Origin: Vulcanisaeta moutnovskia 768-28
GTDB lineage: Archaea; Thermoproteota; Thermoprotei; Thermoproteales; Thermocladiaceae
Direction: 5' to 3'
Length of the DNA: 64,000 bases
NCBI RefSeq assembly: GCF_000190315.1
Contig: NC_015151.1
Location: 806,001-870,000 of the forward strand
The notes under the pieces were generated by a model that was not told the DNA's origin, did no database searches, and saw only the letters and a program-made list of their open reading frames with translations. Of this stretch, positions 1 to 64,000 are shown one piece after another. Within the stretch, counting starts at the first letter, position 1. Every line of letters starts with the position of its first letter. The position numbers and the translations under genes are program-made.

Positions 1-391
1 TAATTATATGGTTTATCGCATCTTCAATTAATGAGACACCTAAACCGCAGATGTGCCGTTCTGCGGTGATTTCCTCCTTAAATAACCTAATTTCGCCAAG
101 GGCAATTTTTGTTTTTTCGTAAGACCATCCAAGAGTAATCCAGCGTTTACCAAACCAAATACGGAGACCCAGCTCTTTAGCAGTATTAACGGCATTGCTT
201 AGGTCTGGGCAAGCTATCTCAAGGTATTTAGGGTGATAGGGAATCATTAATTTACTACTTGCATGTATTGCTAATGCGGTCCAGCCAGTGAATGCGCAGT
301 TCTGAGCGCCCAGGGCCTTTGCAACCTCGTTAGGTAGTCCAACATTATCAAATACTATACAACGGACACTAAATGTGAATTGCTTCGTCAT
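1..391 (-). CDS. Uncharacterized protein, possible nucleotidyltransferase-fold partner (cut by window edge)
   Basis: The frame opens with ATG at 391 and runs without a stop to base 1, so about 130 residues are visible and the C-terminus lies outside. Residues around 33-42 (FTGWTALAIH) recall the 'GGTALAL' segment of AbiEii-like nucleotidyltransferases, but the following Asp-x-Asp is not present (LEIACPDL instead). Its start overlaps the 3' end of the next gene upstream by 23 bases, so the two are translated as a pair. I do not recognise the family with certainty; a degenerate nucleotidyltransferase or substrate-binding partner is a guess from the overlap and the weak motif. Confidence 0.5.
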   Translation of the reverse strand, partial: MTKQFTFSVRCIVFDNVGLPNEVAKALGAQNCAFTGWTALAIHASSKLMIPYHPKYLEIACPDLSNAVNTAKELGLRIWFGKRWITLGWSYEKTKIALGEIRLFKEEITAERHICGLGVSLIEDAINHII

Positions 392-899
392 TCAGCCTCA
401 AACCAATCCTCTTAGCAATCTTTAATAAATCCTTATCAATACCAGCCTGCCGTGATCGCTTAATGAGGTAATGGATATCGAGGTTAGGTAATCTGAGTAA
501 ATGCTTTACATCCTCTATGTCCTTTCTTTCACCGCTCATTAATTTAAGAATTATCAAATCCTCAATAGATGGAATTAGTAAATCTCCAAAGAATTTGGCT
601 TTTTCTATAAATTCTTTGTCAAGCGTTAATGGCATATAATTAATATCAATATGGACATCATTTATATCGACATAAAATCCCCATTTTCTCCATTGTACGT
701 TGTATCCTAGGTCTCGTAATTTATTCGTGATTAGGTCTCTAATTTCCACGCTGAATGGCTTATCTATTGTTAAATCCCAATCGCCAGTCTCCCTAACGAT
801 GCCGTAAAACGCCAATGCCCTTGCACCTATTAGAAATACTCTAAATCCAAGCTGCTTAAGCATTGAGATTATTACGGAAACTGCCTGAGGTATCTCCAT
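369..899 (-). CDS. Nucleotidyltransferase-like protein (DUF6036/AbiEii type)
   Basis: 176 residues. The N-terminal third carries a nucleotidyltransferase-type signature: IGARALAFYG (about 24-33) followed by RETGDWDLTI (about 36-45), with the paired acidic residues expected of the Pol-beta fold, and a later acidic position in VHIDINYMP (about 82-90). The C-terminal half has the 'PSIEDLIILKL.SG..KDIEDV' pattern typical of DUF6036/AbiEii-like proteins. These proteins usually modify RNA or protein and are common in toxin-antitoxin and defence loci. The overlap with the downstream gene supports a two-gene unit. The exact substrate cannot be read from sequence. Start ATG at 899 chosen because the conserved region begins close behind it. 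Confidence 0.65.
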   Translation of the reverse strand: MEIPQAVSVIISMLKQLGFRVFLIGARALAFYGIVRETGDWDLTIDKPFSVEIRDLITNKLRDLGYNVQWRKWGFYVDINDVHIDINYMPLTLDKEFIEKAKFFGDLLIPSIEDLIILKLMSGERKDIEDVKHLLRLPNLDIHYLIKRSRQAGIDKDLLKIAKRIGLRLNDEAIHI

Positions 900-929
900 T
901 AATAATGTATTAAGCTCCTAAGATATAAA

Positions 930-1073
930 TTAGAATGCTCCTCTTAGCTCATTAATAATATCATTAATTGTTTTACCTATCCGCGTTATCCAATAGGTAG
1001 TGGTTGATGTGCCTATTAATTCTCCATCTCTATTTCTCAATTCAACACCTATCAATGACAGTGGCTCCTTCAT
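930..1073 (-). CDS. Small hypothetical protein (47 aa), possible gene remnant
   Basis: A 47-codon frame from ATG at 1073 to TAA at 930. The product has a plausible beta-beta-alpha look: LIGVELRNRDGELIG, then a Thr-rich strand, then an amphipathic helix ending DIINELRGAF. The frame is open for about ten codons upstream of the ATG as well, with no other start, so this may be the C-terminal end of a once longer gene. I do not recognise it. It sits between the nucleotidyltransferase gene and the divergent PaREP-like gene, in a stretch that seems to collect gene fragments. Low to moderate confidence that it is translated. Confidence 0.35.
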   Translation of the reverse strand: MKEPLSLIGVELRNRDGELIGTSTTTYWITRIGKTINDIINELRGAF

Positions 1074-1118
1074 ATGCATAATCCTCGCTTTAGCAAATAG
1101 GCTAGAGAATGGCTAGAA

Positions 1119-1556
1119 ATGCAGGATGTCAAGGAGCTCATTGAGTTGGGCGCTGGCTTACCCGACGGCGAGAAGTTCAGAAGAATAATCGAATTAGCGT
1201 CAAAGGAAGTTAGGGAGCCTGGAAACTTGTCAATTATTGTGCCTGGAACAAGCGTTAGAATGAATGTTAATGTAAGGGGTGATTGCAGGGTTGTGCTTAG
1301 GGTGTGGAGAAAAGACGAAAGTGAAGCATTGAGGATTTATGAGGAGCTTAAGAGGGCTGGTTATGAGGTAACAATGTTCAGTAATGAGGAAGCCCACTTG
1401 GTCTTAATAACACATGCGAATGTTCGTGAAAACACAAGGCTTAGGGAGCCGGTTTGCCGAAAGCTGGATGAGTGGTTTGAGAACGAGAAGGATATAAAAA
1501 GAAAGGGGAGGATAGCCAAAACAATGCAGAACCTAAAGTGCCTCGACAACACCTAA
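1119..1556 (+). CDS. PaRep2b-like protein
   Basis: 145 residues, hydrophilic, no membrane segment. The centre has two beta-rich units (LSIIVPGTSVRMNVNVRG and CRVVLRVWRK) followed by a helix EALRIYEELKRAGYEV, an arrangement I associate with the PaRep2b paralogous family of Pyrobaculum and relatives. The C-terminus is basic and helical (KRKGRIAKTMQNLKC). The family has no established function and is spread unevenly in Thermoproteales genomes, often as fragments near other PaREP genes, as is the case here. The assignment rests on remembered family appearance, not a search. It may be a shortened copy, as full PaRep2b proteins are usually longer. Confidence 0.4.
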   Translation: MQDVKELIELGAGLPDGEKFRRIIELASKEVREPGNLSIIVPGTSVRMNVNVRGDCRVVLRVWRKDESEALRIYEELKRAGYEVTMFSNEEAHLVLITHANVRENTRLREPVCRKLDEWFENEKDIKRKGRIAKTMQNLKCLDNT

Positions 1557-1623
1557 CCCCGCCCAAACCCACGGGCCGACAAATTCTCTTTTTAAAAATC
1601 AAGGAAATGAAGAGTGCGATAAT

Positions 1624-1664
1624 CGGTGCTGGGATTTGAACATAGGTTTTCGCAAAAGCCCATG
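1624..1664 (-). other. tRNA 3'-end-like remnant
   Basis: Read on the minus strand this contains a T-loop-like TTCAAATC followed by CCAGCACC, preceded by a small hairpin (GCTTTTGCGAAAAC) that resembles the long variable arm of a class II (Leu/Ser) tRNA. Only three of five T-stem pairs would form and no 5' half is present, so it is not a functional tRNA. Such 3' fragments are left where integrases of mobile elements recombine at tRNA genes. The remaining bases of 1557-1823 hold no reading frame I can support. Confidence 0.3.
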
Positions 1665-1823
1665 GTCATTATAATGGAGTAGACGGTTGATAGTACCAAT
1701 TCCTTGGCAGGTTTATTGCTGCCTTATCGATATTGGAAGCCCTAATACCAGGTCTAGTAATATTCAGGACTGAGTTATGCAGGGTAATAATGGTGGAACG
1801 GGGTCCTTGGCGAGATGATTGAC

Positions 1824-2024
1824 TTATTGGGTAGCGTGGGCTGGTTGATGGCGTGTGTAGAGTTCCATGAGCTTAGCCATGACCCTAGACGTCAACTCAT
1901 ACGTAGCCGCGATATTTGAGTTGAGGGACTGAAGCAGGTTAGCTACGTAATCAAGCCTGCCAACAACATCCTTGCGCAACTCATCAATCCTACTGCCTAG
2001 GGAATCAACCTTACCACTCAACAT
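1824..2024 (-). CDS. Coiled-coil fragment (66 aa)
   Basis: From ATG at 2024 the frame gives a 66-residue helical protein with heptad-like spacing (VDSLGSRIDELRKDVVGRL, then LDYVANLLQSLNSNI). It looks like the C-terminal coiled coil of a longer family found in many copies in Thermoproteales. The frame stays open upstream of the ATG, but there it runs antisense through the PaREP1-like relic and is unlikely to be coding. The abrupt junction at about 2022, where the two opposite fragments meet, suggests truncation by rearrangement. Function unknown; may be a relic. Confidence 0.35.
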   Translation of the reverse strand: MLSGKVDSLGSRIDELRKDVVGRLDYVANLLQSLNSNIAATYELTSRVMAKLMELYTRHQPAHATQ

Positions 2025-2369
2025 AGACGCACTAATAAACCAGCTAAAGCTAGACCCAGCGGATGAGGGCGAGACGAGGATAGAGGTGGCGATAAATTGC
2101 CTAAATGAGGTGGAACAATACATAGAGAAGGGTGACACTAGCAGGCCAGCGAGAAGCTTTACAAGGCTGCCGAGGAGGTGATAAAGGCAATGGCAGTAAT
2201 ACTCAGGATACCTGAGACGAATAAGGCGATAACTAAGGGTAAGTGGACGTTCCTACATGTCGAGGAATTCCATGAGACTAAGCCTAAGGAGGAAGTACTG
2301 AGAAGACTACCATACATAGAGGAGTTAATAACCATTGCAAGAAACATACTAAGTAAGGGTAAAGAATAA
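2022..2369 (+). pseudogene. PaREP1-family protein, frameshifted
   Basis: Two frames together give one PaREP1-like protein. The first reads DALINQLKLDPADEGETRIE up to EQYIEKGDT; at about 2147 a single missing base shifts the frame, and the continuation reads QASEKLYKAAEEVIKAMAV, the helical repeat typical of PaREP1 (TPR/HEPN-like helices), then runs to TAA at 2369. No start codon fits the first segment, so the 5' end is lost as well. PaREP1 proteins are multi-copy in Pyrobaculum, Caldivirga and Vulcanisaeta and of unknown function. The frameshift is visible in the DNA; a sequencing error is the alternative explanation. Confidence 0.65.
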
Positions 2370-2444
2370 ATCATGATTAGGAAGGGAGAAATAAAGAAAG
2401 GAAAAATGAAGATATTTTAACGGTATTTTTAGGCGTTAATGGCG

Positions 2445-2927
2445 TTATGAGCTTGCTGTTACTGTGAATGGGTATGTCTGTCCGCTCACGGTTGTTATGT
2501 ATCCGCTGTATTGAACACCAACCTGTGCAGCCTGACTGCCGCTGCATGATGCTGATGTACCATTGACGGAAGCGCTAGTGAAGTAGCCCTTGGATCCTGA
2601 TAATGTTATTTTTATCATTGCTCCCTGTTCACCAGCTGGTATTTGTATTGGAGTTGGGAAGACGCAGCTTAGGCTTCCGAGGGTGAAGCCATTAATGCCT
2701 ATGCCGCTGCTTGATGGGTTACTAATCAGGAGGGTCAAAACAGGGGTTCCATTAGAGATACCAGTAAGGCCAACTGCCTGCACTTGCAGTGTTGCTGTTT
2801 TGCTTGCTGAGCCTGCTAGTCCGAAGACCCACACAGCCACTGCCACTGCTAGTGCTATTGCCACGGCTATGAGTATTATTGTCGCTACTACGTTGGAGAT
2901 ACCCTTTCTATTCATTTTGGTTGTCAT
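2445..2927 (-). CDS. Archaeal type IV pilin-like protein
   Basis: 160 residues. The N-terminus carries a class III signal peptide: basic MTTKMNRKG, then the cleavage site KG|IS at about residues 8-11, followed by a long hydrophobic helix (VVATIILIAVAIALAVAVAV). This is the signature cut by prepilin peptidase PibD, after which the helix packs in the core of a surface filament. The rest is a Ser/Thr/Gly-rich beta domain with two cysteines (in LSCVFP and ASCSGS) that could form a disulfide. It is a single gene with no assembly ATPase nearby, so it may be an adhesive-pilus subunit or a minor pilin. A second in-frame ATG lies at 2915. Confidence 0.85.
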   Translation of the reverse strand: MTTKMNRKGISNVVATIILIAVAIALAVAVAVWVFGLAGSASKTATLQVQAVGLTGISNGTPVLTLLISNPSSSGIGINGFTLGSLSCVFPTPIQIPAGEQGAMIKITLSGSKGYFTSASVNGTSASCSGSQAAQVGVQYSGYITTVSGQTYPFTVTASS

Positions 2928-3135
2928 ACGGCATAGCCTTCTTTCAACTACTTAATAAATACTCACTGACATGGGGTTTAATACTTTCTATTCTAGAAAA
3001 ACTCTTTCTACAAACGTAGAAACGTAGAGGATACACATAACTAAGGCGATAAATTCACGTACTTGCTTCTTCTTTGTGTTTATTAATGCGTTGTTTAGTT
3101 TCAATCCTTGCTTTCTCACTAATTCAGTTTCTTAA

Positions 3136-3498
3136 CTAATATTTAAGGGCATTAATCATTAATTGATTCATGGCAATCAACGTGTTGTTAATGCCGTAAA
3201 AGCCCATTGACGCGGCTATATTACCGACCACCGCCATTAACTTCATTGTTATGAACACGGCCATGAACCACCTAAGCACTGGAAACCTATGCATCACTAG
3301 GTATATAACTGCAACCACGATTTCATAAGCCATAAATGCCAACGCAGCCGCCAGGTAGTTACTGAGGTGCATCGCGGTTGCGTAGTAATTAAGCTCCTGG
3401 AGATCAAGTAGGGAGAAGGCTACGTAACTTGTTGCCAGGTCAAGCGCGTTGGCCAGCGTGGCCATTAGCAGTAATTCCACCTGGTTACCACTATTCAT
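3136..3498 (-). CDS. Small integral membrane protein (DUF5658-like)
   Basis: 120 residues with about four hydrophobic segments (roughly 8-28, 45-68, 74-95 and 97-115). The first segment starts NALDLATSYVAF and the general layout recalls DUF5658 membrane proteins, but this is tentative. A TATA-like element (genomic TATAAAAGG near 3525-3533, read on the minus strand) lies about 28 bases ahead of ATG 3498, fitting a leaderless message. It stands alone between the pilin gene and a divergent dehydrogenase, so context gives no function. Confidence 0.55.
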   Translation of the reverse strand: MNSGNQVELLLMATLANALDLATSYVAFSLLDLQELNYYATAMHLSNYLAAALAFMAYEIVVAVIYLVMHRFPVLRWFMAVFITMKLMAVVGNIAASMGFYGINNTLIAMNQLMINALKY

Positions 3499-3689
3499 TA
3501 CTGTATTCTCTTTCTACGCACGAAATATAAAAGGCTTGTTGAGAAGTTATGAGTAATTACATTATTAATTCTTTGTAGAATTGTTGAGAAGAGATAGAAA
3601 TCATGGAATAGAAAAGAAAAACGATTAAACAAACTTGAAACGCGCTCAGTACTTTAAATCTCTGGCTAAATCACAGGGCCTACTCAGGT

Positions 3690-4718
3690 ATGAGGGCTGT
3701 TGGCTTTGATAGGCATGGAGATCCCAGCGTACTTAAGGTCATGGAACTCCCAGATCCTAAGCCAGAACCTGGAGAGGTCGTTATTAGGGTTCTGGCGACA
3801 TCATTGAATAGGATTGACACTATCGTGCGTAGAGGATACCCAGGTATTCCAGTTAGGTTACCGCATGTGCCTGGCGCGGACATTGTTGGTTACATAGAGT
3901 CTATTGGGCCTAATACGGACCTTGGTGAGTTTAGGATTGGTGATTTAGTCCTTGTTAGTAATGTGTGGGGCTGCGGTTCGTGCAGGTTCTGTAAGGTGGG
4001 TATGGAGGATCACTGCCCTTCATGGACCATGCCTGGGTTCCACGTTTGGGGCGGCTATGGCGAGCTGGTTAGAGTTCCAGTTAGGGCCCTCATTAAGGCG
4101 CCCAAGGGCTTTAGTATTAATGAGATGGCCGTGTTACCACTGGCCTATGGCGTTTCCTGGAAAGCGCTGAGGACCGCCAATGTTGGTCCAGGCGACTGGG
4201 TCTTAATACTAAGTGGTTCTGGCGGTATTGGCACTGCGTTAACCATACTGGCTAAGGCATTGAGTGCTAGGGTTATTGCTGTGACGTCGAGACCTAATGT
4301 GTTGAGGTCCCTGGGCGCCGATGTAGTTGTTGGTTATGACAAGGATGAATTGATGAAGGTTATTAGCGAGAAGACTGAGTATGGTGTTGACACGGCCATA
4401 GACACCATTGGTGATACCCTACCCATGGCGCTTGACGCTATTAGACCAGGTGGTACGGTAATTACGTTTGGAATCCTCGGTAAATCACCCGCTGTACAAA
4501 TTGATATTAGGAGGTTCTACCTTAGGCATGCACAATTAATCGGTATTCACAATGCGGCTAAGTCCTACCTTAGGGAGATCATTGACTTCATGGTTAGTAA
4601 GGGTGTGAGGTCATTCATAAGTAGGGTAGCCACGGTTAAGGAGACACCAGCACTCCATGAGTTGATGGAGAGTAGGGGCGTGGTTGGTAAGGTGGTGATG
4701 ATTCATGAGTGGGACTAG
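3690..4718 (+). CDS. MDR-family alcohol dehydrogenase / quinone oxidoreductase-like
   Basis: 342 residues. The N-terminal GroES-like half contains a full structural-zinc lobe: four cysteines in WGCGSCRFCKVGMEDHC (about residues 93-109). The usual first catalytic-zinc ligand, a Cys near residue 38, is replaced in SLNRID, the pattern of quinone-oxidoreductase-type members, so a classical zinc alcohol dehydrogenase mechanism is doubtful. The Rossmann half has GSGGIGTA for NAD(P) binding. Its last codons overlap the CPBP protease gene by 14 bases, indicating co-transcription. A TATA-like CTTTAAATC lies near 3653. Substrate not predictable. Confidence 0.8.
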   Translation: MRAVGFDRHGDPSVLKVMELPDPKPEPGEVVIRVLATSLNRIDTIVRRGYPGIPVRLPHVPGADIVGYIESIGPNTDLGEFRIGDLVLVSNVWGCGSCRFCKVGMEDHCPSWTMPGFHVWGGYGELVRVPVRALIKAPKGFSINEMAVLPLAYGVSWKALRTANVGPGDWVLILSGSGGIGTALTILAKALSARVIAVTSRPNVLRSLGADVVVGYDKDELMKVISEKTEYGVDTAIDTIGDTLPMALDAIRPGGTVITFGILGKSPAVQIDIRRFYLRHAQLIGIHNAAKSYLREIIDFMVSKGVRSFISRVATVKETPALHELMESRGVVGKVVMIHEWD

Positions 4719-5325
4719 GGCTAAGACCGTGATTTACATAGCGCTGCCCCTAGTGTTGTGGCCTTTGTCCTTCGACGTGTTCAGTAGGTACTTTGTCTAT
4801 GGCATGGTACTATCAACACTACTACTTGGTTCACTATCCCTGGCCTGGTTCAGGGATAGGCTTCGGTGGTTTAGAATGAACATTGTAATAGCCGTAGTAC
4901 TTGGCCTTATTATGTCTGGGGTACTTTACATTATTTTCATAGGTGGTTACGCAATACTTAGGTACATGGGTCTCGCCAACTACGTTGTACTGGTCTACGG
5001 CATGATTAGGAGTATGACCAATGCCTATGCCCTGGCTATGGCCCTGGTTATTATTGGGTTTATGGAGGAGGTTTATTGGAGGGGTGGTCTTCAGGAATTA
5101 TCGAGGGATTTGGGTGGTGTTTTCCGTGGTGAGCCCTGGTTGGTATCAATGATTTACTACACACTTATCCATATATCAACTTTGAATCCAGCACTTATGG
5201 CCGGTGCATTTGCTATTGGGTTGATTGATGGTTTATTAGCGGATAAGGTGGGTCTAGTAACTTCAATAATAGCTCACGTGTTATGGTTGGAGTTAATGAT
5301 GGTGTTTTTACCCCTGGTTCCATGA
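4705..5325 (+). CDS. CPBP (CAAX/Rce1-like) intramembrane metalloprotease
   Basis: 206 residues with six to seven hydrophobic segments. The CPBP signature is visible in order: EEVYWRG (EExxxR motif, about 121-127), a conserved His in TLIHIS (about 153) and a last His in IIAHVLW (about 190). These residues line the membrane-embedded active site of Rce1-type glutamic/metalloproteases. In Archaea most members are uncharacterised; roles in membrane-protein processing or bacteriocin immunity are known for relatives. It overlaps the preceding dehydrogenase gene by 14 bases, and ATG 4705 is the only start consistent with a complete first helix. Confidence 0.8.
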   Translation: MSGTRAKTVIYIALPLVLWPLSFDVFSRYFVYGMVLSTLLLGSLSLAWFRDRLRWFRMNIVIAVVLGLIMSGVLYIIFIGGYAILRYMGLANYVVLVYGMIRSMTNAYALAMALVIIGFMEEVYWRGGLQELSRDLGGVFRGEPWLVSMIYYTLIHISTLNPALMAGAFAIGLIDGLLADKVGLVTSIIAHVLWLELMMVFLPLVP

Positions 5326-5397
5326 CTAACCCTTGAGTTATTTTGACAGATATAGAGAAGCATCTATTTAAATTAATTAATATTGATTTAAATACTA

Positions 5398-6282
5398 ATG
5401 AATAAATACGAATTTCTCGGGTTAATTAGGGCATGGAGTCTATTAATGACGGTAGCCGTCTCACTAATCGGCATTGGCTATGCATATTACCTAGGGCTTT
5501 ATTATGGACCTAGGATAATATACTCAGTATTAGCTGTAGTAGGGGCTTTAATGCTTCATGCAAGTGTCAATGTGCTTAATGACTACTACGACTTCATCCA
5601 TGGTGTAGATACGATAAGCTCACCCACGGCAATCTATAGGCATCAACCGTTGGTGATGGGTACGGTGAAACCATTCATTGTAAAGACCCTGGGCTTCTCA
5701 TTAATAGTAACTGGTGCAGCCATAGGTATTTTCCTAACGGTAATGGAGAGCTTCTGGATACTTCTACTTGGTCTTGTTGGTGTATTTTTGCTCTACGCCT
5801 ACACGGGTCCACCATTCACACTTAAGTACAGGGGGATTGGTGAGTTATCAGTTGCATTGACCTGGGGCCCATTACTAGTTGGTGGTTTCTTCGTAGCTGC
5901 ATCCGGTGGTTTATTAATACCAAGGGTCTTCCTCGTATCATTACCGCCACTCTTCATAATGTTCGCAATAATATATGCCAACAATTATAGGGATAGGGAG
6001 TATGATAGGGCGTCTGGAATAAGAACGTTAGCCATACTAACGTCTAGGCATGGTTATGGGATCTACCTAGGCTCATTAGTAACGGCGTATATAATTAATG
6101 CAATGCTCATGCTCATGGGGGTACTGCCATACACATCACTAATAACATTACTCACAGCTCTTCTAATACCGAGGTTAATAAGGGCGTTCAGAGGAAATGC
6201 CCCTGACATTGATGCAAGGACAGGGCTATTATACACAATATACTGTCTAATGTATGGAATTAGTCTCATGATACCGTGGTAA
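5398..6282 (+). CDS. UbiA-family prenyltransferase, MenA-like
   Basis: 294 residues, about eight to nine transmembrane helices. The first aspartate-rich motif is NVLNDYYD (about 58-65) and the second is NNYRDREYD followed by SGIRTLA, closely matching the motif order of MenA (1,4-dihydroxy-2-naphthoate polyprenyltransferase). Such an enzyme attaches a polyprenyl chain to an aromatic ring in the membrane, here most likely in making a menaquinone-type or thermoplasmaquinone-type quinone used in respiration. Other UbiA branches (geranylgeranylglyceryl phosphate or heme O synthases) have different second motifs. A TATA-like TATTTAAATT lies near 5367. Confidence 0.8.
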   Translation: MNKYEFLGLIRAWSLLMTVAVSLIGIGYAYYLGLYYGPRIIYSVLAVVGALMLHASVNVLNDYYDFIHGVDTISSPTAIYRHQPLVMGTVKPFIVKTLGFSLIVTGAAIGIFLTVMESFWILLLGLVGVFLLYAYTGPPFTLKYRGIGELSVALTWGPLLVGGFFVAASGGLLIPRVFLVSLPPLFIMFAIIYANNYRDREYDRASGIRTLAILTSRHGYGIYLGSLVTAYIINAMLMLMGVLPYTSLITLLTALLIPRLIRAFRGNAPDIDARTGLLYTIYCLMYGISLMIPW

Positions 6283-6303
6283 CGCAATAAGGATTAGGTA
6301 TAA

Positions 6304-6313
6304 CTTAAATAAT
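6304..6313 (+). promoter_or_regulatory. TATA box of the encapsulin gene
   Basis: CTTAAATAAT is centred about 25 bases before ATG 6333, the spacing expected for a leaderless archaeal transcript. No Shine-Dalgarno sequence precedes the ATG. Confidence 0.5.
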
Positions 6314-6332
6314 TAAATGGGTTCTAAGAAAC

Positions 6333-7463
6333 ATGGTATTTTCCAAGAATCCAGTGGATATTGTTAGGGATAAGAAATTCTTGCAGGGCGAGATCGCTGA
6401 CTCACTTAGGCTCGCAATAATGGCTGAGCTTGATGCCATAAACCTATACCTACAATTAGCCAGGTTGATCGATGATGAGAAGGTAAGGAAGGTCTTTGAG
6501 GATATCGCCAAGGAAGAGAAGACTCACTTCAGTGAATTTCTCACACTGCTTAAGTCATATGATCCAGAGCAGGTTGAGCAATTGAAGGCAGGTTCAACCG
6601 AGGTTAGTGAATTAACGGGTATTAAGGTGCCAGTAAATTATCCTAATAATGAACAAAAGGGAATGGGTACCGCCAACAATCCTAGTGATCCTCCACTTGA
6701 CGTAGTTTCATCATCAAATTTAAGCCCTGAGGAGCTTAGGTACTTGCAGGACAAGGTTAAGGAGGTTGCTAACAATGTGAGGAGGTTCAGGAAGTATTTA
6801 GCTACGTATGAGGCAGGGTCTGGGCTTGATGCCGTACCACTTGATGAAGTGGTTATTGGACCTTCAATAATGACAACTAGATCCGTGGTATCACTTAAGG
6901 AATTGAGCCTGAAATTCTCAATATCACAGAGACAAATTGAGTATGCCAGGGCTAGGGGTGAGAGGGTTTATTCAGCAACTGCTGACCAAGCTGCTATTAG
7001 GCTTGGTTATGAGGAGGATTTAGCAATACTTAGTGATATTCTGGGTAATCCCAAGATTAAGACCATGAACATCACATCATGGGATACGCCCAGTTCTGCA
7101 GTTACTGAGGTTTCAAATGCAGTCAATGCGTTGTATAGTAATTACATACCTGAACCATACGTATTATTCGTGAGCCCTGGCAGGTATACAAAGCTTTTAA
7201 CTGTTGTTGAGAAGACAGGTATCATGGAACTAACGAGGATTAAGTCACTGGTTAAGGATGTGGTCATTATTCCTCAGTTAAAGGATGATACAGCACTATT
7301 GTTATCAACTCATCAATCAATCATTGATGTAGCCATAGGCACGGATACAGCATTGGTATACCTAGGCCCCGAAAATGGGACTCACGGCTTCACCCTATGG
7401 GAGACACTGGCAGTAAGGGTTAAGGACCCCAGAGGTGTAATTGCCCTGAGACAAGGCACTTAG
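6333..7463 (+). CDS. Encapsulin shell protein with fused N-terminal ferritin-like domain
   Basis: 376 residues in two parts. Residues about 15-80 form a ferritin-like helical pair with E32, E62 and H65 (AELDAINLYL and AKEEKTHFSEF), the same ferroxidase residues and, strikingly, the same numbering as encapsulated ferritin EncFtn of Rhodospirillum rubrum. A flexible Pro/Asn/Ser linker (about 98-130) leads to an HK97-fold shell domain (about 131-376) with family 1 (linocin-like) features: NLSPEELRYL at its start, PLDEVVIGPS, EEDLAILSDI in the middle and a GFTLWETLAVRV strand near the end. The arrangement matches the Pyrococcus furiosus ferritin-encapsulin fusion, in which iron is oxidised and stored in a protein nanocompartment. 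It lies 50 bases after the quinone prenyltransferase gene but has its own TATA box. Confidence 0.9.
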   Translation: MVFSKNPVDIVRDKKFLQGEIADSLRLAIMAELDAINLYLQLARLIDDEKVRKVFEDIAKEEKTHFSEFLTLLKSYDPEQVEQLKAGSTEVSELTGIKVPVNYPNNEQKGMGTANNPSDPPLDVVSSSNLSPEELRYLQDKVKEVANNVRRFRKYLATYEAGSGLDAVPLDEVVIGPSIMTTRSVVSLKELSLKFSISQRQIEYARARGERVYSATADQAAIRLGYEEDLAILSDILGNPKIKTMNITSWDTPSSAVTEVSNAVNALYSNYIPEPYVLFVSPGRYTKLLTVVEKTGIMELTRIKSLVKDVVIIPQLKDDTALLLSTHQSIIDVAIGTDTALVYLGPENGTHGFTLWETLAVRVKDPRGVIALRQGT

Positions 7464-7652
7464 GAATGAAACTCATGCAGACCGGTAAAAATAACATGGC
7501 ATTACTTCACTCGTTACGCATCCATTTATGGCTAGGCCTAAATAAACGAAAACATCCATCTAACGCTAATAATTATCGAGAAATTAGTACTCATTGTTGA
7601 ATAGATAGCATGAAAAATACTTTATAAATAAATGAATAAAGTAATTGCAATA

Positions 7653-7729
7653 GGGCCCGTAGCTCAGCCCGGTAGAGCGGCGGCCTCCGGAGCCGTAGGA
7701 CCCGGGTTCAAATCCCGGCGGGCCCGCCA
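7653..7729 (+). tRNA. tRNA-Arg (anticodon CCG)
   Basis: Full cloverleaf: acceptor GGGCCCG/CGGGCCC, D stem GCTC/GAGC, anticodon stem GCGGC/GCCGT with loop CTCCGGA (anticodon CCG, reading CGG), T stem CCCGG/CCCGG with loop GTTCAAAT, discriminator G at 7726 and an encoded CCA at 7727-7729. No intron. A TATA box (CTTTATAAATAA, about 7619-7630) precedes it by about 28 bases. Confidence 0.95.
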
Positions 7730-7773
7730 ATTCATTATTAGTCCTGTGTCTCTGATAGTAATTTGATGGTATT

Positions 7774-8223
7774 TTACCTTGAGTGGTCCTTAAGGTATTC
7801 CTTAGATCTTGCGCCTATAGCCTTTATCAATGTGAGTAGTATATACGCGCCCCGCAGTACGTCGGGGTCCCTGAGCATGCCTATGACCTTCGCTAGGCCT
7901 ACGTCATTATCTTCCAATTCCATTAATGCCCTGTCAATCTTTGGATCATTGATTGAATCCGCAATTACCTTAATAACTGGGTTACCCACAATATTATTCA
8001 TTATTTCGAGTAGGTCGCGTATCATTACTACCATGTTATCGAACATGTCATCAGTAATCACACTACTCACATCCTTCAGGGTGAGGGCTAGATCCACGAG
8101 TGTATCCAAAGCACCTGACTCATGTAGTATGATTAATTGGTCCATTAGGTCCATTATCGCCTTATCCTTATCAGCATCCTTTATTCTCTCCTCAAGGACT
8201 CTACTTGGTATCTTTATGCTCAT
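7774..8223 (-). CDS. DUF1641 family protein
   Basis: About 149 residues from ATG 8223, which overlaps the stop of the upstream flavoprotein gene in an ATGA junction; longer readings into that gene are not needed. The product is mostly helical and acidic, with the DUF1641 pattern of short repeated helices (LHESGALDTLVDLALTLKD, then a Gly-containing turn, then DPDVLRGAYILLTLIKAIG near the C-terminus). DUF1641 genes are habitually placed beside sulfide:quinone-reductase-like flavoproteins and formate-dehydrogenase-like genes, suggesting an accessory or anchoring role, but no function is proven. The tight overlap argues for translational coupling with the partner. Confidence 0.8.
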   Translation of the reverse strand: MSIKIPSRVLEERIKDADKDKAIMDLMDQLIILHESGALDTLVDLALTLKDVSSVITDDMFDNMVVMIRDLLEIMNNIVGNPVIKVIADSINDPKIDRALMELEDNDVGLAKVIGMLRDPDVLRGAYILLTLIKAIGARSKEYLKDHSR

Positions 8224-9401
8224 AGTCCTCCCCTCACCACCGCAGGTAGTGTCATGTAAAAAGCCCTCAAGAACCACCACCCAAACCTTGTTGTGATGAA
8301 CGGCATTTCATTAACAGTGTAGTTCCACCAGGGCAGCCACGCCCTGCCCCTGCCCTCATGTGTATACAGGTCTGTGAGCATTGGGCATATATCCTCACCC
8401 CTATAGATCTTCCTTGGCCCAGTCCCAAGTATGTCGGAGACCAGGTTTTCGGCAATAACATCCGCCTGGTAATGAGCTACCGACGCTGCCTTGGTCACGG
8501 GTAATGCAGTTGCATCACCAATTATGTAAACCTCCTCATACAATTCCTTGCCCTTTCGGTACCTTAATGTGCTTTTATCACCTGGTAGAAAACCGAGTGG
8601 ATCACCAAGCCCTGAATCCCTGAATACCTTGGCACCCCTGTGGGGTGGTATTGTTATTAGTAAGTCATATTTTATCTTCTCACCACTATCGCTAATGACA
8701 ACCTTCTCCTCAGCATTTACCTCAGAAACCATGAACCTAAATATATACTCAATATTTCTTTGTTCGCACATTATCTTACCAAGCCTATTAACCTCGGGTT
8801 GAGCATGCAGGTAATCTATTGGATAAAGGAGCTTTATATTGACATTACCCCTAACATTCCTATCCTTAAGGTATGAATCAAGCAATAACCCGAACTTTAG
8901 GGGGACTATTGGGCATTTTATGGGTAAATCCACGAATAACTCCACAATAGTACCCCTACTAAACCTTGAAAGTATTTCCCTTAATTCCAGGGCGCCATCC
9001 AACGTGAAGAACGTGTGATAATCCTTCATTAATCCAGGTACCTCCTGCGGCGCAAACTCAGCCCCCGTGGCAATAACGAGGTAATCATAGTTATACTTAC
9101 TCCCGTCAGCAAATCCCAATTCCCTATTCCTAAGGTCAATACTTACTAACTCACCCTTAGGACCGTGGTAAAACTTAATACGGGGATCAAGCAACTCGCT
9201 CTTCCTCCATCTAGCATGCTCCTCACTTAATGAGTTAAATACTATGAGTGGGTACATTGCCTGGACAAGGAAATCATTATCCTTATCAAAGACCCTAATC
9301 TCCGCATCACCCCTAGCTAACTCCCACCTCAGTCTCCTTGCAAGTTTATTGGCAACCTCAGCGCCAGCGAAGCTCGCACCAACAATGGCAATCCTCTTCA
9401 T
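8220..9401 (-). CDS. FAD-dependent oxidoreductase, sulfide:quinone reductase-like
   Basis: 393 residues. The N-terminal FAD-binding motif is IVGASFAGAEVANKL (about 5-19), the second dinucleotide region includes YDYLVIATGAE, and a third FAD contact is VYIIGDATALP (about 294-304). A single cysteine in DLPIKCPIVP (about 159-168) occupies the region of a redox Cys of SQR-type enzymes; a clear second active-site Cys is not evident, so it may be a divergent SQR or a related NADH/quinone oxidoreductase. Aromatic residues near the C-terminus (FGWWFLRAFYMT) could be the membrane-touching amphipathic end typical of SQR. It is followed by DUF1641 with a 4-base overlap. Likely role: delivering electrons from reduced sulfur to the quinone pool. 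Confidence 0.75.
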   Translation of the reverse strand: MKRIAIVGASFAGAEVANKLARRLRWELARGDAEIRVFDKDNDFLVQAMYPLIVFNSLSEEHARWRKSELLDPRIKFYHGPKGELVSIDLRNRELGFADGSKYNYDYLVIATGAEFAPQEVPGLMKDYHTFFTLDGALELREILSRFSRGTIVELFVDLPIKCPIVPLKFGLLLDSYLKDRNVRGNVNIKLLYPIDYLHAQPEVNRLGKIMCEQRNIEYIFRFMVSEVNAEEKVVISDSGEKIKYDLLITIPPHRGAKVFRDSGLGDPLGFLPGDKSTLRYRKGKELYEEVYIIGDATALPVTKAASVAHYQADVIAENLVSDILGTGPRKIYRGEDICPMLTDLYTHEGRGRAWLPWWNYTVNEMPFITTRFGWWFLRAFYMTLPAVVRGGL

Positions 9402-9624
9402 TAATCAATGGCTCAAGAACCCTTAATTAATACATTATTTTACATACCACGTGTAACCGACACCACAGAAATTAATACGCTCCCAAACCACGTGTTAAGG
9501 GATGAAAATAAGAACATACATGCAACCCCCATCCCCAAAACAAAATACCACCCCTGCATTTTTGAACCAGGGGATTAAGAAGAAGAGCTTAAAAACCCAG
9601 GAGATAACCATCATATTGGCCAAA

Positions 9625-9754
9625 CCGAGGTCACCCGGCCATAGGCAGGGTGGCACCACCCGGACTCATCAGAACCCGGAAGTGAAACGCCCTGCCGCGC
9701 ACGGGAGTACTGCGGTCCGTAAGGCCGCGGGAAACCGGCGTGCTGGGACCTCGG
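9625..9754 (+). rRNA. 5S ribosomal RNA
   Basis: The terminal helix pairs CCGAGGTC (9625-9632) with GACCTCGG (9747-9754). In between, CACCCGGACTCATCAGAACCC and GAAGTGAAACGCC are the conserved loop A to loop C region of archaeal 5S rRNA, and GGAGTACTGCGGTC with GGGAAACC follow as helix IV/V. A TATA-like CTTAAAAACC lies near 9590. The gene stands alone, with no 16S or 23S in the window, as is usual in Crenarchaeota. Ends may be off by one or two bases. Confidence 0.93.
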
Positions 9755-9867
9755 GGCTAATGATAATTTTCCTAATTAATCATGAGTTTTAAGGAATGCG
9801 CCAAAATTTCACTGTGGTAATAGAAATAATACTTAATAACAAGACATGGGTCTTTATCTGTGTGAGT

Positions 9868-10443
9868 ATGGAGTATTGTAGGGCTCTTTATGAGGCTTCT
9901 GAGGCGGCAATATGCTTGATGGAGTACTCCTACGGTACGGTACTCTATAGGGAGTATTTATTGAATTGTCCAGAGATTCCCGGTGCATGGCATGGCTTAG
10001 CCATATGCCTTGAGGCTATAGGGAATAAGGAGGGTTCCTTAAATGCATACGAAAGAGCACTACAACTTTACCTTGAGCATGATGATCCACAGAACTTACT
10101 TTGGGGTGGTTGGTGCGCATTTAAGTTAGGTAAGTATGAGTTGGCTTATGAATTATTCATGAAATCCCTGGATAAGGATCCTAACTATGCATACACGTGG
10201 CTTAGTCTTGGCATTGCTGCATTTAAGATCGGTAAGCGTTCTGAGGGTGAGAGGGCAATAGGCAGATATAGGGTATTGATTAGGGAGAGACCTTATGAGA
10301 AAAGGGAATGCGAGGGAATTAGGATGCTGATAAATGCCCACAACTCATTAAGGAGATTAATTAGTGAGGATAGTAGCATTATTAAGTTAATTAATGAGTT
10401 AATGACAAAGTCTATAATGAAATATGGAGAATTATGTAAATAA
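9868..10443 (+). CDS. TPR-repeat protein
   Basis: 191 residues from ATG 9868; an upstream in-frame ATG at 9796 would add a stretch reaching back to the 5S gene and is less likely. Three to four tetratricopeptide repeats can be read: around residues 30-65 (PGAWHGLAICLEAIGNKEGS), 68-100 and 105-140 (YAYTWLSLGIAAFKIGKRSE), each with the W-L-G-A-Y spacing of TPRs. No catalytic domain or signal peptide is present, so it is presumably a cytosolic protein-protein adaptor. It follows the 5S gene closely but no link is implied. Confidence 0.75.
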   Translation: MEYCRALYEASEAAICLMEYSYGTVLYREYLLNCPEIPGAWHGLAICLEAIGNKEGSLNAYERALQLYLEHDDPQNLLWGGWCAFKLGKYELAYELFMKSLDKDPNYAYTWLSLGIAAFKIGKRSEGERAIGRYRVLIRERPYEKRECEGIRMLINAHNSLRRLISEDSSIIKLINELMTKSIMKYGELCK

Positions 10444-10484
10444 TTAATGCCTTAATTTTTAAATAATTCCTTGAATTAATTCCA

Positions 10485-11021
10485 TTAATCAGGAGTCTTT
10501 ACGTTGTTATTTATCACTAATCGAGGTAACACTGCGAATTCAATAATCATTATAGGCAATGGCATTATGGATATTAATCTCAGAACCAAATTGAATAACG
10601 GGTACTCAGCAGGTATTGAGAGAATCAGGTAAACCGCGTAATTAATTACATAGGGCATAAGCAATGATCTCTCGATATTAGTAATACCGAGTACATGAAC
10701 TCCCGTCAATGCCCTATGCACTTTAGCATAAATTAATGCCCAAGGACCACGTCTAGTAATTAAGGTATAAGTAAGCACAAGCCATGCAGTGGTACTCATA
10801 CCAATAGCAATTAGGGAGTTGCTAAATAGTAATATTAATTGAAAGACCAATGAGTAGATCGCCGTCATTACTATAAATACTAGGTTCGCAAATGCCACAT
10901 ATTCCTGAATACCCTCATTCATACCGCAAACGATGATCAAGGCTAGGTATTTAAACCATTCTACAAAAGCAAAACGAGAAAACAGCATCAGAATAGTCAT
11001 AAAATTGACGAGATGCATCAT
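10485..11021 (-). CDS. Integral membrane protein, unknown family
   Basis: 178 residues with about five hydrophobic segments (roughly 4-35, 42-72, 74-92, 125-145 and 148-168) and few charged residues between them. I recognise no family motif. It may start at one of several nearby Met codons (residues 1, 2 or 8). It lies convergently to the TPR gene and divergently to tRNA-His. The codon pattern and unbroken hydrophobic helices support it being real; function unknown. Confidence 0.5.
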   Translation of the reverse strand: MMHLVNFMTILMLFSRFAFVEWFKYLALIIVCGMNEGIQEYVAFANLVFIVMTAIYSLVFQLILLFSNSLIAIGMSTTAWLVLTYTLITRRGPWALIYAKVHRALTGVHVLGITNIERSLLMPYVINYAVYLILSIPAEYPLFNLVLRLISIMPLPIMIIEFAVLPRLVINNNVKTPD

Positions 11022-11143
11022 TAAGTGGTTGATCGGTATAAAGGAAAATAGAACAAGAATAACAAAGGCAATAATGAAATTAAATGCCCAAACGAGGACA
11101 TTAAGAACAAAAACTTAAAAGCATGAGCAGCAGGAACATAAGT

Positions 11144-11221
11144 GCCGGGGTGGTGCAGTCTGGAAAGCATGCGGGCCTGTGGAGCCCGTGAACCCGGGTT
11201 CAAATCCCGGCCCCGGCCCCA
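11144..11221 (+). tRNA. tRNA-His (anticodon GTG)
   Basis: Acceptor GCCGGGG/CCCCGGC, D stem GTGC/GCAT, anticodon stem CGGGC/GCCCG with loop CTGTGGA (GTG), T stem CCCGG/CCCGG with TTCAAAT loop, and encoded CCA at 11219-11221. The discriminator is C (11218), as expected for histidine tRNA. The base before position 1 is T, so the essential G-1 is not encoded and must be added after transcription. TATA-like AACTTAAAAGC at about 11112-11122. Confidence 0.95.
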
Positions 11222-11340
11222 GTTTGCAATCAATTGTTCCTAGTTTATAACCGATACTGATTACGATCACTACGGTGGTCAATTACATAAGCCTTATATG
11301 CATGGTTGGGTTAGTTTCTTTGTGGCTTCTTTTCTTTTCT

Positions 11341-11916
11341 TCATCTTTTTCGTTTATTGAGCAGTTTCCTTATGAGTCTTGATGCTTCCATTTTGCTCAT
11401 GTATTTGTAGGGTTCAATGCCGAGTTCCTTAAGGAGCTTTAGTTGTTTCTCGGTGGCGAGGTATGGCTTGAATTTATTAATTAATTCTGGATGTTCATCA
11501 AGGTATTCAATATAGGCTCTCTTACTTAGTTCATCAGCCTTGGAGTTAAGTTCCCTGGGAATCCACTCGAGTCTTACTCTAAAGTGACTAAGTAGCTCAT
11601 GAGCTTTCTCAAACAGGGGTTTTAGGTGTTCGGTACGCACATTGTATATTCCAGTCAATTGCTTAATTACGAGTTGTGAGTCACCATGCACAACAATGCT
11701 TGATTCACCATAATCATGCAACAACAAACACTCAAGGGCCTTTATGAGTCCCGTATACTCAGCAACGTTATTGGTACAATTGAGTGCTGGTTCACAAGCA
11801 ATACCGTATCCCTCACTAATCGTATCATTATCATTATACACCGCAAAGCCGTAGGTTCCAACACCGCCTGGGTTCTTGGGTTCACAAGCACCATCGAAGT
11901 AGACTAATAAGTGCAC
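11341..11916 (-). CDS. rnhA: Ribonuclease HI
   Basis: 191 residues. The RNase H fold is clear, with its acidic active site: YFDGACEPKNPG (Asp at about 8), NNVAEYTGLIKAL (Glu at about 53), VVHGDSQLVI (Asp at about 78) and NSKADELS (Asp at about 128). The enzyme cuts the RNA strand of RNA-DNA hybrids. After the catalytic domain comes a 50-residue tail (ATEKQLKLLKELG and MSKMEASRLIRKLL) resembling the small helical module often attached to archaeal nucleic-acid enzymes. Archaeal RNase HI of this short type lacks an N-terminal hybrid-binding domain, as here. Confidence 0.92.
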   Translation of the reverse strand: MHLLVYFDGACEPKNPGGVGTYGFAVYNDNDTISEGYGIACEPALNCTNNVAEYTGLIKALECLLLHDYGESSIVVHGDSQLVIKQLTGIYNVRTEHLKPLFEKAHELLSHFRVRLEWIPRELNSKADELSKRAYIEYLDEHPELINKFKPYLATEKQLKLLKELGIEPYKYMSKMEASRLIRKLLNKRKR

Positions 11917-12027
11917 CTCATTAACTCAAGTCATCCCTAATAAACCTATGCTGTCATACCTTTATTGCTTGCTAGGAATCCTTTACGTTCTTAATCATTG
12001 GTTTCTCTTCATCAGTCTTTGTATCAT

Positions 12028-12897
12028 TTAGGTGCTCGTAGTGTATGGTATGTATAGATTCATCACCTTGCTCATCAATGCGTATTTATCAGAACCTGAT
12101 TCATATACGTAATAGATATTCCTACTGTCTATGCCGACGTGGATCAGTAACCCATAACCACCAAGTAGTATTGATATTACTCCACCATCACTACCGCTCA
12201 TAATTACCAGAGAGAAACTTGGTAATGCTTCTCCGCTCTTCATCACTGCATTTAATGTTGTGAGTGTTGCTAATTCATGCGTCATTTCCTCGGGCATCAC
12301 CATCATTAATTCTCCATTCATTGTCTTAGTTATATCATTGATGATATCTCTTACAGGGTCATCAAACGGCACTATAGCTATTAATGTCTTGCTTGATTTA
12401 GTCACGTAATTGAGAAGTTCCATAATATTATCCTCATTCATGGAATTCACTGGGTATTCATGGTCTTCGGGCATTGTGGTTATGAATGCGCCAAAGGATC
12501 TACTAATCAATGCTCTTCTTATTCCTGGAACCTTCACGTAATGATACATGTTTTCACCATCGAGTGCTATGGTTATTTCAGAATCCTTCTCAAGTCTAAA
12601 GCTTATTATTGAGCCATCATTAGCCGCCGCCATGAAGTAGGTCAGGTTAGTACTCTTATGCTTGCTTGTTAGTATATCATGTAGTGCACCAAGCGTGTTT
12701 AGGTATTCTGCCATGGTTGCTTCATTAACCCTCTTAAGCCTAGTACCTTCATGCCTAGCGTGGCTTGTGATGAATGAACAAACCTTTCCACGAATTTTAA
12801 AAATCGCGAATGCACCATCATAATTAGAGGTATTGTTAACCAGTTTAATTATTTCATTGGGGTTATCACTGATTATGTAGGGAGCTGTAGCCAACAC
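12028..12897 (-). CDS. Uncharacterized protein (289 aa)
   Basis: From GTG 12897 the product is a soluble mixed alpha/beta protein with no signal peptide or membrane segment. It contains several short hydrophobic strands (FSLVIMSG, ISILLGGYGLLIHVG, TLIAIVPFDD) that could form one or two small beta-sheet domains, and a Met-rich stretch (ELMMVMPEEMTHEL). I recognise no catalytic motif or family. It is transcribed alone; the TATA-like element CCTTAAATAATCC (minus strand, near 12930) supports expression. Function unknown. Confidence 0.5.
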   Translation of the reverse strand: MLATAPYIISDNPNEIIKLVNNTSNYDGAFAIFKIRGKVCSFITSHARHEGTRLKRVNEATMAEYLNTLGALHDILTSKHKSTNLTYFMAAANDGSIISFRLEKDSEITIALDGENMYHYVKVPGIRRALISRSFGAFITTMPEDHEYPVNSMNEDNIMELLNYVTKSSKTLIAIVPFDDPVRDIINDITKTMNGELMMVMPEEMTHELATLTTLNAVMKSGEALPSFSLVIMSGSDGGVISILLGGYGLLIHVGIDSRNIYYVYESGSDKYALMSKVMNLYIPYTTST

Positions 12898-13295
12898 GCA
12901 TCCCTAATAACTCATTACTCAATGGATTATTTAAGGGGTTTACGTTTGCTCTTCATGGATCAAGTATTACTTAATGAATTATTGATTAATTGCAATATTG
13001 ACCTGGGATCTTTGTAATTGATATTAATCATTCGTTCTTTTAATCAGTTATTTCGCGATTGCGCCTACTTTAGTGCAATTTGCTTCGTAATCGAAAATGT
13101 GTTCTATTTCTAATTTAAGAATACGTTAAGTGAAGATAAGCTAGGTAGAATAATAGCCATCTATGGCGATTTGTGGAATAAGGTGCAATAGCAGTAAGAA
13201 AGTAAGGAATAAAGTAAGGAGTGTACGTATCATTACTGGCAAATAGCCAAAACTACTAAATCCTAAAAAGGAGTGGTGCAGTTTGGTTTCCTTGT
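12898..13295. other. Long A/T-rich intergenic region
   Basis: No reading frame of believable length, tRNA, hairpin array or repeat was seen here. The left end should hold the promoter of the leftward gene and the right end that of the CaiB gene (CTAAATCCTAAAAAGGAG just upstream). The rest is unexplained. Confidence 0.4.
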
Positions 13296-14399
13296 ATGGG
13301 TAGACTTCCACTTGAGGGCGTTAGGGTGATTGATTTAACGCATTCTGCAGCTGGCCCCTTTGCAACATCAATACTTGGTGATTTAGGCGCTGATGTTACT
13401 AAGGTTGAGTCCCCTGAGGGTGATATGACTAGGACATGGGGTCATGTAATCAGGGAGGGAGTCAGTACGTATTACCTGGCTATGAATAGGAATAAGCATG
13501 TGATTAGGCTTGACTTAAAGAATGAGAGTGATAGAAACAAACTTTATGAAATGATTAAAGGCGCTGATGTACTTATTGAGAATTATAGACCTGGTGTTGC
13601 TGAGAGACTTGGTGTTGATTATGACACTGTGAGCATACTTAATCCTAGAATTATTTACGTATCCATTAAGGGTTTCATGCCGGGTAGTGAGTATGAGGAT
13701 TACCCGGCCTTCGACATTGTTATTCAGGGCATGAGTGGTTTAATGAGTGTTACTGGTTGTGAGGACGGGACCTTTGTTAAGGTTGGTGTTCCAATAACCG
13801 ACATGGTGACGGGCTTCTTCTCGGTAATAGCAATACTATCGGCACTTAGGGTTAGGGATAGGGATGGTAAGGGTGTTAGGATTACCGTACCAATGCTAGA
13901 CTCAGCCCTATACATAATGGGCATACACCTGCTTTACTATTTCCTTGTGGGTGATGTTCCAAGGCCATTGGGTACGAAGTACATGAGTGTTGTGGCTCCG
14001 TACCAAGGATTTAAGGCCAGGGATGGTAAGATGTTCATACTTGCGGTTGGTAATGATAGGATTTGGAGGAGGTTCTGTGAGGTTATTGGTAGGCCTGAGC
14101 TGGCTGATGACCCCAGATTTAGGACAAATCCCGACAGGGTTAAGAACCAGGACGAGCTCGAGAAAGTACTACAGGAAGTGTTCCTAACGAGGGATAGGGA
14201 TGACTGGGTAAGCCTATTCCTAAGTAATGGAATACCTGCTGGTCCTGTGTATGATATGGCTGATCTGGCTAGGGATAATTACGTGAATAAGTACGTACTG
14301 ACTGAGGTAAATCATCCTGAGCTGGGCACACTAAGGCTTGTTAGGGGTCCCATTAGGTTCAATGGTGAATCCACTGATGTTAGGTTTATTGAGTACTAA
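13296..14399 (+). CDS. CoA-transferase, CaiB/BaiF family (type III)
   Basis: 367 residues, the normal length for family III CoA-transferases. Opening LEGVRVIDLTHSAAGPFAT and GDLGADVTKVESPEGD are hallmark sequences, and the catalytic aspartate that forms the acyl anhydride is D140 in PAFDIVIQG. The C-terminal half contains TRDRDDWVSLF and GIPAGPVYDM, also typical. The enzyme moves CoA between organic acids; the acid cannot be told from sequence. Its last four bases overlap the end of the convergent thioesterase gene, so the two may serve related acyl-CoA chemistry without being one operon. ATG 13332 or earlier starts are unnecessary since the conserved N-terminus begins immediately. Confidence 0.92.
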   Translation: MGRLPLEGVRVIDLTHSAAGPFATSILGDLGADVTKVESPEGDMTRTWGHVIREGVSTYYLAMNRNKHVIRLDLKNESDRNKLYEMIKGADVLIENYRPGVAERLGVDYDTVSILNPRIIYVSIKGFMPGSEYEDYPAFDIVIQGMSGLMSVTGCEDGTFVKVGVPITDMVTGFFSVIAILSALRVRDRDGKGVRITVPMLDSALYIMGIHLLYYFLVGDVPRPLGTKYMSVVAPYQGFKARDGKMFILAVGNDRIWRRFCEVIGRPELADDPRFRTNPDRVKNQDELEKVLQEVFLTRDRDDWVSLFLSNGIPAGPVYDMADLARDNYVNKYVLTEVNHPELGTLRLVRGPIRFNGESTDVRFIEY

Positions 14400-14800
14400 G
14401 ACACGCTAAGGGTTCTTTTCCAAGCATTAACGAGTTCCTCAGGGCATGAAACAGCCCTCAACTCACCACCTTCGTTACTAATGCAGGTAAATACTAGGTA
14501 GCCTTCAGCAGCGTTTTTACCCGTCGTCTCATTAATTATCCTAAACCTATACCTAATTGCCCTGGTTCTTGCTTCATCAAGCCATAACTCAACAATGGCA
14601 ACATCACCTCTTTTTAATGGTGACGTATATGTTATGAAGAGTTCTCTACGTGGGGCAATTGCATGATAATGAAGGATACCATTCTCCCTATAGAAGTCCT
14701 CCTCTGCACGTTCAATGAGCCTTAGAAATGATGTGAAGTGAGCAATGCCAGCTGCGTCTGTGTCAGCCCAATAAACATAGTACTTAGCCCTAAATGGCAT
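14396..14800 (-). CDS. Acyl-CoA thioesterase, 4HBT (hotdog) family
   Basis: 134 residues, the usual size of a single hotdog domain. The N-terminal signature YWADTDAAGIAHFTSF holds the catalytic aspartate (second Asp) of 4-hydroxybenzoyl-CoA thioesterase and YbgC-like enzymes, followed by the long central helix LRLIERAEEDFYRENG and three to four beta strands. It would hydrolyse a short or aromatic acyl-CoA. The neighbour is a convergent CoA-transferase gene, and a DUF169/acyl-CoA-synthetase chimera lies 1.5 kb away. Start ATG 14800 immediately precedes the first strand. Confidence 0.85.
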   Translation of the reverse strand: MPFRAKYYVYWADTDAAGIAHFTSFLRLIERAEEDFYRENGILHYHAIAPRRELFITYTSPLKRGDVAIVELWLDEARTRAIRYRFRIINETTGKNAAEGYLVFTCISNEGGELRAVSCPEELVNAWKRTLSVS

Positions 14801-14842
14801 TTCTGTAATTAATTAAGTACCATATTTATTAAGTATTAACCC

Positions 14843-15436
14843 ATGCATGCTAATGTGGATTGCATACCTGAGGACATAATTAACGAGGTAATTAATAGGT
14901 TTAGAAATGCCTACGCAATATATGTGTATGGTGGATCGCTTGACTGTAGTGGTGGTGACGTTGACATCGCAGTATTCATGGAAGAAATACCTAGGGAAGT
15001 TCCTAGGATTGGGGATAACGTGGATTTACAGGTCTTTAGAAAACCTCGTAATTCATTATTCTTCGTTTACATAATAAAGACGGGTCGATTAGTTTATGGT
15101 AATTCCCTGGATATTGATGTGGACTCCGCTATCAAGAATGAGCTGGAGATGATTGATGAGAGGGAGTTCCTATTTCTTAATAGTGATGATGAGGCCACGG
15201 TGTGTAAGTCCCTTAAGGAATTATTGTTTCTCCTCGCTGCACTTAAGTGTGGTATTTACGGATCAAGTAATTGGTATAGAATGGTTAAGTGCCTAGGTGA
15301 TTTAGGGATTAATGCACCCAGTGAATTCAAGCACTGCCTTAATCCACCGAGTATTGACGTGCTTAGGCAGGTTGGTGAACCCATATTGAGAAGGGTTATT
15401 TGGGAGCTTAGGAGTATTAAACAAAGGTCATTATAA
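14843..15436 (+). CDS. Nucleotidyltransferase-domain protein (MNT type) with helical C-terminal domain
   Basis: 197 residues. The first 70 residues are a minimal nucleotidyltransferase: IYVYGGSLDCSGGDVDIAVFM contains the G-S loop (altered to GGS) and the Asp-x-Asp pair, and a third acidic position is in NVDLQVFRK. The rest is alpha-helical (SLKELLFLLAALKCGIYG onward), the size and position of a HEPN-like domain fused to MNT. MNT-HEPN pairs act as toxin-antitoxin modules in which the MNT part adds AMP to the HEPN toxin; here both seem to be in one chain, but no clear HEPN RxxxxxH motif is seen. Role uncertain. Confidence 0.6.
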   Translation: MHANVDCIPEDIINEVINRFRNAYAIYVYGGSLDCSGGDVDIAVFMEEIPREVPRIGDNVDLQVFRKPRNSLFFVYIIKTGRLVYGNSLDIDVDSAIKNELEMIDEREFLFLNSDDEATVCKSLKELLFLLAALKCGIYGSSNWYRMVKCLGDLGINAPSEFKHCLNPPSIDVLRQVGEPILRRVIWELRSIKQRSL

Positions 15437-15504
15437 TTCTCTAATTGCTTTATTCTGCGATTATGAATTAGTAATCTTTAAGTCCTCTAATTAATTTTAT
15501 TACT

Positions 15505-16101
15505 ATGGTTTGGTTATTACTGAGTATTTCAAGAGATAGACCTGGATTACTTAATGATGTTACGGGCTTAATTAAGGCCCGTAATCTAAACATTAAGAAT
15601 ATCGTGGGAAATAACTATGCAGTTCTTATTGAGATTGATGGAGAGGTTAGTGATGAGTTAATAAATGCCGTTAGTAATGTTAATGGGATTAATACGGTGA
15701 ATGTAATAGGCTTATCATTCACAATACTTGGCTTTGTTCAGGAGAATTTCATGAAGGCATTATTATTTTATGTCATGGAAAGGGAACCAGAATTACTTGA
15801 GCGCCTTGGTTATGAGTATGGCAAGGAACTAATTAGGTATGTACTTAACTCAATAAGGGATTTTCGGGATGCCCTCTACTTCTCCCTAAGGATCCTCACG
15901 GCGCTTGGTATCATTGTTTTAATAAATGTACGGTTTATGATGGGTACAACCACGATTTCAATAGCCAGAGCCTTTGATGAGGATGTTGGTATGCCAATGA
16001 CCAAGGGAATAATTAGGGGATTATTTGAAGCGATTAGTAATATTAAGCATAATGTAAGAATAAAGAGAGGAGATTCTCATTATGATATAATAATTACATG
16101 A
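15505..16101 (+). CDS. ACT domain fused to V4R-like domain
   Basis: 198 residues. Residues 1-75 are a typical ACT domain (LLLSISRDRPGLLNDVTGL then a beta-alpha-beta with NVNGINTVNVIGLS), a ligand-binding regulatory fold. The remainder has the layout of the V4R (4-vinyl-reductase/hydrocarbon-binding) domain, including YEYGKELIRYVLNSI, a central RFMMGTTTISIARAF and the closing helix KGIIRGLFEAI. V4R domains often bind hydrophobic ligands; the cysteines usual near the last helix are absent here (GMPMTKG). The fusion suggests a small-molecule sensor. No DNA-binding domain is present. Confidence 0.65.
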   Translation: MVWLLLSISRDRPGLLNDVTGLIKARNLNIKNIVGNNYAVLIEIDGEVSDELINAVSNVNGINTVNVIGLSFTILGFVQENFMKALLFYVMEREPELLERLGYEYGKELIRYVLNSIRDFRDALYFSLRILTALGIIVLINVRFMMGTTTISIARAFDEDVGMPMTKGIIRGLFEAISNIKHNVRIKRGDSHYDIIIT

Positions 16102-16107
16102 TTTGAC

Positions 16108-16674
16108 CTACACTGTTGACGTAAATGCATCCCTAAACCTATCTCTAAGTATCTTCTTATCTATCTTTCCAGTGCTAGTCTTTGGTAATTCAGCCTCAAT
16201 AACAATGACCTTATCCGGCATCCACCATTTTGGTATTTCACCCTTCGGTTCATAAATGACATTATCAAGGGACATTGTTAATAATGCCTTGTACCTACCC
16301 ATAGGTAGTCTTGGTAGACTACTATCAAGGGCCCTACCAGCTTCCTTGGTCCTCGTGTAAAGGCCATAACTAAGACTACCATCGAGAAAATAACTTGGTG
16401 GTTCAGCAAAACCAAAGATTATTATTTCGCCGGGACATGCCATATCCTCAAGGGTCGCTGCCATGCCCATTCCATAATACCTGGCCACAGCTGACATTTG
16501 GCAAAAGGTTAGTTTTCTACGGAAGTGCTTGATAGGTCGGAATGCATTAATGCCTAACTCATCGGGGTCCTTATCAACCAATGCAATACCAACGGGTTTT
16601 GTCCTTAATCTAAGTATTTCCATTAGATCATTCGAGTAACGTTTATACTTCTCAGAAATTTCCCGGAGCTCCAT
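16108..16674 (-). CDS. DUF169 domain fused to the C-terminal end of an acyl-CoA synthetase
   Basis: 188 residues in two recognisable parts. Residues about 20-135 match DUF169: LRTKPVGIALVDK, the cysteine-containing KLTFCQMSAVARYYG, EDMACPGE and GRYKALLTMSLD. Residues about 142-182 are the closing segment of AMP-forming acyl-CoA synthetases: IPKWWMPDKVIVI, then LPKTSTGKIDKKILRDRF, which includes the catalytic A10 lysine (GKIDKK). The large adenylating domain is absent and DUF169 itself looks shortened. This could be a deletion product joining two neighbouring genes, or a maintained chimera. The reading frame is intact and the codon use is like that of its neighbours. Confidence 0.75.
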   Translation of the reverse strand: MELREISEKYKRYSNDLMEILRLRTKPVGIALVDKDPDELGINAFRPIKHFRRKLTFCQMSAVARYYGMGMAATLEDMACPGEIIIFGFAEPPSYFLDGSLSYGLYTRTKEAGRALDSSLPRLPMGRYKALLTMSLDNVIYEPKGEIPKWWMPDKVIVIEAELPKTSTGKIDKKILRDRFRDAFTSTV

Positions 16675-16787
16675 AATAATTTGTATCTCAAAACTTTATA
16701 AAAAATGTCAATATATAATTTATATATTTATTCAGACCAACACACGAAACATGAAATGCTTATAAAGCCTTACACTACCCGTGCTTG

Positions 16788-17090
16788 ATGCCTAGGGTCT
16801 TCGATATTGGCAGGGTTTGCGTGAAGGTCGCTGGTAGGGAGGCAGGTAGGAAGTGCGTTATTGTGGATATTAAGGATGAGAACTTCGTGATAGTCACAGG
16901 ACCTAAGTCACTGACTGGTGTTAAGAGGAGGGCGGTCAATGTTAAGCATATCGAACCAACCGAGTATAAAATAAACATTAAGAAGGGAGCCAGTGACGAA
17001 GAGGTTCTTAAGGCGCTTGAGGAGGCCAATCTAATCGACTACATGAAGCAGGTTATTAAGCCAAAGCTAACCATGGTACCGACTCAGTAA
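16788..17090 (+). CDS. rpl14e: Ribosomal protein L14e
   Basis: 100 residues from ATG 16788 (a TTG three bases earlier is in frame but needless). [20 protein letters not shown] is the KOW-like opening of L14e and [18 protein letters not shown] its conserved middle. L14e is an archaeal/eukaryal large-subunit protein. A strong TATA box GCTTATAAAGCC at about 16757-16768 lies 25 bases upstream, implying a leaderless message. The C-terminal third is more variable, as usual. Confidence 0.95.
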
Positions 17091-17179
17091 TAATCAGCCC
17101 GGTTCGTAACTCTTCATCGATTCAATGTTCGAGGCTCACTCATCACCTAAGGACTAGGGCGTAACCCACCTTATTAATT

Positions 17180-18364
17180 TTAAAGGAACTCCTTAACCTC
17201 GCTTGGATCCTTGGCATGCTCTGTGGCTATTCTCTCGTTTAGATCAACCCCGAGACCTGGCTTTTTCGGTGGTGTTACATAGCCGTCCCTAATTATCATG
17301 CCTTCCTTAACCATGTCAGGCCACCAAGGCAGATCAATTGCATGCCACTCAATGGCTATGAAGTCCCCTATTGTGACTGCTACGTGGGCATTAGCCATGG
17401 TTCCTATTGGGCTTGAAATATTATGTATCGCGACTGGCACGTAATACTCCTCGGCCAGGTAGGCTATCTTCCTCATCTCGAGTAAACCACCGAGTCTCTG
17501 CACGTCTGGGTGTATTATATCCGTGGCTCCCTTCTCGATTAATTCCCTAAACTGTGAAAACCTATACAGCTTCTCTCCAGTGGCTATGGGCACCGGCGAC
17601 TTGAGCTTAACCTCCCTCATGGCATTAATATTTTCCGGTGGTACTGGATCCTCGAACCAAAAGACGTCGTACTTAGCCAACTCTCTGGCTATGGCTATGG
17701 CTGTTGGCACACTGAATGCCCAGTGCCCATCAATCATTATGTCAACATCGTACTTAATGGCCTCCCTAACACCACCTATGAATGATGTAACGAACTTAAC
17801 AATCCTCATGCCAAAGGTTCTGTCGAACTCGGTCTCCATCATGTTCTCCGGCACATCAACATCAAACTTAATGTACCTAAACCCCATGCTCATTGCTTCC
17901 CTGGCCCTCTTTATGTAATTCTCAACGTTGTAGGCAACCTCAGTACTGGCCAGCTCAACCCACCTCTTACCACCTGTCTCAATGATACCTGCACCAGCGT
18001 GCAGATCAGCATAAACAGCGACCCTATCCCTAACCTTACCACCAAGCAGTTCATAGATCGGAAGGCCCGTTAACTTACCCTTCAGGTCCCAAAGTGCCAT
18101 CTCTAATCCACTAATTGCATTATTAACGACACCCCACTCGGAGTTCGGTATGTGCTTTCTAACGAGCCTTAGCAGGTACTCAACATTAACCTCCCTACCC
18201 CTGATCAACTCCTCAATCCTCCTCAAAATCTCCCTAATACCTGGACCCCTATGGCACTCACCATAACCAACAAGTCCATTACTAAGCTCAACCTTCACAA
18301 TAGGCCACTCGAAATTCCCCATAACGGTCAAAACCCTAACCGATTTAATGGTTGGTTCACTCAT
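17180..18364 (-). CDS. gad: Enolase-superfamily sugar-acid dehydratase, probable gluconate dehydratase
   Basis: 394 residues, the length of crenarchaeal D-gluconate dehydratase. The muconate-lactonising fold is evident: an N-terminal capping domain, then a barrel with metal ligands in MIDGHWAFS (Asp), WFEDPVPPEN (Glu) and ATGEKLYRF (Glu), and a catalytic His in PVAIHNISSPIG. Gluconate dehydratase makes 2-keto-3-deoxygluconate, first step after gluconate in the branched Entner-Doudoroff pathway; a KDG aldolase gene lies in the same window at 27935. Galactonate or other acid-sugar dehydratases of the family cannot be excluded. Confidence 0.75.
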   Translation of the reverse strand: MSEPTIKSVRVLTVMGNFEWPIVKVELSNGLVGYGECHRGPGIREILRRIEELIRGREVNVEYLLRLVRKHIPNSEWGVVNNAISGLEMALWDLKGKLTGLPIYELLGGKVRDRVAVYADLHAGAGIIETGGKRWVELASTEVAYNVENYIKRAREAMSMGFRYIKFDVDVPENMMETEFDRTFGMRIVKFVTSFIGGVREAIKYDVDIMIDGHWAFSVPTAIAIARELAKYDVFWFEDPVPPENINAMREVKLKSPVPIATGEKLYRFSQFRELIEKGATDIIHPDVQRLGGLLEMRKIAYLAEEYYVPVAIHNISSPIGTMANAHVAVTIGDFIAIEWHAIDLPWWPDMVKEGMIIRDGYVTPPKKPGLGVDLNERIATEHAKDPSEVKEFL

Positions 18365-18443
18365 ACTTATTACTCGGTATATTCATCATTAATAAGTGTT
18401 AGGGGATAAAGCATTAATAATCACATGCGTGCTTTAGTTGGGT

Positions 18444-19175
18444 ATGGAGGTAAACGTAGTAGGTTTGATAGATAATACGTACTTAAAGTCCTATGGGTCA
18501 ACGAGGGAGATTGAGGCCTTAATTGAAGATACGGCTAGGTACGGTGCATACTCAATAACGATAAACCCAATATTCCTTAAGTACGCCAGAGAGTACATGG
18601 CGCGTAAGGGCTATAGTTTCAAGGTTGTTGCCGTGGTCGACTTCCCATTTGGCGCAGGCACCACTGAGGCTAGGGTAGACGCCATTAAACGCTACTCTCA
18701 GTATGCGGATGAGCTTGACATTGTGGCTCCAATAGGTCTCGTAAAGTCTGGACTATGGAGTGAGGTTGAGCATGATATCAACACCGTGGTTGAGACTGCC
18801 CATAGGGAGGGTAAAATCATTAAAATAATTGTCGAGGATGCCTATACAACGAGGGAGGAGAAACTGGAGTTGTACAAGATCGTAATGCAATCCAAGGCTG
18901 ACTTCATTAAGACGAGCACTGGATTTGAGGAGAAGGATTATGCGGAGAAACTCGGTAATAAGACTGGCGCTCAGATCGAGAACGTCAAATTAATGGCTGA
19001 GTTATCTAGGAAGTATAACCCGAGGATTGGGATTAAGGTTGCTGGTGGTATAAGGACTTATCAACAGGTTCTTGAGCTAATGAGGGCGGCCGAGAGGGAA
19101 CCTGACCCGATGAGGTTTAGGGTTGGTACTAGCCACATGATGGGCATCATTGAGAGTATGAAGAGCATTCATTAA
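18444..19175 (+). CDS. deoC: Deoxyribose-phosphate aldolase
   Basis: 243 residues from ATG 18444, placed about 26 bases after TATA-like CATTAATAAT; TTG 18438 is an alternative. The TIM barrel shows the class I aldolase Schiff-base lysine in DFIKTSTGF (about residue 154) and the second conserved lysine in RIGIKVAGGIRT (about 193), with VVDFPFGAGTTEARVDAI near residue 60. It interconverts deoxyribose 5-phosphate with acetaldehyde and glyceraldehyde 3-phosphate. The gene lies just upstream of rps11 but with an independent TATA box between them. Confidence 0.92.
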   Translation: MEVNVVGLIDNTYLKSYGSTREIEALIEDTARYGAYSITINPIFLKYAREYMARKGYSFKVVAVVDFPFGAGTTEARVDAIKRYSQYADELDIVAPIGLVKSGLWSEVEHDINTVVETAHREGKIIKIIVEDAYTTREEKLELYKIVMQSKADFIKTSTGFEEKDYAEKLGNKTGAQIENVKLMAELSRKYNPRIGIKVAGGIRTYQQVLELMRAAEREPDPMRFRVGTSHMMGIIESMKSIH

Positions 19176-19209
19176 ATCGATAGCGAGAAAATTTATAAAA
19201 TGAGTAAAA

Positions 19210-19722
19210 ATGTCAATCAACCGAATGTCGGAGAAAAACACAGAGAAGACAACTGAGGAGGTTCAGGAAGAGTCGCAACCAGCACAACAACCGACACAGT
19301 TACCCGAGATAAAGCCAACACAGGTTAGTGGGGCTAGGAAGCTTAGGTGGGGCGTTGCATATGTTTACTCAAGTTATAATAATACAATAATAATTATTAC
19401 TGATTTAACTGGTGCCGAGACCGTGGCAAGGGTTAGCGGTGGACAAGTGGTTAAGGCCGATAGGGATAAGCCCAGCCCATACGCTGCAATGATGGCTGCG
19501 TACAAGGCCGCCCAAATAGCCATGAGTAGAGGCATTAATGCAGTACACATAAAGGTTAAGGCGCCTGGTGGTTACGGCCCGAAGACGCCAGGACCTGGCG
19601 CGGCAGCTGCAATTAGGGCCTTGGCTAGGGCTGGCTTGATTATTGGCCGTATTGAGGATGTGACACCAATACCAACAGACACCATTAGACCACCTGGAGG
19701 TAGGCGTGGTAGGAGAGTGTAA
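19210..19722 (+). CDS. rps11: Ribosomal protein S11
   Basis: 170 residues if ATG 19210 is used; ATG 19225 fits a leaderless transcript from the TATA box TTTATAAA (19192-19199) better and would shorten the protein by five residues. After a Gln/Glu/Pro-rich N-terminal extension of about 45 residues comes the standard S11 body: [56 protein letters not shown] and the basic tail [10 protein letters not shown]. The extension is longer than in most archaeal S11 proteins. Usual operon partners (S13, S4) are not adjacent here. Confidence 0.95.
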
Positions 19723-19778
19723 GTTAACTGTATTATTTCAATCCTATTAATTAACACTGAATTTATGGAGGTGTTTTT

Positions 19779-20393
19779 ATGAATTGTGACGGTTCAATTA
19801 CGGTATTTATAGACGGTAAGGAGTTAATGAGTTCTGCCGAGCAGATATTGAGGGATTTCTTTGGTTCGGCCTATAGGTATGCTAGGGCGGTTGTTGATTA
19901 TGGCGTTGGTTTTGTGGCGTTGGCCGTCGTTAATGGTTCGAGCGTTGGTGCCGCTGTTTATTACAGTATTAATGTTGGTCTCATTAGATTGTGCGTTATT
20001 TATTACATAGCCGTTATTGAGGAGTGTAGGGGCTTGGGTATCGGTAAGGTCTTGATGAGCACCATTGAGGAGATTTGTGCTGATTCTGATGTTTACATTG
20101 CAACCACTTGGTTTGGTAATGAACCTGCCGATAGGCTTTATAGGTCGTTGGGTTACGTCAGTTATACCTGGGATGAACTCAGGAGACTCATTGGTAAGAA
20201 AGCTGTTGATAGGTTGCTTAAGGTTACCTGTGGTTATGATGATGACATAGCCTACGTGAAACCTGTCGCTGATGGCAATGATGTATTGAGTCTTCTTAGG
20301 CGTGTTGTTGAGGGTGGGAGTGATGACGTTGATAGGCTTTGGCGTGAGACCTGCCTAGGTGTGTGGCTTAGGCTTAGGACTGGTCTTCAGTGA
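19779..20393 (+). CDS. GNAT-family N-acetyltransferase
   Basis: 204 residues. The acetyl-CoA-binding motif A is IAVIEECRGLGIGKVLMSTIEE (shown in part: CRGLGIGKVL, about residues 86-95), preceded by a typical strand and followed by DVYIATTWFGNEPADRLYRSLGY, the motif B region. The last 60 residues are an extra helical tail. A purine-rich GGAGGTG sits seven bases ahead of ATG 19779, a Shine-Dalgarno-like site unusual among the leaderless genes here, suggesting it is read on a transcript from rps11. Substrate unknown. Confidence 0.8.
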   Translation: MNCDGSITVFIDGKELMSSAEQILRDFFGSAYRYARAVVDYGVGFVALAVVNGSSVGAAVYYSINVGLIRLCVIYYIAVIEECRGLGIGKVLMSTIEEICADSDVYIATTWFGNEPADRLYRSLGYVSYTWDELRRLIGKKAVDRLLKVTCGYDDDIAYVKPVADGNDVLSLLRRVVEGGSDDVDRLWRETCLGVWLRLRTGLQ

Positions 20394-20455
20394 GCTCCTT
20401 ATTTAATGGCTGCTTAGTTTTTTAAGTAATAACCATTTATTCTTAATTGAGAAAT

Positions 20456-21532
20456 ATGCCAAAGGGGAGGAAGAAAGTGCAGGAGCAGGAAGTTGAGGAA
20501 GAGAAGGAGGAGGAACCTGTCGAGGAGGTTGAGGACACAGAAGAGGAAAGCGGTGAGGGAGGTACTGTTGTGACTGCGACAGTTAGTGGTGGTTATCCAG
20601 TTGTTGATGTTGAGGAAATTGAGGGTGTTGGTAGAGTCACTGCCCAAAAGCTTAGGGAGGCTGGCTATAACACGGCTAGGGACGTGGCCTTCGCAAGCGT
20701 TAAAGAACTCGCTGATATACTTGGTAGTGAGGATAGGGCTAAACAAATCATTGCTGCTGCCCAGAAACTCATTGGTTTAACGCCATTCATAACTGCCTAC
20801 GAACTTTACGAAAAGAGGAGGGGCATCAGGAGGATTAGTACTGGCGTTAAGGCACTTGATGAATTACTTGGTGGTGGTATTGAGACTAAGGCAATTACGG
20901 AGTTAGTTGGTGAGTTCGGTAGTGGTAAGACGCAGCTTTGTCATCAGTTGAGCATCATTGTTCAATTACCCGAGGACAGGGGAGGCTTAAAGGCTAAGGC
21001 ACTATATGTTGATACTGAGAATACGTTTAGACCCGAGAGGATCATGCAGATAGCCAAGTACAGAGGTTTGGACCCACAGGAGGCTCTTAGGAATATACTC
21101 TATGCCAGGGCTTATAACAGTGATCATCAAATGATGATTATTGAGGAGAGTAAGAAGATTATCGAGAAGGAGAACATAGGCTTGATAGTCATTGACTCAT
21201 TAGTTGCCCACTTCAGGAGTGAGTACCCTGGTAGGGAGAACCTGGCCGAGAGACAGCAGAAGCTTAATCACCACATTGCACAGTTGCTTAGGATTGCCGA
21301 TATATACAACGTGGCCGTAGTCGTTACTAATCAAGTGGTTGCACAACCAGACGTATTCTTTGGGAATCCGCTAAAGCCTGCTGGCGGTAATGTGATTGCC
21401 CATGGAGCTACGTACAGGGTTTGGTTGAGGAAGGGTAAGGAGAATGTTAGGATTGCCAAGATATTTGACTCGCCATATCACCCTGAGAGGGAAGTTACGT
21501 TTAGGATTACTGAGGAAGGCGTCGTTGATTAA
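20456..21532 (+). CDS. radA: DNA repair and recombination protein RadA
   Basis: 358 residues from ATG 20456. A highly acidic N-terminal extension (EEEKEEEPVEEVEDTEEES region) precedes the helix-hairpin-helix domain (EIEGVGRVTAQKLREAGY) and the RecA/Rad51 ATPase core: Walker A GEFGSGKTQLC (about 155-165), Walker B LIVIDSLVAHF, and the L2 region NPLKPAGGNVIAHGATYR. RadA forms filaments on single-stranded DNA and performs strand exchange. The acidic extension is longer than in most RadA proteins. Promoter: TTTTTTAAGTAA near 20417. Confidence 0.97.
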   Translation: MPKGRKKVQEQEVEEEKEEEPVEEVEDTEEESGEGGTVVTATVSGGYPVVDVEEIEGVGRVTAQKLREAGYNTARDVAFASVKELADILGSEDRAKQIIAAAQKLIGLTPFITAYELYEKRRGIRRISTGVKALDELLGGGIETKAITELVGEFGSGKTQLCHQLSIIVQLPEDRGGLKAKALYVDTENTFRPERIMQIAKYRGLDPQEALRNILYARAYNSDHQMMIIEESKKIIEKENIGLIVIDSLVAHFRSEYPGRENLAERQQKLNHHIAQLLRIADIYNVAVVVTNQVVAQPDVFFGNPLKPAGGNVIAHGATYRVWLRKGKENVRIAKIFDSPYHPEREVTFRITEEGVVD

Positions 21533-21606
21533 AACTAATTGCCATAAGCACCGACTTAAGTGCTTACGTAATTATTCCATAATTAAAACTATTTAATTTA
21601 GCAGTT

Positions 21607-21975
21607 ATGAGTATCTTAATGGGATTTGTGAAGGTTAGGGCTAGTATATTCAACCCAGCAGCGCCGGAGAAGACCGTGGAAGTTGATGGTATTGTAGATA
21701 CTGAGGCTATCTTTACGGTGATCCGTAAAGACATACTTGAGTCACTTGGTATAAAGCCCATTGATAGGATGAGGTTTAAGGCATTTGGTGGCTATGTTGA
21801 GCATGACGTTGGGGAAGCAGGATTAGTGATCATGGGCAAGAAAAGAGTTGTACCTGTAATATTTGGTGAGACTGAGGATACGATAGTAATTGGCGTAACT
21901 GCGCTCGAGATTTTCGGGCTTGAGGTGGATCTGGTCAGGGGAACGCTTAAGGAGACTGAATTACTCCTGCTTTAA
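21607..21975 (+). CDS. Clan AA (retropepsin-like) aspartic protease-fold protein
   Basis: 122 residues, a single-domain retropepsin fold. The usual active-site motif DTGA appears as VDGIVDTEAIFTVI (about 26-39), keeping Asp-Thr but with Glu in place of Gly; a second signature strand is GVTALEIFGLEVD near the C-terminus, the ALEhLG motif of archaeal homologues. Such small proteins are common in Archaea; some are thought to be proteases, others antitoxin-like. The changed flap/active-site glycine makes catalysis uncertain. It stands alone after radA. Confidence 0.7.
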   Translation: MSILMGFVKVRASIFNPAAPEKTVEVDGIVDTEAIFTVIRKDILESLGIKPIDRMRFKAFGGYVEHDVGEAGLVIMGKKRVVPVIFGETEDTIVIGVTALEIFGLEVDLVRGTLKETELLLL

Positions 21976-22000
21976 TTCCCTAGTCCACGACTAAACCTCA

Positions 22001-23308
22001 TTAGAGGTTGTCGAGTCTTTCAATTAGTGAATCCTCATCACCCAGGTACTTAATGTCAATCCTCTTCTCAAAACTAATTAACTCAAAGTTAAGGCCTAAA
22101 TCCCTTGCGTACCTATAAACCTCCATCAACTCCTCTCTACTCGGTCTCCTAGCCAATTCCCTAAATTCAGGGTTGAACCTCGGTGAATCTGGGTCAGTCT
22201 CGTTCTCAGGCCTGTACTGATCCATTATGTTAACCAAGACCCCAGGCATGTTGTCAGCTATCCACTTAAGTACGGGCTTGGAGTCATCCTCTACATGACC
22301 TGGCATCACAAGGTGCCTAATTATCATGTCCTCACCCCAATCATAGACAAGCTTATGATTTCTCGAGACAACCTCAAAATACCTTGGAATCCTAGATATC
22401 CTAAAGGCACACTTATTATTTCCGTATTTAAAGTCGGGGAGCCAAATGTCCATTAAAACCCTGAGCAATTTTGTGGTTTCCACGGTCATGTAGAAGTTGC
22501 TATTCCAGAGCATTGGCACGTTAAGTTCATTATCATACGATGCCCAATCCCTGGAGAAATTGTAGGGTATGAAGTCCGCCTTTACCGAGAGCACGGCATC
22601 GTACTCATCATTGCTTAATCCCTCAAGAACTTTAATGCCCTGGTTTGCAATCAACCTTATTGTCTCAACAATATTGTGCAGGTGCGGTGTTGGTTCACCA
22701 CCAACCCAGTTAATGTTGTGAACACCCTCGAGCCTGAGAATAACCGCTGCCGAAGCTATTTGCCTAGGATTCATCACAACGCCATTAAACCTATCCCTAC
22801 TTATATCAGCGTTTTGGCAAAAGGCGCATCGGAAATTGCAGGACGTGAAGAATATGGTTCCAGAACCCATTACGCCACGAAGTGGCAACTCCTCACCAAG
22901 GTGGTGGAAGTATGTGGAGACTCTACTCGTGGAGTCCAGCATACACACACCAAGTCTCTTGCCACCCACCCTATCAACCCTACAACGCCACTCACAGAAC
23001 TCGCAATGCCTAATCATCCTCCTAGTGATCTCTGCAGTTAAGTCTAGTAATGACGGTGACGCCTTGGGCATGTTCCTGATATCCACCTCATTGTACTTGA
23101 CCCTGCGCCATAGCTCAAGGAAGTCGTTCAAGGCCCTATCGAACTCCCTCCACAACTCGTCCTCACTTAGCTCAGTCAGCTTCTCATTAACCGGTACTCG
23201 CGCGGCTATTAGATATTTAGCGGGCTTCCTATTAATGGCTACCTCGTAATACCAAGGAAGTTTGTCCCTGATGTACCTCCAAATCCACAACCTCGAGAAA
23301 TTAATCAC
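22001..23308 (-). CDS. Radical SAM protein, PflX/COG1313-like
   Basis: 435 residues. The SAM-binding iron-sulfur motif CNFRCAFCQN (about residues 157-166) is of the CxxxCxxC type, followed by WVGGEPTPH, the GGEP motif. Before it, CEFCEWRCRVDRVGGKRLG plus a later Cys form an extra cysteine cluster characteristic of the PflX branch of pyruvate-formate-lyase-activase-like proteins. A conserved closing region HLVMPGHVEDD and MDQYRPE is also typical. Members lie near AMMECR1/Memo genes in other Archaea; their substrate is not established. Single gene, leftward, divergent from the relic to its right. Confidence 0.85.
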   Translation of the reverse strand: MINFSRLWIWRYIRDKLPWYYEVAINRKPAKYLIAARVPVNEKLTELSEDELWREFDRALNDFLELWRRVKYNEVDIRNMPKASPSLLDLTAEITRRMIRHCEFCEWRCRVDRVGGKRLGVCMLDSTSRVSTYFHHLGEELPLRGVMGSGTIFFTSCNFRCAFCQNADISRDRFNGVVMNPRQIASAAVILRLEGVHNINWVGGEPTPHLHNIVETIRLIANQGIKVLEGLSNDEYDAVLSVKADFIPYNFSRDWASYDNELNVPMLWNSNFYMTVETTKLLRVLMDIWLPDFKYGNNKCAFRISRIPRYFEVVSRNHKLVYDWGEDMIIRHLVMPGHVEDDSKPVLKWIADNMPGVLVNIMDQYRPENETDPDSPRFNPEFRELARRPSREELMEVYRYARDLGLNFELISFEKRIDIKYLGDEDSLIERLDNL

Positions 23309-23381
23309 TAAGGATAATGCGCATTGAGACTTTAAAAACGCTTATTAGCGGCGGCAAGGCTTTTAACTACATACCTATGTA

Positions 23382-23865
23382 GTTTCTTGACAGACCGGTC
23401 GAGGATCCAAGTGAGTTATACGATAGGGAAACTGAGATTAAGCAATTGAGATTTTCGGCGCTAAACGGAGTGATAACCTTAGTAATTGGCTTTATGCGTG
23501 TTGGTAAGACGTCGCTTATTAAGGCCGCTGCAAAGGACATGGTCAGGGTGTAATCGATGCAAGGAGGTTTGAGAGCATGAGTTGTATAACAATTAGGGAA
23601 ACTTCCCAGACGAATTCGCCAAGTCCTTAAGTCAATTGCTGCCGATTAACCGAAAATTAATCAATGTTCTAAGCAGGGTGCCACCTGGTCAGAGGTTAAG
23701 AGGTATCTAGAGTTGAAGGAAGGTAGGCCGATAAGTGATAGTGAGGTTACGAAGCTTCTTAGAAAGCTCGTGGATAATGGCTTCGCAATGAAAGTCGGCA
23801 ATCAATATATAATTGTTAACCCAATACTCAGGAGGATTAGCGATAAGGTTAGGTGTCGGGATTAA
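23382..23865 (+). pseudogene. Archaeal AAA ATPase (PF01637 type), decayed
   Basis: Two ends of one gene remain. At 23388-23553 a frame reads DRPVEDPSELYDRETEI, then a Walker A segment GFMRVGKTSL, and stops at TAA 23551. At about 23686-23865 another frame gives a winged-helix end (GRPISDSEVTKLLRKLVDNGF, then YIIVNPILRRI) and stops at TAA 23865. Between them several stops occur and the central ATPase part is missing. The order matches archaeal ATPases of the 'DEAD-end' PF01637 family, which decay frequently. The stretch up to 23898 holds nothing else that I can support. Confidence 0.7.
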
Positions 23866-23898
23866 GCTTTAATTTAGACTTATCCCTAATCATGGTGT

Positions 23899-24360
23899 AT
23901 GGCAGATAGGGTTAGGCTTGCGATTGTGGTTGCGGAGTTTAATTATGATGTCACGTACTTAATGCTTCAGAAGGCGATCGAGCATGCGAAATTCTTAGGT
24001 GCTGAGGTTACATACGTCGCCAAGGTGCCTGGTACATACGACATGCCCATAATAGTTGATGAGTTGCTTAGGAGGGATGATGTTGATGCTGTGGCTGCGA
24101 TAAGTGCCGTGATTCAGGGTGAGACTAAGCATGATGAGGTTGTGGCTCACCAGGCAGCTAGGAAGTTGATGGATCTCTCTGTAGAGCATAAGAAGCCTGT
24201 TGGCATGGGGATAATTGGTCCTGGGGCCAATAGGATGCAGGCGCTGGAGAGGGCTGAGGAGTATGCGAGGAGGGCTGTGGAGGCCGCGGTTAAGTTGGCA
24301 AGGAGGTTCGAGTTATTGAGGGGTAGTAAGTACACGGGTACCACGGTATTCATAGAGTGA
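23899..24360 (+). CDS. ribH: 6,7-dimethyl-8-ribityllumazine synthase
   Basis: 153 residues, the standard length. Motifs are complete: [12 protein letters not shown] for the pyrimidine site (aromatic Phe14), [22 protein letters not shown] (the G-E-T-x-H-D/F-x-V phosphate and catalytic His segment) and [17 protein letters not shown]. The protein assembles as pentamers or icosahedral capsids and performs the penultimate step of riboflavin synthesis. The partner for the last step, archaeal riboflavin synthase, is encoded at 43087, so the pathway is scattered. Start ATG 23899 agrees with family length. Confidence 0.95.
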
Positions 24361-24409
24361 GGCAATGACGCATTAAATTCACTGAGAATTTTTATGAAGA
24401 TTTTACGAA

Positions 24410-24474
24410 GTTCCGATTCAGCATTGGAGTCACTCTTCACCTGTCGGTAGGCGACTAAGCATCATCACGTGTTA
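24410..24474 (-). ncRNA. Candidate C/D-box guide sRNA
   Basis: On the minus strand the order is box C GTGATGA (24468-24462), a 14-base spacer, a D'-like CCGA, a C'-like GTGAAGA, a 12-base spacer and box D CTGA (24421-24418), total about 51 bases from C to D. This is the size and architecture of archaeal methylation guides. D' and C' each differ by one base from consensus. Flanks GGGTTC and GGAAC could pair as a terminal stem. Guide targets were not determined. Confidence 0.45.
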
Positions 24475-24509
24475 GAACCCTTATAACCCCTAGATTTATT
24501 TTACTTGCC

Positions 24510-25052
24510 GTGATACTCGTAGCCCTTGGTTCAAGGAACCCAAATAAGGTTAGAGGTACTGAGTTAGCATTTAGGATCGCTGGCCTTAGAGCCAACGTGG
24601 TCTCTATCGAACCACCTGGCGACCTATCCCCCGAACCCATTGGCCTTGATGAAATTATCAATGGGGCGATTAGGAGGGCTCGGTATGCGATTGGTATCGT
24701 GAGGAATGCCGAGTTTGGTGTTGGTATTGAGGCAGGGATAATTAGGGTTAAGGGTTTTGAGGAGGGCGTTGATGTGACTATTGCGGCAATAATTGATGGA
24801 AGTGGTAAGGTAACCCTTGGCTTTAGCCCTGGATTTATGGTGCCCAGGAAATTCATGAACGAAGTAGTGCGAGGGGTCGAGTTAAATGATGTTGTTAGTA
24901 GGTATTATGGAGAACCCAACATAGGCAGGAAGTATGGGTTAATTGGCACATTAACTAGGAGATTTATAGACAGGATCGTACTAAATACGGAGGCTGTTTA
25001 CATGGCATTAATTCCCAGGATGCCGTGGAATACAGAATTATTTAGGGGTTGA
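24510..25052 (+). CDS. Inosine/xanthosine triphosphatase (YjjX/DUF84 type)
   Basis: 180 residues, as expected for YjjX-like non-canonical purine NTP phosphatases. The opening LVALGSRNPNKVRGTELAF is the conserved nucleotide-binding start, GFSPGFMVP and GLIGTLTRRFIDR are the family's later motifs, and the acidic residue pattern in FGVGIEAGI is also present. The enzyme removes ITP and XTP from the nucleotide pool, protecting nucleic acids. A TATA-like CCTTATAACCCC near 24479-24490 gives the message a very short leader to ATG 24510. Confidence 0.88.
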   Translation: MILVALGSRNPNKVRGTELAFRIAGLRANVVSIEPPGDLSPEPIGLDEIINGAIRRARYAIGIVRNAEFGVGIEAGIIRVKGFEEGVDVTIAAIIDGSGKVTLGFSPGFMVPRKFMNEVVRGVELNDVVSRYYGEPNIGRKYGLIGTLTRRFIDRIVLNTEAVYMALIPRMPWNTELFRG

Positions 25053-25063
25053 GGGTTGGGTAG

Positions 25064-25101
25064 GCAGAGTGGAGGTAAGACTAATCTTACCTCCACTCTG
25101 C
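25064..25101. repeat. Perfect 17-bp palindrome, copy 1
   Basis: GCAGAGTGGAGGTAAGA (25064-25080), a 4-base loop CTAA, and the exact reverse complement (25085-25101). Its core recurs at 25565-25600. This copy sits between the 3' ends of two convergent genes, where it could act as a bidirectional terminator. Confidence 0.9.
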
Positions 25102-25118
25102 ATATCCAATATGTTCAA

Positions 25119-25499
25119 TTATTCACTAGCCTGCTTGCCTTCATCTGTCTCCTCGGCTTCCTCTTTCTCGGATAATTCCAGGTATATTAGTGCCTCGATT
25201 TCATCCTTATTGTCCAGGCCTAGGTTTTCTATTACTGTTGTTGGTAGGCTGGCCCCATATTGCGACTTATGTATCCTCCTGATGTTTCCCTCATAGGCTA
25301 TGTACCTATTATCCTTGAACAACCATATCTTGACAGGCGCCCCATTCCTGAAGCCGAAGTACCTAATGGTTGTTGGCAACGGTATATAGGCATTAATCAC
25401 CTTATACTCCCTATCACTAACCCTCCTACTACTCTCATAAATCCTAACCCTAGCCCTAACCCAAACAGCATTACCAAAGCCAATATCCAACACAGTCAT
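25119..25499 (-). CDS. AbrB-like (swapped-hairpin) protein, possibly two tandem domains
   Basis: 126 residues. Two segments share the AbrB/SpoVT pattern 'hydrophobic strand - P.T - hydrophobic - G..-..-.. - strand': INAYIPLPTTIRYFGFRNGA (about 34-53) and ASLPTTVIENLGLDNKDEIE (about 81-100), suggesting two half-domains in one chain, as in transition-state-regulator-like DNA-binding proteins. The C-terminus is acidic (EKEEAEETDEGKQ). The gene is enclosed by two inverted copies of a palindromic repeat. TATA-like GGATTTAAGGC lies about 28 bases upstream of ATG 25499 on the minus strand. The role may be transcriptional regulation or an antitoxin; not proven. Confidence 0.55.
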   Translation of the reverse strand: MTVLDIGFGNAVWVRARVRIYESSRRVSDREYKVINAYIPLPTTIRYFGFRNGAPVKIWLFKDNRYIAYEGNIRRIHKSQYGASLPTTVIENLGLDNKDEIEALIYLELSEKEEAEETDEGKQASE

Positions 25500-25564
25500 A
25501 TAGTATAGCCAGGGAAAACTGCCTTAAATCCTTGACCATCATGCAGAGGTCGAGGCTTGGATAT

Positions 25565-25600
25565 GCAGAGTGGAGGTAAGACTAATCTTACCTCCACTCT
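25565..25600. repeat. Palindrome, copy 2 (inverted relative flanks)
   Basis: GCAGAGTGGAGGTAAGA (25565-25581), loop CTAA, then 15 bases of the reverse complement to 25600 (the last two bases are changed). The sequence to its left, TTGGATAT, is the reverse complement of the sequence to the right of copy 1 (ATATCCAA), so the two copies form a longer inverted repeat around the AbrB-like gene. Confidence 0.9.
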
Positions 25601-25715
25601 TCCAGTCCAGGCTTTGACACATCACTAATAAATAGATACTTCACCAATACTTTCGCTGATGTTTCTATTTTTTATTAGAGTAAAATTTATAAACCTCTAG
25701 ATTATTTTAACATTG

Positions 25716-26330
25716 ATGTACATAGTCACTGGTTACACGCGTGGTAGGTCCTCAAGGAGTTTTGAGGGTAGGTATAAGGGCATTGATGATGTTAGGGATG
25801 TTCATGAGACGTTAGTCATTAAGTTGAGGAGGGATCTGCAGTACTTCGTGGTTACGGGTGACGATAGGGACCTAGTTCTATGGACATTTGACATACCTGG
25901 TTATGAAACTCACATTTACTCAATGATTAAGGAGACCGCTACGTTAATGCTTTGCCCAAGGATTGACAACTCCACATACCTATTACCTGATGCATCAATA
26001 CTTGGTGATTTATTAAGCGCCCTATCACGCTATGAGTATAGGGACATGGCGTACTTCGTGAAGCCGCTAAGTAGGGAATTCGTGATTAAGGCGTTAAGGG
26101 CTACGTATGATTCCGCAATGGCGATTATGATGAAAATGCTAATGAGTGCGGGTAGGGCCAGGGGCATTGCACTGAGGATTCTTATGGATAAGGTTAACTA
26201 TGCCGAGGAATCAATAAACAAGGTCCTAAAAATATGGAGGAATAAGGGTTATGACATAGACTCCTCGGGTATTGAGAATGCAATAAGTAGTGTTAAGGCA
26301 GTGCTCAGTAGGAGAATTAGTAAAAACTAA
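25716..26330 (+). CDS. Uncharacterized protein (204 aa)
   Basis: A TATA box AAATTTATAAACC (25682-25694) lies about 27 bases before ATG 25716, a convincing leaderless start (TTG 25713 is the alternative). The first 90 residues are beta-rich with many charges (RRDLQYFVVTGDDRD, LVLWTFDIPGYETHIY), the second half is helical, with a Met-rich helix SAMAIMMKMLMSAGRARG. No family is recognised and no signal peptide or membrane segment is convincing. The gene stands beside the palindrome-flanked AbrB-like gene and before a SWIM-domain gene. Confidence 0.6.
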   Translation: MYIVTGYTRGRSSRSFEGRYKGIDDVRDVHETLVIKLRRDLQYFVVTGDDRDLVLWTFDIPGYETHIYSMIKETATLMLCPRIDNSTYLLPDASILGDLLSALSRYEYRDMAYFVKPLSREFVIKALRATYDSAMAIMMKMLMSAGRARGIALRILMDKVNYAEESINKVLKIWRNKGYDIDSSGIENAISSVKAVLSRRISKN

Positions 26331-26350
26331 CCGATAAGGTCATTAGTTAA

Positions 26351-26935
26351 TCACTCAAAATAAGTAATGCGCATGGAATAGACAAGCAAGTAATCAAAGC
26401 AGCAATCAAGGAATTAAGGAGTAGGTACCCAAGCGAGTCAAGGTCCTGGATAAGGAGGTCACTCAGGAGATTCCTAAACAACGATGTCAAAGTATTAAGT
26501 GGTGATACGTGGGTCGTGAAGGGCGAACCATCAATGGGCGACAGACTGCCTCAGTACATCGTTAGGTTCCTAAACGGTAGATACACCTGCGACTGCCAAA
26601 TGGGCGCCTGGGGCGCGAGCAGGGGATTGTGTACTCATATTGGTGCGGTTATCATAAGCCGAATATACGAAGAACTCGCTAAGACCGTGTACGCGGCAAT
26701 AATAAAGGCTGAGTGCCTCGATAACGAATTAATCATACTAAATAATGATGCCGTGATAAATAGGGTAACGCAGGACGGCTCAACAATATACGTGGTGAGG
26801 ACTGGGCAGGAGGCCACGATAAGGGCCTTTCTAGCATGTAACGATGAGATCAGGGAATTAGTGATAAGCACGAGGCCCATGAAAAACTGGGAAGTCATGG
26901 AATTACTAAGGGGTAAGGGCCATACAATCTCGTAA
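26351..26935 (+). CDS. SWIM zinc-finger protein with no canonical start codon
   Basis: The SWIM motif is clear: TCDCQMGAWGASRGLCTHIG, CxC then CxH, a zinc module used in DNA or protein contacts. The nearest start, GTG 26516, gives 139 residues, but the same frame is open back to 26351 and reads like protein (GIDKQVIKAAIKELRSRYP, SWIRRSLRRFLNNDVKVLSG, TWVVKGEPSMGD), which matches the N-terminal module of archaeal SWIM proteins. No ATG, GTG or TTG exists in that frame; ATGs at 26367 and 26373 are one frame off and meet a stop at 26379. Either a frameshift has separated the start, or an ATA or other start is used. Confidence 0.65.
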   Translation, partial: SLKISNAHGIDKQVIKAAIKELRSRYPSESRSWIRRSLRRFLNNDVKVLSGDTWVVKGEPSMGDRLPQYIVRFLNGRYTCDCQMGAWGASRGLCTHIGAVIISRIYEELAKTVYAAIIKAECLDNELIILNNDAVINRVTQDGSTIYVVRTGQEATIRAFLACNDEIRELVISTRPMKNWEVMELLRGKGHTIS

Positions 26936-26969
26936 TAACTCTTATTAGGAGGGAATACATGATAATTTA

Positions 26970-27728
26970 ATGCATCAATTGCAGGGTAGCACCGGTCAAC
27001 TTCATGGTTATATTAAAAGGCTTAGGGTTGGCTATGCAATAACCTCCGTAGCCATTTCACTCATTATTGCCTGGCTATCCCTATACTCATTAATGCCAAC
27101 CGTATTCTACATATTAGAGCATCCAAACACGTTATTCATACTAATGCTGGCTAATGCCATTGGCCTGGTCGCATCATGGTACCAAGCCTCAGGTTACTTC
27201 AAACTGGCCAGTATCAATAGGAGGTACAGCCACGGTAAGTTAGGCATCACGCTCCTTGTAATTACCTGGTTACTAGCCGTCTCGTCAACGGTCATTTACT
27301 ACCTATCTATCACAATATTCGTAGCCAAGGGATTCTACTTCGTATGGCCTGTACCCAACCCAGTACTGGCGGATCTATCGCTGGCCTTAGCAATCTCGAG
27401 CTTCATAACAACCTTCCCAGCCACGTACCTACTCACAAAAACACTGTATAGATTGGGCAATGACCTTGAAAAACGCATAATCAAGGTGGGCGCAGTCCTC
27501 CTAGCAATAAGTGCGCTAGAACCAATGCTATTGGGAATATTCCTGTTAATAGTATCGATGGTACCCTCAATCCCCGTAATCATTAGCAGCCTTGAATCAA
27601 GCATACCCATAAGGATAGAAATACCACTAGAAATACTAACAGTACTAACCCTATTAATCACAGGACTACCACCCATAACAGGCCTAGCAGGAACAACATT
27701 GCTGGCAATAGGTCTCAAGATAAACTAG
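26970..27728 (+). CDS. Integral membrane protein (DUF973-like)
   Basis: 252 residues with six to seven transmembrane helices (roughly 22-48, 52-75, 88-115, 128-150, 165-195, 205-235). Short charged loops (KRLRVGY near the start, RRYSHGKLG after the second helix, RLGNDLEKRIIKVG before the fifth) fit a polytopic protein. It recalls the crenarchaeal DUF973 family, but I have only general appearance to go on. The gene ends 22 bases before the convergent tRNA-Arg and is otherwise isolated. Confidence 0.55.
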   Translation: MHQLQGSTGQLHGYIKRLRVGYAITSVAISLIIAWLSLYSLMPTVFYILEHPNTLFILMLANAIGLVASWYQASGYFKLASINRRYSHGKLGITLLVITWLLAVSSTVIYYLSITIFVAKGFYFVWPVPNPVLADLSLALAISSFITTFPATYLLTKTLYRLGNDLEKRIIKVGAVLLAISALEPMLLGIFLLIVSMVPSIPVIISSLESSIPIRIEIPLEILTVLTLLITGLPPITGLAGTTLLAIGLKIN

Positions 27729-27749
27729 AACTAATAAAGAATAGAAATT

Positions 27750-27856
27750 TGGCGGCCCCGCCGGGATTTGAACTTACCCCGTACACTCAATTGAGTGTAT
27801 GTCCGGGTCCTACGGCTCCGCAGGCCGCCGCTCTATCCATGCTGAGCTACGGGGCC
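27750..27856 (-). tRNA. tRNA-Arg (anticodon GCG) with a T-arm intron
   Basis: Exons give acceptor GGCCCCG/CGGGGCC, D stem GCTC/GAGC, anticodon stem GCGGC/GCCGT with loop CTGCGGA (GCG), T stem CCCGG/CCCGG and an encoded CCA (27752-27750). The T arm is split: CCCGG, then 29 extra bases (27802-27774), then GTTCAAAT. The mature tRNA would be 75 bases plus CCA. A TATA-like GACTTAAAATC is placed about 27 bases upstream on the minus strand. Confidence 0.93.
27774..27802 (-). other. tRNA intron (noncanonical position, T arm)
   Basis: 29 bases containing the perfect 18-base palindrome TACACTCAATTGAGTGTA (27782-27799) closed by a CCCG/CGGG outer pairing. This can form a bulge-helix-bulge-like substrate for the archaeal splicing endonuclease. 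Exact splice points are ambiguous by a base or two. Confidence 0.8.
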
Positions 27857-27934
27857 AATTTGTTGTTTTTTCATTGATTTTAAGTCTTTGCTTTGTGGTA
27901 ATCCTTATAATGGTTTGTGGTGTTTCCTGGCCGT

Positions 27935-28816
27935 ATGGAGTTTAGGGGTGCTGTGGCTGAGGTTTTCATACCACTTAATGCGAGCGGTGATATTGATGAG
28001 GGTAGGGTTGGTGCGATGCTTGATTTCCTGCTTAGGCGTGGTGTTGAGGGTTTCTACGTTGGTGGGTTTGGTGCCGAGGCCTTCGCCTTCACTACTGAGG
28101 AGAGGCTTGGTTTCTTGAGAATGGTTGTTGGTTATGTGCGTGATAGGGTCCCTGTGTCATTCCTGGTTTCTGAAATGAGTATTAAGAGGGCTGTTGAGGT
28201 TATCAGGGAGGTCGGTAAAATCGGTATTGATGTATTGACGATACCACAGCCATACCCACAGCAATTTGGTGAGAGGGGTATCCTGGACTATGTGTGTGCG
28301 TTGTCCAGGGAGTTCGGCGGCGACGTAATGCTCTATAACGAGCCAGCCGTTGGAAATCCCCTGAACTCATCAATGGTTATTAAAATCCTGGATAAATGCC
28401 CAAACATTGAGTACCTTAAGGATAGTTCACATGATATGATCGGCCTGCATACAATACTGTCTGCGCATCCTGAGTTGAGGGTTATGGCTGGTAGTGATGG
28501 CTTGATATACGACATAATGCTCGCCGGAGGCGTGGGCGTCGTGTCGCTGGTGATAAACCCATTTCCTGAGTTGATAGTTAGGATTGTCAATGAGTTGAGA
28601 AGTGGTAACTACGTGGAGGCGAGGAGACTCCAGGAGTTCATAGTAAGGGTTAGGAGTGTGTTGAAGGCAGGTGGCTTGAGTGGTGGTTATAGGTATGCAA
28701 TGTCCCTCGTTGGTATTGATATCGGCAAAACAAGACCGCCTTACGAAGACCCTGATGAGAAGACAAAGGATTTCATTAGGAATTCATTGATTTCGCTCGG
28801 CCTTATTAAGCAGTGA
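27935..28816 (+). CDS. kdgA: 2-keto-3-deoxy-(6-phospho)gluconate aldolase-like protein (DHDPS superfamily)
   Basis: 293 residues from ATG 27935, which lies about 27 bases after TATA-like CCTTATAATGG. The DHDPS/NAL fold shows FYVGGFGAEAFAFTTEERL (substrate loop), VMLYNEPAVGNPLN (catalytic Tyr of the YNxP type) and IEYLKDSSHDM with the Schiff-base lysine. In Thermoproteales and Sulfolobales this family cleaves KDG and KDPG in the branched Entner-Doudoroff pathway, in Thermoproteus in a cluster with glycolytic genes. A gluconate dehydratase gene is 10 kb away and the next gene is an aldehyde/GAP oxidoreductase, consistent with sugar oxidation. Dihydrodipicolinate synthase is the alternative. Confidence 0.8.
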   Translation: MEFRGAVAEVFIPLNASGDIDEGRVGAMLDFLLRRGVEGFYVGGFGAEAFAFTTEERLGFLRMVVGYVRDRVPVSFLVSEMSIKRAVEVIREVGKIGIDVLTIPQPYPQQFGERGILDYVCALSREFGGDVMLYNEPAVGNPLNSSMVIKILDKCPNIEYLKDSSHDMIGLHTILSAHPELRVMAGSDGLIYDIMLAGGVGVVSLVINPFPELIVRIVNELRSGNYVEARRLQEFIVRVRSVLKAGGLSGGYRYAMSLVGIDIGKTRPPYEDPDEKTKDFIRNSLISLGLIKQ

Positions 28817-30719
28817 TTAGTGGGGTTAATCCAAGGCCTGAGTCGATGGTTTCCTTAAACCTCCTCCACCAATTAATGTAGTCCTCATAATCCTCAAAGC
28901 TCCATTCCTTAGAACCAACCTCCCTAGCCATTGTTGAGACCACGTCCCTAGCCCTCTCGCCCTCCCAGGGCTTAGGCTCTGTATTAGCCCTTATTGAGTA
29001 TTCAGCAAGTTCCTTATAGATATCCTTATTGGGTTGCATGCCGGTAATCTCGATATACAGTCTATCAAGCACTGGTTCAGCCCAGCCCCTATGGAACCTG
29101 CAAAGGCCGGAATCATCAATCAAGGCTTCAGCAATTGCCCTATTAAGTGATGACTTTGCAAAATCCTCAGGTCCCATGAATGTTGGTGTGTAATTAGTCC
29201 AATATCTACCTAGCATGTACATTGGTGCAACCATTCCAGGGGCCCAGTAGAAATTCGGGGTCATATAGCCCTCATTACCATAGGCGACATAAACCACTAA
29301 GTCCCTAAAGGACTTACCAATTTTCAAGACCCTGTCATGGAATATCTCGTCAAGTTTCCTCGCAGCGACTCTAACACCATTCTCGGCAATTAACTTAAGT
29401 ATCTCACTGGACTTCTCAACAAAGCCCTTAATAACCTCACCGGCCAGTCTCGCGTTCTTTCTCGAGTCAACATCGGGATTAAACCTCACTGGATCAAATG
29501 CGGGCTTATCACTAAGTCCAGTCTCGTCAGGTCTTAACAGGCCATGTTCAATAGCGTCAAAAACCCACGCAACCACATGCCCCATCTCAATTGCATCCAG
29601 GCCGTATTGGTCTATTAGGTCCACGAGCGGTACGGCTTCCTCAAATATGTAATTGCCAATGAATGGGCCCATGGCGTGGAATGGTTCGTAATCTACCTTC
29701 TTACCACGCCAAACCTTCTTACAAACGACTGAGCATCCGAAGTCACCGCAGTTGTACCAGCTCTTGCTTTTAACGAAGACTTCATCATTAAAGGGTTTCC
29801 AGAAGAGCCTCAGTATTGCTTCGACGTGTTGAATCCTCACCTCCCTGGGTAGGTATATGGACTTATAACCGAAGAGAGGCAGTAACTCACGGTAATGTGG
29901 GTAGTTAACGCCGAATGTACCACCAGTGCCTATACTTGGGTCAAACCTATACTTAATGGTCTTCTCATCCATAACCTGCCTAAAGGGCTTCTTGAAGGAC
30001 TCAATCATTATCTTATTTATGAAGTCCATATCATTAACCTTGGTATATCTTGCCTTATACGTACCGCCAGCCACAATGCCAACCACGTTATGACCCATGA
30101 CAAGAGCGGTGCCTGGTCCACCCCTGGCAGCGAAGTCCTCAGCTCCCGGCCTAAACTCGCCCTTTAATGGATTAACGTCAATAGACACTAGGGCGCCATT
30201 GTAGGTACCCAACGCTGCTGGGCCAACAACCACAGCCCTGGCGTTATACTTAACGAAGAAGTCTCTGTAGGTATCGAGTAGGTACTTAGTGAATGCATAG
30301 GCGCCGTGGTAATTCCCATACTCAAAAACGGGTTCTATATTCCTTAATTCAATCCCGTCACTTGATGCGAAAATAACTATGGGTTTCTTTGACTTGCCGG
30401 TTATCACAATTGTATCAATGCCAGATCCCATGAATTTGTATGCAGCACCACCTAGGGCGGCGACATGGAGAGTCCTTGTCATTGGGCTCTTGAATACGGC
30501 TATTAACCTATGGAAGCCAGGCATTTTACCACCAACAAAGGGGCCCATACCAATTATAAACGGTACATTAGGGTCAAGTGGATCTAGGCTCCAGGACTTA
30601 GCCTCATTATGTATCTTAATGCCTAGCGTTATTGGTCCTTGCGCAGGTATTTCCTCAGTTCTCAGGGAATTCGCATTAAGGTCTATCCTAAGTACTTTCA
30701 CATGTAACGTTCTTCTCAA
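28806..30719 (-). CDS. Tungsten aldehyde:ferredoxin oxidoreductase family, GAPOR-like
   Basis: 637 residues, close to GAPOR length. N-terminal VLRIDLNANSLRTEEIPAQG and GMGPFVGGKMPGFHR match the pterin-binding start of this family. The 4Fe-4S cluster ligands appear as CGDFGCSVVC (C324, C329, C333), with a late Cys in DDSGLCRFHRGW (about 562). GAPOR oxidises glyceraldehyde 3-phosphate to 3-phosphoglycerate with ferredoxin in archaeal glycolysis, which suits the adjacent convergent KDG aldolase gene (11-base overlap of the 3' ends). Other AOR branches cannot be ruled out by eye. Reading is leftward from an independent promoter. Confidence 0.8.
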   Translation of the reverse strand: MRRTLHVKVLRIDLNANSLRTEEIPAQGPITLGIKIHNEAKSWSLDPLDPNVPFIIGMGPFVGGKMPGFHRLIAVFKSPMTRTLHVAALGGAAYKFMGSGIDTIVITGKSKKPIVIFASSDGIELRNIEPVFEYGNYHGAYAFTKYLLDTYRDFFVKYNARAVVVGPAALGTYNGALVSIDVNPLKGEFRPGAEDFAARGGPGTALVMGHNVVGIVAGGTYKARYTKVNDMDFINKIMIESFKKPFRQVMDEKTIKYRFDPSIGTGGTFGVNYPHYRELLPLFGYKSIYLPREVRIQHVEAILRLFWKPFNDEVFVKSKSWYNCGDFGCSVVCKKVWRGKKVDYEPFHAMGPFIGNYIFEEAVPLVDLIDQYGLDAIEMGHVVAWVFDAIEHGLLRPDETGLSDKPAFDPVRFNPDVDSRKNARLAGEVIKGFVEKSSEILKLIAENGVRVAARKLDEIFHDRVLKIGKSFRDLVVYVAYGNEGYMTPNFYWAPGMVAPMYMLGRYWTNYTPTFMGPEDFAKSSLNRAIAEALIDDSGLCRFHRGWAEPVLDRLYIEITGMQPNKDIYKELAEYSIRANTEPKPWEGERARDVVSTMAREVGSKEWSFEDYEDYINWWRRFKETIDSGLGLTPLITA

Positions 30720-30832
30720 CCTAATAATAGGTTTTCTTGAGTAATCTGTGAATAAGTAGTACCTACTTAATAAGAGTGTTCGGAGAAATACTTATTAACT
30801 CATTATACCCAGTTATACCTAGTAGACCCAGT

Positions 30833-31219
30833 ATGAGGATCAAGGAATTAATTAGGGATGGAGTCATATCCTGTAAATCCACTGACCCAATAACCTGTGC
30901 TGTTGCCAAAATGTATATGCATAATGTCGGTAGTATCCTTATTATTGATGAGGATGGAAAACCAACTGGAATATTTACGGAAAGAGACCTGGTTAGGGTT
31001 GTGGCTGAGGGTATTAGTCTTGACACACCGTTAATGAAGGTAATGAGTAAGAAATTAATTACTGCGAATACGTCAGAGTCGGTAATATCGGCTGCAATGA
31101 AGATGATTGAGAATAATATAAGGCATTTGCCAGTTGTTGAGGAGGGTAAAACGGTGGGTATGGTAAGTATTAGGGACTTAGTAAGGGCGTTAATGGCTCA
31201 GGAATTATCCTATCCATAA
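30833..31219 (+). CDS. CBS-domain pair protein
   Basis: 128 residues from ATG 30833; longer readings from GTG 30776 are less likely because the CBS fold starts at MRIKELIRDGVI. Two CBS motifs form one Bateman module: residues about 8-60 (DPITCAVAKMYMHNVGSILI, GIFTERDLVR) and 68-125 (TSESVISAAMKMIENNIRHLPV, GMVSIRDLVR). Such modules bind adenine nucleotides and regulate partner proteins. No second domain is present, so it acts in trans. A TATA-like ACTTATTAA lies near 30789. Confidence 0.85.
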   Translation: MRIKELIRDGVISCKSTDPITCAVAKMYMHNVGSILIIDEDGKPTGIFTERDLVRVVAEGISLDTPLMKVMSKKLITANTSESVISAAMKMIENNIRHLPVVEEGKTVGMVSIRDLVRALMAQELSYP

Positions 31220-31345
31220 ACAATAATGTACCAGGAATAATAGAGACAACACCTTGGGTAGGGAAGCATCTTAATTTCCTACTCTAATTTATGTCGGGAA
31301 AGTATATTCATAATTTTGATGATTTATTCCTTACCGCCTACTAGT

Positions 31346-31531
31346 TTATGTAGACTTATATTTTCCATCGGTCTTTACCACTTTTCCATCCTTTATTAAC
31401 CTCGTGAGTTGTGCCTTAATCACATTTATTCTCTCCTCACCAACAGCCCTGGCAATTTCCTCAGCCGTGAATTCCTTACCCTTATTGCTCGTGAGATAAT
31501 CAAGTATTTTCTTCTTGATTCCCTCGACCAT
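31346..31531 (-). CDS. Small winged-helix DNA-binding protein
   Basis: 61 residues from ATG 31531. GIKKKILDYLTSNKG, then TAEEIARAVGEERINVIKAQ, then LTRLIKDGKVVKTDGKY form helix-turn-helix plus wing, a compact winged helix. The TATA box (GGTTATAAAG at 31555-31564, minus strand) is about 28 bases upstream of the ATG, so a longer start at 31573 can be dismissed. Likely a transcription regulator or chromatin-associated protein. The 240 bases to its right, up to 31814, hold no other gene. Confidence 0.75.
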   Translation of the reverse strand: MVEGIKKKILDYLTSNKGKEFTAEEIARAVGEERINVIKAQLTRLIKDGKVVKTDGKYKST

Positions 31532-31814
31532 ACAATGTAAATACTTCTTCTTTAGGTTATAAAGATATTGCATTTATATTTGTGAAGTAGCGATCGTAAT
31601 TTGCTGAGTTAATTAATGATATAATTAAATACACGAACATAGCCAGTACCCACTTTAATCCCTGTGGAAAATTCTTATTTTTTCGTAATTACAATACTTC
31701 ATTCATTACTAATTATTGAATAGTTTTCTCATTATTCAGGTGTAGAAAGAATTTCTTATTTTTAACTACCTTTGACAACAACCTATTATACTGGCTCCTA
31801 TACTTTATGTAATA

Positions 31815-32834
31815 ATGAATAGGCTTAGGGCGTATTATGACGATGGGATTGTTATTGAATACGAAAATAATAGATTCATAATTGATCCATTAAGGAAGCC
31901 CAGCGGATCCTTTAATGCCGTATTAATAACACATGGTCATAGGGATCACGTTAATCCGAGAACTCTTCGCAATGTATCACCGATCATTATGAGCAATGAG
32001 ACTGCGATCATAATTAGGGCTCGCGATGGTGAGAATCTAAGGCACATCACGATTAGTCCAGGCTCTAAGCTTGCCGTTAATAATGTTTTAATTGAATCGT
32101 TTAACGCGGGTCATGTAATTGGCAGTTTATCCTACGTACTTGACTTTGGTGATCTTAGGGTTGGGATTACTGGGGATTTTAATGTGGAGCCATCAATACT
32201 GCTAGATGGTGCTAAGGGTCTTGATGTTGATATCTTAATTATGGAGGCTACATATGGTGATCCAGACTACGTGTTCCCAAGTAGGCATGAGGTGTATAAT
32301 GAGTTAAGGGCAGTTGTTGAGGATGGTGTTAAGGACGGGGTTGTGTTGCTTATGGGTCAACCGCTTGGTCGTGGTCAAGAACTCACGGCATTGCTTAAGG
32401 ATTACCCACTCTATGTGGAGCCTAGTATTAAGGTAATTAATAATGCCTTGGATCTAAGGTATGGTATGGTAATTAGTGGTTCTCCGCCAAAAGGTTCCGT
32501 AATTATCATGGGGATTCCCAGGGACGTCACTCGGCTCACTAAAGTCTTGAGAAGTAGGTATGGAAGAGCCAGGGTTGTGGCATTAAGTGGTATGTATGCT
32601 AAGCGTTCTAGGGTTGTTTGGCTTAATCAAATTGGTGTAGATGCAATTCCGCTAAGTAGCCACTCTGATTTCCCTGGGCTTATAGATTTCGTTCTAAGTA
32701 GTGGAGCTAAGCTTGTGTATACCGTTTATGGTAATGCCACTAAATTCGCTAAATACCTGAGAAATGAACTGGGGATCATGGCTAGACCCCTCCCTGGGCC
32801 TAGTCAATTAACAATGGATTACTTCCTGTGGTAA
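31815..32834 (+). CDS. MBL-fold exonuclease-like protein (COG1236/YSH1 type)
   Basis: 339 residues. Metal motif ITHGHRDHVNPR (HxHxDH, about residues 38-49), later FNAGHVIGSLSY (motif 3 His) and VGITGDFNVEPS (Asp) establish a metallo-beta-lactamase core. The region after MEATYGDP is shorter than a full beta-CASP domain, but LSSHSDFPGLIDFV near residue 280 is the beta-CASP motif C-like His segment. The protein belongs to the Archaeal 'exonuclease of the beta-lactamase fold, RNA processing' group; nuclease activity is inferred from family. Solo gene, followed 35 bases later by the SAM-hydrolase gene. Confidence 0.8.
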   Translation: MNRLRAYYDDGIVIEYENNRFIIDPLRKPSGSFNAVLITHGHRDHVNPRTLRNVSPIIMSNETAIIIRARDGENLRHITISPGSKLAVNNVLIESFNAGHVIGSLSYVLDFGDLRVGITGDFNVEPSILLDGAKGLDVDILIMEATYGDPDYVFPSRHEVYNELRAVVEDGVKDGVVLLMGQPLGRGQELTALLKDYPLYVEPSIKVINNALDLRYGMVISGSPPKGSVIIMGIPRDVTRLTKVLRSRYGRARVVALSGMYAKRSRVVWLNQIGVDAIPLSSHSDFPGLIDFVLSSGAKLVYTVYGNATKFAKYLRNELGIMARPLPGPSQLTMDYFLW

Positions 32835-32869
32835 AATGCTTAAATTGAAGATGAGAGTTAGGGTTTTCA

Positions 32870-33676
32870 ATGAGACCCGTAATAACATTACTCACGGACT
32901 TTGGCTATGATTCGTATTTCGTACCATCAATGAAAGGTGTGATACTTAGTTTAAATCCGGAGGCCGTAATAATTGATATAACGCATTCAATACCGCAATT
33001 CAATGTGCATAAGGCAGCATTCACCCTATGGGCTTCATATAAGTACTTCCCAAAGGGAACGATACACGTGGTTGTTGTGGATCCGGGCGTTGGTACATCG
33101 AGGAGGGCTATCGCCATTAAGACAAGGAATTACTACTTTGTTGGGCCGGACAATGGTGTTTTAATGATGGCTGCTGAGGATGATGGTATCATCGATATTA
33201 GGGCTATCGAGAATAGGGATTTCATGAGACCTGTTGTGTCAAGCACGTTTCATGGACGTGACATATTTGCACCAGTTGCGGCTTACTTAAGCCTTGGTCT
33301 GGACATAACATTACTGGGGTCTCGAGTTACTGATCCAGCAAGACTACCAGGCATTACAAATAGAGTTTCTAGGAATATTGCTAATTCAATGATTATTTAT
33401 ATTGATCATTTCGGAAATGCCTACACGGGTATTCGGGAGAGTGATCTCGGGGTTCTTGGTCTTAAGTACGGTGATGAATTACGCATTGTCATACCAAGGA
33501 GGAATACGGACCTTAGGGTTAGGTTCCTGAGAAGTTATGGTTATGCCGGTGATGGTGAGGTATTAGCATTAATAAATAGTGAGGGATTTTTGGAGCTCTC
33601 AATAAATAGGGATAACTTTGCACAAAAATACGGTGTTGTGGAGGGTGATGAAGTTACTCTCTTCGTTATTAAATAA
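32870..33676 (+). CDS. S-adenosyl-L-methionine hydroxide adenosyltransferase (DUF62)
   Basis: 268 residues. LLTDFGYDSYFVPSMKGVI is the family opening, VVVDPGVGTSRRAIA and FVGPDNGVL follow, and FHGRDIFAPVAAYL holds the His-Arg-Asp water-activating triad. The enzyme hydrolyses SAM to adenosine and methionine, structurally related to fluorinase and chlorinase but without the halide-binding insert. The C-terminal beta barrel ends GDEVTLFVIK. The physiological role in Archaea is unclear. Its last 8 bases overlap the 3' end of ogt on the other strand. Confidence 0.9.
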   Translation: MRPVITLLTDFGYDSYFVPSMKGVILSLNPEAVIIDITHSIPQFNVHKAAFTLWASYKYFPKGTIHVVVVDPGVGTSRRAIAIKTRNYYFVGPDNGVLMMAAEDDGIIDIRAIENRDFMRPVVSSTFHGRDIFAPVAAYLSLGLDITLLGSRVTDPARLPGITNRVSRNIANSMIIYIDHFGNAYTGIRESDLGVLGLKYGDELRIVIPRRNTDLRVRFLRSYGYAGDGEVLALINSEGFLELSINRDNFAQKYGVVEGDEVTLFVIK

Positions 33677-34220
33677 TCATATTCTGCGATACGTAATTCA
33701 GAAGCTCCCTAAAGTTCTTTGTAAGTACAGTATCACTGACGTTATGTTGCTTAGCGACTTTGCCATTAACTACTCGTACACCCTCCATTTCCAGCAACCT
33801 AAGCTTAATGCTTGAATCACTAATTGAGTAACCACCTAATGAGCCATCGCTCTTAATGACTCTATGGCAAGGAACAATCACCGGAAGCTTATTAGCGCTG
33901 GCTAATTTGCCAACGGCTCTGGGGCTTGTATTTAACAGCCTAGCTAATTGGGCGTATGTCGCTACCTTGCCTCTTGGTATTGATAGCATTGCGACCTGTG
34001 CAAGTCCAAGAAGTCCTGGACCCAGCTCTAGGTACCTAATTATTTCCTTTGGTTCTACTAACCCCATTATGTATCTTGATATAGTCTCTGCAATGGGGTC
34101 TCTAGTGCTCTCCTTAATTCCATCAATTCCAATCCTAACCTTGACTTCCCGAATCCTATCACCGTAAATACACGTCTCCAGGACTCCAATCTCTCTTATT
34201 GGCAAAATTATGCAATGCAT
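33669..34220 (-). CDS. ogt: Methylated-DNA-[protein]-cysteine S-methyltransferase
   Basis: 183 residues. The suicide active site IVPCHRVIKSDGSLGGYS (Cys in PCHRV) and the DNA-binding helix TSPRAVGKLASANKLP with the arginine finger are complete. The protein removes O6-alkyl groups from guanine. After the usual end (KLRLLEMEGV) there is a 35-residue C-terminal tail (NGKVAKQHNVSDT onward) longer than in most homologues. It shares a TATA region with the divergent MoaD-like gene; ATG 34220 is about 29 bases from that box. Confidence 0.92.
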   Translation of the reverse strand: MHCIILPIREIGVLETCIYGDRIREVKVRIGIDGIKESTRDPIAETISRYIMGLVEPKEIIRYLELGPGLLGLAQVAMLSIPRGKVATYAQLARLLNTSPRAVGKLASANKLPVIVPCHRVIKSDGSLGGYSISDSSIKLRLLEMEGVRVVNGKVAKQHNVSDTVLTKNFRELLNYVSQNMII

Positions 34221-34245
34221 TTTTAATTCAATTAGTAAGGAGCCC

Positions 34246-34252
34246 TTAAAAA
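34246..34252. promoter_or_regulatory. Shared bidirectional TATA box (ogt / moaD-like)
   Basis: TTAAAAA, with CC on both sides (CCCTTAAAAACCC), is centred about 29 bases from ATG 34220 of ogt on the minus strand and about 24 bases from GTG 34273 of the ubiquitin-like gene on the plus strand. It is the only A/T box at a proper distance for either gene. Confidence 0.5.
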
Positions 34253-34272
34253 CCCTGTCCCGAGAATCTACT

Positions 34273-34554
34273 GTGGTTGTCAGGGTTAAATTAGTGGGTG
34301 TTTTAAGTGCGTTGGCTCTTGGTAAGGATTTTATTGAGCTTAATGGTGTTATTACGGTAAGGGATGTTATTAATGGACTTAGGTCAATAAATGAGAAATT
34401 ATTTAAGAGGGTATTTGATGTTTCGAGGAATGAGTTGATGCCTGATATTTATATTGCAGTTAATGATATTGACATAAGGTTGCTCAAGGGTCTTGATACA
34501 CCGGTTAAGGATGGCGATGAGGTTTTAATACTGGCATATATTCATGGTGGGTAA
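34273..34554 (+). CDS. MoaD/ThiS/SAMP-like ubiquitin-fold protein
   Basis: 93 residues from GTG 34273, chosen because it lies about 24 bases after the shared TATA box; an upstream ATG at 34210 would start inside the ogt gene. The beta-grasp fold is apparent (VRVKLVGVLSALALGKDF, ITVRDVINGL, DGDEVLILAYIHGG) and the chain ends with the Gly-Gly required for adenylation and thiocarboxylate or conjugate formation. It may be the small subunit of molybdopterin synthase (tungstopterin is needed by the AOR-type enzyme in this window) or a sulfur carrier/archaeal protein modifier. Confidence 0.85.
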   Translation: MVVRVKLVGVLSALALGKDFIELNGVITVRDVINGLRSINEKLFKRVFDVSRNELMPDIYIAVNDIDIRLLKGLDTPVKDGDEVLILAYIHGG

Positions 34555-34559
34555 TTGCC

Positions 34560-35081
34560 ATGAGTTATGTGATTAGGCTTAACAGTGACATTGGTGAGTT
34601 GAGGATTTGGCTTGCAACGATTATACTAACTAAGCCCATTAATGATGAATTTCTTGTTAGGGTTAAATCGTTAACCAATGATTGTGTTAATTCTTTGATC
34701 ACCATAGTGCCCGCGGTGAAGGTGTTGGGTCCATGGCAAATGATTTATTCGGCGTACTTAAGCCTTAGGGATAATTTGCAGGGTGTGTCGAGGTTTAGGG
34801 ACCCGGGCTTGGGTGCATTAACGTATATGGTTGGTACAACGCAGTTAAGGAGGGGTTTAGAGATTCTTAGTCCTGTTGGTAATGATCAAGTGTCAATAAT
34901 AGTAATGGGTATTAATGATTGTGTCTATGATTTGGTGAATAACGTAATTAATATTTTCAAGGATTTTATGGAGGATTTAATAATTGGTGTTGGTTTTCAT
35001 AAGGTTTATGAGGGATTGTTTAGGTCCATTGATGACTTTATAAATACCTTAATTAATAAGTATATTAGTGGGTTCACGTAG
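34560..35081 (+). CDS. Cgi121-like KEOPS subunit
   Basis: 173 residues. The central part [16 protein letters not shown] (about 56-71) and [19 protein letters not shown] (about 84-102) follow the Cgi121 pattern 'hxGxxHLxxAxxxAL' and 'LLxxxGTxQIxxAIE', where the GT-x-Q loop is the family's most typical point, followed by strand VSIIVMG. Cgi121 binds the Bud32 kinase and helps tRNA positioning in the KEOPS complex that makes t6A. The match is by eye and divergent; extended C-terminal helices ([15 protein letters not shown]) are additional. It begins five bases after the MoaD-like gene. Confidence 0.55.
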
Positions 35082-35136
35082 TCTGCGGCAATTCTTGCAG
35101 TTAATAATTTATAATTCCACTAGTCTCAGGGAGACG

Positions 35137-36342
35137 ATGGATAGGTTATTCTATATCGCTAAGGATGAGGAGATACTTAATGGTGATGCAACTGATATTT
35201 ACTTTATGAGAACCATTGATGTACTTAGAGCGGCGGGTCTTGATAAGGTTAAGGTTAGGGCTGAGTTTCATGTTGTTAATTTACCGAGGAATTATAAGTG
35301 GGCCGTGTTTGCTGGTTTAAAGGAAGTCGTGAGCCTCACGGTCACTAAGGAATTGCCGATAACCATCTACGCAATGCCTGAAGGTACGCTCTTTAAGGCC
35401 AATGAGCCAATAATGGTTATTGAGGGTAATTACGTGGATTTCGCTGTTTATGAAACAACGTTCCTAGGGATACTCAGACATTACAGTTCTATAGCCAGTA
35501 AGGCTGCCAGGATTAAGAAGCTAGCTGGTGATAAGTCATGTATATTCTTTGGTGCTAGGGTTGTTCATCCAGCAATACAACCAATGGTTGATAGGGCATC
35601 TTACATAGGTGGTTGTGATGGTGTTGCCGGCGTAGTGGGGGCTAGGTTATTGGGTATTAAACCAAGTGGTACAATGCCCCATGCATTAATGATAGTGTTT
35701 AGGCATGCAACTGGTGATCACACACTTGCCTGGGTCTGGTTTGATAAGGTAATGCCTAATGATGTTCCTAGGATAGTGCTTGCGGATACATTCCTTGATG
35801 AGCGTGAGGAGTCCATGATAGCTGCTAAACTACTCGGTAATAGGCTGTATGGTGTTAGGTTAGACACGCCGAGTAGTAGGCGTGGTAATATGGAGGCTAT
35901 TGTTCGTGAGGTTAGGTGGACCCTAGACCTGGCTGGTTATAAGAATGTGAAAATACTAGTTAGTGGTGGTGTTGATGAGGATGAAATTATTAAGCTTAGG
36001 GACATTGCCGACATGTTTGGTGTTGGTACATCAATAGCCTTCCCACCAAGTGTTGATATTAGTATGGACATTGTGGAGGCTTATGACGAGAAGAGTGGGC
36101 GTTGGGTACCGATTACAAAGCGTGGTAAATTACCTGGTTTTAAGCAGGTTTATAGGTGTGGGGATACGTTTGATGATCAAGTTATTCCGTGGGATTGGGA
36201 ACCAGCGGTATGTCGGGATGGTTCCAAGCCCGCACCATTACTTAGGAAATTTGTTGATAATGGTAAGGTCGCTGAGCCAGTACCTAGCGATCAGGAGATT
36301 AGGAGTTACGTGCTTAATCAATTGAGGTATGCCGAGATTTAG
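35137..36342 (+). CDS. pncB: Nicotinate phosphoribosyltransferase
   Basis: 401 residues from ATG 35137, 25-30 bases after TATA-like AATTTATAATTCC; the frame is open to 35068 but that part has no family similarity. [13 protein letters not shown] is the family start, [13 protein letters not shown] carries the active-site His region, [11 protein letters not shown] and [12 protein letters not shown] the PRPP and product contacts, and [12 protein letters not shown] the barrel end. A Cys-rich C-terminus ([19 protein letters not shown]) resembles the zinc-binding tail of archaeal and Thermoplasma NAPRTases. It salvages nicotinate into NAD. Confidence 0.92.
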
Positions 36343-36431
36343 TAATGAAATGAGTATTAATGTAACGTGTTCATACCACAAATGCTTAAAGAAATTGCCA
36401 TTTCTATTTTAAGGAAGGTTTAATATTAATC

Positions 36432-36527
36432 TTATAATTCCTCTTCCCACTCTTCCTCAAATTCCTCCCATTCCTCCTCCTCTTCTCCTTCTTCCCATTC
36501 TTCCTCTTCCATAACTAGGCTGTTCAT
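36432..36527 (-). CDS. Acidic tryptophan-rich microprotein (31 aa)
   Basis: From ATG 36527 the peptide is MNSLVM followed by 25 residues made almost only of Glu, with three Trp and one Phe at regular spacing (EEEEWEEGEEEEEWEEFE, then EEEWEEEL), stop at 36432. A TATA box (genomic GGTTTAAAAGC, 36542-36552, minus strand) is placed about 25 bases upstream of the ATG, exactly as in leaderless genes here; ATG 36512 is a second possible start. Too short for routine gene finding. It could be a helical, extremely acidic binding peptide for a basic protein such as a chromatin or ribosomal protein. The rest of 36343-36713 has no gene I can support. Confidence 0.55.
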   Translation of the reverse strand: MNSLVMEEEEWEEGEEEEEWEEFEEEWEEEL

Positions 36528-36713
36528 ATTTGGTCCATGATGGTTTAAAAGCATTATTAAAAAGCATTACCTACCCTACTAACTTTATGTGTGTACTATG
36601 ACCGGTAAATTTACATATTCCTTATTATCTATCAATCTTCCATAATTCAGTGATAATTTTACGGAATAGGTGTGGTTTATAAAAGGTTAAGGTAGGTATA
36701 TGTAGGGGTTCGT

Positions 36714-37253
36714 GTGGATTTCAATTTAGTAATATCCACGGGAAGGAGGCTAGAGGGTAGATGTGCTGATGAACTTAGGTACATAGGCGATTTAATTGGT
36801 ATGAGGATTGCCCAGACATCATTCACGGGATTTGATGGATTAATAACGGGGTATGTAGATGGCGATCCTGTGGAATTTACCAGGAAATTGAAAGATCTCG
36901 TTACTACTGGGCGATACATACCACGCTTTGTACTCAAGGTAGTACCAATAATGAGGACAGTGAGTACTAAAATGGAGGATATTGCGAAAGCCGCCATTGA
37001 ATTAGCAAATAGGTACTTAAGTACCAATGAGACTTATAAGGTTGAGGTTAGAAAGAGGGGTGTTGATCTCGATAGGATGGAAATCATTGATTCAATAGCG
37101 TCGAAAATAAGTAATAAAGTCAAGCTTGAGAACCCTGATAAGGTTATTCAATTGGAGATTTTCCCATCAAGGACTGGCATAAGCGTTATTAGGGAGGACG
37201 ATATATTCTCACTAATGAAGGTTAGTGTCGGTTCCCAACAAGGCGGCCAATGA
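36714..37253 (+). CDS. THUMP-domain protein, Tan1-like
   Basis: 179 residues from GTG 36714. The N-terminal segment NLVISTGRRLEGRCADELRY is the NFLD start of THUMP-containing proteins, and the C-terminal half (ETYKVEVRKRGVDLDRMEII, then a strand VIQLEIFPSRTGISVIREDD) is the THUMP core that binds the tRNA acceptor end. In eukaryotes and Archaea, free-standing THUMP proteins of this kind (Tan1) guide acetylation of tRNA cytidine 12. No catalytic domain is attached. The gene is followed 57 bases later by a dehydrogenase. Confidence 0.75.
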   Translation: MDFNLVISTGRRLEGRCADELRYIGDLIGMRIAQTSFTGFDGLITGYVDGDPVEFTRKLKDLVTTGRYIPRFVLKVVPIMRTVSTKMEDIAKAAIELANRYLSTNETYKVEVRKRGVDLDRMEIIDSIASKISNKVKLENPDKVIQLEIFPSRTGISVIREDDIFSLMKVSVGSQQGGQ

Positions 37254-37310
37254 GTTATTAATTACTATTAACCATAATCCTTTAATTCTAGCATCAATTA
37301 TTCTCTCAAT

Positions 37311-38138
37311 ATGGACGTTACCGTAATTGGAACAGGCAGGATGGGTAGTGCGCTCGTTAGAAGATTGGCTAAGCAGGGGTTTAATGTTTATGCATGGAAT
37401 AGAACTAAGGACAGGTTAAAGGATTTACCCGCAAGATCAATAGATGATATTTCACAGGCCAAGGGATTAACATTCATTTTTGTTTCTGATGATGAGGCAC
37501 TAAACGCAGTTAGAGGTGTTGGCGGTGACATAGTTGCGTTGTCAGGGACCTACAGTATTGGTGCTGTTACAGCATTTAACATTAGGTTTACGAGTATGGG
37601 AAAAGGATTACTGGCCGCACCTGTTGTGGGTGGTCCCGCTGATGTTGAGAATGGAACAGCGATATACTTGATTGGTGGTCCTGAAAGTACGTACCAAAGG
37701 GCTAAGGAGGTTTTTGATAAGTTAGGTTCCATAATTAGATTACCAACTGCCGAGGCAGCAATGGCACTTAAGCTTGCCTATAATTCATTTCTAATAGGTA
37801 CCATGGCATTACTTGGAGAGTATGTAGTACTTGGGAGGACTTATGGCGTTGATGATGATACACTAAGGGCATTATTAACCAAGACCGTGTTTAAGGAAGT
37901 CAGTGAGAAGTACATGGATAGGGTTCTTAAGCCTAAATTACCGCCTTCATTTACACTAGCCCTGGCTGCTAAGGACGTGCACTACGCCGTTAAATCAGCG
38001 GGTGATGCAAAGACCCCACTAGTTGTTTCCTCAATTGTTAAGTCCCTATACGAGTTATTGGCCGCCCTTGGCTTTGGGAATGAGGATTACGTTAGGGCCG
38101 GCTTGCTTGAGCTTATTGGCGGTTTAAAGGAAAAATAA
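37311..38138 (+). CDS. NAD(P)-dependent beta-hydroxyacid dehydrogenase family protein
   Basis: 275 residues. VTVIGTGRMGSALVRRLAKQG is the Rossmann NAD(P) site (GxGxMG), LAAPVVGGPADVENGT the substrate-loop motif, and MALKLAYNSFLIGTM the catalytic-lysine helix of 6-phosphogluconate and 3-hydroxyisobutyrate dehydrogenase-like enzymes. The helical C-terminal domain ends with FTLALAAKDVHYAVKSA, where the K-D pair is also conserved. Substrate uncertain (hydroxyisobutyrate, tartronate semialdehyde, or an imine as in imine reductases). It is 5' to the L31e gene. Confidence 0.85.
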   Translation: MDVTVIGTGRMGSALVRRLAKQGFNVYAWNRTKDRLKDLPARSIDDISQAKGLTFIFVSDDEALNAVRGVGGDIVALSGTYSIGAVTAFNIRFTSMGKGLLAAPVVGGPADVENGTAIYLIGGPESTYQRAKEVFDKLGSIIRLPTAEAAMALKLAYNSFLIGTMALLGEYVVLGRTYGVDDDTLRALLTKTVFKEVSEKYMDRVLKPKLPPSFTLALAAKDVHYAVKSAGDAKTPLVVSSIVKSLYELLAALGFGNEDYVRAGLLELIGGLKEK

Positions 38139-38170
38139 TGCTTATTAAGACCACAGTTTAATCGTGCGTG

Positions 38171-38494
38171 ATGAGCGAGAGCGCCAAGGTTGAGGTTGAG
38201 AGGGTTTACGTAATTAACCTTAGGAGGACTAGGGAGGTTTCAAGGACCAAGAGGTCTCCGTATGCCATTAGGTTGATTAGGAAGTTCGTGGCTAGGCACA
38301 TGAAGGTTGACCCTGAGAAGGTTAAGATAGATAATAGTGTTAATGAGTATATTTGGTCTAGGAGCATTGAGGACCCACCAAGGAAGGTCGAGGTTAAGGT
38401 TACCAGGTATAGTGATGGCACGGTCAAGGTCACGCTAAACATTCCTGAGAAACCTGAAACAAAGACCGAGACAAAGGCTGCAGAGTCGAAGTAG
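38171..38494 (+). CDS. rpl31e: Ribosomal protein L31e
   Basis: 107 residues from ATG 38171; GTG 38168 is directly ahead in frame. [20 protein letters not shown], then [16 protein letters not shown], then [21 protein letters not shown] are all characteristic of L31e, a large-subunit protein near the exit tunnel. The Lys/Glu/Thr-rich tail [12 protein letters not shown] is lineage-specific. The usual archaeal neighbours (L39e, aIF6) are not seen alongside, unless outside the window. Confidence 0.95.
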
Positions 38495-38544
38495 TATCCT
38501 GGAATAGCCGATTCCTTTTAAAGGGCTTTTTATTTTGAATTAAC

Positions 38545-41202
38545 GTGGTTAGTAATAGGACGTTGCAATTAATGTCCAGGCTTTTCACAGCAATTCTTTA
38601 CCTGGCAGTCTCATCAATAGCATTCGTAATGGATTTTCCATTTTATCCATTACCAGTTGCCTTGCTAATAATAGCTGTAACCACGGCATTGGCATACTCA
38701 GGGCATGTTAAGCTTGGCTTTGCAATAATGATAATGCTCCTAATACCTGCCCTACTCTATGTCTATAGATATGCGGCGTTAGGTACCCTACTCCTTATCC
38801 TAATTCTCCTCGTCATGATAAGGGTCTTCGATTGGCTTGGTGTTGGTGTTGGTATACTTGCATGGGAATTCTCAATAATACCTAAAATGCCCATCCCACT
38901 CTACGTACTTTCAGTACCATTAATACTGACCTCACCAAGCCTCACGATAGGTATTACGAGGAGAGTAACTCCATTAAAATCATTAATAACATTCCTCATA
39001 ATCTACATACCAACACTATTACTACTAAATGCTAATAATACCGTAGTTCCCTGGTTCGGCCCCGTGAGTACATACGTATCCCCCCTATCATCACTTACCA
39101 CTAATGCAATAGTAAGTGCTTTGGGCAGCATTAATGTGGGGCTTTACGGACTTGCTCAAGCAATTGATAGGGTATTTACCTGGACCAGCACTTACGTATT
39201 GCCACCGATAATGGCTTTAACGGCATACATCGCGTACGTAATATCAAGCAGATTAAGGTCACATGATAATAAGGTGATTAGGCTCTTTGCGCCAACGATT
39301 GGTACGATGTCCGCCTACGCATTAATGGCATACCTACTATTCTACATGAATCCATACTTTGGGCTTTATCAAGGCATTGATGTTAACACTTTAATTCAGG
39401 GCTTATTACCTGCCCTAGTAATTAGCACAGCCCTATTACCACCAATAATGCACTTCAGGCTTGTTGAGATTAAGTTTGAGGAGGAAGAGAAGCAATCAGT
39501 AATTGCCCTTGAGCGTGGCTATCAACTAATTCTCAATAAGGATGAGCTAAAGTCACTGGCTAGTGAGTGGGATAATGTGGTTGGACTTGAGGATGTTAAG
39601 AGCGAAATAGAGACGTCAGTAATAACACCACTTAGGGATAGTAGATTGTCTCAGAAGTATGGTTTAATGCCGATTCATGGAGTACTGCTCTTTGGTCCTC
39701 CTGGTGTTGGTAAGACAATGCTCGCGAGGGCAATAGCCGGTAAGTTGGGTTGGACAACAATAATAATGAACCTAGGTGAGTTACTTAGTAAATACTATGG
39801 CGAGAGTGAGAATAGGCTTGCTGAGCTCTTCAAAATAGCCAAGAATTATGCACCGTCGGTGATAATAATCGATGAATTTGACGCCATAGGCAAGGCTAGG
39901 ACTAGGTATGTAAGCGATGATGTAACGCCAAGACTACTAAACATACTTCTTAGTGAGATGGATGGGATAACTAAAGGTAATGAGAATATCCTAGTGATTG
40001 GAACAACAAATCAACCAGACCTATTGGATCCGGCGTTGCTTAGGCCTGGTAGATTCGATAAAGTGATCTATGTACCGCCACCTAATGAGGAGACTAGGGC
40101 TAAGATGCTTGAGACTATGTTAAGGGATAAGCCCATTCAAGGTTCTATTGATTATGCAAAACTCGCCAAGTTGTCTGATAGGTTTACTGGTGCGGATATA
40201 ATGAATGTGGTAAGGACTGCAGTTCTCGAGTCGCTTAAGGATGGTAAACCCATAACCCAGGAAAAGCTAGAGGAGATAATTAATAGGTATAAGCCTAGCC
40301 TAACCTACGACTTACTCGAGAAATATGAGGCCTTTAGGCTACAATACAGTAGGTTGAGGACCTTTGGTAAGGCCCAAGTCGGTATTCCAGAGATTACTTG
40401 GGATGACGTTGGCGATCTTGAGGAGGTTAAGGAAGTCATCAATAAGTATATAGTTGCCACAATGCAGAGGAGGGACATACTCGAGAGGTTGGGTATTGAG
40501 CCAATACACGGTATCCTACTCTTTGGTCCTCCTGGTGTTGGTAAGACTCTCGTCGCAAAAGCAACAGCCAATATGCTTAAGGCAAATTTCATAGAACTTA
40601 ATGGAGCCGAGCTGGCTAGGGTTGGGCCTGAGAGAGCTGCTGCAGTGGTTAAGGACGTATTTAATATGGCACGTGATAATACACCTGCCATAATATTCAT
40701 TGATGAGATAGACTCTGTCGCGCCACCTAGGGATTCACCAATAGGTGGCGTCTGGTCTGGCGTTATTTCGCAGTTGCTAACTGAGATGGATGGATTAAGG
40801 GGGTTGAATAATGTCATTGTAATTGCAGCCACAAACAGGCCTTGGTTTGTTGACCCGGCGTTGCTTAGGCCTGGTAGATTCGATAAGGTAATTTACATAC
40901 CACCACCGAATAAGGACGCTAGGCGTGAAATAATAAGGATACACATGAAGAATGCTGAGGTCGAGGAGGGGGTCATTAATTGGGTCGCTGAGGTTACTGA
41001 GGGTTATAGTGGTGCTGATTTAGCTGCGTTGGTCAGGGAGGCTAAGATGAGAGCCTTAGATAGGGTGTTAAGTGGTGATAATAGGGTTAAAATTACGAGG
41101 AGAGATTTCGAGTATGCACTTAGTAAGGTTCATCCATCATTAAATAGGGAATTGCTTAGTCAGTATGAGGATTTTGTGCGTAGGGCTAATTTAATGGTCT
41201 AA
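38545..41202 (+). CDS. Membrane-anchored double-AAA ATPase (Cdc48/VAT-related)
   Basis: 885 residues from GTG 38545. Residues about 10-310 hold roughly eight to nine hydrophobic helices instead of the Cdc48 N-domain. Two AAA modules follow: Walker A at about 384-391 and 661-668 (both GPPGVGKT), Walker B at 440-444 (IIIDE) and 717-721 (FIDEID), sensor and Arg-finger segments TTNQPDLLDPALLRPGRFD and ATNRPWFVDPALLRPGRFD. Both ATPase sites look intact. The second pore region (NGAELARVGPERAAAVVK) differs from the usual Cdc48 sequence. Presumably it extracts or unfolds proteins at the membrane, a function like FtsH or Cdc48-ERAD, but lacks a protease domain. Promoter TTTTTATTTTG near 38526. Confidence 0.88.
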   Translation: MVSNRTLQLMSRLFTAILYLAVSSIAFVMDFPFYPLPVALLIIAVTTALAYSGHVKLGFAIMIMLLIPALLYVYRYAALGTLLLILILLVMIRVFDWLGVGVGILAWEFSIIPKMPIPLYVLSVPLILTSPSLTIGITRRVTPLKSLITFLIIYIPTLLLLNANNTVVPWFGPVSTYVSPLSSLTTNAIVSALGSINVGLYGLAQAIDRVFTWTSTYVLPPIMALTAYIAYVISSRLRSHDNKVIRLFAPTIGTMSAYALMAYLLFYMNPYFGLYQGIDVNTLIQGLLPALVISTALLPPIMHFRLVEIKFEEEEKQSVIALERGYQLILNKDELKSLASEWDNVVGLEDVKSEIETSVITPLRDSRLSQKYGLMPIHGVLLFGPPGVGKTMLARAIAGKLGWTTIIMNLGELLSKYYGESENRLAELFKIAKNYAPSVIIIDEFDAIGKARTRYVSDDVTPRLLNILLSEMDGITKGNENILVIGTTNQPDLLDPALLRPGRFDKVIYVPPPNEETRAKMLETMLRDKPIQGSIDYAKLAKLSDRFTGADIMNVVRTAVLESLKDGKPITQEKLEEIINRYKPSLTYDLLEKYEAFRLQYSRLRTFGKAQVGIPEITWDDVGDLEEVKEVINKYIVATMQRRDILERLGIEPIHGILLFGPPGVGKTLVAKATANMLKANFIELNGAELARVGPERAAAVVKDVFNMARDNTPAIIFIDEIDSVAPPRDSPIGGVWSGVISQLLTEMDGLRGLNNVIVIAATNRPWFVDPALLRPGRFDKVIYIPPPNKDARREIIRIHMKNAEVEEGVINWVAEVTEGYSGADLAALVREAKMRALDRVLSGDNRVKITRRDFEYALSKVHPSLNRELLSQYEDFVRRANLMV

Positions 41203-41273
41203 TTAATTTCGTACAGTAATACCCATGTTAATGTAGGCTTAGTAATTTAAAGGGTCTTTTCCACATTATTGTC

Positions 41274-42104
41274 ATGAGTCAAAAACCTGAAGTATTGAAA
41301 AATTTAATTGAGGAAGTAACGAAATTGATAAAGGAGGGATATTCCCTAACGAATATTGTAAAGGAGGTTACTGATGCGATTAATAGGGATGTCGGCTTGA
41401 GCAAGGTAATATTTAATGAGATAAAGGAGTCCATGGTCAAGATAAGCCCAGGCAATGTACCGGTGGGTTTATTCACACAATGTGCCTTAATACCTAGTTA
41501 TTACTTAACGGGTAAGACACCAAGTATTGATTGGGGTGATGCAACTATGCACCTATTGGGTAAGATGATTCATAACCTGGCAATTGTCGAGATTAAGAAT
41601 AGGCTTGGTAATAGATGTATTGAGGGTGTTGAGGTTATGTATACGCATAACGCCTGGACAATGAGAGGTAAACCAGACCTCGATTGTGGTAATTATTACC
41701 TTGAGTTTAAGACTATAATGGGTAGGGTGACGAAGGCTAGGCTATTCCACGACCTAATCCAGGCAGGTTTTTACTCAGCAGCAGGTAATAAAAACACCTA
41801 CGTGCTCTATCTAGTGCTTAGTGATGGTGTATTACGTAACATAGTTCCTATTGAGGTAATACCCGAGGTTGGTTACCCAGTGATTTATGCCTTTAAGCTT
41901 TGGGTGAAGGCTGTGGAGGGTGGGGACATTGGGGCCTTAGTTGCCAAGACAACTTCGTGTAAGGTATGTAGGTTTAGGGATATTTGTATAATGAGGACAA
42001 AGAACCCACATGAAGTTTTGCTTCCAGGTAAGGAGTTGCTTGATAATTACCTTGATTACGTAAAGCATGAGGTTTCAAAGGCTGGAGTTAAGGTGGTTGG
42101 TTAA
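41274..42104 (+). CDS. Cas4-like PD-(D/E)XK nuclease with iron-sulfur cysteines
   Basis: 276 residues. The RecB/Cas4 core is complete: C70 in FTQCALIP, H100, D135 in GKPDLDCG, E144 and K146 in YYLEFKT, Q163 and Y167 in QAGFYSA, then C229, C232 and C238 in SCKVCRFRDIC. The four cysteines are placed as for the 4Fe-4S cluster of Cas4 and AddB-type nucleases. No cas genes or CRISPR repeats are nearby, so it belongs to the solo Cas4-like group and probably works in DNA repair or replication. A helical N-terminal region of about 60 residues precedes the core. The stop overlaps the next gene's ATG by one base (TAATG). Confidence 0.82.
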   Translation: MSQKPEVLKNLIEEVTKLIKEGYSLTNIVKEVTDAINRDVGLSKVIFNEIKESMVKISPGNVPVGLFTQCALIPSYYLTGKTPSIDWGDATMHLLGKMIHNLAIVEIKNRLGNRCIEGVEVMYTHNAWTMRGKPDLDCGNYYLEFKTIMGRVTKARLFHDLIQAGFYSAAGNKNTYVLYLVLSDGVLRNIVPIEVIPEVGYPVIYAFKLWVKAVEGGDIGALVAKTTSCKVCRFRDICIMRTKNPHEVLLPGKELLDNYLDYVKHEVSKAGVKVVG

Positions 42105-43036
42105 TGAGTCTCGATGAAATAATAGACCTGGCGAACTACTTGCTAAATAGGTTGCAGCTTAGGGATTCACATTTTATAACATCAATTGCAAAGTGCTCAT
42201 TATTATCTCTGAGAAGGGATGTTAGTATAATGGATGAAGCATATACTGAGTATTTGCCTAGGGTTTTGTCTGTTTGCGCTACGGAAAAGCACGTGGTTAG
42301 GCTTGAGGATATTGCGCTGGAACTGCCGAGGTTACTTAGGTGCGGTGACTCGTTAATACTGCCAAAGCTTATGTTGCTTAAGGACAATGCTAAGTCCCAC
42401 ATTGTCGAGGCATTACTAATCGCTGCATTATTAAACACTGATGTGCAGCTTCATTATCTATCTAAGAATATAAATGGTGATATTGAGGAGGGCCTATCAA
42501 TAACAATAAAGCCCGAGTGGGGTAAGGAACTACTTAACGTGGTCATTAAGTCATTAAAGAATAAGGAGGTTAGTGTTAAGACCATAAGTTGTAATGTTTG
42601 TCCGTTAAGGGATGTTTGTCCATTTAGTAGTTTAGGGGATAAGGTCGTACTGCCTGGTGAGGTGTTGAGGGTTATTGATGATATTTATAATAAATTGATC
42701 GTGGAATCCACAAGTAATCAGGAAGATCGTAATAAGGAAAAACTAGTACCACCAAGTACATTGGATAAGGAGAGCATTAGGAATTACTTGAGGAGAGTTG
42801 CTGATTGGGCACGTTCTCACGGAAGGACATGGGTTAGCGTTGCAGTTGGTAAGTGCCCAGTGTGCGGTAGGGAGGGTACATTAGTTATTAGGATTATTGG
42901 TAGTAGGGAGAGGGTTCTTTACAGACATAGTTCATCAACATGCACAATAGGTACAATAGACGAGTCCATAGATAAGATAAACATTGATAGGTTTATTGAG
43001 ATTGAACATGAAGAGGTAAGTACAGATACTAAGTAA
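42104..43036 (+). CDS. Inactivated Cas4-like paralogue with C-terminal zinc ribbon
   Basis: 310 residues, starting at the TAATG overlap with the Cas4-like gene. Its middle repeats the end of the upstream protein: ISCNVCPLRDVCPF (C163, C166, C172) against TSCKVCRFRDICIM, both followed by a VLPG segment, and C31 could be the fourth cluster ligand. The nuclease residues D, ExK and QxxxY are not found, so this looks like a catalytically dead copy keeping the cluster. Residues about 245-285 add a zinc ribbon (GKCPVCGREGTLVIRI, later RHSSSTCTIG). I infer a heteromeric complex with the upstream active nuclease, similar in idea to AddB or inactive subunits. Confidence 0.65.
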   Translation: MSLDEIIDLANYLLNRLQLRDSHFITSIAKCSLLSLRRDVSIMDEAYTEYLPRVLSVCATEKHVVRLEDIALELPRLLRCGDSLILPKLMLLKDNAKSHIVEALLIAALLNTDVQLHYLSKNINGDIEEGLSITIKPEWGKELLNVVIKSLKNKEVSVKTISCNVCPLRDVCPFSSLGDKVVLPGEVLRVIDDIYNKLIVESTSNQEDRNKEKLVPPSTLDKESIRNYLRRVADWARSHGRTWVSVAVGKCPVCGREGTLVIRIIGSRERVLYRHSSSTCTIGTIDESIDKINIDRFIEIEHEEVSTDTK

Positions 43037-43086
43037 ATTAACTTCATGCATAAATTGTTATAAGGTGGTTTTAGATACCAAGGTTA

Positions 43087-43548
43087 ATGACGTTGAGGGT
43101 AGGTATTGTGGATACGACATTCGCCAGGGTTGATATGGCTAAATACGCTATTGAGGAGCTTAGAAACAACGAGCCTTCTATAGTGATAGAAAGAATAACA
43201 GTGCCAGGCTTTAAGAATACTCCCTGGGCCGCCAAACAATTGATTAATAAGGGTATTGACGCAGTCATGGTATTTGGTTGGATTGGGCCGAGCTTAACGG
43301 ATAAGATTACCTACGCAGTGGCGTCCATGGGCCTCATAATGCTTCAGATCGAGTATGATAAACCAATAATTGACGTGACGGTGCATGAAGATGAAACAAG
43401 TAATGAAAGGGAATTATTAGATATAGCAATTGATAGGTCTAGGAAGCACGCGAGAGGTCTCATACTAATGCTTAGGGGTGAATTAACGAAGTGGGCGGGT
43501 ATGGGCCTTAGGCAGGGACGGTCAGACGTTGGGCCAATCACTAAGTAA
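43087..43548 (+). CDS. ribC: Riboflavin synthase, archaeal type
   Basis: 153 residues. Archaeal riboflavin synthase is a lumazine-synthase paralogue: VGIVDTTFARVDMAKYAI opens the fold, ITVPGFKNTPWAAKQLI is the signature segment, and VMVFGWIGPSLTDK and EYDKPIIDVTVHEDE (conserved His) follow. It joins two 6,7-dimethyl-8-ribityllumazine molecules to make riboflavin, independent of the bacterial RibE fold. The partner ribH is at 23899. The gene follows the Cas4-like pair after 50 bases with no evident functional link. Confidence 0.92.
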   Translation: MTLRVGIVDTTFARVDMAKYAIEELRNNEPSIVIERITVPGFKNTPWAAKQLINKGIDAVMVFGWIGPSLTDKITYAVASMGLIMLQIEYDKPIIDVTVHEDETSNERELLDIAIDRSRKHARGLILMLRGELTKWAGMGLRQGRSDVGPITK

Positions 43549-43581
43549 AAGCTTTATTAATACTGTGTGGGTGGCATCGTT

Positions 43582-44124
43582 GTGAGCGCATCGATTGAGT
43601 TAGTAAGGAAAGTGTTCAATGAATTAGTTACTAATAATGTGTTAATTAGTATTAAGGAGAGACAGAACCCGCTGGTTTCTGAGTACATTATTAATTATGG
43701 AGATAAATGCCCTAGTATTAATATTGATGAGGATATAAGTATGGATAGAGAGTCAAGTTGGTATCAAGTATTAACCATGGGTGTTGGTACGAAACTTAGT
43801 ATAAATAGGGTGGGTATAAGCCTAAGCTATAGCGATAATTTGGTAAGGATGGTTATGAGACTCATGAATGGTGATAGGGTGAAATCTTCTGAGGAATTTC
43901 TAATATCGTGTGGTGAGGCCAAGGGTTCAATTTACGGTAAGTCAATAATGGATTTATTCATAAACCTTGACTTAATATCGAGGTTCCTAAATACTGTGAA
44001 GGAGAGGAGGAAGTTAGGTAATGGTAACATTGACGATTTACTGAAATTCCTAAGCAATGCTAAGTCAAGGATTGAGCAGGATCTAAGGAGAATAGTTAGT
44101 ATGTATCAGTGGTTTGAGGAGTGA
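43582..44124 (+). CDS. Uncharacterized protein coupled to the GH57 gene
   Basis: 180 residues from GTG 43582, about 27 bases after TATA-like AGCTTTATTAATA; an in-frame GTG at 43567 is possible. The protein is soluble and highly charged, with a beta-rich first half (KERQNPLVSEYIINYGDKCP, KLSINRVGISLSYSDN) and a helical second half (ISRFLNTVKERRKL, LLKFLSNAKSRIEQDL). I recognise no family. Its TGA overlaps the ATG of the GH57 gene by one base, so the two are translationally coupled and probably act in the same polysaccharide process. Confidence 0.6.
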   Translation: MSASIELVRKVFNELVTNNVLISIKERQNPLVSEYIINYGDKCPSINIDEDISMDRESSWYQVLTMGVGTKLSINRVGISLSYSDNLVRMVMRLMNGDRVKSSEEFLISCGEAKGSIYGKSIMDLFINLDLISRFLNTVKERRKLGNGNIDDLLKFLSNAKSRIEQDLRRIVSMYQWFEE

Positions 44125-45350
44125 TGTCTATGGTTAAGAAATTAATTCTATTCCTGGAAATGCATCAGCCGAGGAGATTAAGGCATGGCGTACTTAATAA
44201 ACTATGTGATTTGAGACATTATGAGGTTAATGAGTCAATCATAAATTCGCTGATATTCAATGACGAGGTAAATAGGGAAATATTGAATAGGGTTGCTGAT
44301 AAGTCCTATGTACCAACCCTGGAATTAATTAGGGATTTGAGTAATGAAGGATTTAAGGCAGCCATATCGATATCCGGTGCATTAATTGATCAATTGCTCA
44401 TGTGGAGACCCGATATTATTGACCTGCTGAGGGAATTGGTGAAGAAGGGTACCATTGAATTGGTTGCTGAGCCTTATCATCATTCATTAGCATCATTTAT
44501 TAGTGGGGATTTGTTCCTTGAGGAGTTGAGGGATCACGTGGAAATAACCAGGTCATTATTCGGTCAAGTGCCAATTACCTTTGAGAATACGGAATTCCTT
44601 TATAGGAATGATTGGGGTGCATTAATGGAAAGGGCTGGTGCAGCGGTAGTGCTTACTGAGGGTGTTGATTGGGTACTTGGTTGGAGAAGTCCAACGTATG
44701 TCTATGGCGCACCTAACCTGAAAATAAGACTATTATTACGGCATTATAGGTTATCCGATGATATTGGCTTTAGGTTCAGTAATAGGTCTTGGGATCAATG
44801 GCCATTAACCGCTGATAAATACATGGCATGGATTAGGGCTACTCCAGGGGATTTTGTCCTGGTTGGCTTGGATTTTGAAACGTTCGGTGAGCATCATTGG
44901 CGTGAAAGCGGTATCTTTGATTTTCTCACATGGCTTCCTAAGGAGGCACACAGGGCTGATGTGGATTTTGCACATCCATCATCATTGGTTAATGAGGAAC
45001 CTGTTGATTTCCTGGATATTCCATCAGCCATATCATGGGCTGATGTTGAGAAGGACGACAGCGCATGGCAGGGAAATGAACTTCAAAGAATTGCGCTTAA
45101 CCATGTTGCTTCCATAGGCAATTTAATGAAGGTTCATGGGCTTGAAAAGACCTGGAAATACCTGTTAATTAGTGATCATTATTATTACATATCCATGAAG
45201 CATGGGCCTAGTGGTGAGGTTCATAGTTATTTCAACCCGTATAATTCAGCATTCACAGCCTTTAAGACTATTGAGGATGTGGTTGTGGGTATTACATGCG
45301 CATTAGTTAATGCTGGGAGGAATAGGGGTAGGTATCATGAGATTAAGTAA
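44124..45350 (+). CDS. Glycoside hydrolase family 57 (alpha-amylase-like)
   Basis: 408 residues. GH57 motifs are recognisable in order: LFLEMHQPRRLRHG (motif 1, HQP), ELVAEPYHHSLA (motif 2), FENTEFLYRND (motif 3, with the nucleophile Glu), and GLDFETFGEHHW (motif 4, with the acid-base Asp), then a helical tail with DHYYYISMKHG. The length is near that of the shorter GH57 amylases and 4-alpha-glucanotransferase-like enzymes that lack extra C-terminal domains. No signal peptide, so it acts in the cytoplasm, likely on glycogen or maltodextrin. Start ATG 44124 overlaps the previous stop. Confidence 0.88.
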   Translation: MSMVKKLILFLEMHQPRRLRHGVLNKLCDLRHYEVNESIINSLIFNDEVNREILNRVADKSYVPTLELIRDLSNEGFKAAISISGALIDQLLMWRPDIIDLLRELVKKGTIELVAEPYHHSLASFISGDLFLEELRDHVEITRSLFGQVPITFENTEFLYRNDWGALMERAGAAVVLTEGVDWVLGWRSPTYVYGAPNLKIRLLLRHYRLSDDIGFRFSNRSWDQWPLTADKYMAWIRATPGDFVLVGLDFETFGEHHWRESGIFDFLTWLPKEAHRADVDFAHPSSLVNEEPVDFLDIPSAISWADVEKDDSAWQGNELQRIALNHVASIGNLMKVHGLEKTWKYLLISDHYYYISMKHGPSGEVHSYFNPYNSAFTAFKTIEDVVVGITCALVNAGRNRGRYHEIK

Positions 45351-45366
45351 TTAGTGCGCCGGTAAT

Positions 45367-45855
45367 ATGAATAAGGTAGTAATTACCGTTAAGTCATCAT
45401 TTGAATATCATGTTAAGCATGACATTAGGGATTACTTATTTTTCTTTGATCGAAACGTGAATGTTAGGGCTACGGAATTCAGAGGTGTTTTAATAATAGA
45501 GACAACAAGGGATCCTAAGTACATAGCTAGTCTTCTAATTAATGCACCAATACCTGAGAATATATTAACCTCCATAGTCCCAATAATTACTGATGGGAGT
45601 TATAGCACGATTACTGAAGTAACGGATGAAGTTCGTAAATACATAAGCAGTGATTGTGAGGGATATACTGTGAGGTGTAGATTACGTGGTTCACCTATTA
45701 GTAATAATGATTGTGAGAATGCAATAATTAATTTATTGCGAAGCCTAGGATTTCGCGCAATGTATAGGGGTAATACTGACTGTGCAGTTATTGTCGAGGG
45801 CTTGGGCAATTGGTTTGGTGTTTATGCTGGACCTAGGTCCTTTGTGAGAGTTTAA
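45367..45855 (+). CDS. THUMP-like domain protein
   Basis: 162 residues. The N-terminal part (VVITVKSSFEYHVKHDIRDY, GVLIIETTRDPKYIASLL) looks like the NFLD subdomain and the C-terminal part (GYTVRCRLRGSPISNN, then ALRSLGF-like helix and AVIVEGLGNWFGVYAG) like a THUMP core with its closing strand. THUMP proteins bind the acceptor stem of tRNA. There is no methyltransferase or other catalytic domain in this chain. It is close to another lone THUMP protein at 36714 and a THUMP-methyltransferase at 50456. It could also be a Tan1-like or unknown RNA-binding subunit. Confidence 0.6.
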   Translation: MNKVVITVKSSFEYHVKHDIRDYLFFFDRNVNVRATEFRGVLIIETTRDPKYIASLLINAPIPENILTSIVPIITDGSYSTITEVTDEVRKYISSDCEGYTVRCRLRGSPISNNDCENAIINLLRSLGFRAMYRGNTDCAVIVEGLGNWFGVYAGPRSFVRV

Positions 45856-45936
45856 CGAAAGTTTTAGTGAACCCTAGGTCAAGACTTATATAGTAACCAA
45901 AAACTATTTTTTACCTCTCTACTAAAGAAATAGTAA

Positions 45937-47130
45937 ATGCCAAGGATTTTTAGGAACGAAGCAGCATTAACACCGGAGTATATACCAGGTAAACTGCCTC
46001 ATAGAGAAGAGCAGCTAAAGCAGCTTGAGACGTACTTCAGCGGTTTTCTTGAGGAGCCAGGATCTATGTACCCTAAGGTAGTGCTGATTGGTAGACCCGG
46101 TAGTGGTAAGACAGTGACAAGTAGGAAGTTTGGGAATTACGTAATAAAGTCAAGCAATAGGGTTAGGTATGTTCATGTGTCCTGCTTCCTCAATAGAACA
46201 CTAAGTTCGGTGCTAAAGGATGTTGGTGTTCAATTAAACATTGCAATACCAAAGAGGGGATTCTCAACCGAGGAATTGCTTAAGATGCTCCTGGACATGA
46301 TTAAGGAAAAGGACGCCTACGCCATTGTTGCACTTGATGATGTGTTTCACCTAGTTAATAATAGTGGTCCTCATGCCCTAGGTACGTTAATAAGGCTTGG
46401 TGAGGAATACGTAAGTAGAGGTGATAGGTATAGATTTGGCTTGATCCTCATAAGTCAGGACTTAACTTTTAGAGATCAACTCGATAGAAGCTCACAGAGT
46501 GCGCTTGGTAATGCGGTCATTAAGTTCGAACCATATACCAAGGACCAGATATTTGAGATACTCCTAACAAGGGCTCAGGAGGCTTTGTTAGATGGTGCAT
46601 ATGACGAGGAAATACTTGAGATGATAGCAGATGTGGCGGGCATTGATGAGAACTCTATGGATGATCATAGGGGTGATGCTAGATACGCCATTGATATACT
46701 ATGGAGGGCATCCAAGCTTGCTGAAATGAAAGGATCAGAGAGAATTTTACCTGAACATGTCAGGGAGGCGATAAAGAATACTCTCAGGGGCATTAGGAGT
46801 GATGAATTGAGGATGCTACCACTTCATGAGAAAATATTCCTACTAGCCATTGTTAAGAGCTTAACGAAAAACCCGAATTCTCCATACATACCCTTTGGAT
46901 TGGCTGAGGATGAGTACCAAGTACTTTGTGAACAGTATGGTGAAGAACCGAGAAAGCACACACAATTATGGGAGTACTTAAAGGACTTAAACACGAAGGG
47001 TTTCGTTGAGACTAGGACGTCTAGTAAGGGTATGAGGGGTAGGACAACATTAATATCAATACCATCGGAGCCCTTGGTCACGCTAGAGGAGGAATTAAGA
47101 AAAATAATAGAGGGTGAGTTGGGTACGTGA
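45937..47130 (+). CDS. cdc6: Orc1/Cdc6 replication initiator
   Basis: 397 residues. AAA+ motifs: Walker A VLIGRPGSGKTVTSRKF (about 50-66), Walker B IVALDDVFHL, sensor 1 LILISQDLTF and sensor 2 GDARYAIDILWRA. The C-terminal winged-helix domain includes LPLHEKIFLLAIVKSL and VETRTSSKGMRGRTTLI. It marks replication origins and loads MCM. Archaeal origins usually lie next to this gene; the 80 A/T-rich bases upstream hold no origin-recognition box that I recognise. A winged-helix gene overlaps its end by four bases. Confidence 0.93.
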   Translation: MPRIFRNEAALTPEYIPGKLPHREEQLKQLETYFSGFLEEPGSMYPKVVLIGRPGSGKTVTSRKFGNYVIKSSNRVRYVHVSCFLNRTLSSVLKDVGVQLNIAIPKRGFSTEELLKMLLDMIKEKDAYAIVALDDVFHLVNNSGPHALGTLIRLGEEYVSRGDRYRFGLILISQDLTFRDQLDRSSQSALGNAVIKFEPYTKDQIFEILLTRAQEALLDGAYDEEILEMIADVAGIDENSMDDHRGDARYAIDILWRASKLAEMKGSERILPEHVREAIKNTLRGIRSDELRMLPLHEKIFLLAIVKSLTKNPNSPYIPFGLAEDEYQVLCEQYGEEPRKHTQLWEYLKDLNTKGFVETRTSSKGMRGRTTLISIPSEPLVTLEEELRKIIEGELGT

Positions 47131-47438
47131 GTGACGATTTTATAGAAAGCGTCTTCTCCTCAAGGGTTAGGATAAGGATCCTTAAGACTCTAATTAAATA
47201 TAAGGAAATAAATATTACGAAGCTATCAAGAGAATTAGGCGTTAATTATAAAGTGATTGAGTATCATATAGAGGCGCTTAAGAGGCTTGGCATTGCCGAG
47301 GAGAAGAGATTTGGTAGAATAAGGATAATAAGGCTCAGCGAGAGTGATCCCCGTATCATAGTAATCGAGCGATTCTTCACAGAGCTTGAGCAGGCAATTG
47401 CTAACCGGTCTGATTCACAAAGTCAAGGATCCTCTTAG
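47127..47438 (+). CDS. Winged-helix transcription regulator (ArsR-like)
   Basis: 103 residues starting with GTG 47127 inside a GTGA overlap with the stop of cdc6, so co-translated. SRVRIRILKTLIKYKEINIT, then LSRELGVNYKVIEYHIEALKRLGI is an ArsR/winged-helix recognition unit, followed by a wing (EKRFGRIRIIRLS) and a helical tail for dimerisation. The fixed pairing of a small wHTH protein with Orc1/Cdc6 is known from other crenarchaeal genomes and points to a role at the origin. Its end overlaps 38 bases with the convergent gene. Confidence 0.8.
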   Translation: MSDDFIESVFSSRVRIRILKTLIKYKEINITKLSRELGVNYKVIEYHIEALKRLGIAEEKRFGRIRIIRLSESDPRIIVIERFFTELEQAIANRSDSQSQGSS

Positions 47439-48225
47439 CCAATTTATAATGTACATAATCAACTAATTGGCCCTCAAGGCTTATGGCTCCGCGACCCTCC
47501 TTAGCAGCCCTCTCATAGACCTCAACAACCCTCCTAGCCCAATTAATCTCCTCCTCACTTGGTGAGAAGACCTCGTTAGCCACGGGTATCTGGCTTGGAT
47601 GAATGACTTGCTTGCCAATGAATCCCATGGACTTAGCCTCAATGCTCTCTCTCCTAAAGCCCTCAATATCCTTAATATCAAAGAACACCTTATCAATTGG
47701 ATCGACGCCATAAGCCCTCGCCGCTGAAACAATGATTGTCTTAAGGACCTGGTTTTGTTCATAGGCCTTCAATACACCACCAACCGAGAGCGCGAAGTCA
47801 GCTGCCCCATAGGACACCGCGGTAATGCCCTCACTCCTAACAATATCCTCAACCCTAAGCAATCCCCTAGCAGTCTCTATGAGCGGCTCTATTTCCCTAC
47901 CCGTGGCCTTATAAACAAAGCCCAGGTCAAACTCAGCCTTTGGAATCACAATGCACTTAATAACGTCGATCTTATACACAGTATCTATGTCCGCATAGAA
48001 GAAGGGTGTCTTTGGGTCATTGACCCTGACGCAGACCTCCTTACCATCCCAATCAAGTTGCGGAAGTAATTCCCTTATTAGCTTACGTGCTGCTTCCTTA
48101 CCATCAATTGGCACCGCATCCTCAAGGTCAATAATCACAGAATCAGGCTTCAACTCAAGGGCTGCCTTCCTAATCATGTGCTCATTATTACCAGGAACAA
48201 ATAATTGGGACCTCCTCAAAACCAC
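47401..48225 (-). CDS. CitE-like (HpcH/HpaI family) lyase
   Basis: 274 residues from GTG 48225. Opening RRSQLFVPGNNEHMIRKA, IDLEDAVPIDGKEAAR (metal-binding Asp/Glu), VCVRVNDPKTPFF, IETARGLLRVEDI (Glu ligand), ISYGAADFALSVGG-like segment and IGKQVIHPSQI are the sequence of citrate-lyase beta subunit/malyl-CoA lyase proteins. No citrate lyase alpha or gamma genes are present, so a CoA-ester lyase (malyl, citramalyl or methylmalyl-CoA) is the better guess. Next to a dehydrogenase on the same strand, 40 bases away. Confidence 0.85.
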   Translation of the reverse strand: MVLRRSQLFVPGNNEHMIRKAALELKPDSVIIDLEDAVPIDGKEAARKLIRELLPQLDWDGKEVCVRVNDPKTPFFYADIDTVYKIDVIKCIVIPKAEFDLGFVYKATGREIEPLIETARGLLRVEDIVRSEGITAVSYGAADFALSVGGVLKAYEQNQVLKTIIVSAARAYGVDPIDKVFFDIKDIEGFRRESIEAKSMGFIGKQVIHPSQIPVANEVFSPSEEEINWARRVVEVYERAAKEGRGAISLEGQLVDYVHYKLAKRILDFVNQTG

Positions 48226-48264
48226 GGGAAGTGCTAGAATTAATCATTAATTAATTTTTACCCA

Positions 48265-49221
48265 TTAAAACACCAAGACAGCCCTACCCAAAATCCTCTG
48301 ATTCACCAAATCATTATACGCCTGATTAACATCTCTAAATCTATAAACCTTATAAACGGGCTTAACTGCATCTCTATGAAGAAGATCAACGGCCTCAAGA
48401 ACCTCCCTCCTCGTATACGCAGCCGAGCCAATTATTCTGTGCTCTCTCATTACCGTAAGCGCAGGCCTCATTAACCTAATCTCCTCACCCTCAGTATTAC
48501 CTATCAGCACCAACGTACCTTCACGTCTTAGTGCCCTGAGGCTCTCGTTTATGGTAGCTGCACCCACAATCTCCAAAACAGCATCAACATCCCTAACTTT
48601 CCTTGAAAATTCCCTATCAGTGATAACTTCGTCTGAGTACTTAGCCACAAAATCCGCCTTACTTGGTGACGTTATCGAAATCACATACGCACCAAGATAC
48701 TTAAGATATTGAATAGCGTGTATGCCGACGCCACCTCCAGCTCCTGTGACGAGAACCCTAGTGCCTGGGCCGGCATTACCCAGCTTACTTGCGTGAATTG
48801 CTGTCGCCAATGGACATACTGCTGCGGCGTACTTAACGTAGTCGCTATCCGGTAACTCAAATACATTGTTTTTTGGCGCTATTACAGCCTCTGCATAACC
48901 ACCCGGCCTACCTTCACCGAAGAATTGAAGGTTTACGCATAAATTCTCCTTACCAGCCCTGCAGTATGAACATGTACCGTCGGTAATGGCTCCAAATATG
49001 CCGACGGCCTTTCCATTAAGCTCGCCAAATATTTCATGCCCAAGGATTAATGGAGGCTTCAAATTCCTGAAACCACCTCTCCAAATAACTAAGTCACGGC
49101 CACAGATACCCTCAGCTCTTACCCTTACCACGGCATCATTGGGTCCAGGTTCACCAATATCGTACTCCTCAATGCTGAAGGGCTTATTGAATTCCCTTAA
49201 CACGGCCGCCAATACCCGCAT
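48265..49221 (-). CDS. Zinc-dependent alcohol dehydrogenase (MDR)
   Basis: 318 residues. Catalytic zinc residues are GICGRD (Cys at about 39) and LGHEIFGE (His-Glu at about 61). The structural-zinc lobe DGTCSYCRAGKENLC has three of the four usual cysteines, with Asp in the first position. NAD(P) site VTGAGGGVGIHAIQYL (about 153-168). Unlike the MDR protein at 3690, the catalytic ligands are kept, so it is a true zinc alcohol dehydrogenase with unknown substrate. Slightly shorter than the 340-350 residues usual. Lies after (upstream of) the CitE-like gene on the same strand. Confidence 0.87.
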   Translation of the reverse strand: MRVLAAVLREFNKPFSIEEYDIGEPGPNDAVVRVRAEGICGRDLVIWRGGFRNLKPPLILGHEIFGELNGKAVGIFGAITDGTCSYCRAGKENLCVNLQFFGEGRPGGYAEAVIAPKNNVFELPDSDYVKYAAAVCPLATAIHASKLGNAGPGTRVLVTGAGGGVGIHAIQYLKYLGAYVISITSPSKADFVAKYSDEVITDREFSRKVRDVDAVLEIVGAATINESLRALRREGTLVLIGNTEGEEIRLMRPALTVMREHRIIGSAAYTRREVLEAVDLLHRDAVKPVYKVYRFRDVNQAYNDLVNQRILGRAVLVF

Positions 49222-49344
49222 TATTATTGTGTTGGAATGAATCGATTATTAAACTAACTAATAAATATTTTATTTAGGCCTAACGTTAATTCCTCTCAGT
49301 CAGTCCTTCTCTGTTAAAGTAATACTTATTTCCTTAGCCTTATC

Positions 49345-50415
49345 TTGTATTACGTGGATACATGCATTGTGTTGCCGACAATAAACGAGGTCGATAACCT
49401 GAGGATACTACTGCCAATGCTAAGGAATTACTTAGTTGATTATGATTGGTTTGTGGTGGTTGTGGATGACGGTAGCACTGATGGTACTCAAGACGTTGTA
49501 ACGGAATTCGCCAAGGTGACGAATAGGGCTGAACTAATCGAGAGGGGCATTAGGCTCGGTCTGGGTGGCGCTATTAAGGCTGGTATGAGGGCGTGCCTAG
49601 AGAAGGGTGCTAGGTCTATTGTTGTTATGGATGCTGACTTGCAGCATCCGCCTGATGTGGTTCCAAACCTTGTTAATGCCGTGCTTAGGGATGGCATGGA
49701 TTTGGCAATAGCCAGTAGGTATGTTAGGGGTGGTGGTATTGTTGGTTGGTCATTGAAGAGGTTGGTCATTAGTAAGGGAGCCACGTATATGGCTAGGTTG
49801 TTAATGCCCTGGACCCGCAACATTAGAGATCCAGTGAGTGGGTTTTTCGCGGTAAATGCAAATAAACTGGAGGACGTGATTAATCGACTTAGCGGTTCAT
49901 CTGGGTATAAATTGATTCTTGAGTTACTGACGTTAATGCATGCTAGGTACGGTGATTCACTTAGTGTTGTTGAGGTACCGTATGTATTTAGGAATAGGTT
50001 TTACGGTACAAGTAAACTAGGTATCAATGAATTAATTAACTATATATTATTAGTGTTTAGATTAAGTAATTACTCCGTGCTTAAGTACATAGTATCTTTA
50101 ATTATTGGTTCCATTATTGGTTATTTCACGTTTACCGCATTATCAGGCGTAAGTCCAATAGCTGGTAATATTATTTCAATAGAATTATCATTAATAACCG
50201 TTATTACAATCTATCAATTATTAATGGGTATTAAACCGAGAATTCAATATTATGCAAAGTATCATTTAATTAAGTATATAGCTGTTTCAATAAAGTTATT
50301 ATTATATACAATACCAGTACCAGCATTAATTGTGCTTATTGTCTCAGGCATAGTGCAGTTGCTAATGACGCTTAGGGTAATAACGATTAATCCAGCAATA
50401 ATGCATTTATTGTAA
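49345..50415 (+). CDS. Family 2 glycosyltransferase, Dpm1-like, with membrane tail
   Basis: 356 residues from TTG 49345 (GTG 49354 is also possible). CIVLPTINEVDNLRILLP, VVVDDGSTDGTQD, ERGIRLGLGGAIKAGM, VVMDADLQHPPD (D-x-D metal site) and DPVSGFFAVN define a dolichol-phosphate mannosyltransferase-like catalytic domain of about 230 residues. After FYGTSKLGINELINYI come four hydrophobic helices (about 245-350), as in GtrB/Dpm1 fusions. It would transfer a sugar from a nucleotide donor to a polyprenyl phosphate for N-glycan or lipid synthesis. Confidence 0.88.
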   Translation: MYYVDTCIVLPTINEVDNLRILLPMLRNYLVDYDWFVVVVDDGSTDGTQDVVTEFAKVTNRAELIERGIRLGLGGAIKAGMRACLEKGARSIVVMDADLQHPPDVVPNLVNAVLRDGMDLAIASRYVRGGGIVGWSLKRLVISKGATYMARLLMPWTRNIRDPVSGFFAVNANKLEDVINRLSGSSGYKLILELLTLMHARYGDSLSVVEVPYVFRNRFYGTSKLGINELINYILLVFRLSNYSVLKYIVSLIIGSIIGYFTFTALSGVSPIAGNIISIELSLITVITIYQLLMGIKPRIQYYAKYHLIKYIAVSIKLLLYTIPVPALIVLIVSGIVQLLMTLRVITINPAIMHLL

Positions 50416-50455
50416 ATTACAAAAAGCTTTTTAACAAGGTCATCATTATTTATAA

Positions 50456-51508
50456 ATGATAGTATTATTCACGACAGTGCCTGGTATTGAGGATATTGTG
50501 ATTAACGAAGTCAGAGAACGCTTTGGCAATAGGGTACTTAATGCCGAGGTTTTTGGGGGTTCGAATGTTACGGGTAAGGTAATAGCGAATATTAATGATG
50601 TAACGATTAATGAGTTGAAGAGGTTGAGTACCGTTGAGCATGTTATAATGGTCCTTAGCATGGGGTTTGTTGGTAAGGATATAAAGAGTTTAAGAGATTG
50701 TATTTGGCAATTAAACTTTAGCGATATCCTCAACTACCTTACTCCAAATACTACAATTAGTATACTTGCGGATAGGTCAGGGGATCATAACTTCAAAAGT
50801 CCAGATGCAGCCGCATTACTTGGCGAGAGAATTTCAGAGTTCCTGGCATCTAGGTACCTTAGGCCGTTTTTTAACCTTGATAATGCAGACCTCGTACTTA
50901 GGCTCATTATTGACCAGGACAAGTGCGTGCTCGGCCTATCAATAACCCGTGAACCACTTAAAAGCAGGTCATATAGGAGGTTTAATCACCCTGCATCAAT
51001 AAATCCAATACTGGCTAACGCCATGCTTAGGATACTTGCCCCTGAACCTTCATCAAGAGTATGTGACATAACCTGTGGAAGTGGTACAATAGTGATTGAG
51101 GGCGCATTAATGAGGAGAGATGTAAGTTTTCTCTGTGTCGATATTGATTATGGCTATGTAAATGGTGCAGTCATGAATGCTAGGGAGGCTGGCGTAGATT
51201 CATCAGTAGATTTTGTGGTTATGGATTCCACAAGACCAGCCATTAGGAGTTATGTGTGTGATCATGCAGTGTTTAATCCGCCATTTGGAATTCGTGTGGA
51301 GCCATTGGAGGGAATAACGAATTTCTACAATTCATTGTTTAAGTCATTAAGTGAATTACTCAAGGCAGGTTCAGGTTTTGTTCTTATTACGGTTAGGAAG
51401 TCATTGGTGAGGAGGTTAGTTAATAAGTATGGGTTTAGGATAGTGGATGAGAGGGTTGTTGAACAGGGCGGTATTTGGAGTTCAATATTTAAGGTTATTA
51501 AGGAATAA
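50456..51508 (+). CDS. trm14: THUMP-domain RNA methyltransferase, Trm14/TrmN-like
   Basis: 350 residues. The N-terminus (LFTTVPGIEDIVINEVRERFG) and a THUMP domain up to about residue 150 are followed by a Rossmann methyltransferase: RFNHPASINPILANAMLRI, SAM site VCDITCGSGTIVIEGALM, and the amino-methylating NPPFGIR (motif IV, about 270-276). The architecture and NPPFG fit Trm14, which makes N2-methylguanosine at tRNA position 6, rather than rRNA enzymes such as RlmL. Own TATA-like element (CTTTTTAACAAGG near 50427). Confidence 0.85.
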   Translation: MIVLFTTVPGIEDIVINEVRERFGNRVLNAEVFGGSNVTGKVIANINDVTINELKRLSTVEHVIMVLSMGFVGKDIKSLRDCIWQLNFSDILNYLTPNTTISILADRSGDHNFKSPDAAALLGERISEFLASRYLRPFFNLDNADLVLRLIIDQDKCVLGLSITREPLKSRSYRRFNHPASINPILANAMLRILAPEPSSRVCDITCGSGTIVIEGALMRRDVSFLCVDIDYGYVNGAVMNAREAGVDSSVDFVVMDSTRPAIRSYVCDHAVFNPPFGIRVEPLEGITNFYNSLFKSLSELLKAGSGFVLITVRKSLVRRLVNKYGFRIVDERVVEQGGIWSSIFKVIKE

Positions 51509-51535
51509 AATATGTTTGATTTTTAAGGGAAAGCC

Positions 51536-52312
51536 CTACTGGGCCTTTGGTATGAATGACCTCTGATCCTCATTCGGGAATAATCTATCAAGGACCTTCC
51601 TGGGCACTCTATACACCCTGAGTGCTATTTCCCTAATTAACTTATCATGCGGTGCGCATTTAGTTAGATTAAGCCTTAAGCAGTGTGCGTACTTCATTAT
51701 CTTTTTCTCCTCAACCTTCTTAATATTACCCAATGCAATATCCTCAGCAACCCTAAACGCCACATAGAACTTAATATACCTAATAAATGTAGTTGCTAGG
51801 TCAGGAAATGCTGTACTTAATGCCTTGTATGTACCTATGAGGTCATCTTCGGGGAAAAACCTCATTATAGTCCCAGTAAATATGTACCTCATCAACCTAA
51901 ATCCTCTTTCCTCAATCTTGGGACCTAGTACTTCATTATCAAGCATCTTTTTCAATTGTTCAATCTCATTATCATTACTTAACTGGAAACTTCTTCCCTT
52001 AAGGAAGTTATATATATCATCACACACTATCTCCACATTAAAGATACCTTTAAGCGCATTTGCTAATTCGCCATCCATAATGCCAAGGCCATACTTGCCA
52101 ACTATGTATATTGTCGCTATTTCCTTATCGTAAATTCTAACCTTACTTAAACCCCTAAATGGCTCAATACCCTTTTGCTTATAAACAATGTACACCAACT
52201 CCTCAAGCTGGTTCCTAGTACTTACCTCATTCCTCATTATCTTGCTCCAGATTTCCGTAGCCGCCTCAATACGGCTCTTATACAGCTGCTTAGCATCCAA
52301 GCCATTACTCAT
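51536..52312 (-). CDS. DUF2192 family protein
   Basis: 258 residues. The N-terminal stretch AATEIWSKIMRNEVSTRNQ, VYIVYKQKGIEPFRGLSK and IYIVGKYGLGI recalls DUF2192, a crenarchaeal family with no known function. The protein is mostly helical, soluble, with three cysteines (VCDD, HCLRL, KCAPHD) close to a stretch rich in Lys. Located between trm14 and the L10e gene, on the same strand as L10e but downstream of nothing obvious. Family assignment is by memory of its general pattern. Confidence 0.55.
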   Translation of the reverse strand: MSNGLDAKQLYKSRIEAATEIWSKIMRNEVSTRNQLEELVYIVYKQKGIEPFRGLSKVRIYDKEIATIYIVGKYGLGIMDGELANALKGIFNVEIVCDDIYNFLKGRSFQLSNDNEIEQLKKMLDNEVLGPKIEERGFRLMRYIFTGTIMRFFPEDDLIGTYKALSTAFPDLATTFIRYIKFYVAFRVAEDIALGNIKKVEEKKIMKYAHCLRLNLTKCAPHDKLIREIALRVYRVPRKVLDRLFPNEDQRSFIPKAQ

Positions 52313-52383
52313 ATTAGCAATTCACCTACTCTAAATCCACCGATAATTAGCGCCTTTTAACCCTTGTGTCTCAAGGCTTATGA

Positions 52384-52926
52384 CTATGCACTGGCCTTAA
52401 CCTGCCGTGGCTGCTTGGGGAAAATAACTATCCTGGTTGGTAACGGTAATTTAGACGCAGCCCTCCTAAGGGCCTCCTTGGCATGCGCAAGGTTCTTACC
52501 CTCAATTTCCACATGTATTATCGTCATGCCAGGCTTAAGAATTCTCGCAGCCCTTCCAGATGGAACACCAAAGGACAACCTCATACCCTGCTGAAGACGG
52601 TCTGCACCAGCCATAGCAAGCATCTTATTCTCCCTAATTACATTAAATGGGTAAACATTTATCTTAAGGTAGAAGTTTGGGTCAGTGACGTACTTAGACA
52701 AGTACTTATACGCCATCTGCCTAGCAGCCTCAAGGGCATTAGCCCTTATCTGACCTGCCTCCTCAGTCACTAACTCAACCACGTAATCAAACCTAGCCCT
52801 CTCCTTAGGCTTAGTATTACCAAGCTCAAACCTAGGTATTTGAACGTATGGAGCACCGGCTATGTACTCAGTCCTCGTGTATGGCCTCTTCAACCTCCTA
52901 TAGCAGCGTCCAGGCCTAAGCGGCAT
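52384..52926 (-). CDS. rpl10e: Ribosomal protein L10e (L16 family)
   Basis: 180 residues. RPGRCYRRLKRPYTRTEYI starts the L10e/L16 fold, IRANALEAARQMAYKYL and FYLKINVYPFNVIRENKM follow, and AGADRLQQGMRLSFGVPSGR is the signature loop near the peptidyl-transferase centre. Essential component of the large subunit. The gene appears monocistronic here; the following bases to 52975 hold nothing else. Confidence 0.97.
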   Translation of the reverse strand: MPLRPGRCYRRLKRPYTRTEYIAGAPYVQIPRFELGNTKPKERARFDYVVELVTEEAGQIRANALEAARQMAYKYLSKYVTDPNFYLKINVYPFNVIRENKMLAMAGADRLQQGMRLSFGVPSGRAARILKPGMTIIHVEIEGKNLAHAKEALRRAASKLPLPTRIVIFPKQPRQVKASA

Positions 52927-52974
52927 AGCGACGTCGAATTACTGGGGAGGCATGGGTATTTAAACACTACGCCC

Positions 52975-53253
52975 CTAAATCTTGCCAATCCTCAATGAAC
53001 CAACATACCTCTTAATCCACAGGACCAACTCCTCATACGACCTCTCACCATCCCTTGTAAGCCTGACGAAGCCATCACCATCAACGAGAACAAGGTTCTT
53101 CTCAATCATCCAATTAAGGTATCTTTCTAATTTATCATACGATAAGCCACAGGCCGTGGCTAACCTAGTCCTCTTCATAGGTACATTATTAACCAGGGCC
53201 TCGATGATCCGTGCTAATACGTATAGGTCAGGTCTGAATTCCCTGGAGCTCAT
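52975..53253 (-). CDS. Winged-helix DNA-binding protein (HTH_45-like)
   Basis: 92 residues from ATG 53253, which lies inside the end of the upstream membrane protein gene (26-base overlap). ARIIEALVNNVPMKRTRLATA, then CGLSYDKLERYLNWMIEKNLV, then a wing VDGDGFVRLTRDGER is the archaeal transcription-regulator-like winged helix (PF14947 type). It is likely translated with the two membrane-related genes upstream, so it could regulate them. Confidence 0.7.
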   Translation of the reverse strand: MSSREFRPDLYVLARIIEALVNNVPMKRTRLATACGLSYDKLERYLNWMIEKNLVLVDGDGFVRLTRDGERSYEELVLWIKRYVGSLRIGKI

Positions 53254-53905
53254 GGTAAAGCCACCTAAGCTCAATAATTAAGCCACCGAGGGACCACAGT
53301 CTCTTAACATCATTGACCAAGCTATCCCACTCGAGGGCTAATGTAATGGTGATGGTAATGACTATGACGATGGTTGCAGAAAGCCACATGGGTGGTTCGG
53401 CATAACCGAGAAATACCGTGATCCAAAACATGACGAATAGGGCAATTAAGAGAAGAAGAAAGGCTAAGGCCAGTAATTTAACGACTATAAATAGTACGTA
53501 ACCGGCCCTGGCCCTGTTTATCCTATACTCAATATCCGTGAAGTCAAGTGTTGATAGTATCTCAAGGATACCAGAGATACCTCGATTAATCAACTCAGGC
53601 CAATTGTCATAACGGTCTGCGACCTTGCTTAGTCTCTCGATACTTAAATAAGCATTGGCGGGTATTGCAATGAGTAATGCTATCGATAGTAAGCCGCCAA
53701 CTGACGAGAGGAACGCTAATCTAACGGGCATTGCGACCAAGTACCAGAGGGAAAATAGAATGTAAATACCGAATACAACGCCTATGATTAATAAAGTCTC
53801 AAGCAAGAGCCTTGGTAATGTGTTCAGGACGTTATTTATGCCGTCAATACGTATCAATGCATCCCTCAAGGCCATTAACTTAGCCCTGGCCTCCTCAATG
53901 CTCAT
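53228..53905 (-). CDS. Four-helix integral membrane protein
   Basis: 225 residues with four strong transmembrane helices (about 32-55, 63-85, 135-160 and 165-190) and a soluble middle part (IERLSKVADRYDNWPELI onward). Not a recognised family. Its start overlaps the stop of the preceding gene by four bases and its end overlaps the winged-helix gene by 26, so the three form a tight unit read leftward. The acidic and basic helix pair near the N-terminus (IEEARAKLMALRDALIRI) may be a coiled coil. Confidence 0.6.
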   Translation of the reverse strand: MSIEEARAKLMALRDALIRIDGINNVLNTLPRLLLETLLIIGVVFGIYILFSLWYLVAMPVRLAFLSSVGGLLSIALLIAIPANAYLSIERLSKVADRYDNWPELINRGISGILEILSTLDFTDIEYRINRARAGYVLFIVVKLLALAFLLLLIALFVMFWITVFLGYAEPPMWLSATIVIVITITITLALEWDSLVNDVKRLWSLGGLIIELRWLYHELQGIQT

Positions 53906-54474
53906 ACTAACATCACCACGTACTTAATATCTATGATGAATGAGGCTGGTTTACCATTGCTCGTTGATATAATAATGTAATAACCACGTGCACATGATAA
54001 GCTCTTAATAATATCTTGCACATCATGCACATATGTCGGGGTGTATACATAGCGTATGATTACCGGATTTGTTTTACCGCTTATGTATGTGTAACCAATA
54101 GTTACAGTACCATTAACGCCTAGTAAAGTAGTGTATTCTTCACATGAATATGCGAAGTAAGCACTTGGTGGAAATAGGTTCGTTAATTCCGCGGAATCGC
54201 CAGGATTTAGAATCATCGTGGTTTCATTGGGTAAATATATGGCTATTGACGTGTTTGATGGATTCGTTATCACTATTGAGATTTTAATGAATGCATTCCT
54301 TGCCATTAGTACCAGGAGTAAGTAGTTCGATGTTGAGTTTACATCTGCGAAAATCGGTACTTCATAACCGGCTAGGTTTTGTGAGTTAACTGCGATCAGC
54401 GTTATTTCACTGAGAACTATAAGTATGAGTACTATTAGAGCTAGCCTGAAAAGCAATTTTCTGTGTTTTTTCAT
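53902..54474 (-). CDS. Single-pass secreted or membrane-anchored protein
   Basis: 190 residues. Basic start MKKHRKLLFRLALIVLILIV is an N-terminal signal anchor (about 8-27), followed by an extracellular, beta-rich domain with several N-glycosylation-like sites (NSTS, NPSNTS, NETT) and two cysteines (SCEEY, SCARG). No family recognised. It starts a three-gene leftward unit with a polytopic membrane protein and a winged-helix regulator. Confidence 0.6.
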   Translation of the reverse strand: MKKHRKLLFRLALIVLILIVLSEITLIAVNSQNLAGYEVPIFADVNSTSNYLLLVLMARNAFIKISIVITNPSNTSIAIYLPNETTMILNPGDSAELTNLFPPSAYFAYSCEEYTTLLGVNGTVTIGYTYISGKTNPVIIRYVYTPTYVHDVQDIIKSLSCARGYYIIISTSNGKPASFIIDIKYVVMLV

Positions 54475-54528
54475 TAGGTTCGTGTCTTCTACGGCATTTT
54501 AATTCTAACTCCCTAGAGGGGAGTGCAA

Positions 54529-54978
54529 TCATGTTGAGCTCCTCCTTTGGTTGCTCTGTATCCTAACTATGGCCTCCGCAATGTCGCCATTCGTCTCCTT
54601 TAACACCTTGATCGCCTCCTCTCTTGTGCAGCCGGTCTCCTCCATGACGAGTTTAATGTCATCCTCGCCAGGTTCATAATGCTGTGGAGTCTTTGTGGTT
54701 ATGGATTGTTGTGGTTGTTGCATTATTAGTGATTGCCTTGGCTGTGGAATCGTTGATTGTGGTTTCACCACCCTAGTCTCTGAATCACTGGCCTGTATTT
54801 GGTATATTGACATTCCCTGTATTTTCATTTTGGCCACCGTTGGCCTATTAATCTCTATTGTTGAGCCGTCACCGAGATAAATAACCACCTTAGTAACATT
54901 ATTCACCTCCTCGAGGTTCAAGTCCTGAATACCTAATCGCTTAAGTAATTTCTTTACTTCTCTTGGATTTATACCCAC
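54529..54978 (-). CDS. nac: Nascent polypeptide-associated complex protein
   Basis: 149 residues. The NAC domain VVIYLGDGSTIEINRPTVAK (about 32-51) includes the core binding strands, MKIQGMSIYQIQAS continues it, a Pro/Gln-rich linker (about 70-100) follows, and the C-terminal UBA domain is DDIKLVMEETGCTREEAIKVLK with ETNGDIAEAI. Archaeal NAC homodimers contact the ribosome exit site. The linker is longer and more Gln-rich than in most Archaea. Confidence 0.92.
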   Translation of the reverse strand: MGINPREVKKLLKRLGIQDLNLEEVNNVTKVVIYLGDGSTIEINRPTVAKMKIQGMSIYQIQASDSETRVVKPQSTIPQPRQSLIMQQPQQSITTKTPQHYEPGEDDIKLVMEETGCTREEAIKVLKETNGDIAEAIVRIQSNQRRSST

Positions 54979-55022
54979 GATATTTTAATACAATAGGTAC
55001 ATTTAAAACAATTTTGGCATTA

Positions 55023-55934
55023 TTAACCGCAATATGGACCTAGCATTGATGCTATTGTTGGTGATGAGCATCCATAACCAAGTACGTGTGTTGGGAAGTA
55101 CTGAATCACGTAGTACACGTAGCCACTATTGATCATTGTTTCGAGGGATCTACCATACATTGCCTGGAAGATTGCGCAGTACGGGCACAGTGGATCTAGT
55201 AGTTCGATGATCGTAATGTTAGCACTTGAATTACCAATTCTTAAACCGGAGGAGGCTAATTCACCTATGAAGGATACCTGGGTTGAGTTGGCTTTAAATC
55301 CATAACCAAGCTCCTGACCTTGATAGGTTATTACTGTTATATTACCCTCATTTGCATAGTTAATTGCATAGAATACATAAGGTGACGCGCCAGCTAATAT
55401 GTAGGTTATATTATTTGCCTTATCAAAGACTATGAATAATGGTGTACCCAATAAATTACTAGGTATGTTTAGTGTTATGGCTATAGTATTAATATTGTTT
55501 AATGCGCCAGTGACCGTATTAACTAGGTTCTGGTCGCTCTCGCTTACGGCACATTCAGCGTAATTACTTGCTAGGTATTGGTACTGAGCAATAGGGTATA
55601 CTAATAGGTAGGTGGTGTTACTGTTCTGTTCATACTCATATATGTAATTATACGCTATGGAATACATATTATTCAGCGCATTTAATGTGGCGTTCTCACC
55701 ATACTTATTATAAATACACACCAGTCCAAGCCAATTCTCAACGCCTCTCTCAAACGCTGCTGTGATTAAAGATGCTTGTGTTGATGTCGAGGATGAGCTT
55801 GTTGGGGGTTGTGGCGTATTTGTTTTTGTTGGTGTTTTAAGTGCAAGGAAGTAAACTAACACACCAATAAGCGCCACTGCAAGTACTACGACGGCTATTA
55901 ATAGCATCCTATTTACGTTTATACTGCTCGACAT
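55023..55934 (-). CDS. DsbA-like secreted thioredoxin-fold protein of unusual domain order
   Basis: 303 residues. An N-terminal helix (about 10-30) and a Ser/Thr-rich linker (35-55) anchor it outside the membrane. The redox motif CPYC is at 250-253, preceded by SSANITIIELLDP, the usual first strand of DsbA, but only 50 residues follow it. Instead, a helical part (60-155) and LLGTPLFIVFD (about 161-171), like the cis-Pro loop of DsbA, come before the redox strand. This could be a circularly permuted DsbA, or a C-terminally shortened one. Four further cysteines (73, 128, 289, 302) could form disulfides. The protein stops cleanly at TAA 55023. Confidence 0.7.
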   Translation of the reverse strand: MSSSINVNRMLLIAVVVLAVALIGVLVYFLALKTPTKTNTPQPPTSSSSTSTQASLITAAFERGVENWLGLVCIYNKYGENATLNALNNMYSIAYNYIYEYEQNSNTTYLLVYPIAQYQYLASNYAECAVSESDQNLVNTVTGALNNINTIAITLNIPSNLLGTPLFIVFDKANNITYILAGASPYVFYAINYANEGNITVITYQGQELGYGFKANSTQVSFIGELASSGLRIGNSSANITIIELLDPLCPYCAIFQAMYGRSLETMINSGYVYYVIQYFPTHVLGYGCSSPTIASMLGPYCG

Positions 55935-56032
55935 AATCCCTTATCAATGATTGAATTAAATTAAAAACCTTACTAACATTTCGCAGTGCTTCTTAAGAAA
56001 GGCATAATAATTGGGTTAGGTAGTAATCATGA

Positions 56033-56452
56033 ATGGCTATTAGGGTAAGGATTAAGTTATCATCGGTGATGGGGAAGACCACAGTAACTAAGGCATTAGT
56101 GACTACTGGGTATGAAACCCAGGAACCAGAGATCCTGATCCCTAGGAGTATTGCTGAGGACCTAGACTTATTACCAAAGTTACCTAGTGGTTCAGAGATT
56201 AGAAATTACGTATTAGCCGATGGCTCAGTAACCAGGTTAATACTGGTGCCTAATGCAGTTCAGGTATGGATTCTTGAAAATGATAGGGAGGTTGGTGGCG
56301 TCATGGCTCATGTAGTAATTAGTGAGCGTGCGGACGAGGCATTACTAAGCGATAAATTAGTTAGTAAGTTGGGTATTGTTTTATTGGATATTGGTGAGGG
56401 TACATGGTGTTTTAGGGACGAGATCGGAAAAATTACTAGAAAGAGCCTATAA
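56033..56452 (+). CDS. Retropepsin-like fold protein, catalytic Asp lost
   Basis: 139 residues. TKALVTTGYETQEPEILIPR (about 18-37) occupies the place of the clan AA active-site loop, but D-T-G is replaced by T-T-G, and DEALLSDKLVSKLGIVLLD near residue 103 matches the 'ALxxLG' second signature. Without the aspartate it should not be a protease. It may be a ligand-binding or antitoxin-like derivative. The 3' end nearly touches that of alaS (4-base gap), convergent. Confidence 0.6.
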   Translation: MAIRVRIKLSSVMGKTTVTKALVTTGYETQEPEILIPRSIAEDLDLLPKLPSGSEIRNYVLADGSVTRLILVPNAVQVWILENDREVGGVMAHVVISERADEALLSDKLVSKLGIVLLDIGEGTWCFRDEIGKITRKSL

Positions 56453-56455
56453 TCC

Positions 56456-59194
56456 TTACAACAATGACTTAATAATACTTACAAACGTATCTATTGATGG
56501 CCTGCCCTGGGTGAATCCCTGCCCGTAAGTTACCGATCCACCACCCCTGCCATTAACACCTGGATTAAGCTTTGCTATTAGGTCCTTGGCGTTCACGTGC
56601 TTGGCTGCTTCGGAGCCTAAGTAAATCATGTACTCAGTACCATTATTAACCCTATTAATTACCAATAACACGGTATTAGGCCTACTACCTAGGTACTCCT
56701 TGGCGAATTCCTGGATGTAATTCTTATCCTCATTCTCGTACTCCATATATGTGAGACCAATACCATTAACTATGATCTCCTTACCCATTGCCTCCGCAAT
56801 ATCACCCTTAATGGCCTTTCTAGTTAATACCTTGATCCTACTCTCCATCCTGCCCATATCATTAAGCAATTCCTTAACGCCCTTAACAACCTCCTCTCTA
56901 CTCTTGCCAATTAACTCAGAGATCTCATTTATTGAATCCTCAAGTGAATCGGCATAATTAACGGCATGCCTACCTGTAGTGAATATGAACCTAACGACGC
57001 CCTCCTGAATCTTCTCAACCTTAACGATCTTAATCATACCTATCTCGCCAGTATTACCTACATGCATACCACCACATGCCTCAACATCGTATGGGTCATT
57101 ATCAGTACCGACCTGGACAATCCTTAACCTGGCCCCAGGAACAGCGCCTCCTTGATATATATACACACCAAATTTGGATTCCGCATCAGTTCTGCTTAAC
57201 CACCTAATAATGACTGGGTAGTTAGCAACAACCATTTGATTTGCCAATTCCTCAATCTTCTTAATTTCATCCCTCGTAGGTAGCTTATAATGGGTGACAT
57301 CAAGCCTACTGAAGGGTACGTTCTTCTCCGCGCCTGCCTGCCAAATATGCCTACCAAGGACACGCCTAATACTCTGAAGTAGTATGTGTGTTGCAGTATG
57401 CATCCTCATTAGGTCAAGCCTACGGGTAGCATCAACAATACCCTCAATGTTTTCACCATCCATTGGTGGTTCACCCTCAATAGCATGCACAATGACAGGT
57501 CCAACCCTCTGAACATCAATCACCCTCGCCTCGCCTCTACTATGCCTAATAACGCCGTGATCAGCTACCTGCCCACCACCCTCTGGATAAAAGGCTGTCT
57601 GGTCAAAAACCACGTACTTACCCCTGATTACCCTTAAGACCTTTGCATTGAATTGGAAGAGTCTCATGTTCTCATAGAATAACTCCCTGGTTTGTGGTAG
57701 GTCCTGAACCTCCACAGGATTTACATCCACCTTAGGCTTCTCCTCGCCAATCTGTCTCTGATACTTAGCTGCAAGCCTTGAGTAAAAGTCATCAGGCACA
57801 CTAATGCTTAATCCAAGCTTTGATGATGAAACTTCACGCACAATCTCTGGTGGTAGCCCTTGGGAATCGTAAAGTGTTATTAAGTCATCTACGGTTAATT
57901 CCCTCTTTCCAGTTTTCCTCTCCCTATCCTTAATGACCCTATCAATAATACTCGGCGCCTGCCTAAGTAATTCCTTGAATTTCTTCTCCTCAAGATCCAC
58001 TAACTCGAGTATTGTCTGTCTCTCCTCATAAACCTCGGGATAATCCCCCTTAAGGAACTCAAGTTCCATATTCATGATTTCCGTAAGCGGCATTTCAATA
58101 CCTGAAACATACATACTCCTCAGCATCCTCCTGAGTAATAGCCTGCCTAGATAACCAACGCCTGAATTGCTTGGTATGGCCCCATCAGCCATCATCCATG
58201 ATAGTGTCCTACCATGGTCACTAAGTATGTAGAGAGTTTCCTGGGCCTTAAGTATATTCTTAATTTCGTTAATATTCATCCCAACCTTCCCCGATATATA
58301 TTCATAGGCCTTCTCAATGCTCGTAACCTCAGGATCAAGCTGACCAAAGTAAGTGGCCATATGCATTAGCATCTCATTACTGGGTCTAGGAAGGCCTAGT
58401 TTACTCCTTAATTGTTCAATGAATGACCCAAAGACCGCATCATAAACTGTGGGTTTACCTGTGAGCAACCAGTAAATTCTCTCGAGTCCATATCCAGTAT
58501 CCACGATCTTCATGGGCATTTCCACATACTTACCATTAACAGTCCTGTAATGCATGAAAACGAGTGTAGCCACCTCCAAGCCGCCAACAAGTATTTCAAG
58601 GCACTCACCTGCATTACCACCACCCTCCCAAATGTTCTCCTTATACGTAATCTCATCATCCCTAAGGCCAATCTCCTTAGTGAAGAATTCATGGGCGTAC
58701 TCAACAGTCTCATCAATCCAATAAACGTACTTATCGGGATAGTTAAAGGCGTGGTGAGCCATCATCTCAAAGCCCGTTAGGTGCCTACCGCTACGACCGA
58801 CCTTATCAATATCCGTAAACCTAATACTTGGCTGAGAGAGCGTTAGTGGGTTTGCTGGTGGTGGGACTATTCCCTCGGTAACCCATGGTTGAAAATCATA
58901 TATTGATGCACCAACTAAGTAAACATCAGTTCTCCATCGTGCAACCACTGGGTATCTCTTGATCCTAGCATGTCCATGCTTCTCAAAGAAGTTTAGGAAC
59001 TTCTCTCTAACATCCCTAATGGACTCGGGCCTGAACTTACCAGGTGGGTTGCCTATGAATAGGTATGGCGTGCATGGTTGATCACCACAAGTCTCTTGCT
59101 TCTTATCAAGTGTCCAAAAGTAATGCTTACAATATGGACATTGTCTCCTATAGAATCCCATCCTATCAAACAACCTAGTCCTCAATTCCTCCAT
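56456..59194 (-). CDS. alaS: Alanyl-tRNA synthetase, archaeal type
   Basis: 912 residues. An archaeal N-terminal extension with zinc-like cysteines (CPYCKHYFWT, CGDQPC) is followed by the class II core: HARIKRYPVVARWRTDVYLVGASIYDFQPW (motif region, shown only as landmarks), GFEMMAHHAFNYPD, ENIWEGGGNAGECLEI. The editing domain holds MHTATHILLQS (HxxxH) and ACGGMHVGNTGEIG (Cys...His). The C-terminal Gly-rich C-Ala end reads NPGVNGRGGGSVTYGQG. It charges tRNA-Ala. In Sulfolobus alaS follows rpl12; here it comes after an MBL gene. Confidence 0.96.
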   Translation of the reverse strand: MEELRTRLFDRMGFYRRQCPYCKHYFWTLDKKQETCGDQPCTPYLFIGNPPGKFRPESIRDVREKFLNFFEKHGHARIKRYPVVARWRTDVYLVGASIYDFQPWVTEGIVPPPANPLTLSQPSIRFTDIDKVGRSGRHLTGFEMMAHHAFNYPDKYVYWIDETVEYAHEFFTKEIGLRDDEITYKENIWEGGGNAGECLEILVGGLEVATLVFMHYRTVNGKYVEMPMKIVDTGYGLERIYWLLTGKPTVYDAVFGSFIEQLRSKLGLPRPSNEMLMHMATYFGQLDPEVTSIEKAYEYISGKVGMNINEIKNILKAQETLYILSDHGRTLSWMMADGAIPSNSGVGYLGRLLLRRMLRSMYVSGIEMPLTEIMNMELEFLKGDYPEVYEERQTILELVDLEEKKFKELLRQAPSIIDRVIKDRERKTGKRELTVDDLITLYDSQGLPPEIVREVSSSKLGLSISVPDDFYSRLAAKYQRQIGEEKPKVDVNPVEVQDLPQTRELFYENMRLFQFNAKVLRVIRGKYVVFDQTAFYPEGGGQVADHGVIRHSRGEARVIDVQRVGPVIVHAIEGEPPMDGENIEGIVDATRRLDLMRMHTATHILLQSIRRVLGRHIWQAGAEKNVPFSRLDVTHYKLPTRDEIKKIEELANQMVVANYPVIIRWLSRTDAESKFGVYIYQGGAVPGARLRIVQVGTDNDPYDVEACGGMHVGNTGEIGMIKIVKVEKIQEGVVRFIFTTGRHAVNYADSLEDSINEISELIGKSREEVVKGVKELLNDMGRMESRIKVLTRKAIKGDIAEAMGKEIIVNGIGLTYMEYENEDKNYIQEFAKEYLGSRPNTVLLVINRVNNGTEYMIYLGSEAAKHVNAKDLIAKLNPGVNGRGGGSVTYGQGFTQGRPSIDTFVSIIKSLL

Positions 59195-59257
59195 AACTTA
59201 ACGATAAATAAAAATAAGATTCTTTTTATATTTTGTTTCTGTCATAAATTCAACTTG

Positions 59258-60169
59258 CTACTTGCGCTTTGACTCAATATCGCGGAAATACTTATACAAA
59301 CCATCAATGGCCATACCGAATAAGTGATAATGAGCTCTCATATTCCTTAATCTATCATAAACCCTCTTAAGATCCTGGTCCCTTTCCAAGAGCATTCTTT
59401 CAAGGTCATTAACGCTTAACCTCTCTCTAACGGCCTCCTCAGCAGTCCTACCCCAAATATCCACCTGCCTAAGATGTCTATTTAATAAGTCAGTGGCATT
59501 GGGAACCAATAAGTGATGAGTGTAGGCTATGTATGCTGGATTCCTTGCAATCAGCTTCTTGATACTGTCAACATATAGGTCAAACCTAAGTGGTTCCATT
59601 GTGGTTGGTATTATATAATCAAGGTCCTTAACATAAATACCGGCTGCATCACCAACAATGAGTATGTTCCAGGGTTCAACCACGAAGGATTGGTGGTGAC
59701 TAGCATGACCTGGTGTATGTATTACCTCTACCGTAATATCACCAATGGTGGTCCTATCACCATCCTTGGTCTCCCTCGCGTTCTTACCCGGTATTTCAAG
59801 GGGCTTACCATATAATTCACCAAGCCATCCCATGGCATCCCTAGCTGGTACCCAAATAATGTCTGGATTTGGTAAGACCTTTGAGCCTCTAGGATGTACA
59901 TAAACCTCAATGTTCGGGTTCAATTCAGTCAATATGCCAGTACCGCCATAATGATCAATATGAACATGAGTAATAAATGCGTGGGTCACGTTACCCGGCA
60001 AACTCCTTAGGGCATTCTTTAGATCATTACTGGATACTGCCGGCCCTCCCTCAAACACTACTACACCCCTGCCCGTGTTTATTGCATAGACCGAGACTAA
60101 ATTACTGATTCCACCAGGTTCGAGGTCTATTTGATATACATTATTCATTACCTCAATTACCCGCACCAT
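59258..60169 (-). CDS. Metallo-beta-lactamase-fold hydrolase
   Basis: 303 residues. Metal motif THVHIDHYGGTG (HxHxDH), VIHTPGHASHHQSF with the third His, LIVGDAAGIY (Asp) and AYTHHLLVPNA (last His) are complete, so the zinc or iron site is intact. A C-terminal helical part (LSVNDLERMLLERDQDLKRVYDRLRNMRAHYHLF landmarks in part) is a substrate-domain seen in glyoxalase-II-like and flavoprotein-like MBL proteins. Substrate unknown. The gene interrupts the rpl10-alaS order. Confidence 0.85.
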   Translation of the reverse strand: MVRVIEVMNNVYQIDLEPGGISNLVSVYAINTGRGVVVFEGGPAVSSNDLKNALRSLPGNVTHAFITHVHIDHYGGTGILTELNPNIEVYVHPRGSKVLPNPDIIWVPARDAMGWLGELYGKPLEIPGKNARETKDGDRTTIGDITVEVIHTPGHASHHQSFVVEPWNILIVGDAAGIYVKDLDYIIPTTMEPLRFDLYVDSIKKLIARNPAYIAYTHHLLVPNATDLLNRHLRQVDIWGRTAEEAVRERLSVNDLERMLLERDQDLKRVYDRLRNMRAHYHLFGMAIDGLYKYFRDIESKRK

Positions 60170-60260
60170 GCACTATTCATACCTTACAGCTTAATAAGTT
60201 ATATCATACTATATATACTATGTAATTTAAAGATCCTATGTACAGGAAAATTGCCTTTAA

Positions 60261-61322
60261 TTAACCAAATAGATTTGAAAAGCCAGCGGCAATGTCCTCC
60301 TCACTTGGGCCCTCCTTCTTCTCTTCCTCAATAGTTTCTTTCTTCTCCTCAGTCTTTTTCTCGGCCCTTGCTTGTTCGGTCTCGGTCTTCACTTGTTGAG
60401 GTTGCTGAGTAACTTGAAGACCTAACTCAGGAGCCTTCGGGGCTATTATCGAGGCCAATGCATGAGCTTCTGATGCCGCCTTAATCAATATGTACCGAGC
60501 GGTCTCTGGAGTTATGTACCTAGCATTAATGGCTAGGTTCATGGCCTCCATGTAGGCCTTCGTAATTGATATCCTAAGTACCTCAGGTGTTGGATACGCC
60601 GTATTAACTGCCAGGTTAAATGCGCCCTTAACAGCATCCTCAATCATGGATCTATAGGTCCTCGCGTCTAATTTCAGTTCATCAGCAGTAATTACATACT
60701 TACCTCTCAATATTACTGCCTTTATCTTCAAGGTCTCGAATACTGGTCTTATACTCAATTTCTTCAGGATCTCGGCAGCATCCTCATTGATCTTATCACC
60801 CTTCTTAACAATCACAGTATCCTTAACAATCCAGATCTTACCATCCTGAACCTTAATCGGTATCTTCAACTTACCGAACTTGCTCATTATTGGTCCTGGG
60901 CTCATGTTAGTATTACCAGCCGGAGCTACTAAATCGAAGGGTGCAATATCGCCAGGCATTGCCTCTCTCCTAACGCCAGTCCCCCAAATCCACCTAGCTA
61001 TTTCGAATGGATTCTCATTGGTAAAGATAAGTAGGTTCTCTCCCGTAAATAACTTCTCAATATCCTCACTTACATCATTCATTAACTGCCTAAGTGCTAT
61101 TAATACTAGTGTGTTCTTCGCCTTAATAACCCTGGCACCCCTCCTCCTAAGCCAGAACCTATACTCTTGTAAAACCCTATTTGATGTTTCATGAATATCA
61201 ATTATGAGCACGGTCTCGTACTTACTAAATAACTCCTTTAATTCATCAACGATCCTAACCTTCTTCTCTGGGTAGGGCTTTGTCCTAACGTATGTACGCT
61301 TAAACACTGGTTGTGAAGCCAT
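60261..61322 (-). CDS. rpl10: Ribosomal protein L10 (acidic P0)
   Basis: 353 residues. The N-terminal part VDELKELFSKYETVLIIDIH and VIKAKNTLVLIALRQL and the insert FTNENPFEIARWIWGTG belong to archaeal L10/P0, the base of the ribosomal stalk. The helices binding L12 dimers (EVLRISITKAYMEAMNLAI, then ARYITPETARYILIKAA) are present, and the Lys/Glu-rich hinge ends with the P-protein tail GPSEEDIAAGFSNLFG. rpl12, expected next, is absent. Confidence 0.95.
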   Translation of the reverse strand: MASQPVFKRTYVRTKPYPEKKVRIVDELKELFSKYETVLIIDIHETSNRVLQEYRFWLRRRGARVIKAKNTLVLIALRQLMNDVSEDIEKLFTGENLLIFTNENPFEIARWIWGTGVRREAMPGDIAPFDLVAPAGNTNMSPGPIMSKFGKLKIPIKVQDGKIWIVKDTVIVKKGDKINEDAAEILKKLSIRPVFETLKIKAVILRGKYVITADELKLDARTYRSMIEDAVKGAFNLAVNTAYPTPEVLRISITKAYMEAMNLAINARYITPETARYILIKAASEAHALASIIAPKAPELGLQVTQQPQQVKTETEQARAEKKTEEKKETIEEEKKEGPSEEDIAAGFSNLFG

Positions 61323-61424
61323 ATCAGCAAGAAACCGTTCAAAACATGCACTTAATTAATTTTTCTTCAGATGGAGATTATGGATTATGTGATGCTTATT
61401 AATGCGTATTGATGGTCTCTACAT

Positions 61425-62084
61425 TTACTTAGTTGATAACGGGGAAAAGGTTATCGGCGGTCCCATGGTTAGTTTAACACTTACAGAGCCTAGTTGTTCG
61501 GGTCTAACCTTCTTTAATACTTCATCAATTACGGTCGCTATATTCTCAGCAACCTGCTTTGGATCCATATTCTCGGTGCCAACCTTACACATGACCTGTG
61601 GTTGATCCTTAACCCTAATCCTAATGCTCCTCTTTAATCTATCAATCACGGCCTTAATATCAGCATTGGGTTGAACAACCTCTGGCATTTTATTTCTAGG
61701 ACCAAGTATTTGCCCCATGACTCTACCGATTAATACCATTAGGTCTGGGGTGGCTATGAAATAATCATAGGAAGCGGCCAGCTTCCTAATTTCCTTCTTA
61801 TTACCTGCTAATTTCTCGATATCCTCCCTGGTGAGTATTGCGTCGGCCTTAGCCTCCTTAGCCGCCAGTACCATTGCGCCCGTGGCCATCACGCAGACCT
61901 TAGGCTCCTTACCCTGTAGCGGGTGAGGTAATGTAACAGTTATGTTAAATTTATTGGCCTGGTTCTTCACATCAAAGTCCTTAAACCTAATTATTAATTC
62001 ATACGTCTGCTCAAACCTTCTCCTCTTCGCCTTGGCCTTGGCCTCCGTAACTGCCTTCACCATTGCATCAAGGTTGAAGCTCAT
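61425..62084 (-). CDS. rpl1: Ribosomal protein L1
   Basis: 219 residues from ATG 62084, since MSFNLDAMVKAVTEAKAKAK is the true family start (ORF is open 25 codons further upstream into non-homologous sequence). ADIKAVIDRLKRSIRIRVKDQ, MCKVGTENMDPKQVAENI and SVKLTMGPPI are L1 landmarks. L1 sits on the L1 stalk and in Archaea may self-regulate its message. In a leftward cluster with rpl11 and rpl10. Confidence 0.95.
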   Translation of the reverse strand: MSFNLDAMVKAVTEAKAKAKRRRFEQTYELIIRFKDFDVKNQANKFNITVTLPHPLQGKEPKVCVMATGAMVLAAKEAKADAILTREDIEKLAGNKKEIRKLAASYDYFIATPDLMVLIGRVMGQILGPRNKMPEVVQPNADIKAVIDRLKRSIRIRVKDQPQVMCKVGTENMDPKQVAENIATVIDEVLKKVRPEQLGSVSVKLTMGPPITFSPLSTK

Positions 62085-62185
62085 AATCGCGTACTGTAAA
62101 AGAAACCCCTTATTAAAGCATTTTTCCCTACTTACTGGGCAAATTTTAAGGATGTTCACTATGGCCTTATTAACCAGGTCCTATG

Positions 62186-62704
62186 TTATAACCTACCTTC
62201 CTGTTTAAGTAGTTCCTCATATTTAGATATTATATTATCAAAGGAACCAGTTTCTAGTTCCTTCAAGGTTTGTTTCGGGTCCTTACCGTTAATTGTTATA
62301 CCAATGCTCCTGCAGGCACTTATCACTTGTTTAAGGGCGTTCTTGAAATTCTTACTCCTTAGCTCCTCCCACTTTATGTAGGCTATCTCGGCAAGTTTCT
62401 CAATACTTATATCGCCAATTAACTCCTTAACTGCTTGGTGACTCCCTGTATCCTTACCAACGGCCTTCATTATTAAATCAGCGAGTGATGGAAGTTCTGG
62501 CTTTACTTCAAAGTTCTTTGTATCTTCGTCTACCTCAATTTCAACAAACACATTATTAATGCCATAATTAGCGAGTATCTTCGTCTTTTTATTAATCTCC
62601 TCAGTAACCTTACCCACATCAACTCCATACTGGCTTAATTGCTGAACCGCAGGACCGCCTGCCTTACCCGGCGCAATAGCTATCTTAACTACTTTCTTCG
62701 CCAT
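62186..62704 (-). CDS. rpl11: Ribosomal protein L11
   Basis: 172 residues. VKIAIAPGKAGGPAVQQLSQYGVD is the N-terminal domain with the proline motif, and DTGSHQAVKELIGDISIEKL, CRSIGITINGKDPK the RNA-binding C-terminal domain. L11 forms the GTPase-associated centre with rRNA. The C-terminal tail (ELETGSFDNIISKYEELL) is the archaeal extension. Precedes rpl1 in the leftward transcript. Confidence 0.96.
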   Translation of the reverse strand: MAKKVVKIAIAPGKAGGPAVQQLSQYGVDVGKVTEEINKKTKILANYGINNVFVEIEVDEDTKNFEVKPELPSLADLIMKAVGKDTGSHQAVKELIGDISIEKLAEIAYIKWEELRSKNFKNALKQVISACRSIGITINGKDPKQTLKELETGSFDNIISKYEELLKQEGRL

Positions 62705-62749
62705 ATCGTAGGACCCGCCTAATGTAGGTATTTAACGTTTTTGCTATTA

Positions 62750-63214
62750 TTACTTACTTTCAACTTTCCTAACACCCTTAATATTCACGATAATAGGCAT
62801 TGTGCTTGATGAGTCAAGTAACTCCAGGTAAACCTGACCTCTCTGTCTATCAATGTCCACGACCTTACCCCTATAACCCTTAAACGGCTCAACAATTATC
62901 TCAACAACATCACCAACATTAATCTCCACAGGCTTCGCCAAACTGCTCACTATTTCATCAATACTCATGACGCCTCTAACCATACCCCTATAATGCTTAA
63001 TTCCCGTAGCCAGATCCTGTATTTCATACGGCATGGAACCCTCAACAAAAACAAATCCCTTAAGTGTAGGTAGAACAACTATTGCGGAAATCCTAACCTT
63101 ATCAAGGCCCTTATGCTCAGCCCTAGCCTTGAGCATGAAGGCCACATTATACTCCTGATTACCCACAGCCCTAAGGGCATAAGCCCTACAGCTCATCTGT
63201 TCTGTATTGCTCAT
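62750..63214 (-). CDS. spt5: Transcription elongation factor Spt5 (NusG homologue)
   Basis: 154 residues: NGN domain at about 8-90 (RAYALRAVGNQEYNVAFML, VVLPTLKGFVFVEGSMPYEI) and a KOW domain at about 100-150 (INVGDVVEIIVEPFKGYRGK). The protein partners Spt4 and RNA polymerase. A TATA box GTTTTATAACC (minus strand, near 63237-63247) lies about 27 bases upstream of ATG 63214, so transcription can start separately from secE. Confidence 0.93.
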   Translation of the reverse strand: MSNTEQMSCRAYALRAVGNQEYNVAFMLKARAEHKGLDKVRISAIVVLPTLKGFVFVEGSMPYEIQDLATGIKHYRGMVRGVMSIDEIVSSLAKPVEINVGDVVEIIVEPFKGYRGKVVDIDRQRGQVYLELLDSSSTMPIIVNIKGVRKVESK

Positions 63215-63409
63215 TAACTTCCCCTAAGTCCAATAGGTTATAAAACTTGCCTAGCCGTTCTGCGGATTTATGGATGTTTATGAGTACTTATGATGACTTA
63301 GCAACATAAATCACCTATTATCTTTTTCGTTCATTAGATCCTGATTTCCTTGATTTTAAAGTACTTTAGTTAGTAAACCTGGGTCCTAAGCCAGGAGGGA
63401 TTAATGCCT

Positions 63410-63715
63410 TTATTTACGGCCAAGACCTCTCGTACTTAGTAATACCAGTATAAGCATTACGGCCAGTATTATGATTATTGTAAGTATAATAATTAGATTA
63501 AGTGGATATGGCAGGCTAAAGTTGGCGCTACTCGTTAAATACTGCTGGGCAACACTAAATAGGAATGAGTAAACCCCCAAAATTGCTACTATTAATGAGC
63601 CTAGCTTAAGAATAATCATGTAATTGCTCCTGGTGGGCTTCTTGGCAACCTTGAATATCCAGGCTATTGTACTTAACCAATTCACTATTTTCTTACTCCA
63701 ACTTTCGTGACTCAT
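63410..63715 (-). CDS. secE: Preprotein translocase subunit SecE (Sec61 gamma) with an extra C-terminal helix
   Basis: 101 residues. The amphipathic helix and signature KVAKKPTRSNYMIILKLGSL (about 23-42) lead into the conserved transmembrane helix (IVAILGVYSFLFSVAQQYL). Archaeal SecE is usually about 60 residues with one such helix; here a second hydrophobic helix (NLIIILTIIIILAVMLILVL, about 72-91) and basic tail RGLGRK follow. Position between ftsY and spt5 agrees with the conserved archaeal order. Start ATG 63715. Confidence 0.88.
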   Translation of the reverse strand: MSHESWSKKIVNWLSTIAWIFKVAKKPTRSNYMIILKLGSLIVAILGVYSFLFSVAQQYLTSSANFSLPYPLNLIIILTIIIILAVMLILVLLSTRGLGRK

Positions 63716-63763
63716 TACATGGATTGTGAATAACCAGTATTATAAAGCCTTTTCTAGCCATAA

Positions 63764-64000
63764 TTATAGGATTAATTGCCTAAAGAATTCCATTTTATTA
63801 AACGGCCTTAGATCATCGTATCCTTGCCCAACGCCCAGGAAGTAAATGGGCTTCTTGAGTTCGTATAGGAAGGTCAGTATGGCACCACCCTTTGGATACG
63901 CATCAACCTTAGTGACTATTAAGCCATCAATCCTCACGTACTTACTGTAGTATTTAGCGATATCTAGGGCTTCATTGCCGAGTAGTGCGTCGGCTATGAA
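63764..64000 (-). CDS. ftsY: Signal recognition particle receptor FtsY (C-terminal end; cut by window edge)
   Basis: The frame is open to base 64000 and ends at TAA 63764, giving about 78 residues of the C-terminus. Reading toward the end it shows FIADALLGNEALDIA (motif after the G3 GTPase box), RIDGLIVTKVDAYPKGGA (TKxD of G4) and PIYFLGVGQGYDDLRPF, the closing box of the SRP GTPases, then FNKMEFFRQLIL. This distinguishes FtsY from SRP54, which has a methionine-rich M domain here. Start lies outside the window. Confidence 0.92.
   Translation of the reverse strand, partial: FIADALLGNEALDIAKYYSKYVRIDGLIVTKVDAYPKGGAILTFLYELKKPIYFLGVGQGYDDLRPFNKMEFFRQLIL

Follow-up and report, generated by a model that had tools for sequence, protein, structure and literature searches.

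Flp-fusion encapsulins have been a defined type since 2021; all of them are archaeal, most come from Crenarchaeota, and those of Pyrococcus furiosus and Sulfolobus solfataricus form T=3 shells (PMC8346489). According to a 2024 review, the motif DxxxEE62xA/TH65 is the signature of the archaeal fusion-Flps, the fusion peptide of the known ones measures 8 aa, and short, tail-less Flps occur in bacteria (3k6c; PMC11202242). In EncFtn of Rhodospirillum rubrum, two chains hold iron between their residues E32, E62 and H65, Y39 being near, and EncFtn alone does not mineralise iron (PMC5012862).

We analysed a stretch of 64,000 nucleotides (the window; bases 806001-870000) of a genome that is a single contig of 2,298,983 bp. 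The named close relatives of this genome are Vulcanisaeta, which agrees with the Thermoproteales host proposed in an earlier note made from the sequence. That note had read one gene of 376 residues as a fusion of ferritin-like helices to an HK97-fold encapsulin, a reading that the intact open reading frame, Pfam and NCBIfam, PDB matches, two AF2 models and Foldseek all bear out. It had also presented the gene as a novelty for a crenarchaeon, which it is not: since the Flp-fusion type has already been described as the usual crenarchaeal form, the Vulcanisaeta gene is a further example and not a discovery. Among the papers searched, none pairs encapsulin with Vulcanisaeta or Pyrobaculum, but this gap concerns only which organisms have been listed and not the kind of system.

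Results

The gene (Table 1) starts with ATG and encodes 376 aa in an intact frame with zero internal stops. Profile searches, which had been set beforehand as a test, found both an encapsulin and a ferritin-like domain in this single frame, the ferritin-like domain N-terminal and the shell C-terminal, as in Flp-fusions. For the family 1 shell, two encapsulin profiles scored above their curated cut-offs: Linocin_M18 (PF04454) at residues 128-360 (Pfam; E = 4.5e-29, 101.9 bits, cut-off 24.3) and the NCBIfam equivalog encap_f1 (110.3 bits, cut-off 100). The ferritin-like half matched Rubrerythrin (PF02915) at residues 24-84 above cut-off (E = 3.4e-8). The dedicated models for EncFtn and EncB stayed below theirs, namely EncFtn-like PF22277 at residues 28-85 slightly (23.2 bits, cut-off 27; Pfam), and EncB_fam (77.4 bits, cut-off 90) and TIGR04535 (55.3 bits, cut-off 125) in NCBIfam; these cut-offs are an annotation convenience, not a biological definition, and those from NCBIfam are models of cargo that exists as a separate protein. 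The label "EncFtn-type" is used here because the protein matches the solved fusion domain 5n5e strongly in both sequence and fold. The encapsulin profile match that had been foreseen was thus found, in PF04454, the right Pfam model; PF11553, the family named beforehand, is not known as the encapsulin family.

A sequence search of the PDB returned the virus-like particle of P. furiosus (2e0z, 1.3e-51) and its excised ferritin domain (5n5e, 1.9e-27). Both halves match their own families as well as one P. furiosus protein, which supports a Flp-fusion encapsulin and confirms the P. furiosus-like layout that had been proposed; the matches of the gene product to the encapsulin and ferritin-like families are far above chance.

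Table 1 Features of the encapsulin locus (positions in the window)
Feature	Position	Strand	Basis or remark
ADH gene	3690-4718	+	upstream of encapsulin gene
CAAX-protease-like protein gene	4705-5325	+	upstream of encapsulin gene
UbiA gene	5398-6282	+	upstream, 50-bp gap to encapsulin gene
Flp-fusion family 1 encapsulin gene	6333..7463	+	ORF; PF04454, PF02915, encap_f1; PDB 2e0z/5n5e; AF2 and Foldseek
EncFtn-type ferritin-like domain, residues 1-98	6333..6626	+	5n5e sequence match 3-98; AF2 pLDDT 81.7; Foldseek
Codon for ferroxidase ligand E32	6426..6428	+	translation; invariant in 32 fused and 22 stand-alone homologues
Codon for Y39, ferroxidase-centre tyrosine	6447..6449	+	translation; fused and stand-alone homologues; role from R. 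rubrum (PMC5012862)
Codons for E62-K-T-H65, ExxH ligand motif	6516..6527	+	translation; fused homologues; motif in PMC11202242
Linker, residues ~99-128, predicted disordered	6627..6716	+	AF2 pLDDT <50 at 90-128; G96-to-R150 spacing
HK97-fold encapsulin shell domain, residues ~128-376	6714..7460	+	PF04454 128-360; Foldseek 2e0z, TM 0.87 by target
DUF1641 protein gene	7774-8280	-	downstream, opposite strand; overlaps sulfide:quinone-reductase-like gene
Type III sulfide:quinone-reductase-like protein gene	8220-9401	-	downstream; match below profile cut-off

Structure prediction of both halves agreed with the profiles. The full-length AF2 model (19 sequences; mean pLDDT 80) places a hairpin at residues 18-76 and a short helix up to 95 ahead of a disordered stretch, which leads into a confident HK97 fold; pLDDT values in the shell region are mostly 88-96. 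All Foldseek matches listed for this model were encapsulins or engineered encapsulins, so that AF2 and Foldseek together assign the HK97 fold of a family 1 shell. The ferritin half modelled alone (24 sequences; pLDDT 81.7) has helices at 18-45, 49-76 and 78-95, and its best Foldseek match was 5n5e (E = 9.2e-8, 57% identity), followed by EncC/EncB of Myxococcus xanthus and EncFtn of R. rubrum.

This half carries E32, E62 and H65 on a helical hairpin with a short third helix, the make-up of an EncFtn domain. That the numbering equals that of R. rubrum EncFtn had been pointed out before and is correct (PMC5012862); Y39 is present as well. The ligand residues are predicted to cluster in the fold, given the match to 5n5e and their equal height on both helices of the hairpin. 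In all 32 fused archaeal homologues (41-84% identity to the Vulcanisaeta protein) E32, Y39, E61, E62 and H65 are invariant, and so are A31 and D34 in the archaeal fused set. The outer-site motif reads D57xxxE61E62xT64H65, in keeping with the signature of the archaeal fusions.

The nearest solved relatives are the shell (2e0z) and ferritin domain (5n5e) of the P. furiosus Flp-fusion encapsulin, likewise one gene with an N-terminal EncFtn domain, E32/E62/H65 and a following HK97 shell. By structural alignment, the identity of 57% holds for the ferritin halves, whereas the shells, with a TM of 0.87 by target, are only ~24% identical in sequence. Unlike in P. furiosus, the Vulcanisaeta linker is longer and predicted to be disordered; the spacing from G96 to R150 is 53 aa in this protein and the closest Vulcanisaeta, and 29-51 aa in other homologues. 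From the crenarchaeal Flp-fusion encapsulins, including that of S. solfataricus (PMC8346489), with the same architecture in the same phylum, we found no difference of substance. R. rubrum EncFtn (5da5) shares the numbering of E32, Y39, E62 and H65 and the fold of two helices plus a short helix, but its E31/E34/H57 are A31/D34/D57 in Vulcanisaeta. Because A31 replaces E31 of the secondary metal site, iron entry may differ from that in R. rubrum.

Of 397 Thermoproteota genomes that were at least 85% complete, 148 had a match to the Vulcanisaeta protein and 76 carried a PF04454 shell. Match and shell co-occurred in 73 genomes, a count of co-occurrence rather than of fusion; 75 had a match without a detectable family 1 shell, a search count from which 22 proteins were inspected. 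These 22 are stand-alone ferritin domains of about 93-115 aa; E32, Y39, E62 and H65 are present in every one, and none has a tail resembling a targeting peptide. Such domains were seen in G030, G031, G033, G036 and other genomes (loci L088-L101, L052, L054-L062). A second shell profile, NF041155, recovered the shells of two fused controls but none in the 15 shell-less genomes searched, which include several finished ones; the family 2 shell profile PF19307 had no match in 17 genomes and none in any control either. A tree of the ferritin domain, built on 100 columns and leaving 24 of its 51 inner branches open, holds three to five switches between fused and stand-alone forms, for which it does not give the direction. 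A gene that reads as Nudix-like by its sequence adjoins the stand-alone domain in Thermofilum-like genomes, and in some Sulfolobales MAGs one of the same kind follows the fused gene downstream (loci L088-L092; L045, L046, L049).

Genome G067, which belongs to another family of the order, has at locus L006 a fused encapsulin 78% identical to the Vulcanisaeta copy and grouping with Vulcanisaeta (support 97/81). Monophyly of the six copies of G067's family was rejected with a p-AU of 0.031; since the group was picked with the identities already known, we give this rejection modest weight. It is likely that the gene was transferred horizontally, either from another family or into one. The finished genome G051 of the same genus has no match to the encapsulin, hence the genus can do without the gene, the loss of which seems to be common. 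In Vulcanisaeta sp. JCM 14467 (L037, 5980-7130) the frames of the encapsulin gene and of neighbouring genes are broken, perhaps by a draft-assembly error, and in G038 (L025) only a 3' fragment of the encapsulin gene is left, with a stop.

The host genome has no other family 1 shell by PF04454 search and no cage ferritin; PF00210 matches one protein only, a rubrerythrin whose gene adjoins that of a Fur-type regulator. A 375-aa protein that joins a ferritin-like domain to a VIT1 membrane domain (L086, 784-1911, minus strand; genome region 765651-766025) is a candidate MbfA-like iron exporter, and a gene similar to it is located near several stand-alone ferritin genes.

A shell whose main task is defence against oxidative stress or, in the manner of rubrerythrin, against peroxide, and which stores iron only secondarily, would fit the Rubrerythrin score of the ferritin-like half in Pfam and the operons that Flp-fusion encapsulins often share with ferritin-like or rubrerythrin genes (PMC8346489). 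But here the adjoining genes include neither a rubrerythrin nor a ferritin, the host rubrerythrin is encoded far off, and the EncFtn hairpin carries the ferroxidase set; we regard peroxide defence as the main function as possible but rather unlikely. Encapsulins and HK97 phage capsids share fold and ancestry (PMC8346489), and the HK97 gene could then be a provirus relic, a remnant or domesticated viral capsid instead of an encapsulin compartment. This is very improbable in view of the score above the equivalog cut-off of encap_f1, the encapsulins at the top of the Foldseek matches and the fused ferritin domain, whose ligands are intact and conserved across the phylum; moreover, no virus-type family recurs around the homologues and no viral gene is among the immediate window neighbours tested. 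The quinone biosynthesis gene next door had been mentioned as part of what would be notable, but a functional tie to this UbiA cluster, suggested by the same strand and the short gap, is hardly credible: UbiA, CAAX and ADH genes adjoin the encapsulin gene in one other locus only, that of JCM 14467, and unrelated genes surround it in V. distributa, Caldivirga and others. Overlapping antisense ORFs aside, each neighbour family is confined to at most 4 of the 20 loci, a search for conserved operon partners found none, and we consider UbiA incidental because its adjacency is not conserved among relatives.

Discussion

Very probably, then, the gene at 6333-7463 encodes a family 1 encapsulin of the archaeal Flp-fusion type, with a role in iron storage or detoxification. 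With gene, domains, fold, ligand conservation and phylogenetic spread established here, shell assembly and iron loading can be sketched after the homologues. The HK97-fold part would assemble icosahedrally, most probably as a T=3 shell of 180 subunits like that of P. furiosus, and the shell would carry inside it an N-terminal ferritin-like domain on every subunit; because each subunit bears this domain, the enzyme would load automatically and a targeting peptide would be unneeded. By analogy with R. rubrum, M. xanthus and P. furiosus, two domains would pair and pool E32, E62 and H65 in a two-fold symmetric di-iron ferroxidase centre, at which Fe2+ would be oxidised, the Fe3+ mineral being retained within the shell. 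The flexible linker of roughly 30 residues probably allows the tethered domains to reach their partners despite the mismatch between decamer and shell symmetry, a mismatch that its length may ease. As the genome has no cage ferritin, the host may store its iron mainly in the encapsulin.

The shell-less relatives lead further. At low confidence, and as an unlikely rather than an expected outcome, we suggest that the ferritin domain of Thermoproteota exists in alternative genome-level states, either fused to a shell or, in the proteins inspected, stand-alone without a detectable family 1 shell, and that the stand-alone form oxidises iron without a shell or occupies an unrecognised compartment. 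The latter option is worth testing because nanocompartments of 35-40 nm were described in 2025 in Tardisphaera, a member of the Thermoproteota with ferritin-like genes and no detectable encapsulin (PMC12542729). Since R. rubrum EncFtn alone is non-mineralising, a widespread shell-less form raises the question of the fate of the oxidised iron. With tail-less bacterial Flps on record, the shell-less kind has a partial precedent, and for archaea descriptions of it are few.

The Vulcanisaeta protein would be one more self-loading iron compartment of a described class and, being hyperthermophilic and long-linkered, a candidate for cryo-EM that bears on the way in which a T=3 shell accommodates decamers of ferritin domains. 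Its shell-less relatives matter more than the fused gene itself.

Follow-up and report, generated by a model that had tools for sequence, protein, structure and literature searches.

The P1-P2 gene pair and its neighbourhood

Two forward-strand open reading frames, here designated P1 and P2, lie within the analysed window, a 64-kb stretch of a Vulcanisaeta genome (G000, contig C1, positions 806001-870000; 0.806-0.870 Mb). The frames share a single base within the sequence TAATG, as the initial annotation had noted and as their coordinates bear out (Table 1). A stop/start overlap is present at 9/9 P1-P2 junctions that are legible in full in Vulcanisaeta, with apparent frameshifts in the draft genomes G016, G017, and G020, and translation of P2 is predicted to be coupled to that of P1 through this overlap. 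Directly 5′ of P1, the TATA-like sequence ATTTAAAGG shows no variation across eight aligned Vulcanisaeta upstream regions, which implies a leaderless bicistronic mRNA; one promoter is thus predicted to serve both genes.

Table 1. Features of the P1-P2 locus and two of its neighbours (positions within the window).
Feature	Position	Strand	Evidence or remark
CDC48-like double AAA+ ATPase gene (885 aa)	38545-41202		Conserved upstream of the pair
Promoter-like element TTAGTAATTTAAAGGG, conserved; TATA box ATTTAAAG ~22-29 bp 5′ of the P1 start codon	41239..41254	+	Alignment of 8 Vulcanisaeta upstream regions
P1 open reading frame (276 aa)	41274-42104	+	Predicted Cas4-family nuclease
P1 residues 1-60, helical N-terminal extension, less conserved part	41274..41453	+	AF2 secondary structure (low confidence); dN/dS
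P1 residues 61-276, predicted Cas4/RecB-type PD-(D/E)XK nuclease domain, including stop codon	41454..42104	+	Alignment, hhalign, PADLOC, fold
TAATG stop/start overlap of P1 and P2	42102..42106	+	Junction sequences; relatives with TGATG or CGATGA
P2 open reading frame (310 aa)	42104-43036	+	Predicted Cas4-fold paralogue with zinc ribbon
P2 residues 1-190, dead Cas4-fold domain; K88 and predicted Fe-S ligand set C31, C163, C166, C172	42104..42673	+	Alignment, model, hhalign
P2 residues 191-222, variable linker, partly disordered in model	42674..42769	+	Alignment, model; dN/dS 0.34
P2 residues 223-302, helix and predicted zinc ribbon (C251, C254, H275, C280), PSV ORF131-like	42770..43009	+	Fold, weak profile, motif
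Orc1/Cdc6 replication initiator gene	45937-47130		2.9 kb downstream of P2; synteny with the pair conserved in Vulcanisaeta

The order of genes is QRPTase, L31e, CDC48-like ATPase, P1, P2, lumazine-synthase-like, GH57, and Orc1/Cdc6, and this neighbourhood is unchanged even in the most divergent Vulcanisaeta species. The neighbours (CDC48-like AAA+, lumazine-synthase-like, GH57, and Orc1/Cdc6) indicate no single pathway. A functional link to the upstream ATPase, in which a hydrophobic N-terminal region replaces the usual N domain, is unsupported: P1 has its own promoter, and in genome G018 the gene immediately 5′ of P1 is TnpB-like. Across the window, cumulative GC skew is highest at ~46-52 kb.

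P1 is a divergent Cas4 with intact catalytic residues

The nuclease domain of P1 contains H100, D135, E144, K146, Q163, and Y167—the catalytic pattern (H, D, ExK, QxxxY) common to Cas4s—together with C70, C229, C232, and C238, which are predicted to ligate an Fe-S cluster. All of these residues are free of variation across 10 aligned Vulcanisaeta sequences. Profile comparison by hhalign against an alignment of 17 archaeal Cas4-like proteins places P1 residues 54-262 in this family (E=4.5e-11), and P1 is also matched by the PADLOC Cas4 model (E=6.8e-6) and by a phage family annotated as CRISPR/Cas associated (1e-4). The NCBIfam cas4 model misses its cut-off (E=0.036), as does Pfam PF01930 (Cas4), and P1 is therefore placed as a divergent member. 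The best fold is likewise a Cas4, SSO0001, at Z=10.0 for a poor AF2 model (mean pLDDT 44), and sequence searches of the PDB returned nothing useful. On this evidence P1 is a divergent solo-Cas4 with predicted nuclease activity.

Its nearest known counterparts are the solo-Cas4 nucleases SSO0001, SSO1391, and Pcal_0546, with which it shares the PD-(D/E)XK core, the GxxxH, D, ExK, and QxxxY elements, four Fe-S cysteines, and a location outside CRISPR loci. P1 differs from these in falling under the PF01930 cut-off, in its 60-residue N-terminal extension, and in the dead paralogue encoded alongside. The similarity of P1 to the rudiviral Cas4-like proteins SIRV2 gp19 and SRV ORF199 is weak (25-31%); these are viral and lack a dead partner, and the SRV gene adjoins a putative Holliday junction helicase according to annotation.

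P2 combines a catalytically dead Cas4-fold core with a zinc ribbon

In the core of P2, the catalytic positions of P1 have been replaced (D135 by L77, E144 by L86, Q163 by E102, and Y167 by I106) and H100 has no equivalent; K146 alone is retained, as the invariant K88. When P2, P1, and Cas4s are aligned jointly, the only invariant columns are C31, K88, C163, C166, and C172 (P2 numbering), and P2 possesses two extra invariant cysteines, C58 and C80. The KTxSCxxCxxRDxC stretch of P1 recurs in P2 with 9/14 residues identical. A Smith-Waterman comparison of the two proteins scores 77, whereas shuffled sequences average 33 (sd 4.8) and 0/1000 of them score as high; most of this pairwise signal comes from the C-terminal KTxSCxxCxxRDxC-LPG, and the score is not significant once the C-terminal region is removed. 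Comparison of genus alignments by hhalign extends the relationship, matching P1 127-252 to P2 69-185 (E=5.5e-6), and P2 matches other Cas4s at E=7.1e-6. In genome searches covering several genomes, the P1 profile retrieves P2 at E ~1e-3 and the P2 core retrieves P1 at E 8e-4 to 9e-3.

A structural model of P2 (pLDDT 69) has the helix and strand order of Cas4. It most closely resembles SSO0001 Cas4 (Z=7.2 over 166 residues), with RecB and Exo5 coming next. By itself, Foldseek found nothing for P2 at E<0.001, and PADLOC gave no match either. A Z score of 7.2, being below 8, is weak alone; taken together with the cysteines and the profiles, it led us to accept the Cas4 fold for P2. Judged by its residues, P2 is excluded as a conventional PD-(D/E)XK nuclease; it is best described as a Cas4-fold paralogue with a four-cysteine set, predicted to hold an Fe-S cluster, and not as a Cas4 nuclease. 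The initial annotation had read P1 as complete in its catalytic and Fe-S residues and P2 as a dead paralogue that lacks the former and repeats the cysteine-rich end of P1 nearly residue by residue. The P1 residues are all found where it had placed them, the loss in P2 proves to extend to the histidine and to spare the lysine, and the reading of P2 as a paralogue is supported by the profile-profile matches, the reciprocal retrieval in genomes, and the structural comparison, which give P2 a Cas4 fold and no different one.

The zinc ribbon that had also been claimed for P2 is present. The C-terminal region (residues 221-310) resembles PSV ORF131 (2x5c) at Z=5.1, with 20% identity over 79 residues and a shared CPxCG pattern, and PF22415 matches it weakly (E=0.044, under the cut-off). 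PSV ORF131 is a stand-alone viral protein, whereas P2 has the ribbon joined to its dead Cas4 core. In a published comparison, the ORF131 zinc ribbon is among those that retrieve SH3-like folds, and the DNA-binding Cren7/Sul7 proteins are derived from zinc ribbons (PMC5906684). The ribbon motif recurs at the head of many unrelated Thermoproteaceae proteins, and the ribbon of P2 is therefore a shuffled module. As an add-on, it is missing from one lineage: in a metagenome-assembled genome (G023; L011:2331-2984), P2 stops at 218 aa and the next gene begins ~96 bp on, although an assembly effect may contribute. The conserved essence of the system would thus be P1 plus the dead P2 core. The many Thermoproteaceae proteins that share the motif (loci L031-L048) are small and often apparently membrane-anchored, with several per genome, and their N terminus is formed by the ribbon as a CPxCGxxG...YxYxxHGxxWxYIG module.

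Distribution, selection, and relatives

P1 and P2 adjoin in 12/12 Vulcanisaeta genomes searched. The initial annotation had named conservation of the pair across Thermoproteales as a check; adjacency holds throughout the genus but does not extend across that order, as among 398 genomes of the phylum no pair was seen outside Vulcanisaeta. Neither gene occurs alone among these genomes except for a distant P1 relative in a sister genus (G014). Since the pair falls under the cut-offs of the standard Cas4 models, similar pairs elsewhere may be missed.

Both proteins are under purifying selection, the dead core included. Median dN/dS in Vulcanisaeta is 0.05 for P1, 0.10 for the dead core of P2, and 0.17 for the ribbon, and P2 evolves at two to three times the rate of P1. 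The value of 0.10 indicates that the dead domain is maintained and is not decaying. Within P1, residues 1-60 stand at 0.11 versus 0.04 for the remainder.

The sister-genus protein, the closest relative of P1 beyond the genus, has 268 aa and 27% identity to P1 and lacks a dead Cas4 partner. It groups with P1 (96/92) in a tree of 34 Cas4-type domains, in which P2 lies on a long branch. A clade of P1 and P2 receives no support but is not rejected either (p-AU 0.09; 0.17 with the G014 relative), while by pairwise similarity P1 and the G014 relative are the nearest to P2 in the compared set. With the long branch and this undecided clade, tandem duplication of P1 within Vulcanisaeta was not retained as an origin for P2. 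A viral origin was also set aside: a pattern search of IMG/VR returned no relative, and rudiviral Cas4 matches were weak only.

The relative in G014 belongs to an apparent operon (L088:13171-16540) that encodes the Cas4-like nuclease, a SWIM-like (CxC-CxH) protein, a 170-aa protein, a HerA-domain ATPase, and a 160-aa protein; these may constitute a nuclease-ATPase system that has no name so far. The nuclease gene appears to have been lost from the sister genome G013 (L140), which retains the other operon genes. A HerA link was rejected for P1 and P2, as the inspected Vulcanisaeta homologues of this ATPase sit elsewhere and without either gene. A role as a substitute for NurA was rejected as well, NurA being found in 25/25 family genomes.

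Proposed mechanism

Pairs of an active PD-(D/E)XK-fold nuclease and a dead paralogue or nuclease-fold partner serving DNA binding or control exist in other systems, namely XPF-ERCC1, Mus81-Eme1, and RecB-RecC. These belong to other subfamilies, XPF having no Fe-S cluster and RecBCD being fused to helicases, and the analogy to P1 and P2 is one of principle only. We consider it likely, from sequence features and gene arrangement, that the two translationally coupled genes encode an active Fe-S nuclease of the solo-Cas4 type (P1) and a dead partner with the same fold and the Fe-S cysteines (P2), which would probably form a heteromer acting on DNA ends. Within such a complex, P1 would cut or trim single-stranded or frayed DNA ends, P2 would offer a non-cutting DNA-binding face that holds or measures the substrate, and the zinc ribbon of P2 might act as an additional module for contacts with DNA or protein. 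Its task would probably be the processing of chromosomal DNA ends or flaps, instead of CRISPR spacer acquisition.

More tentatively, Vulcanisaeta may possess a dedicated non-CRISPR two-subunit Fe-S nuclease in which the inactivated Cas4 paralogue, with an Fe-S cluster of its own, has become an obligate DNA-binding or regulatory subunit; this could be the first active/dead heteromer in the Cas4 family. The searched literature, which lay mostly outside the subscription journals, yielded no account of an active/dead Cas4 pair, and the only statement found there on Vulcanisaeta and Cas4 is a general one on a divergent solo-Cas4.

Alternative explanations

An unlikely alternative is that the pair acts in CRISPR adaptation in trans, trimming prespacers for a distant Cas1-Cas2 with P2 in a Csa1-like role. 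Such a role has precedents: the P. furiosus solo-Cas4 acts in spacer processing, as cited in two reports (PMC9419969, PMC12538437), and type I-A adaptation requires two Cas4-type paralogues encoded together, Cas4 and Csa1 (PMC5704561). The genome also carries cas4-cas1-cas2, at 1.38 Mb. This lies 0.5 Mb away, however, and Cas4 and Csa1 are found in cas operons with cas1/cas2, whereas P1 and P2 stand outside them; neither matches Csa1 (Pfam PF06023) at E<10, and P2 is catalytically dead. P1 does not adjoin cas1/cas2 and so does not class as a CRISPR-associated Cas4 (CAS-Cas4). Neither CRISPR genes nor array-like repeats were found in the 64-kb window, in agreement with the earlier reading that no CRISPR genes lie nearby; the Cas1 and PF01930 Cas4 matches of the genome fall at 1.38 Mb and at 0.56 Mb, the latter a conventional solo-Cas4, and the genome thus already owns a CRISPR cas4 and another solo-Cas4. 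Moreover, a 99% complete genome (G025) retains the pair and has, for Cas1, only a 29-residue sub-threshold match. The presence of the pair without a proper Cas1 weakens an adaptation role, and only weakens it, since a solo-Cas4 does act in adaptation in Pyrococcus.

It is similarly improbable that the two proteins act separately, P1 as an ordinary solo-Cas4 and P2 in an independent structural or DNA-binding capacity, even though the faster evolution and separate zinc ribbon of P2 would suit such a division. The model for it is TP1 of Thermoproteus tenax virus 1, a Cas4 derivative that has lost its catalytic residues and serves in the viral nucleocapsid (PMC4625639). TP1 derives from a split gene, whereas P2 is cellular, keeps the full four-cysteine set, and has a predicted active paralogue as its neighbour. 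Against separate action stand the adjacency of the pair in every Vulcanisaeta genome searched and the rarity of either gene alone in the phylum. A further proposal, that P2 serves as inhibitor or antidote by restraining, as a dead decoy, an otherwise harmful P1 within a module of toxin-antitoxin or defence type, draws on the coupled translation of the pair and on the defence or counter-defence roles suspected for many solo and viral Cas4s (PMC5704561). We regard it as very unlikely: the nuclease gene comes first, the pair occupies a stable syntenic housekeeping neighbourhood that is kept in distant members of the genus, purifying selection is strong and the distribution is not patchy, and P2 is unmatched in PADLOC. 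A heteromer of P1 and P2 remains the reading that we prefer.

Significance and other solo-Cas4 contexts

Many archaea carry solo-Cas4s of unsettled cellular function, and the Vulcanisaeta pair offers a concrete, testable system. The genus keeps an active/dead Cas4 pair under purifying selection besides an ordinary solo-Cas4, which raises the questions of whether the dead partner sets the choice of substrate and whether the predicted Fe-S cluster of P2 serves structure or sensing. The pair would add a further case of paralogue inactivation giving a probable nuclease complex. Another conserved solo-Cas4 context was seen in family f24, in which Cas4-like proteins without the usual WECxYC ending (L081, L082, and L087) adjoin a tRNA-synthetase-like gene; at L082 and L087, a MoxR-like AAA gene also flanks the Cas4-like protein.
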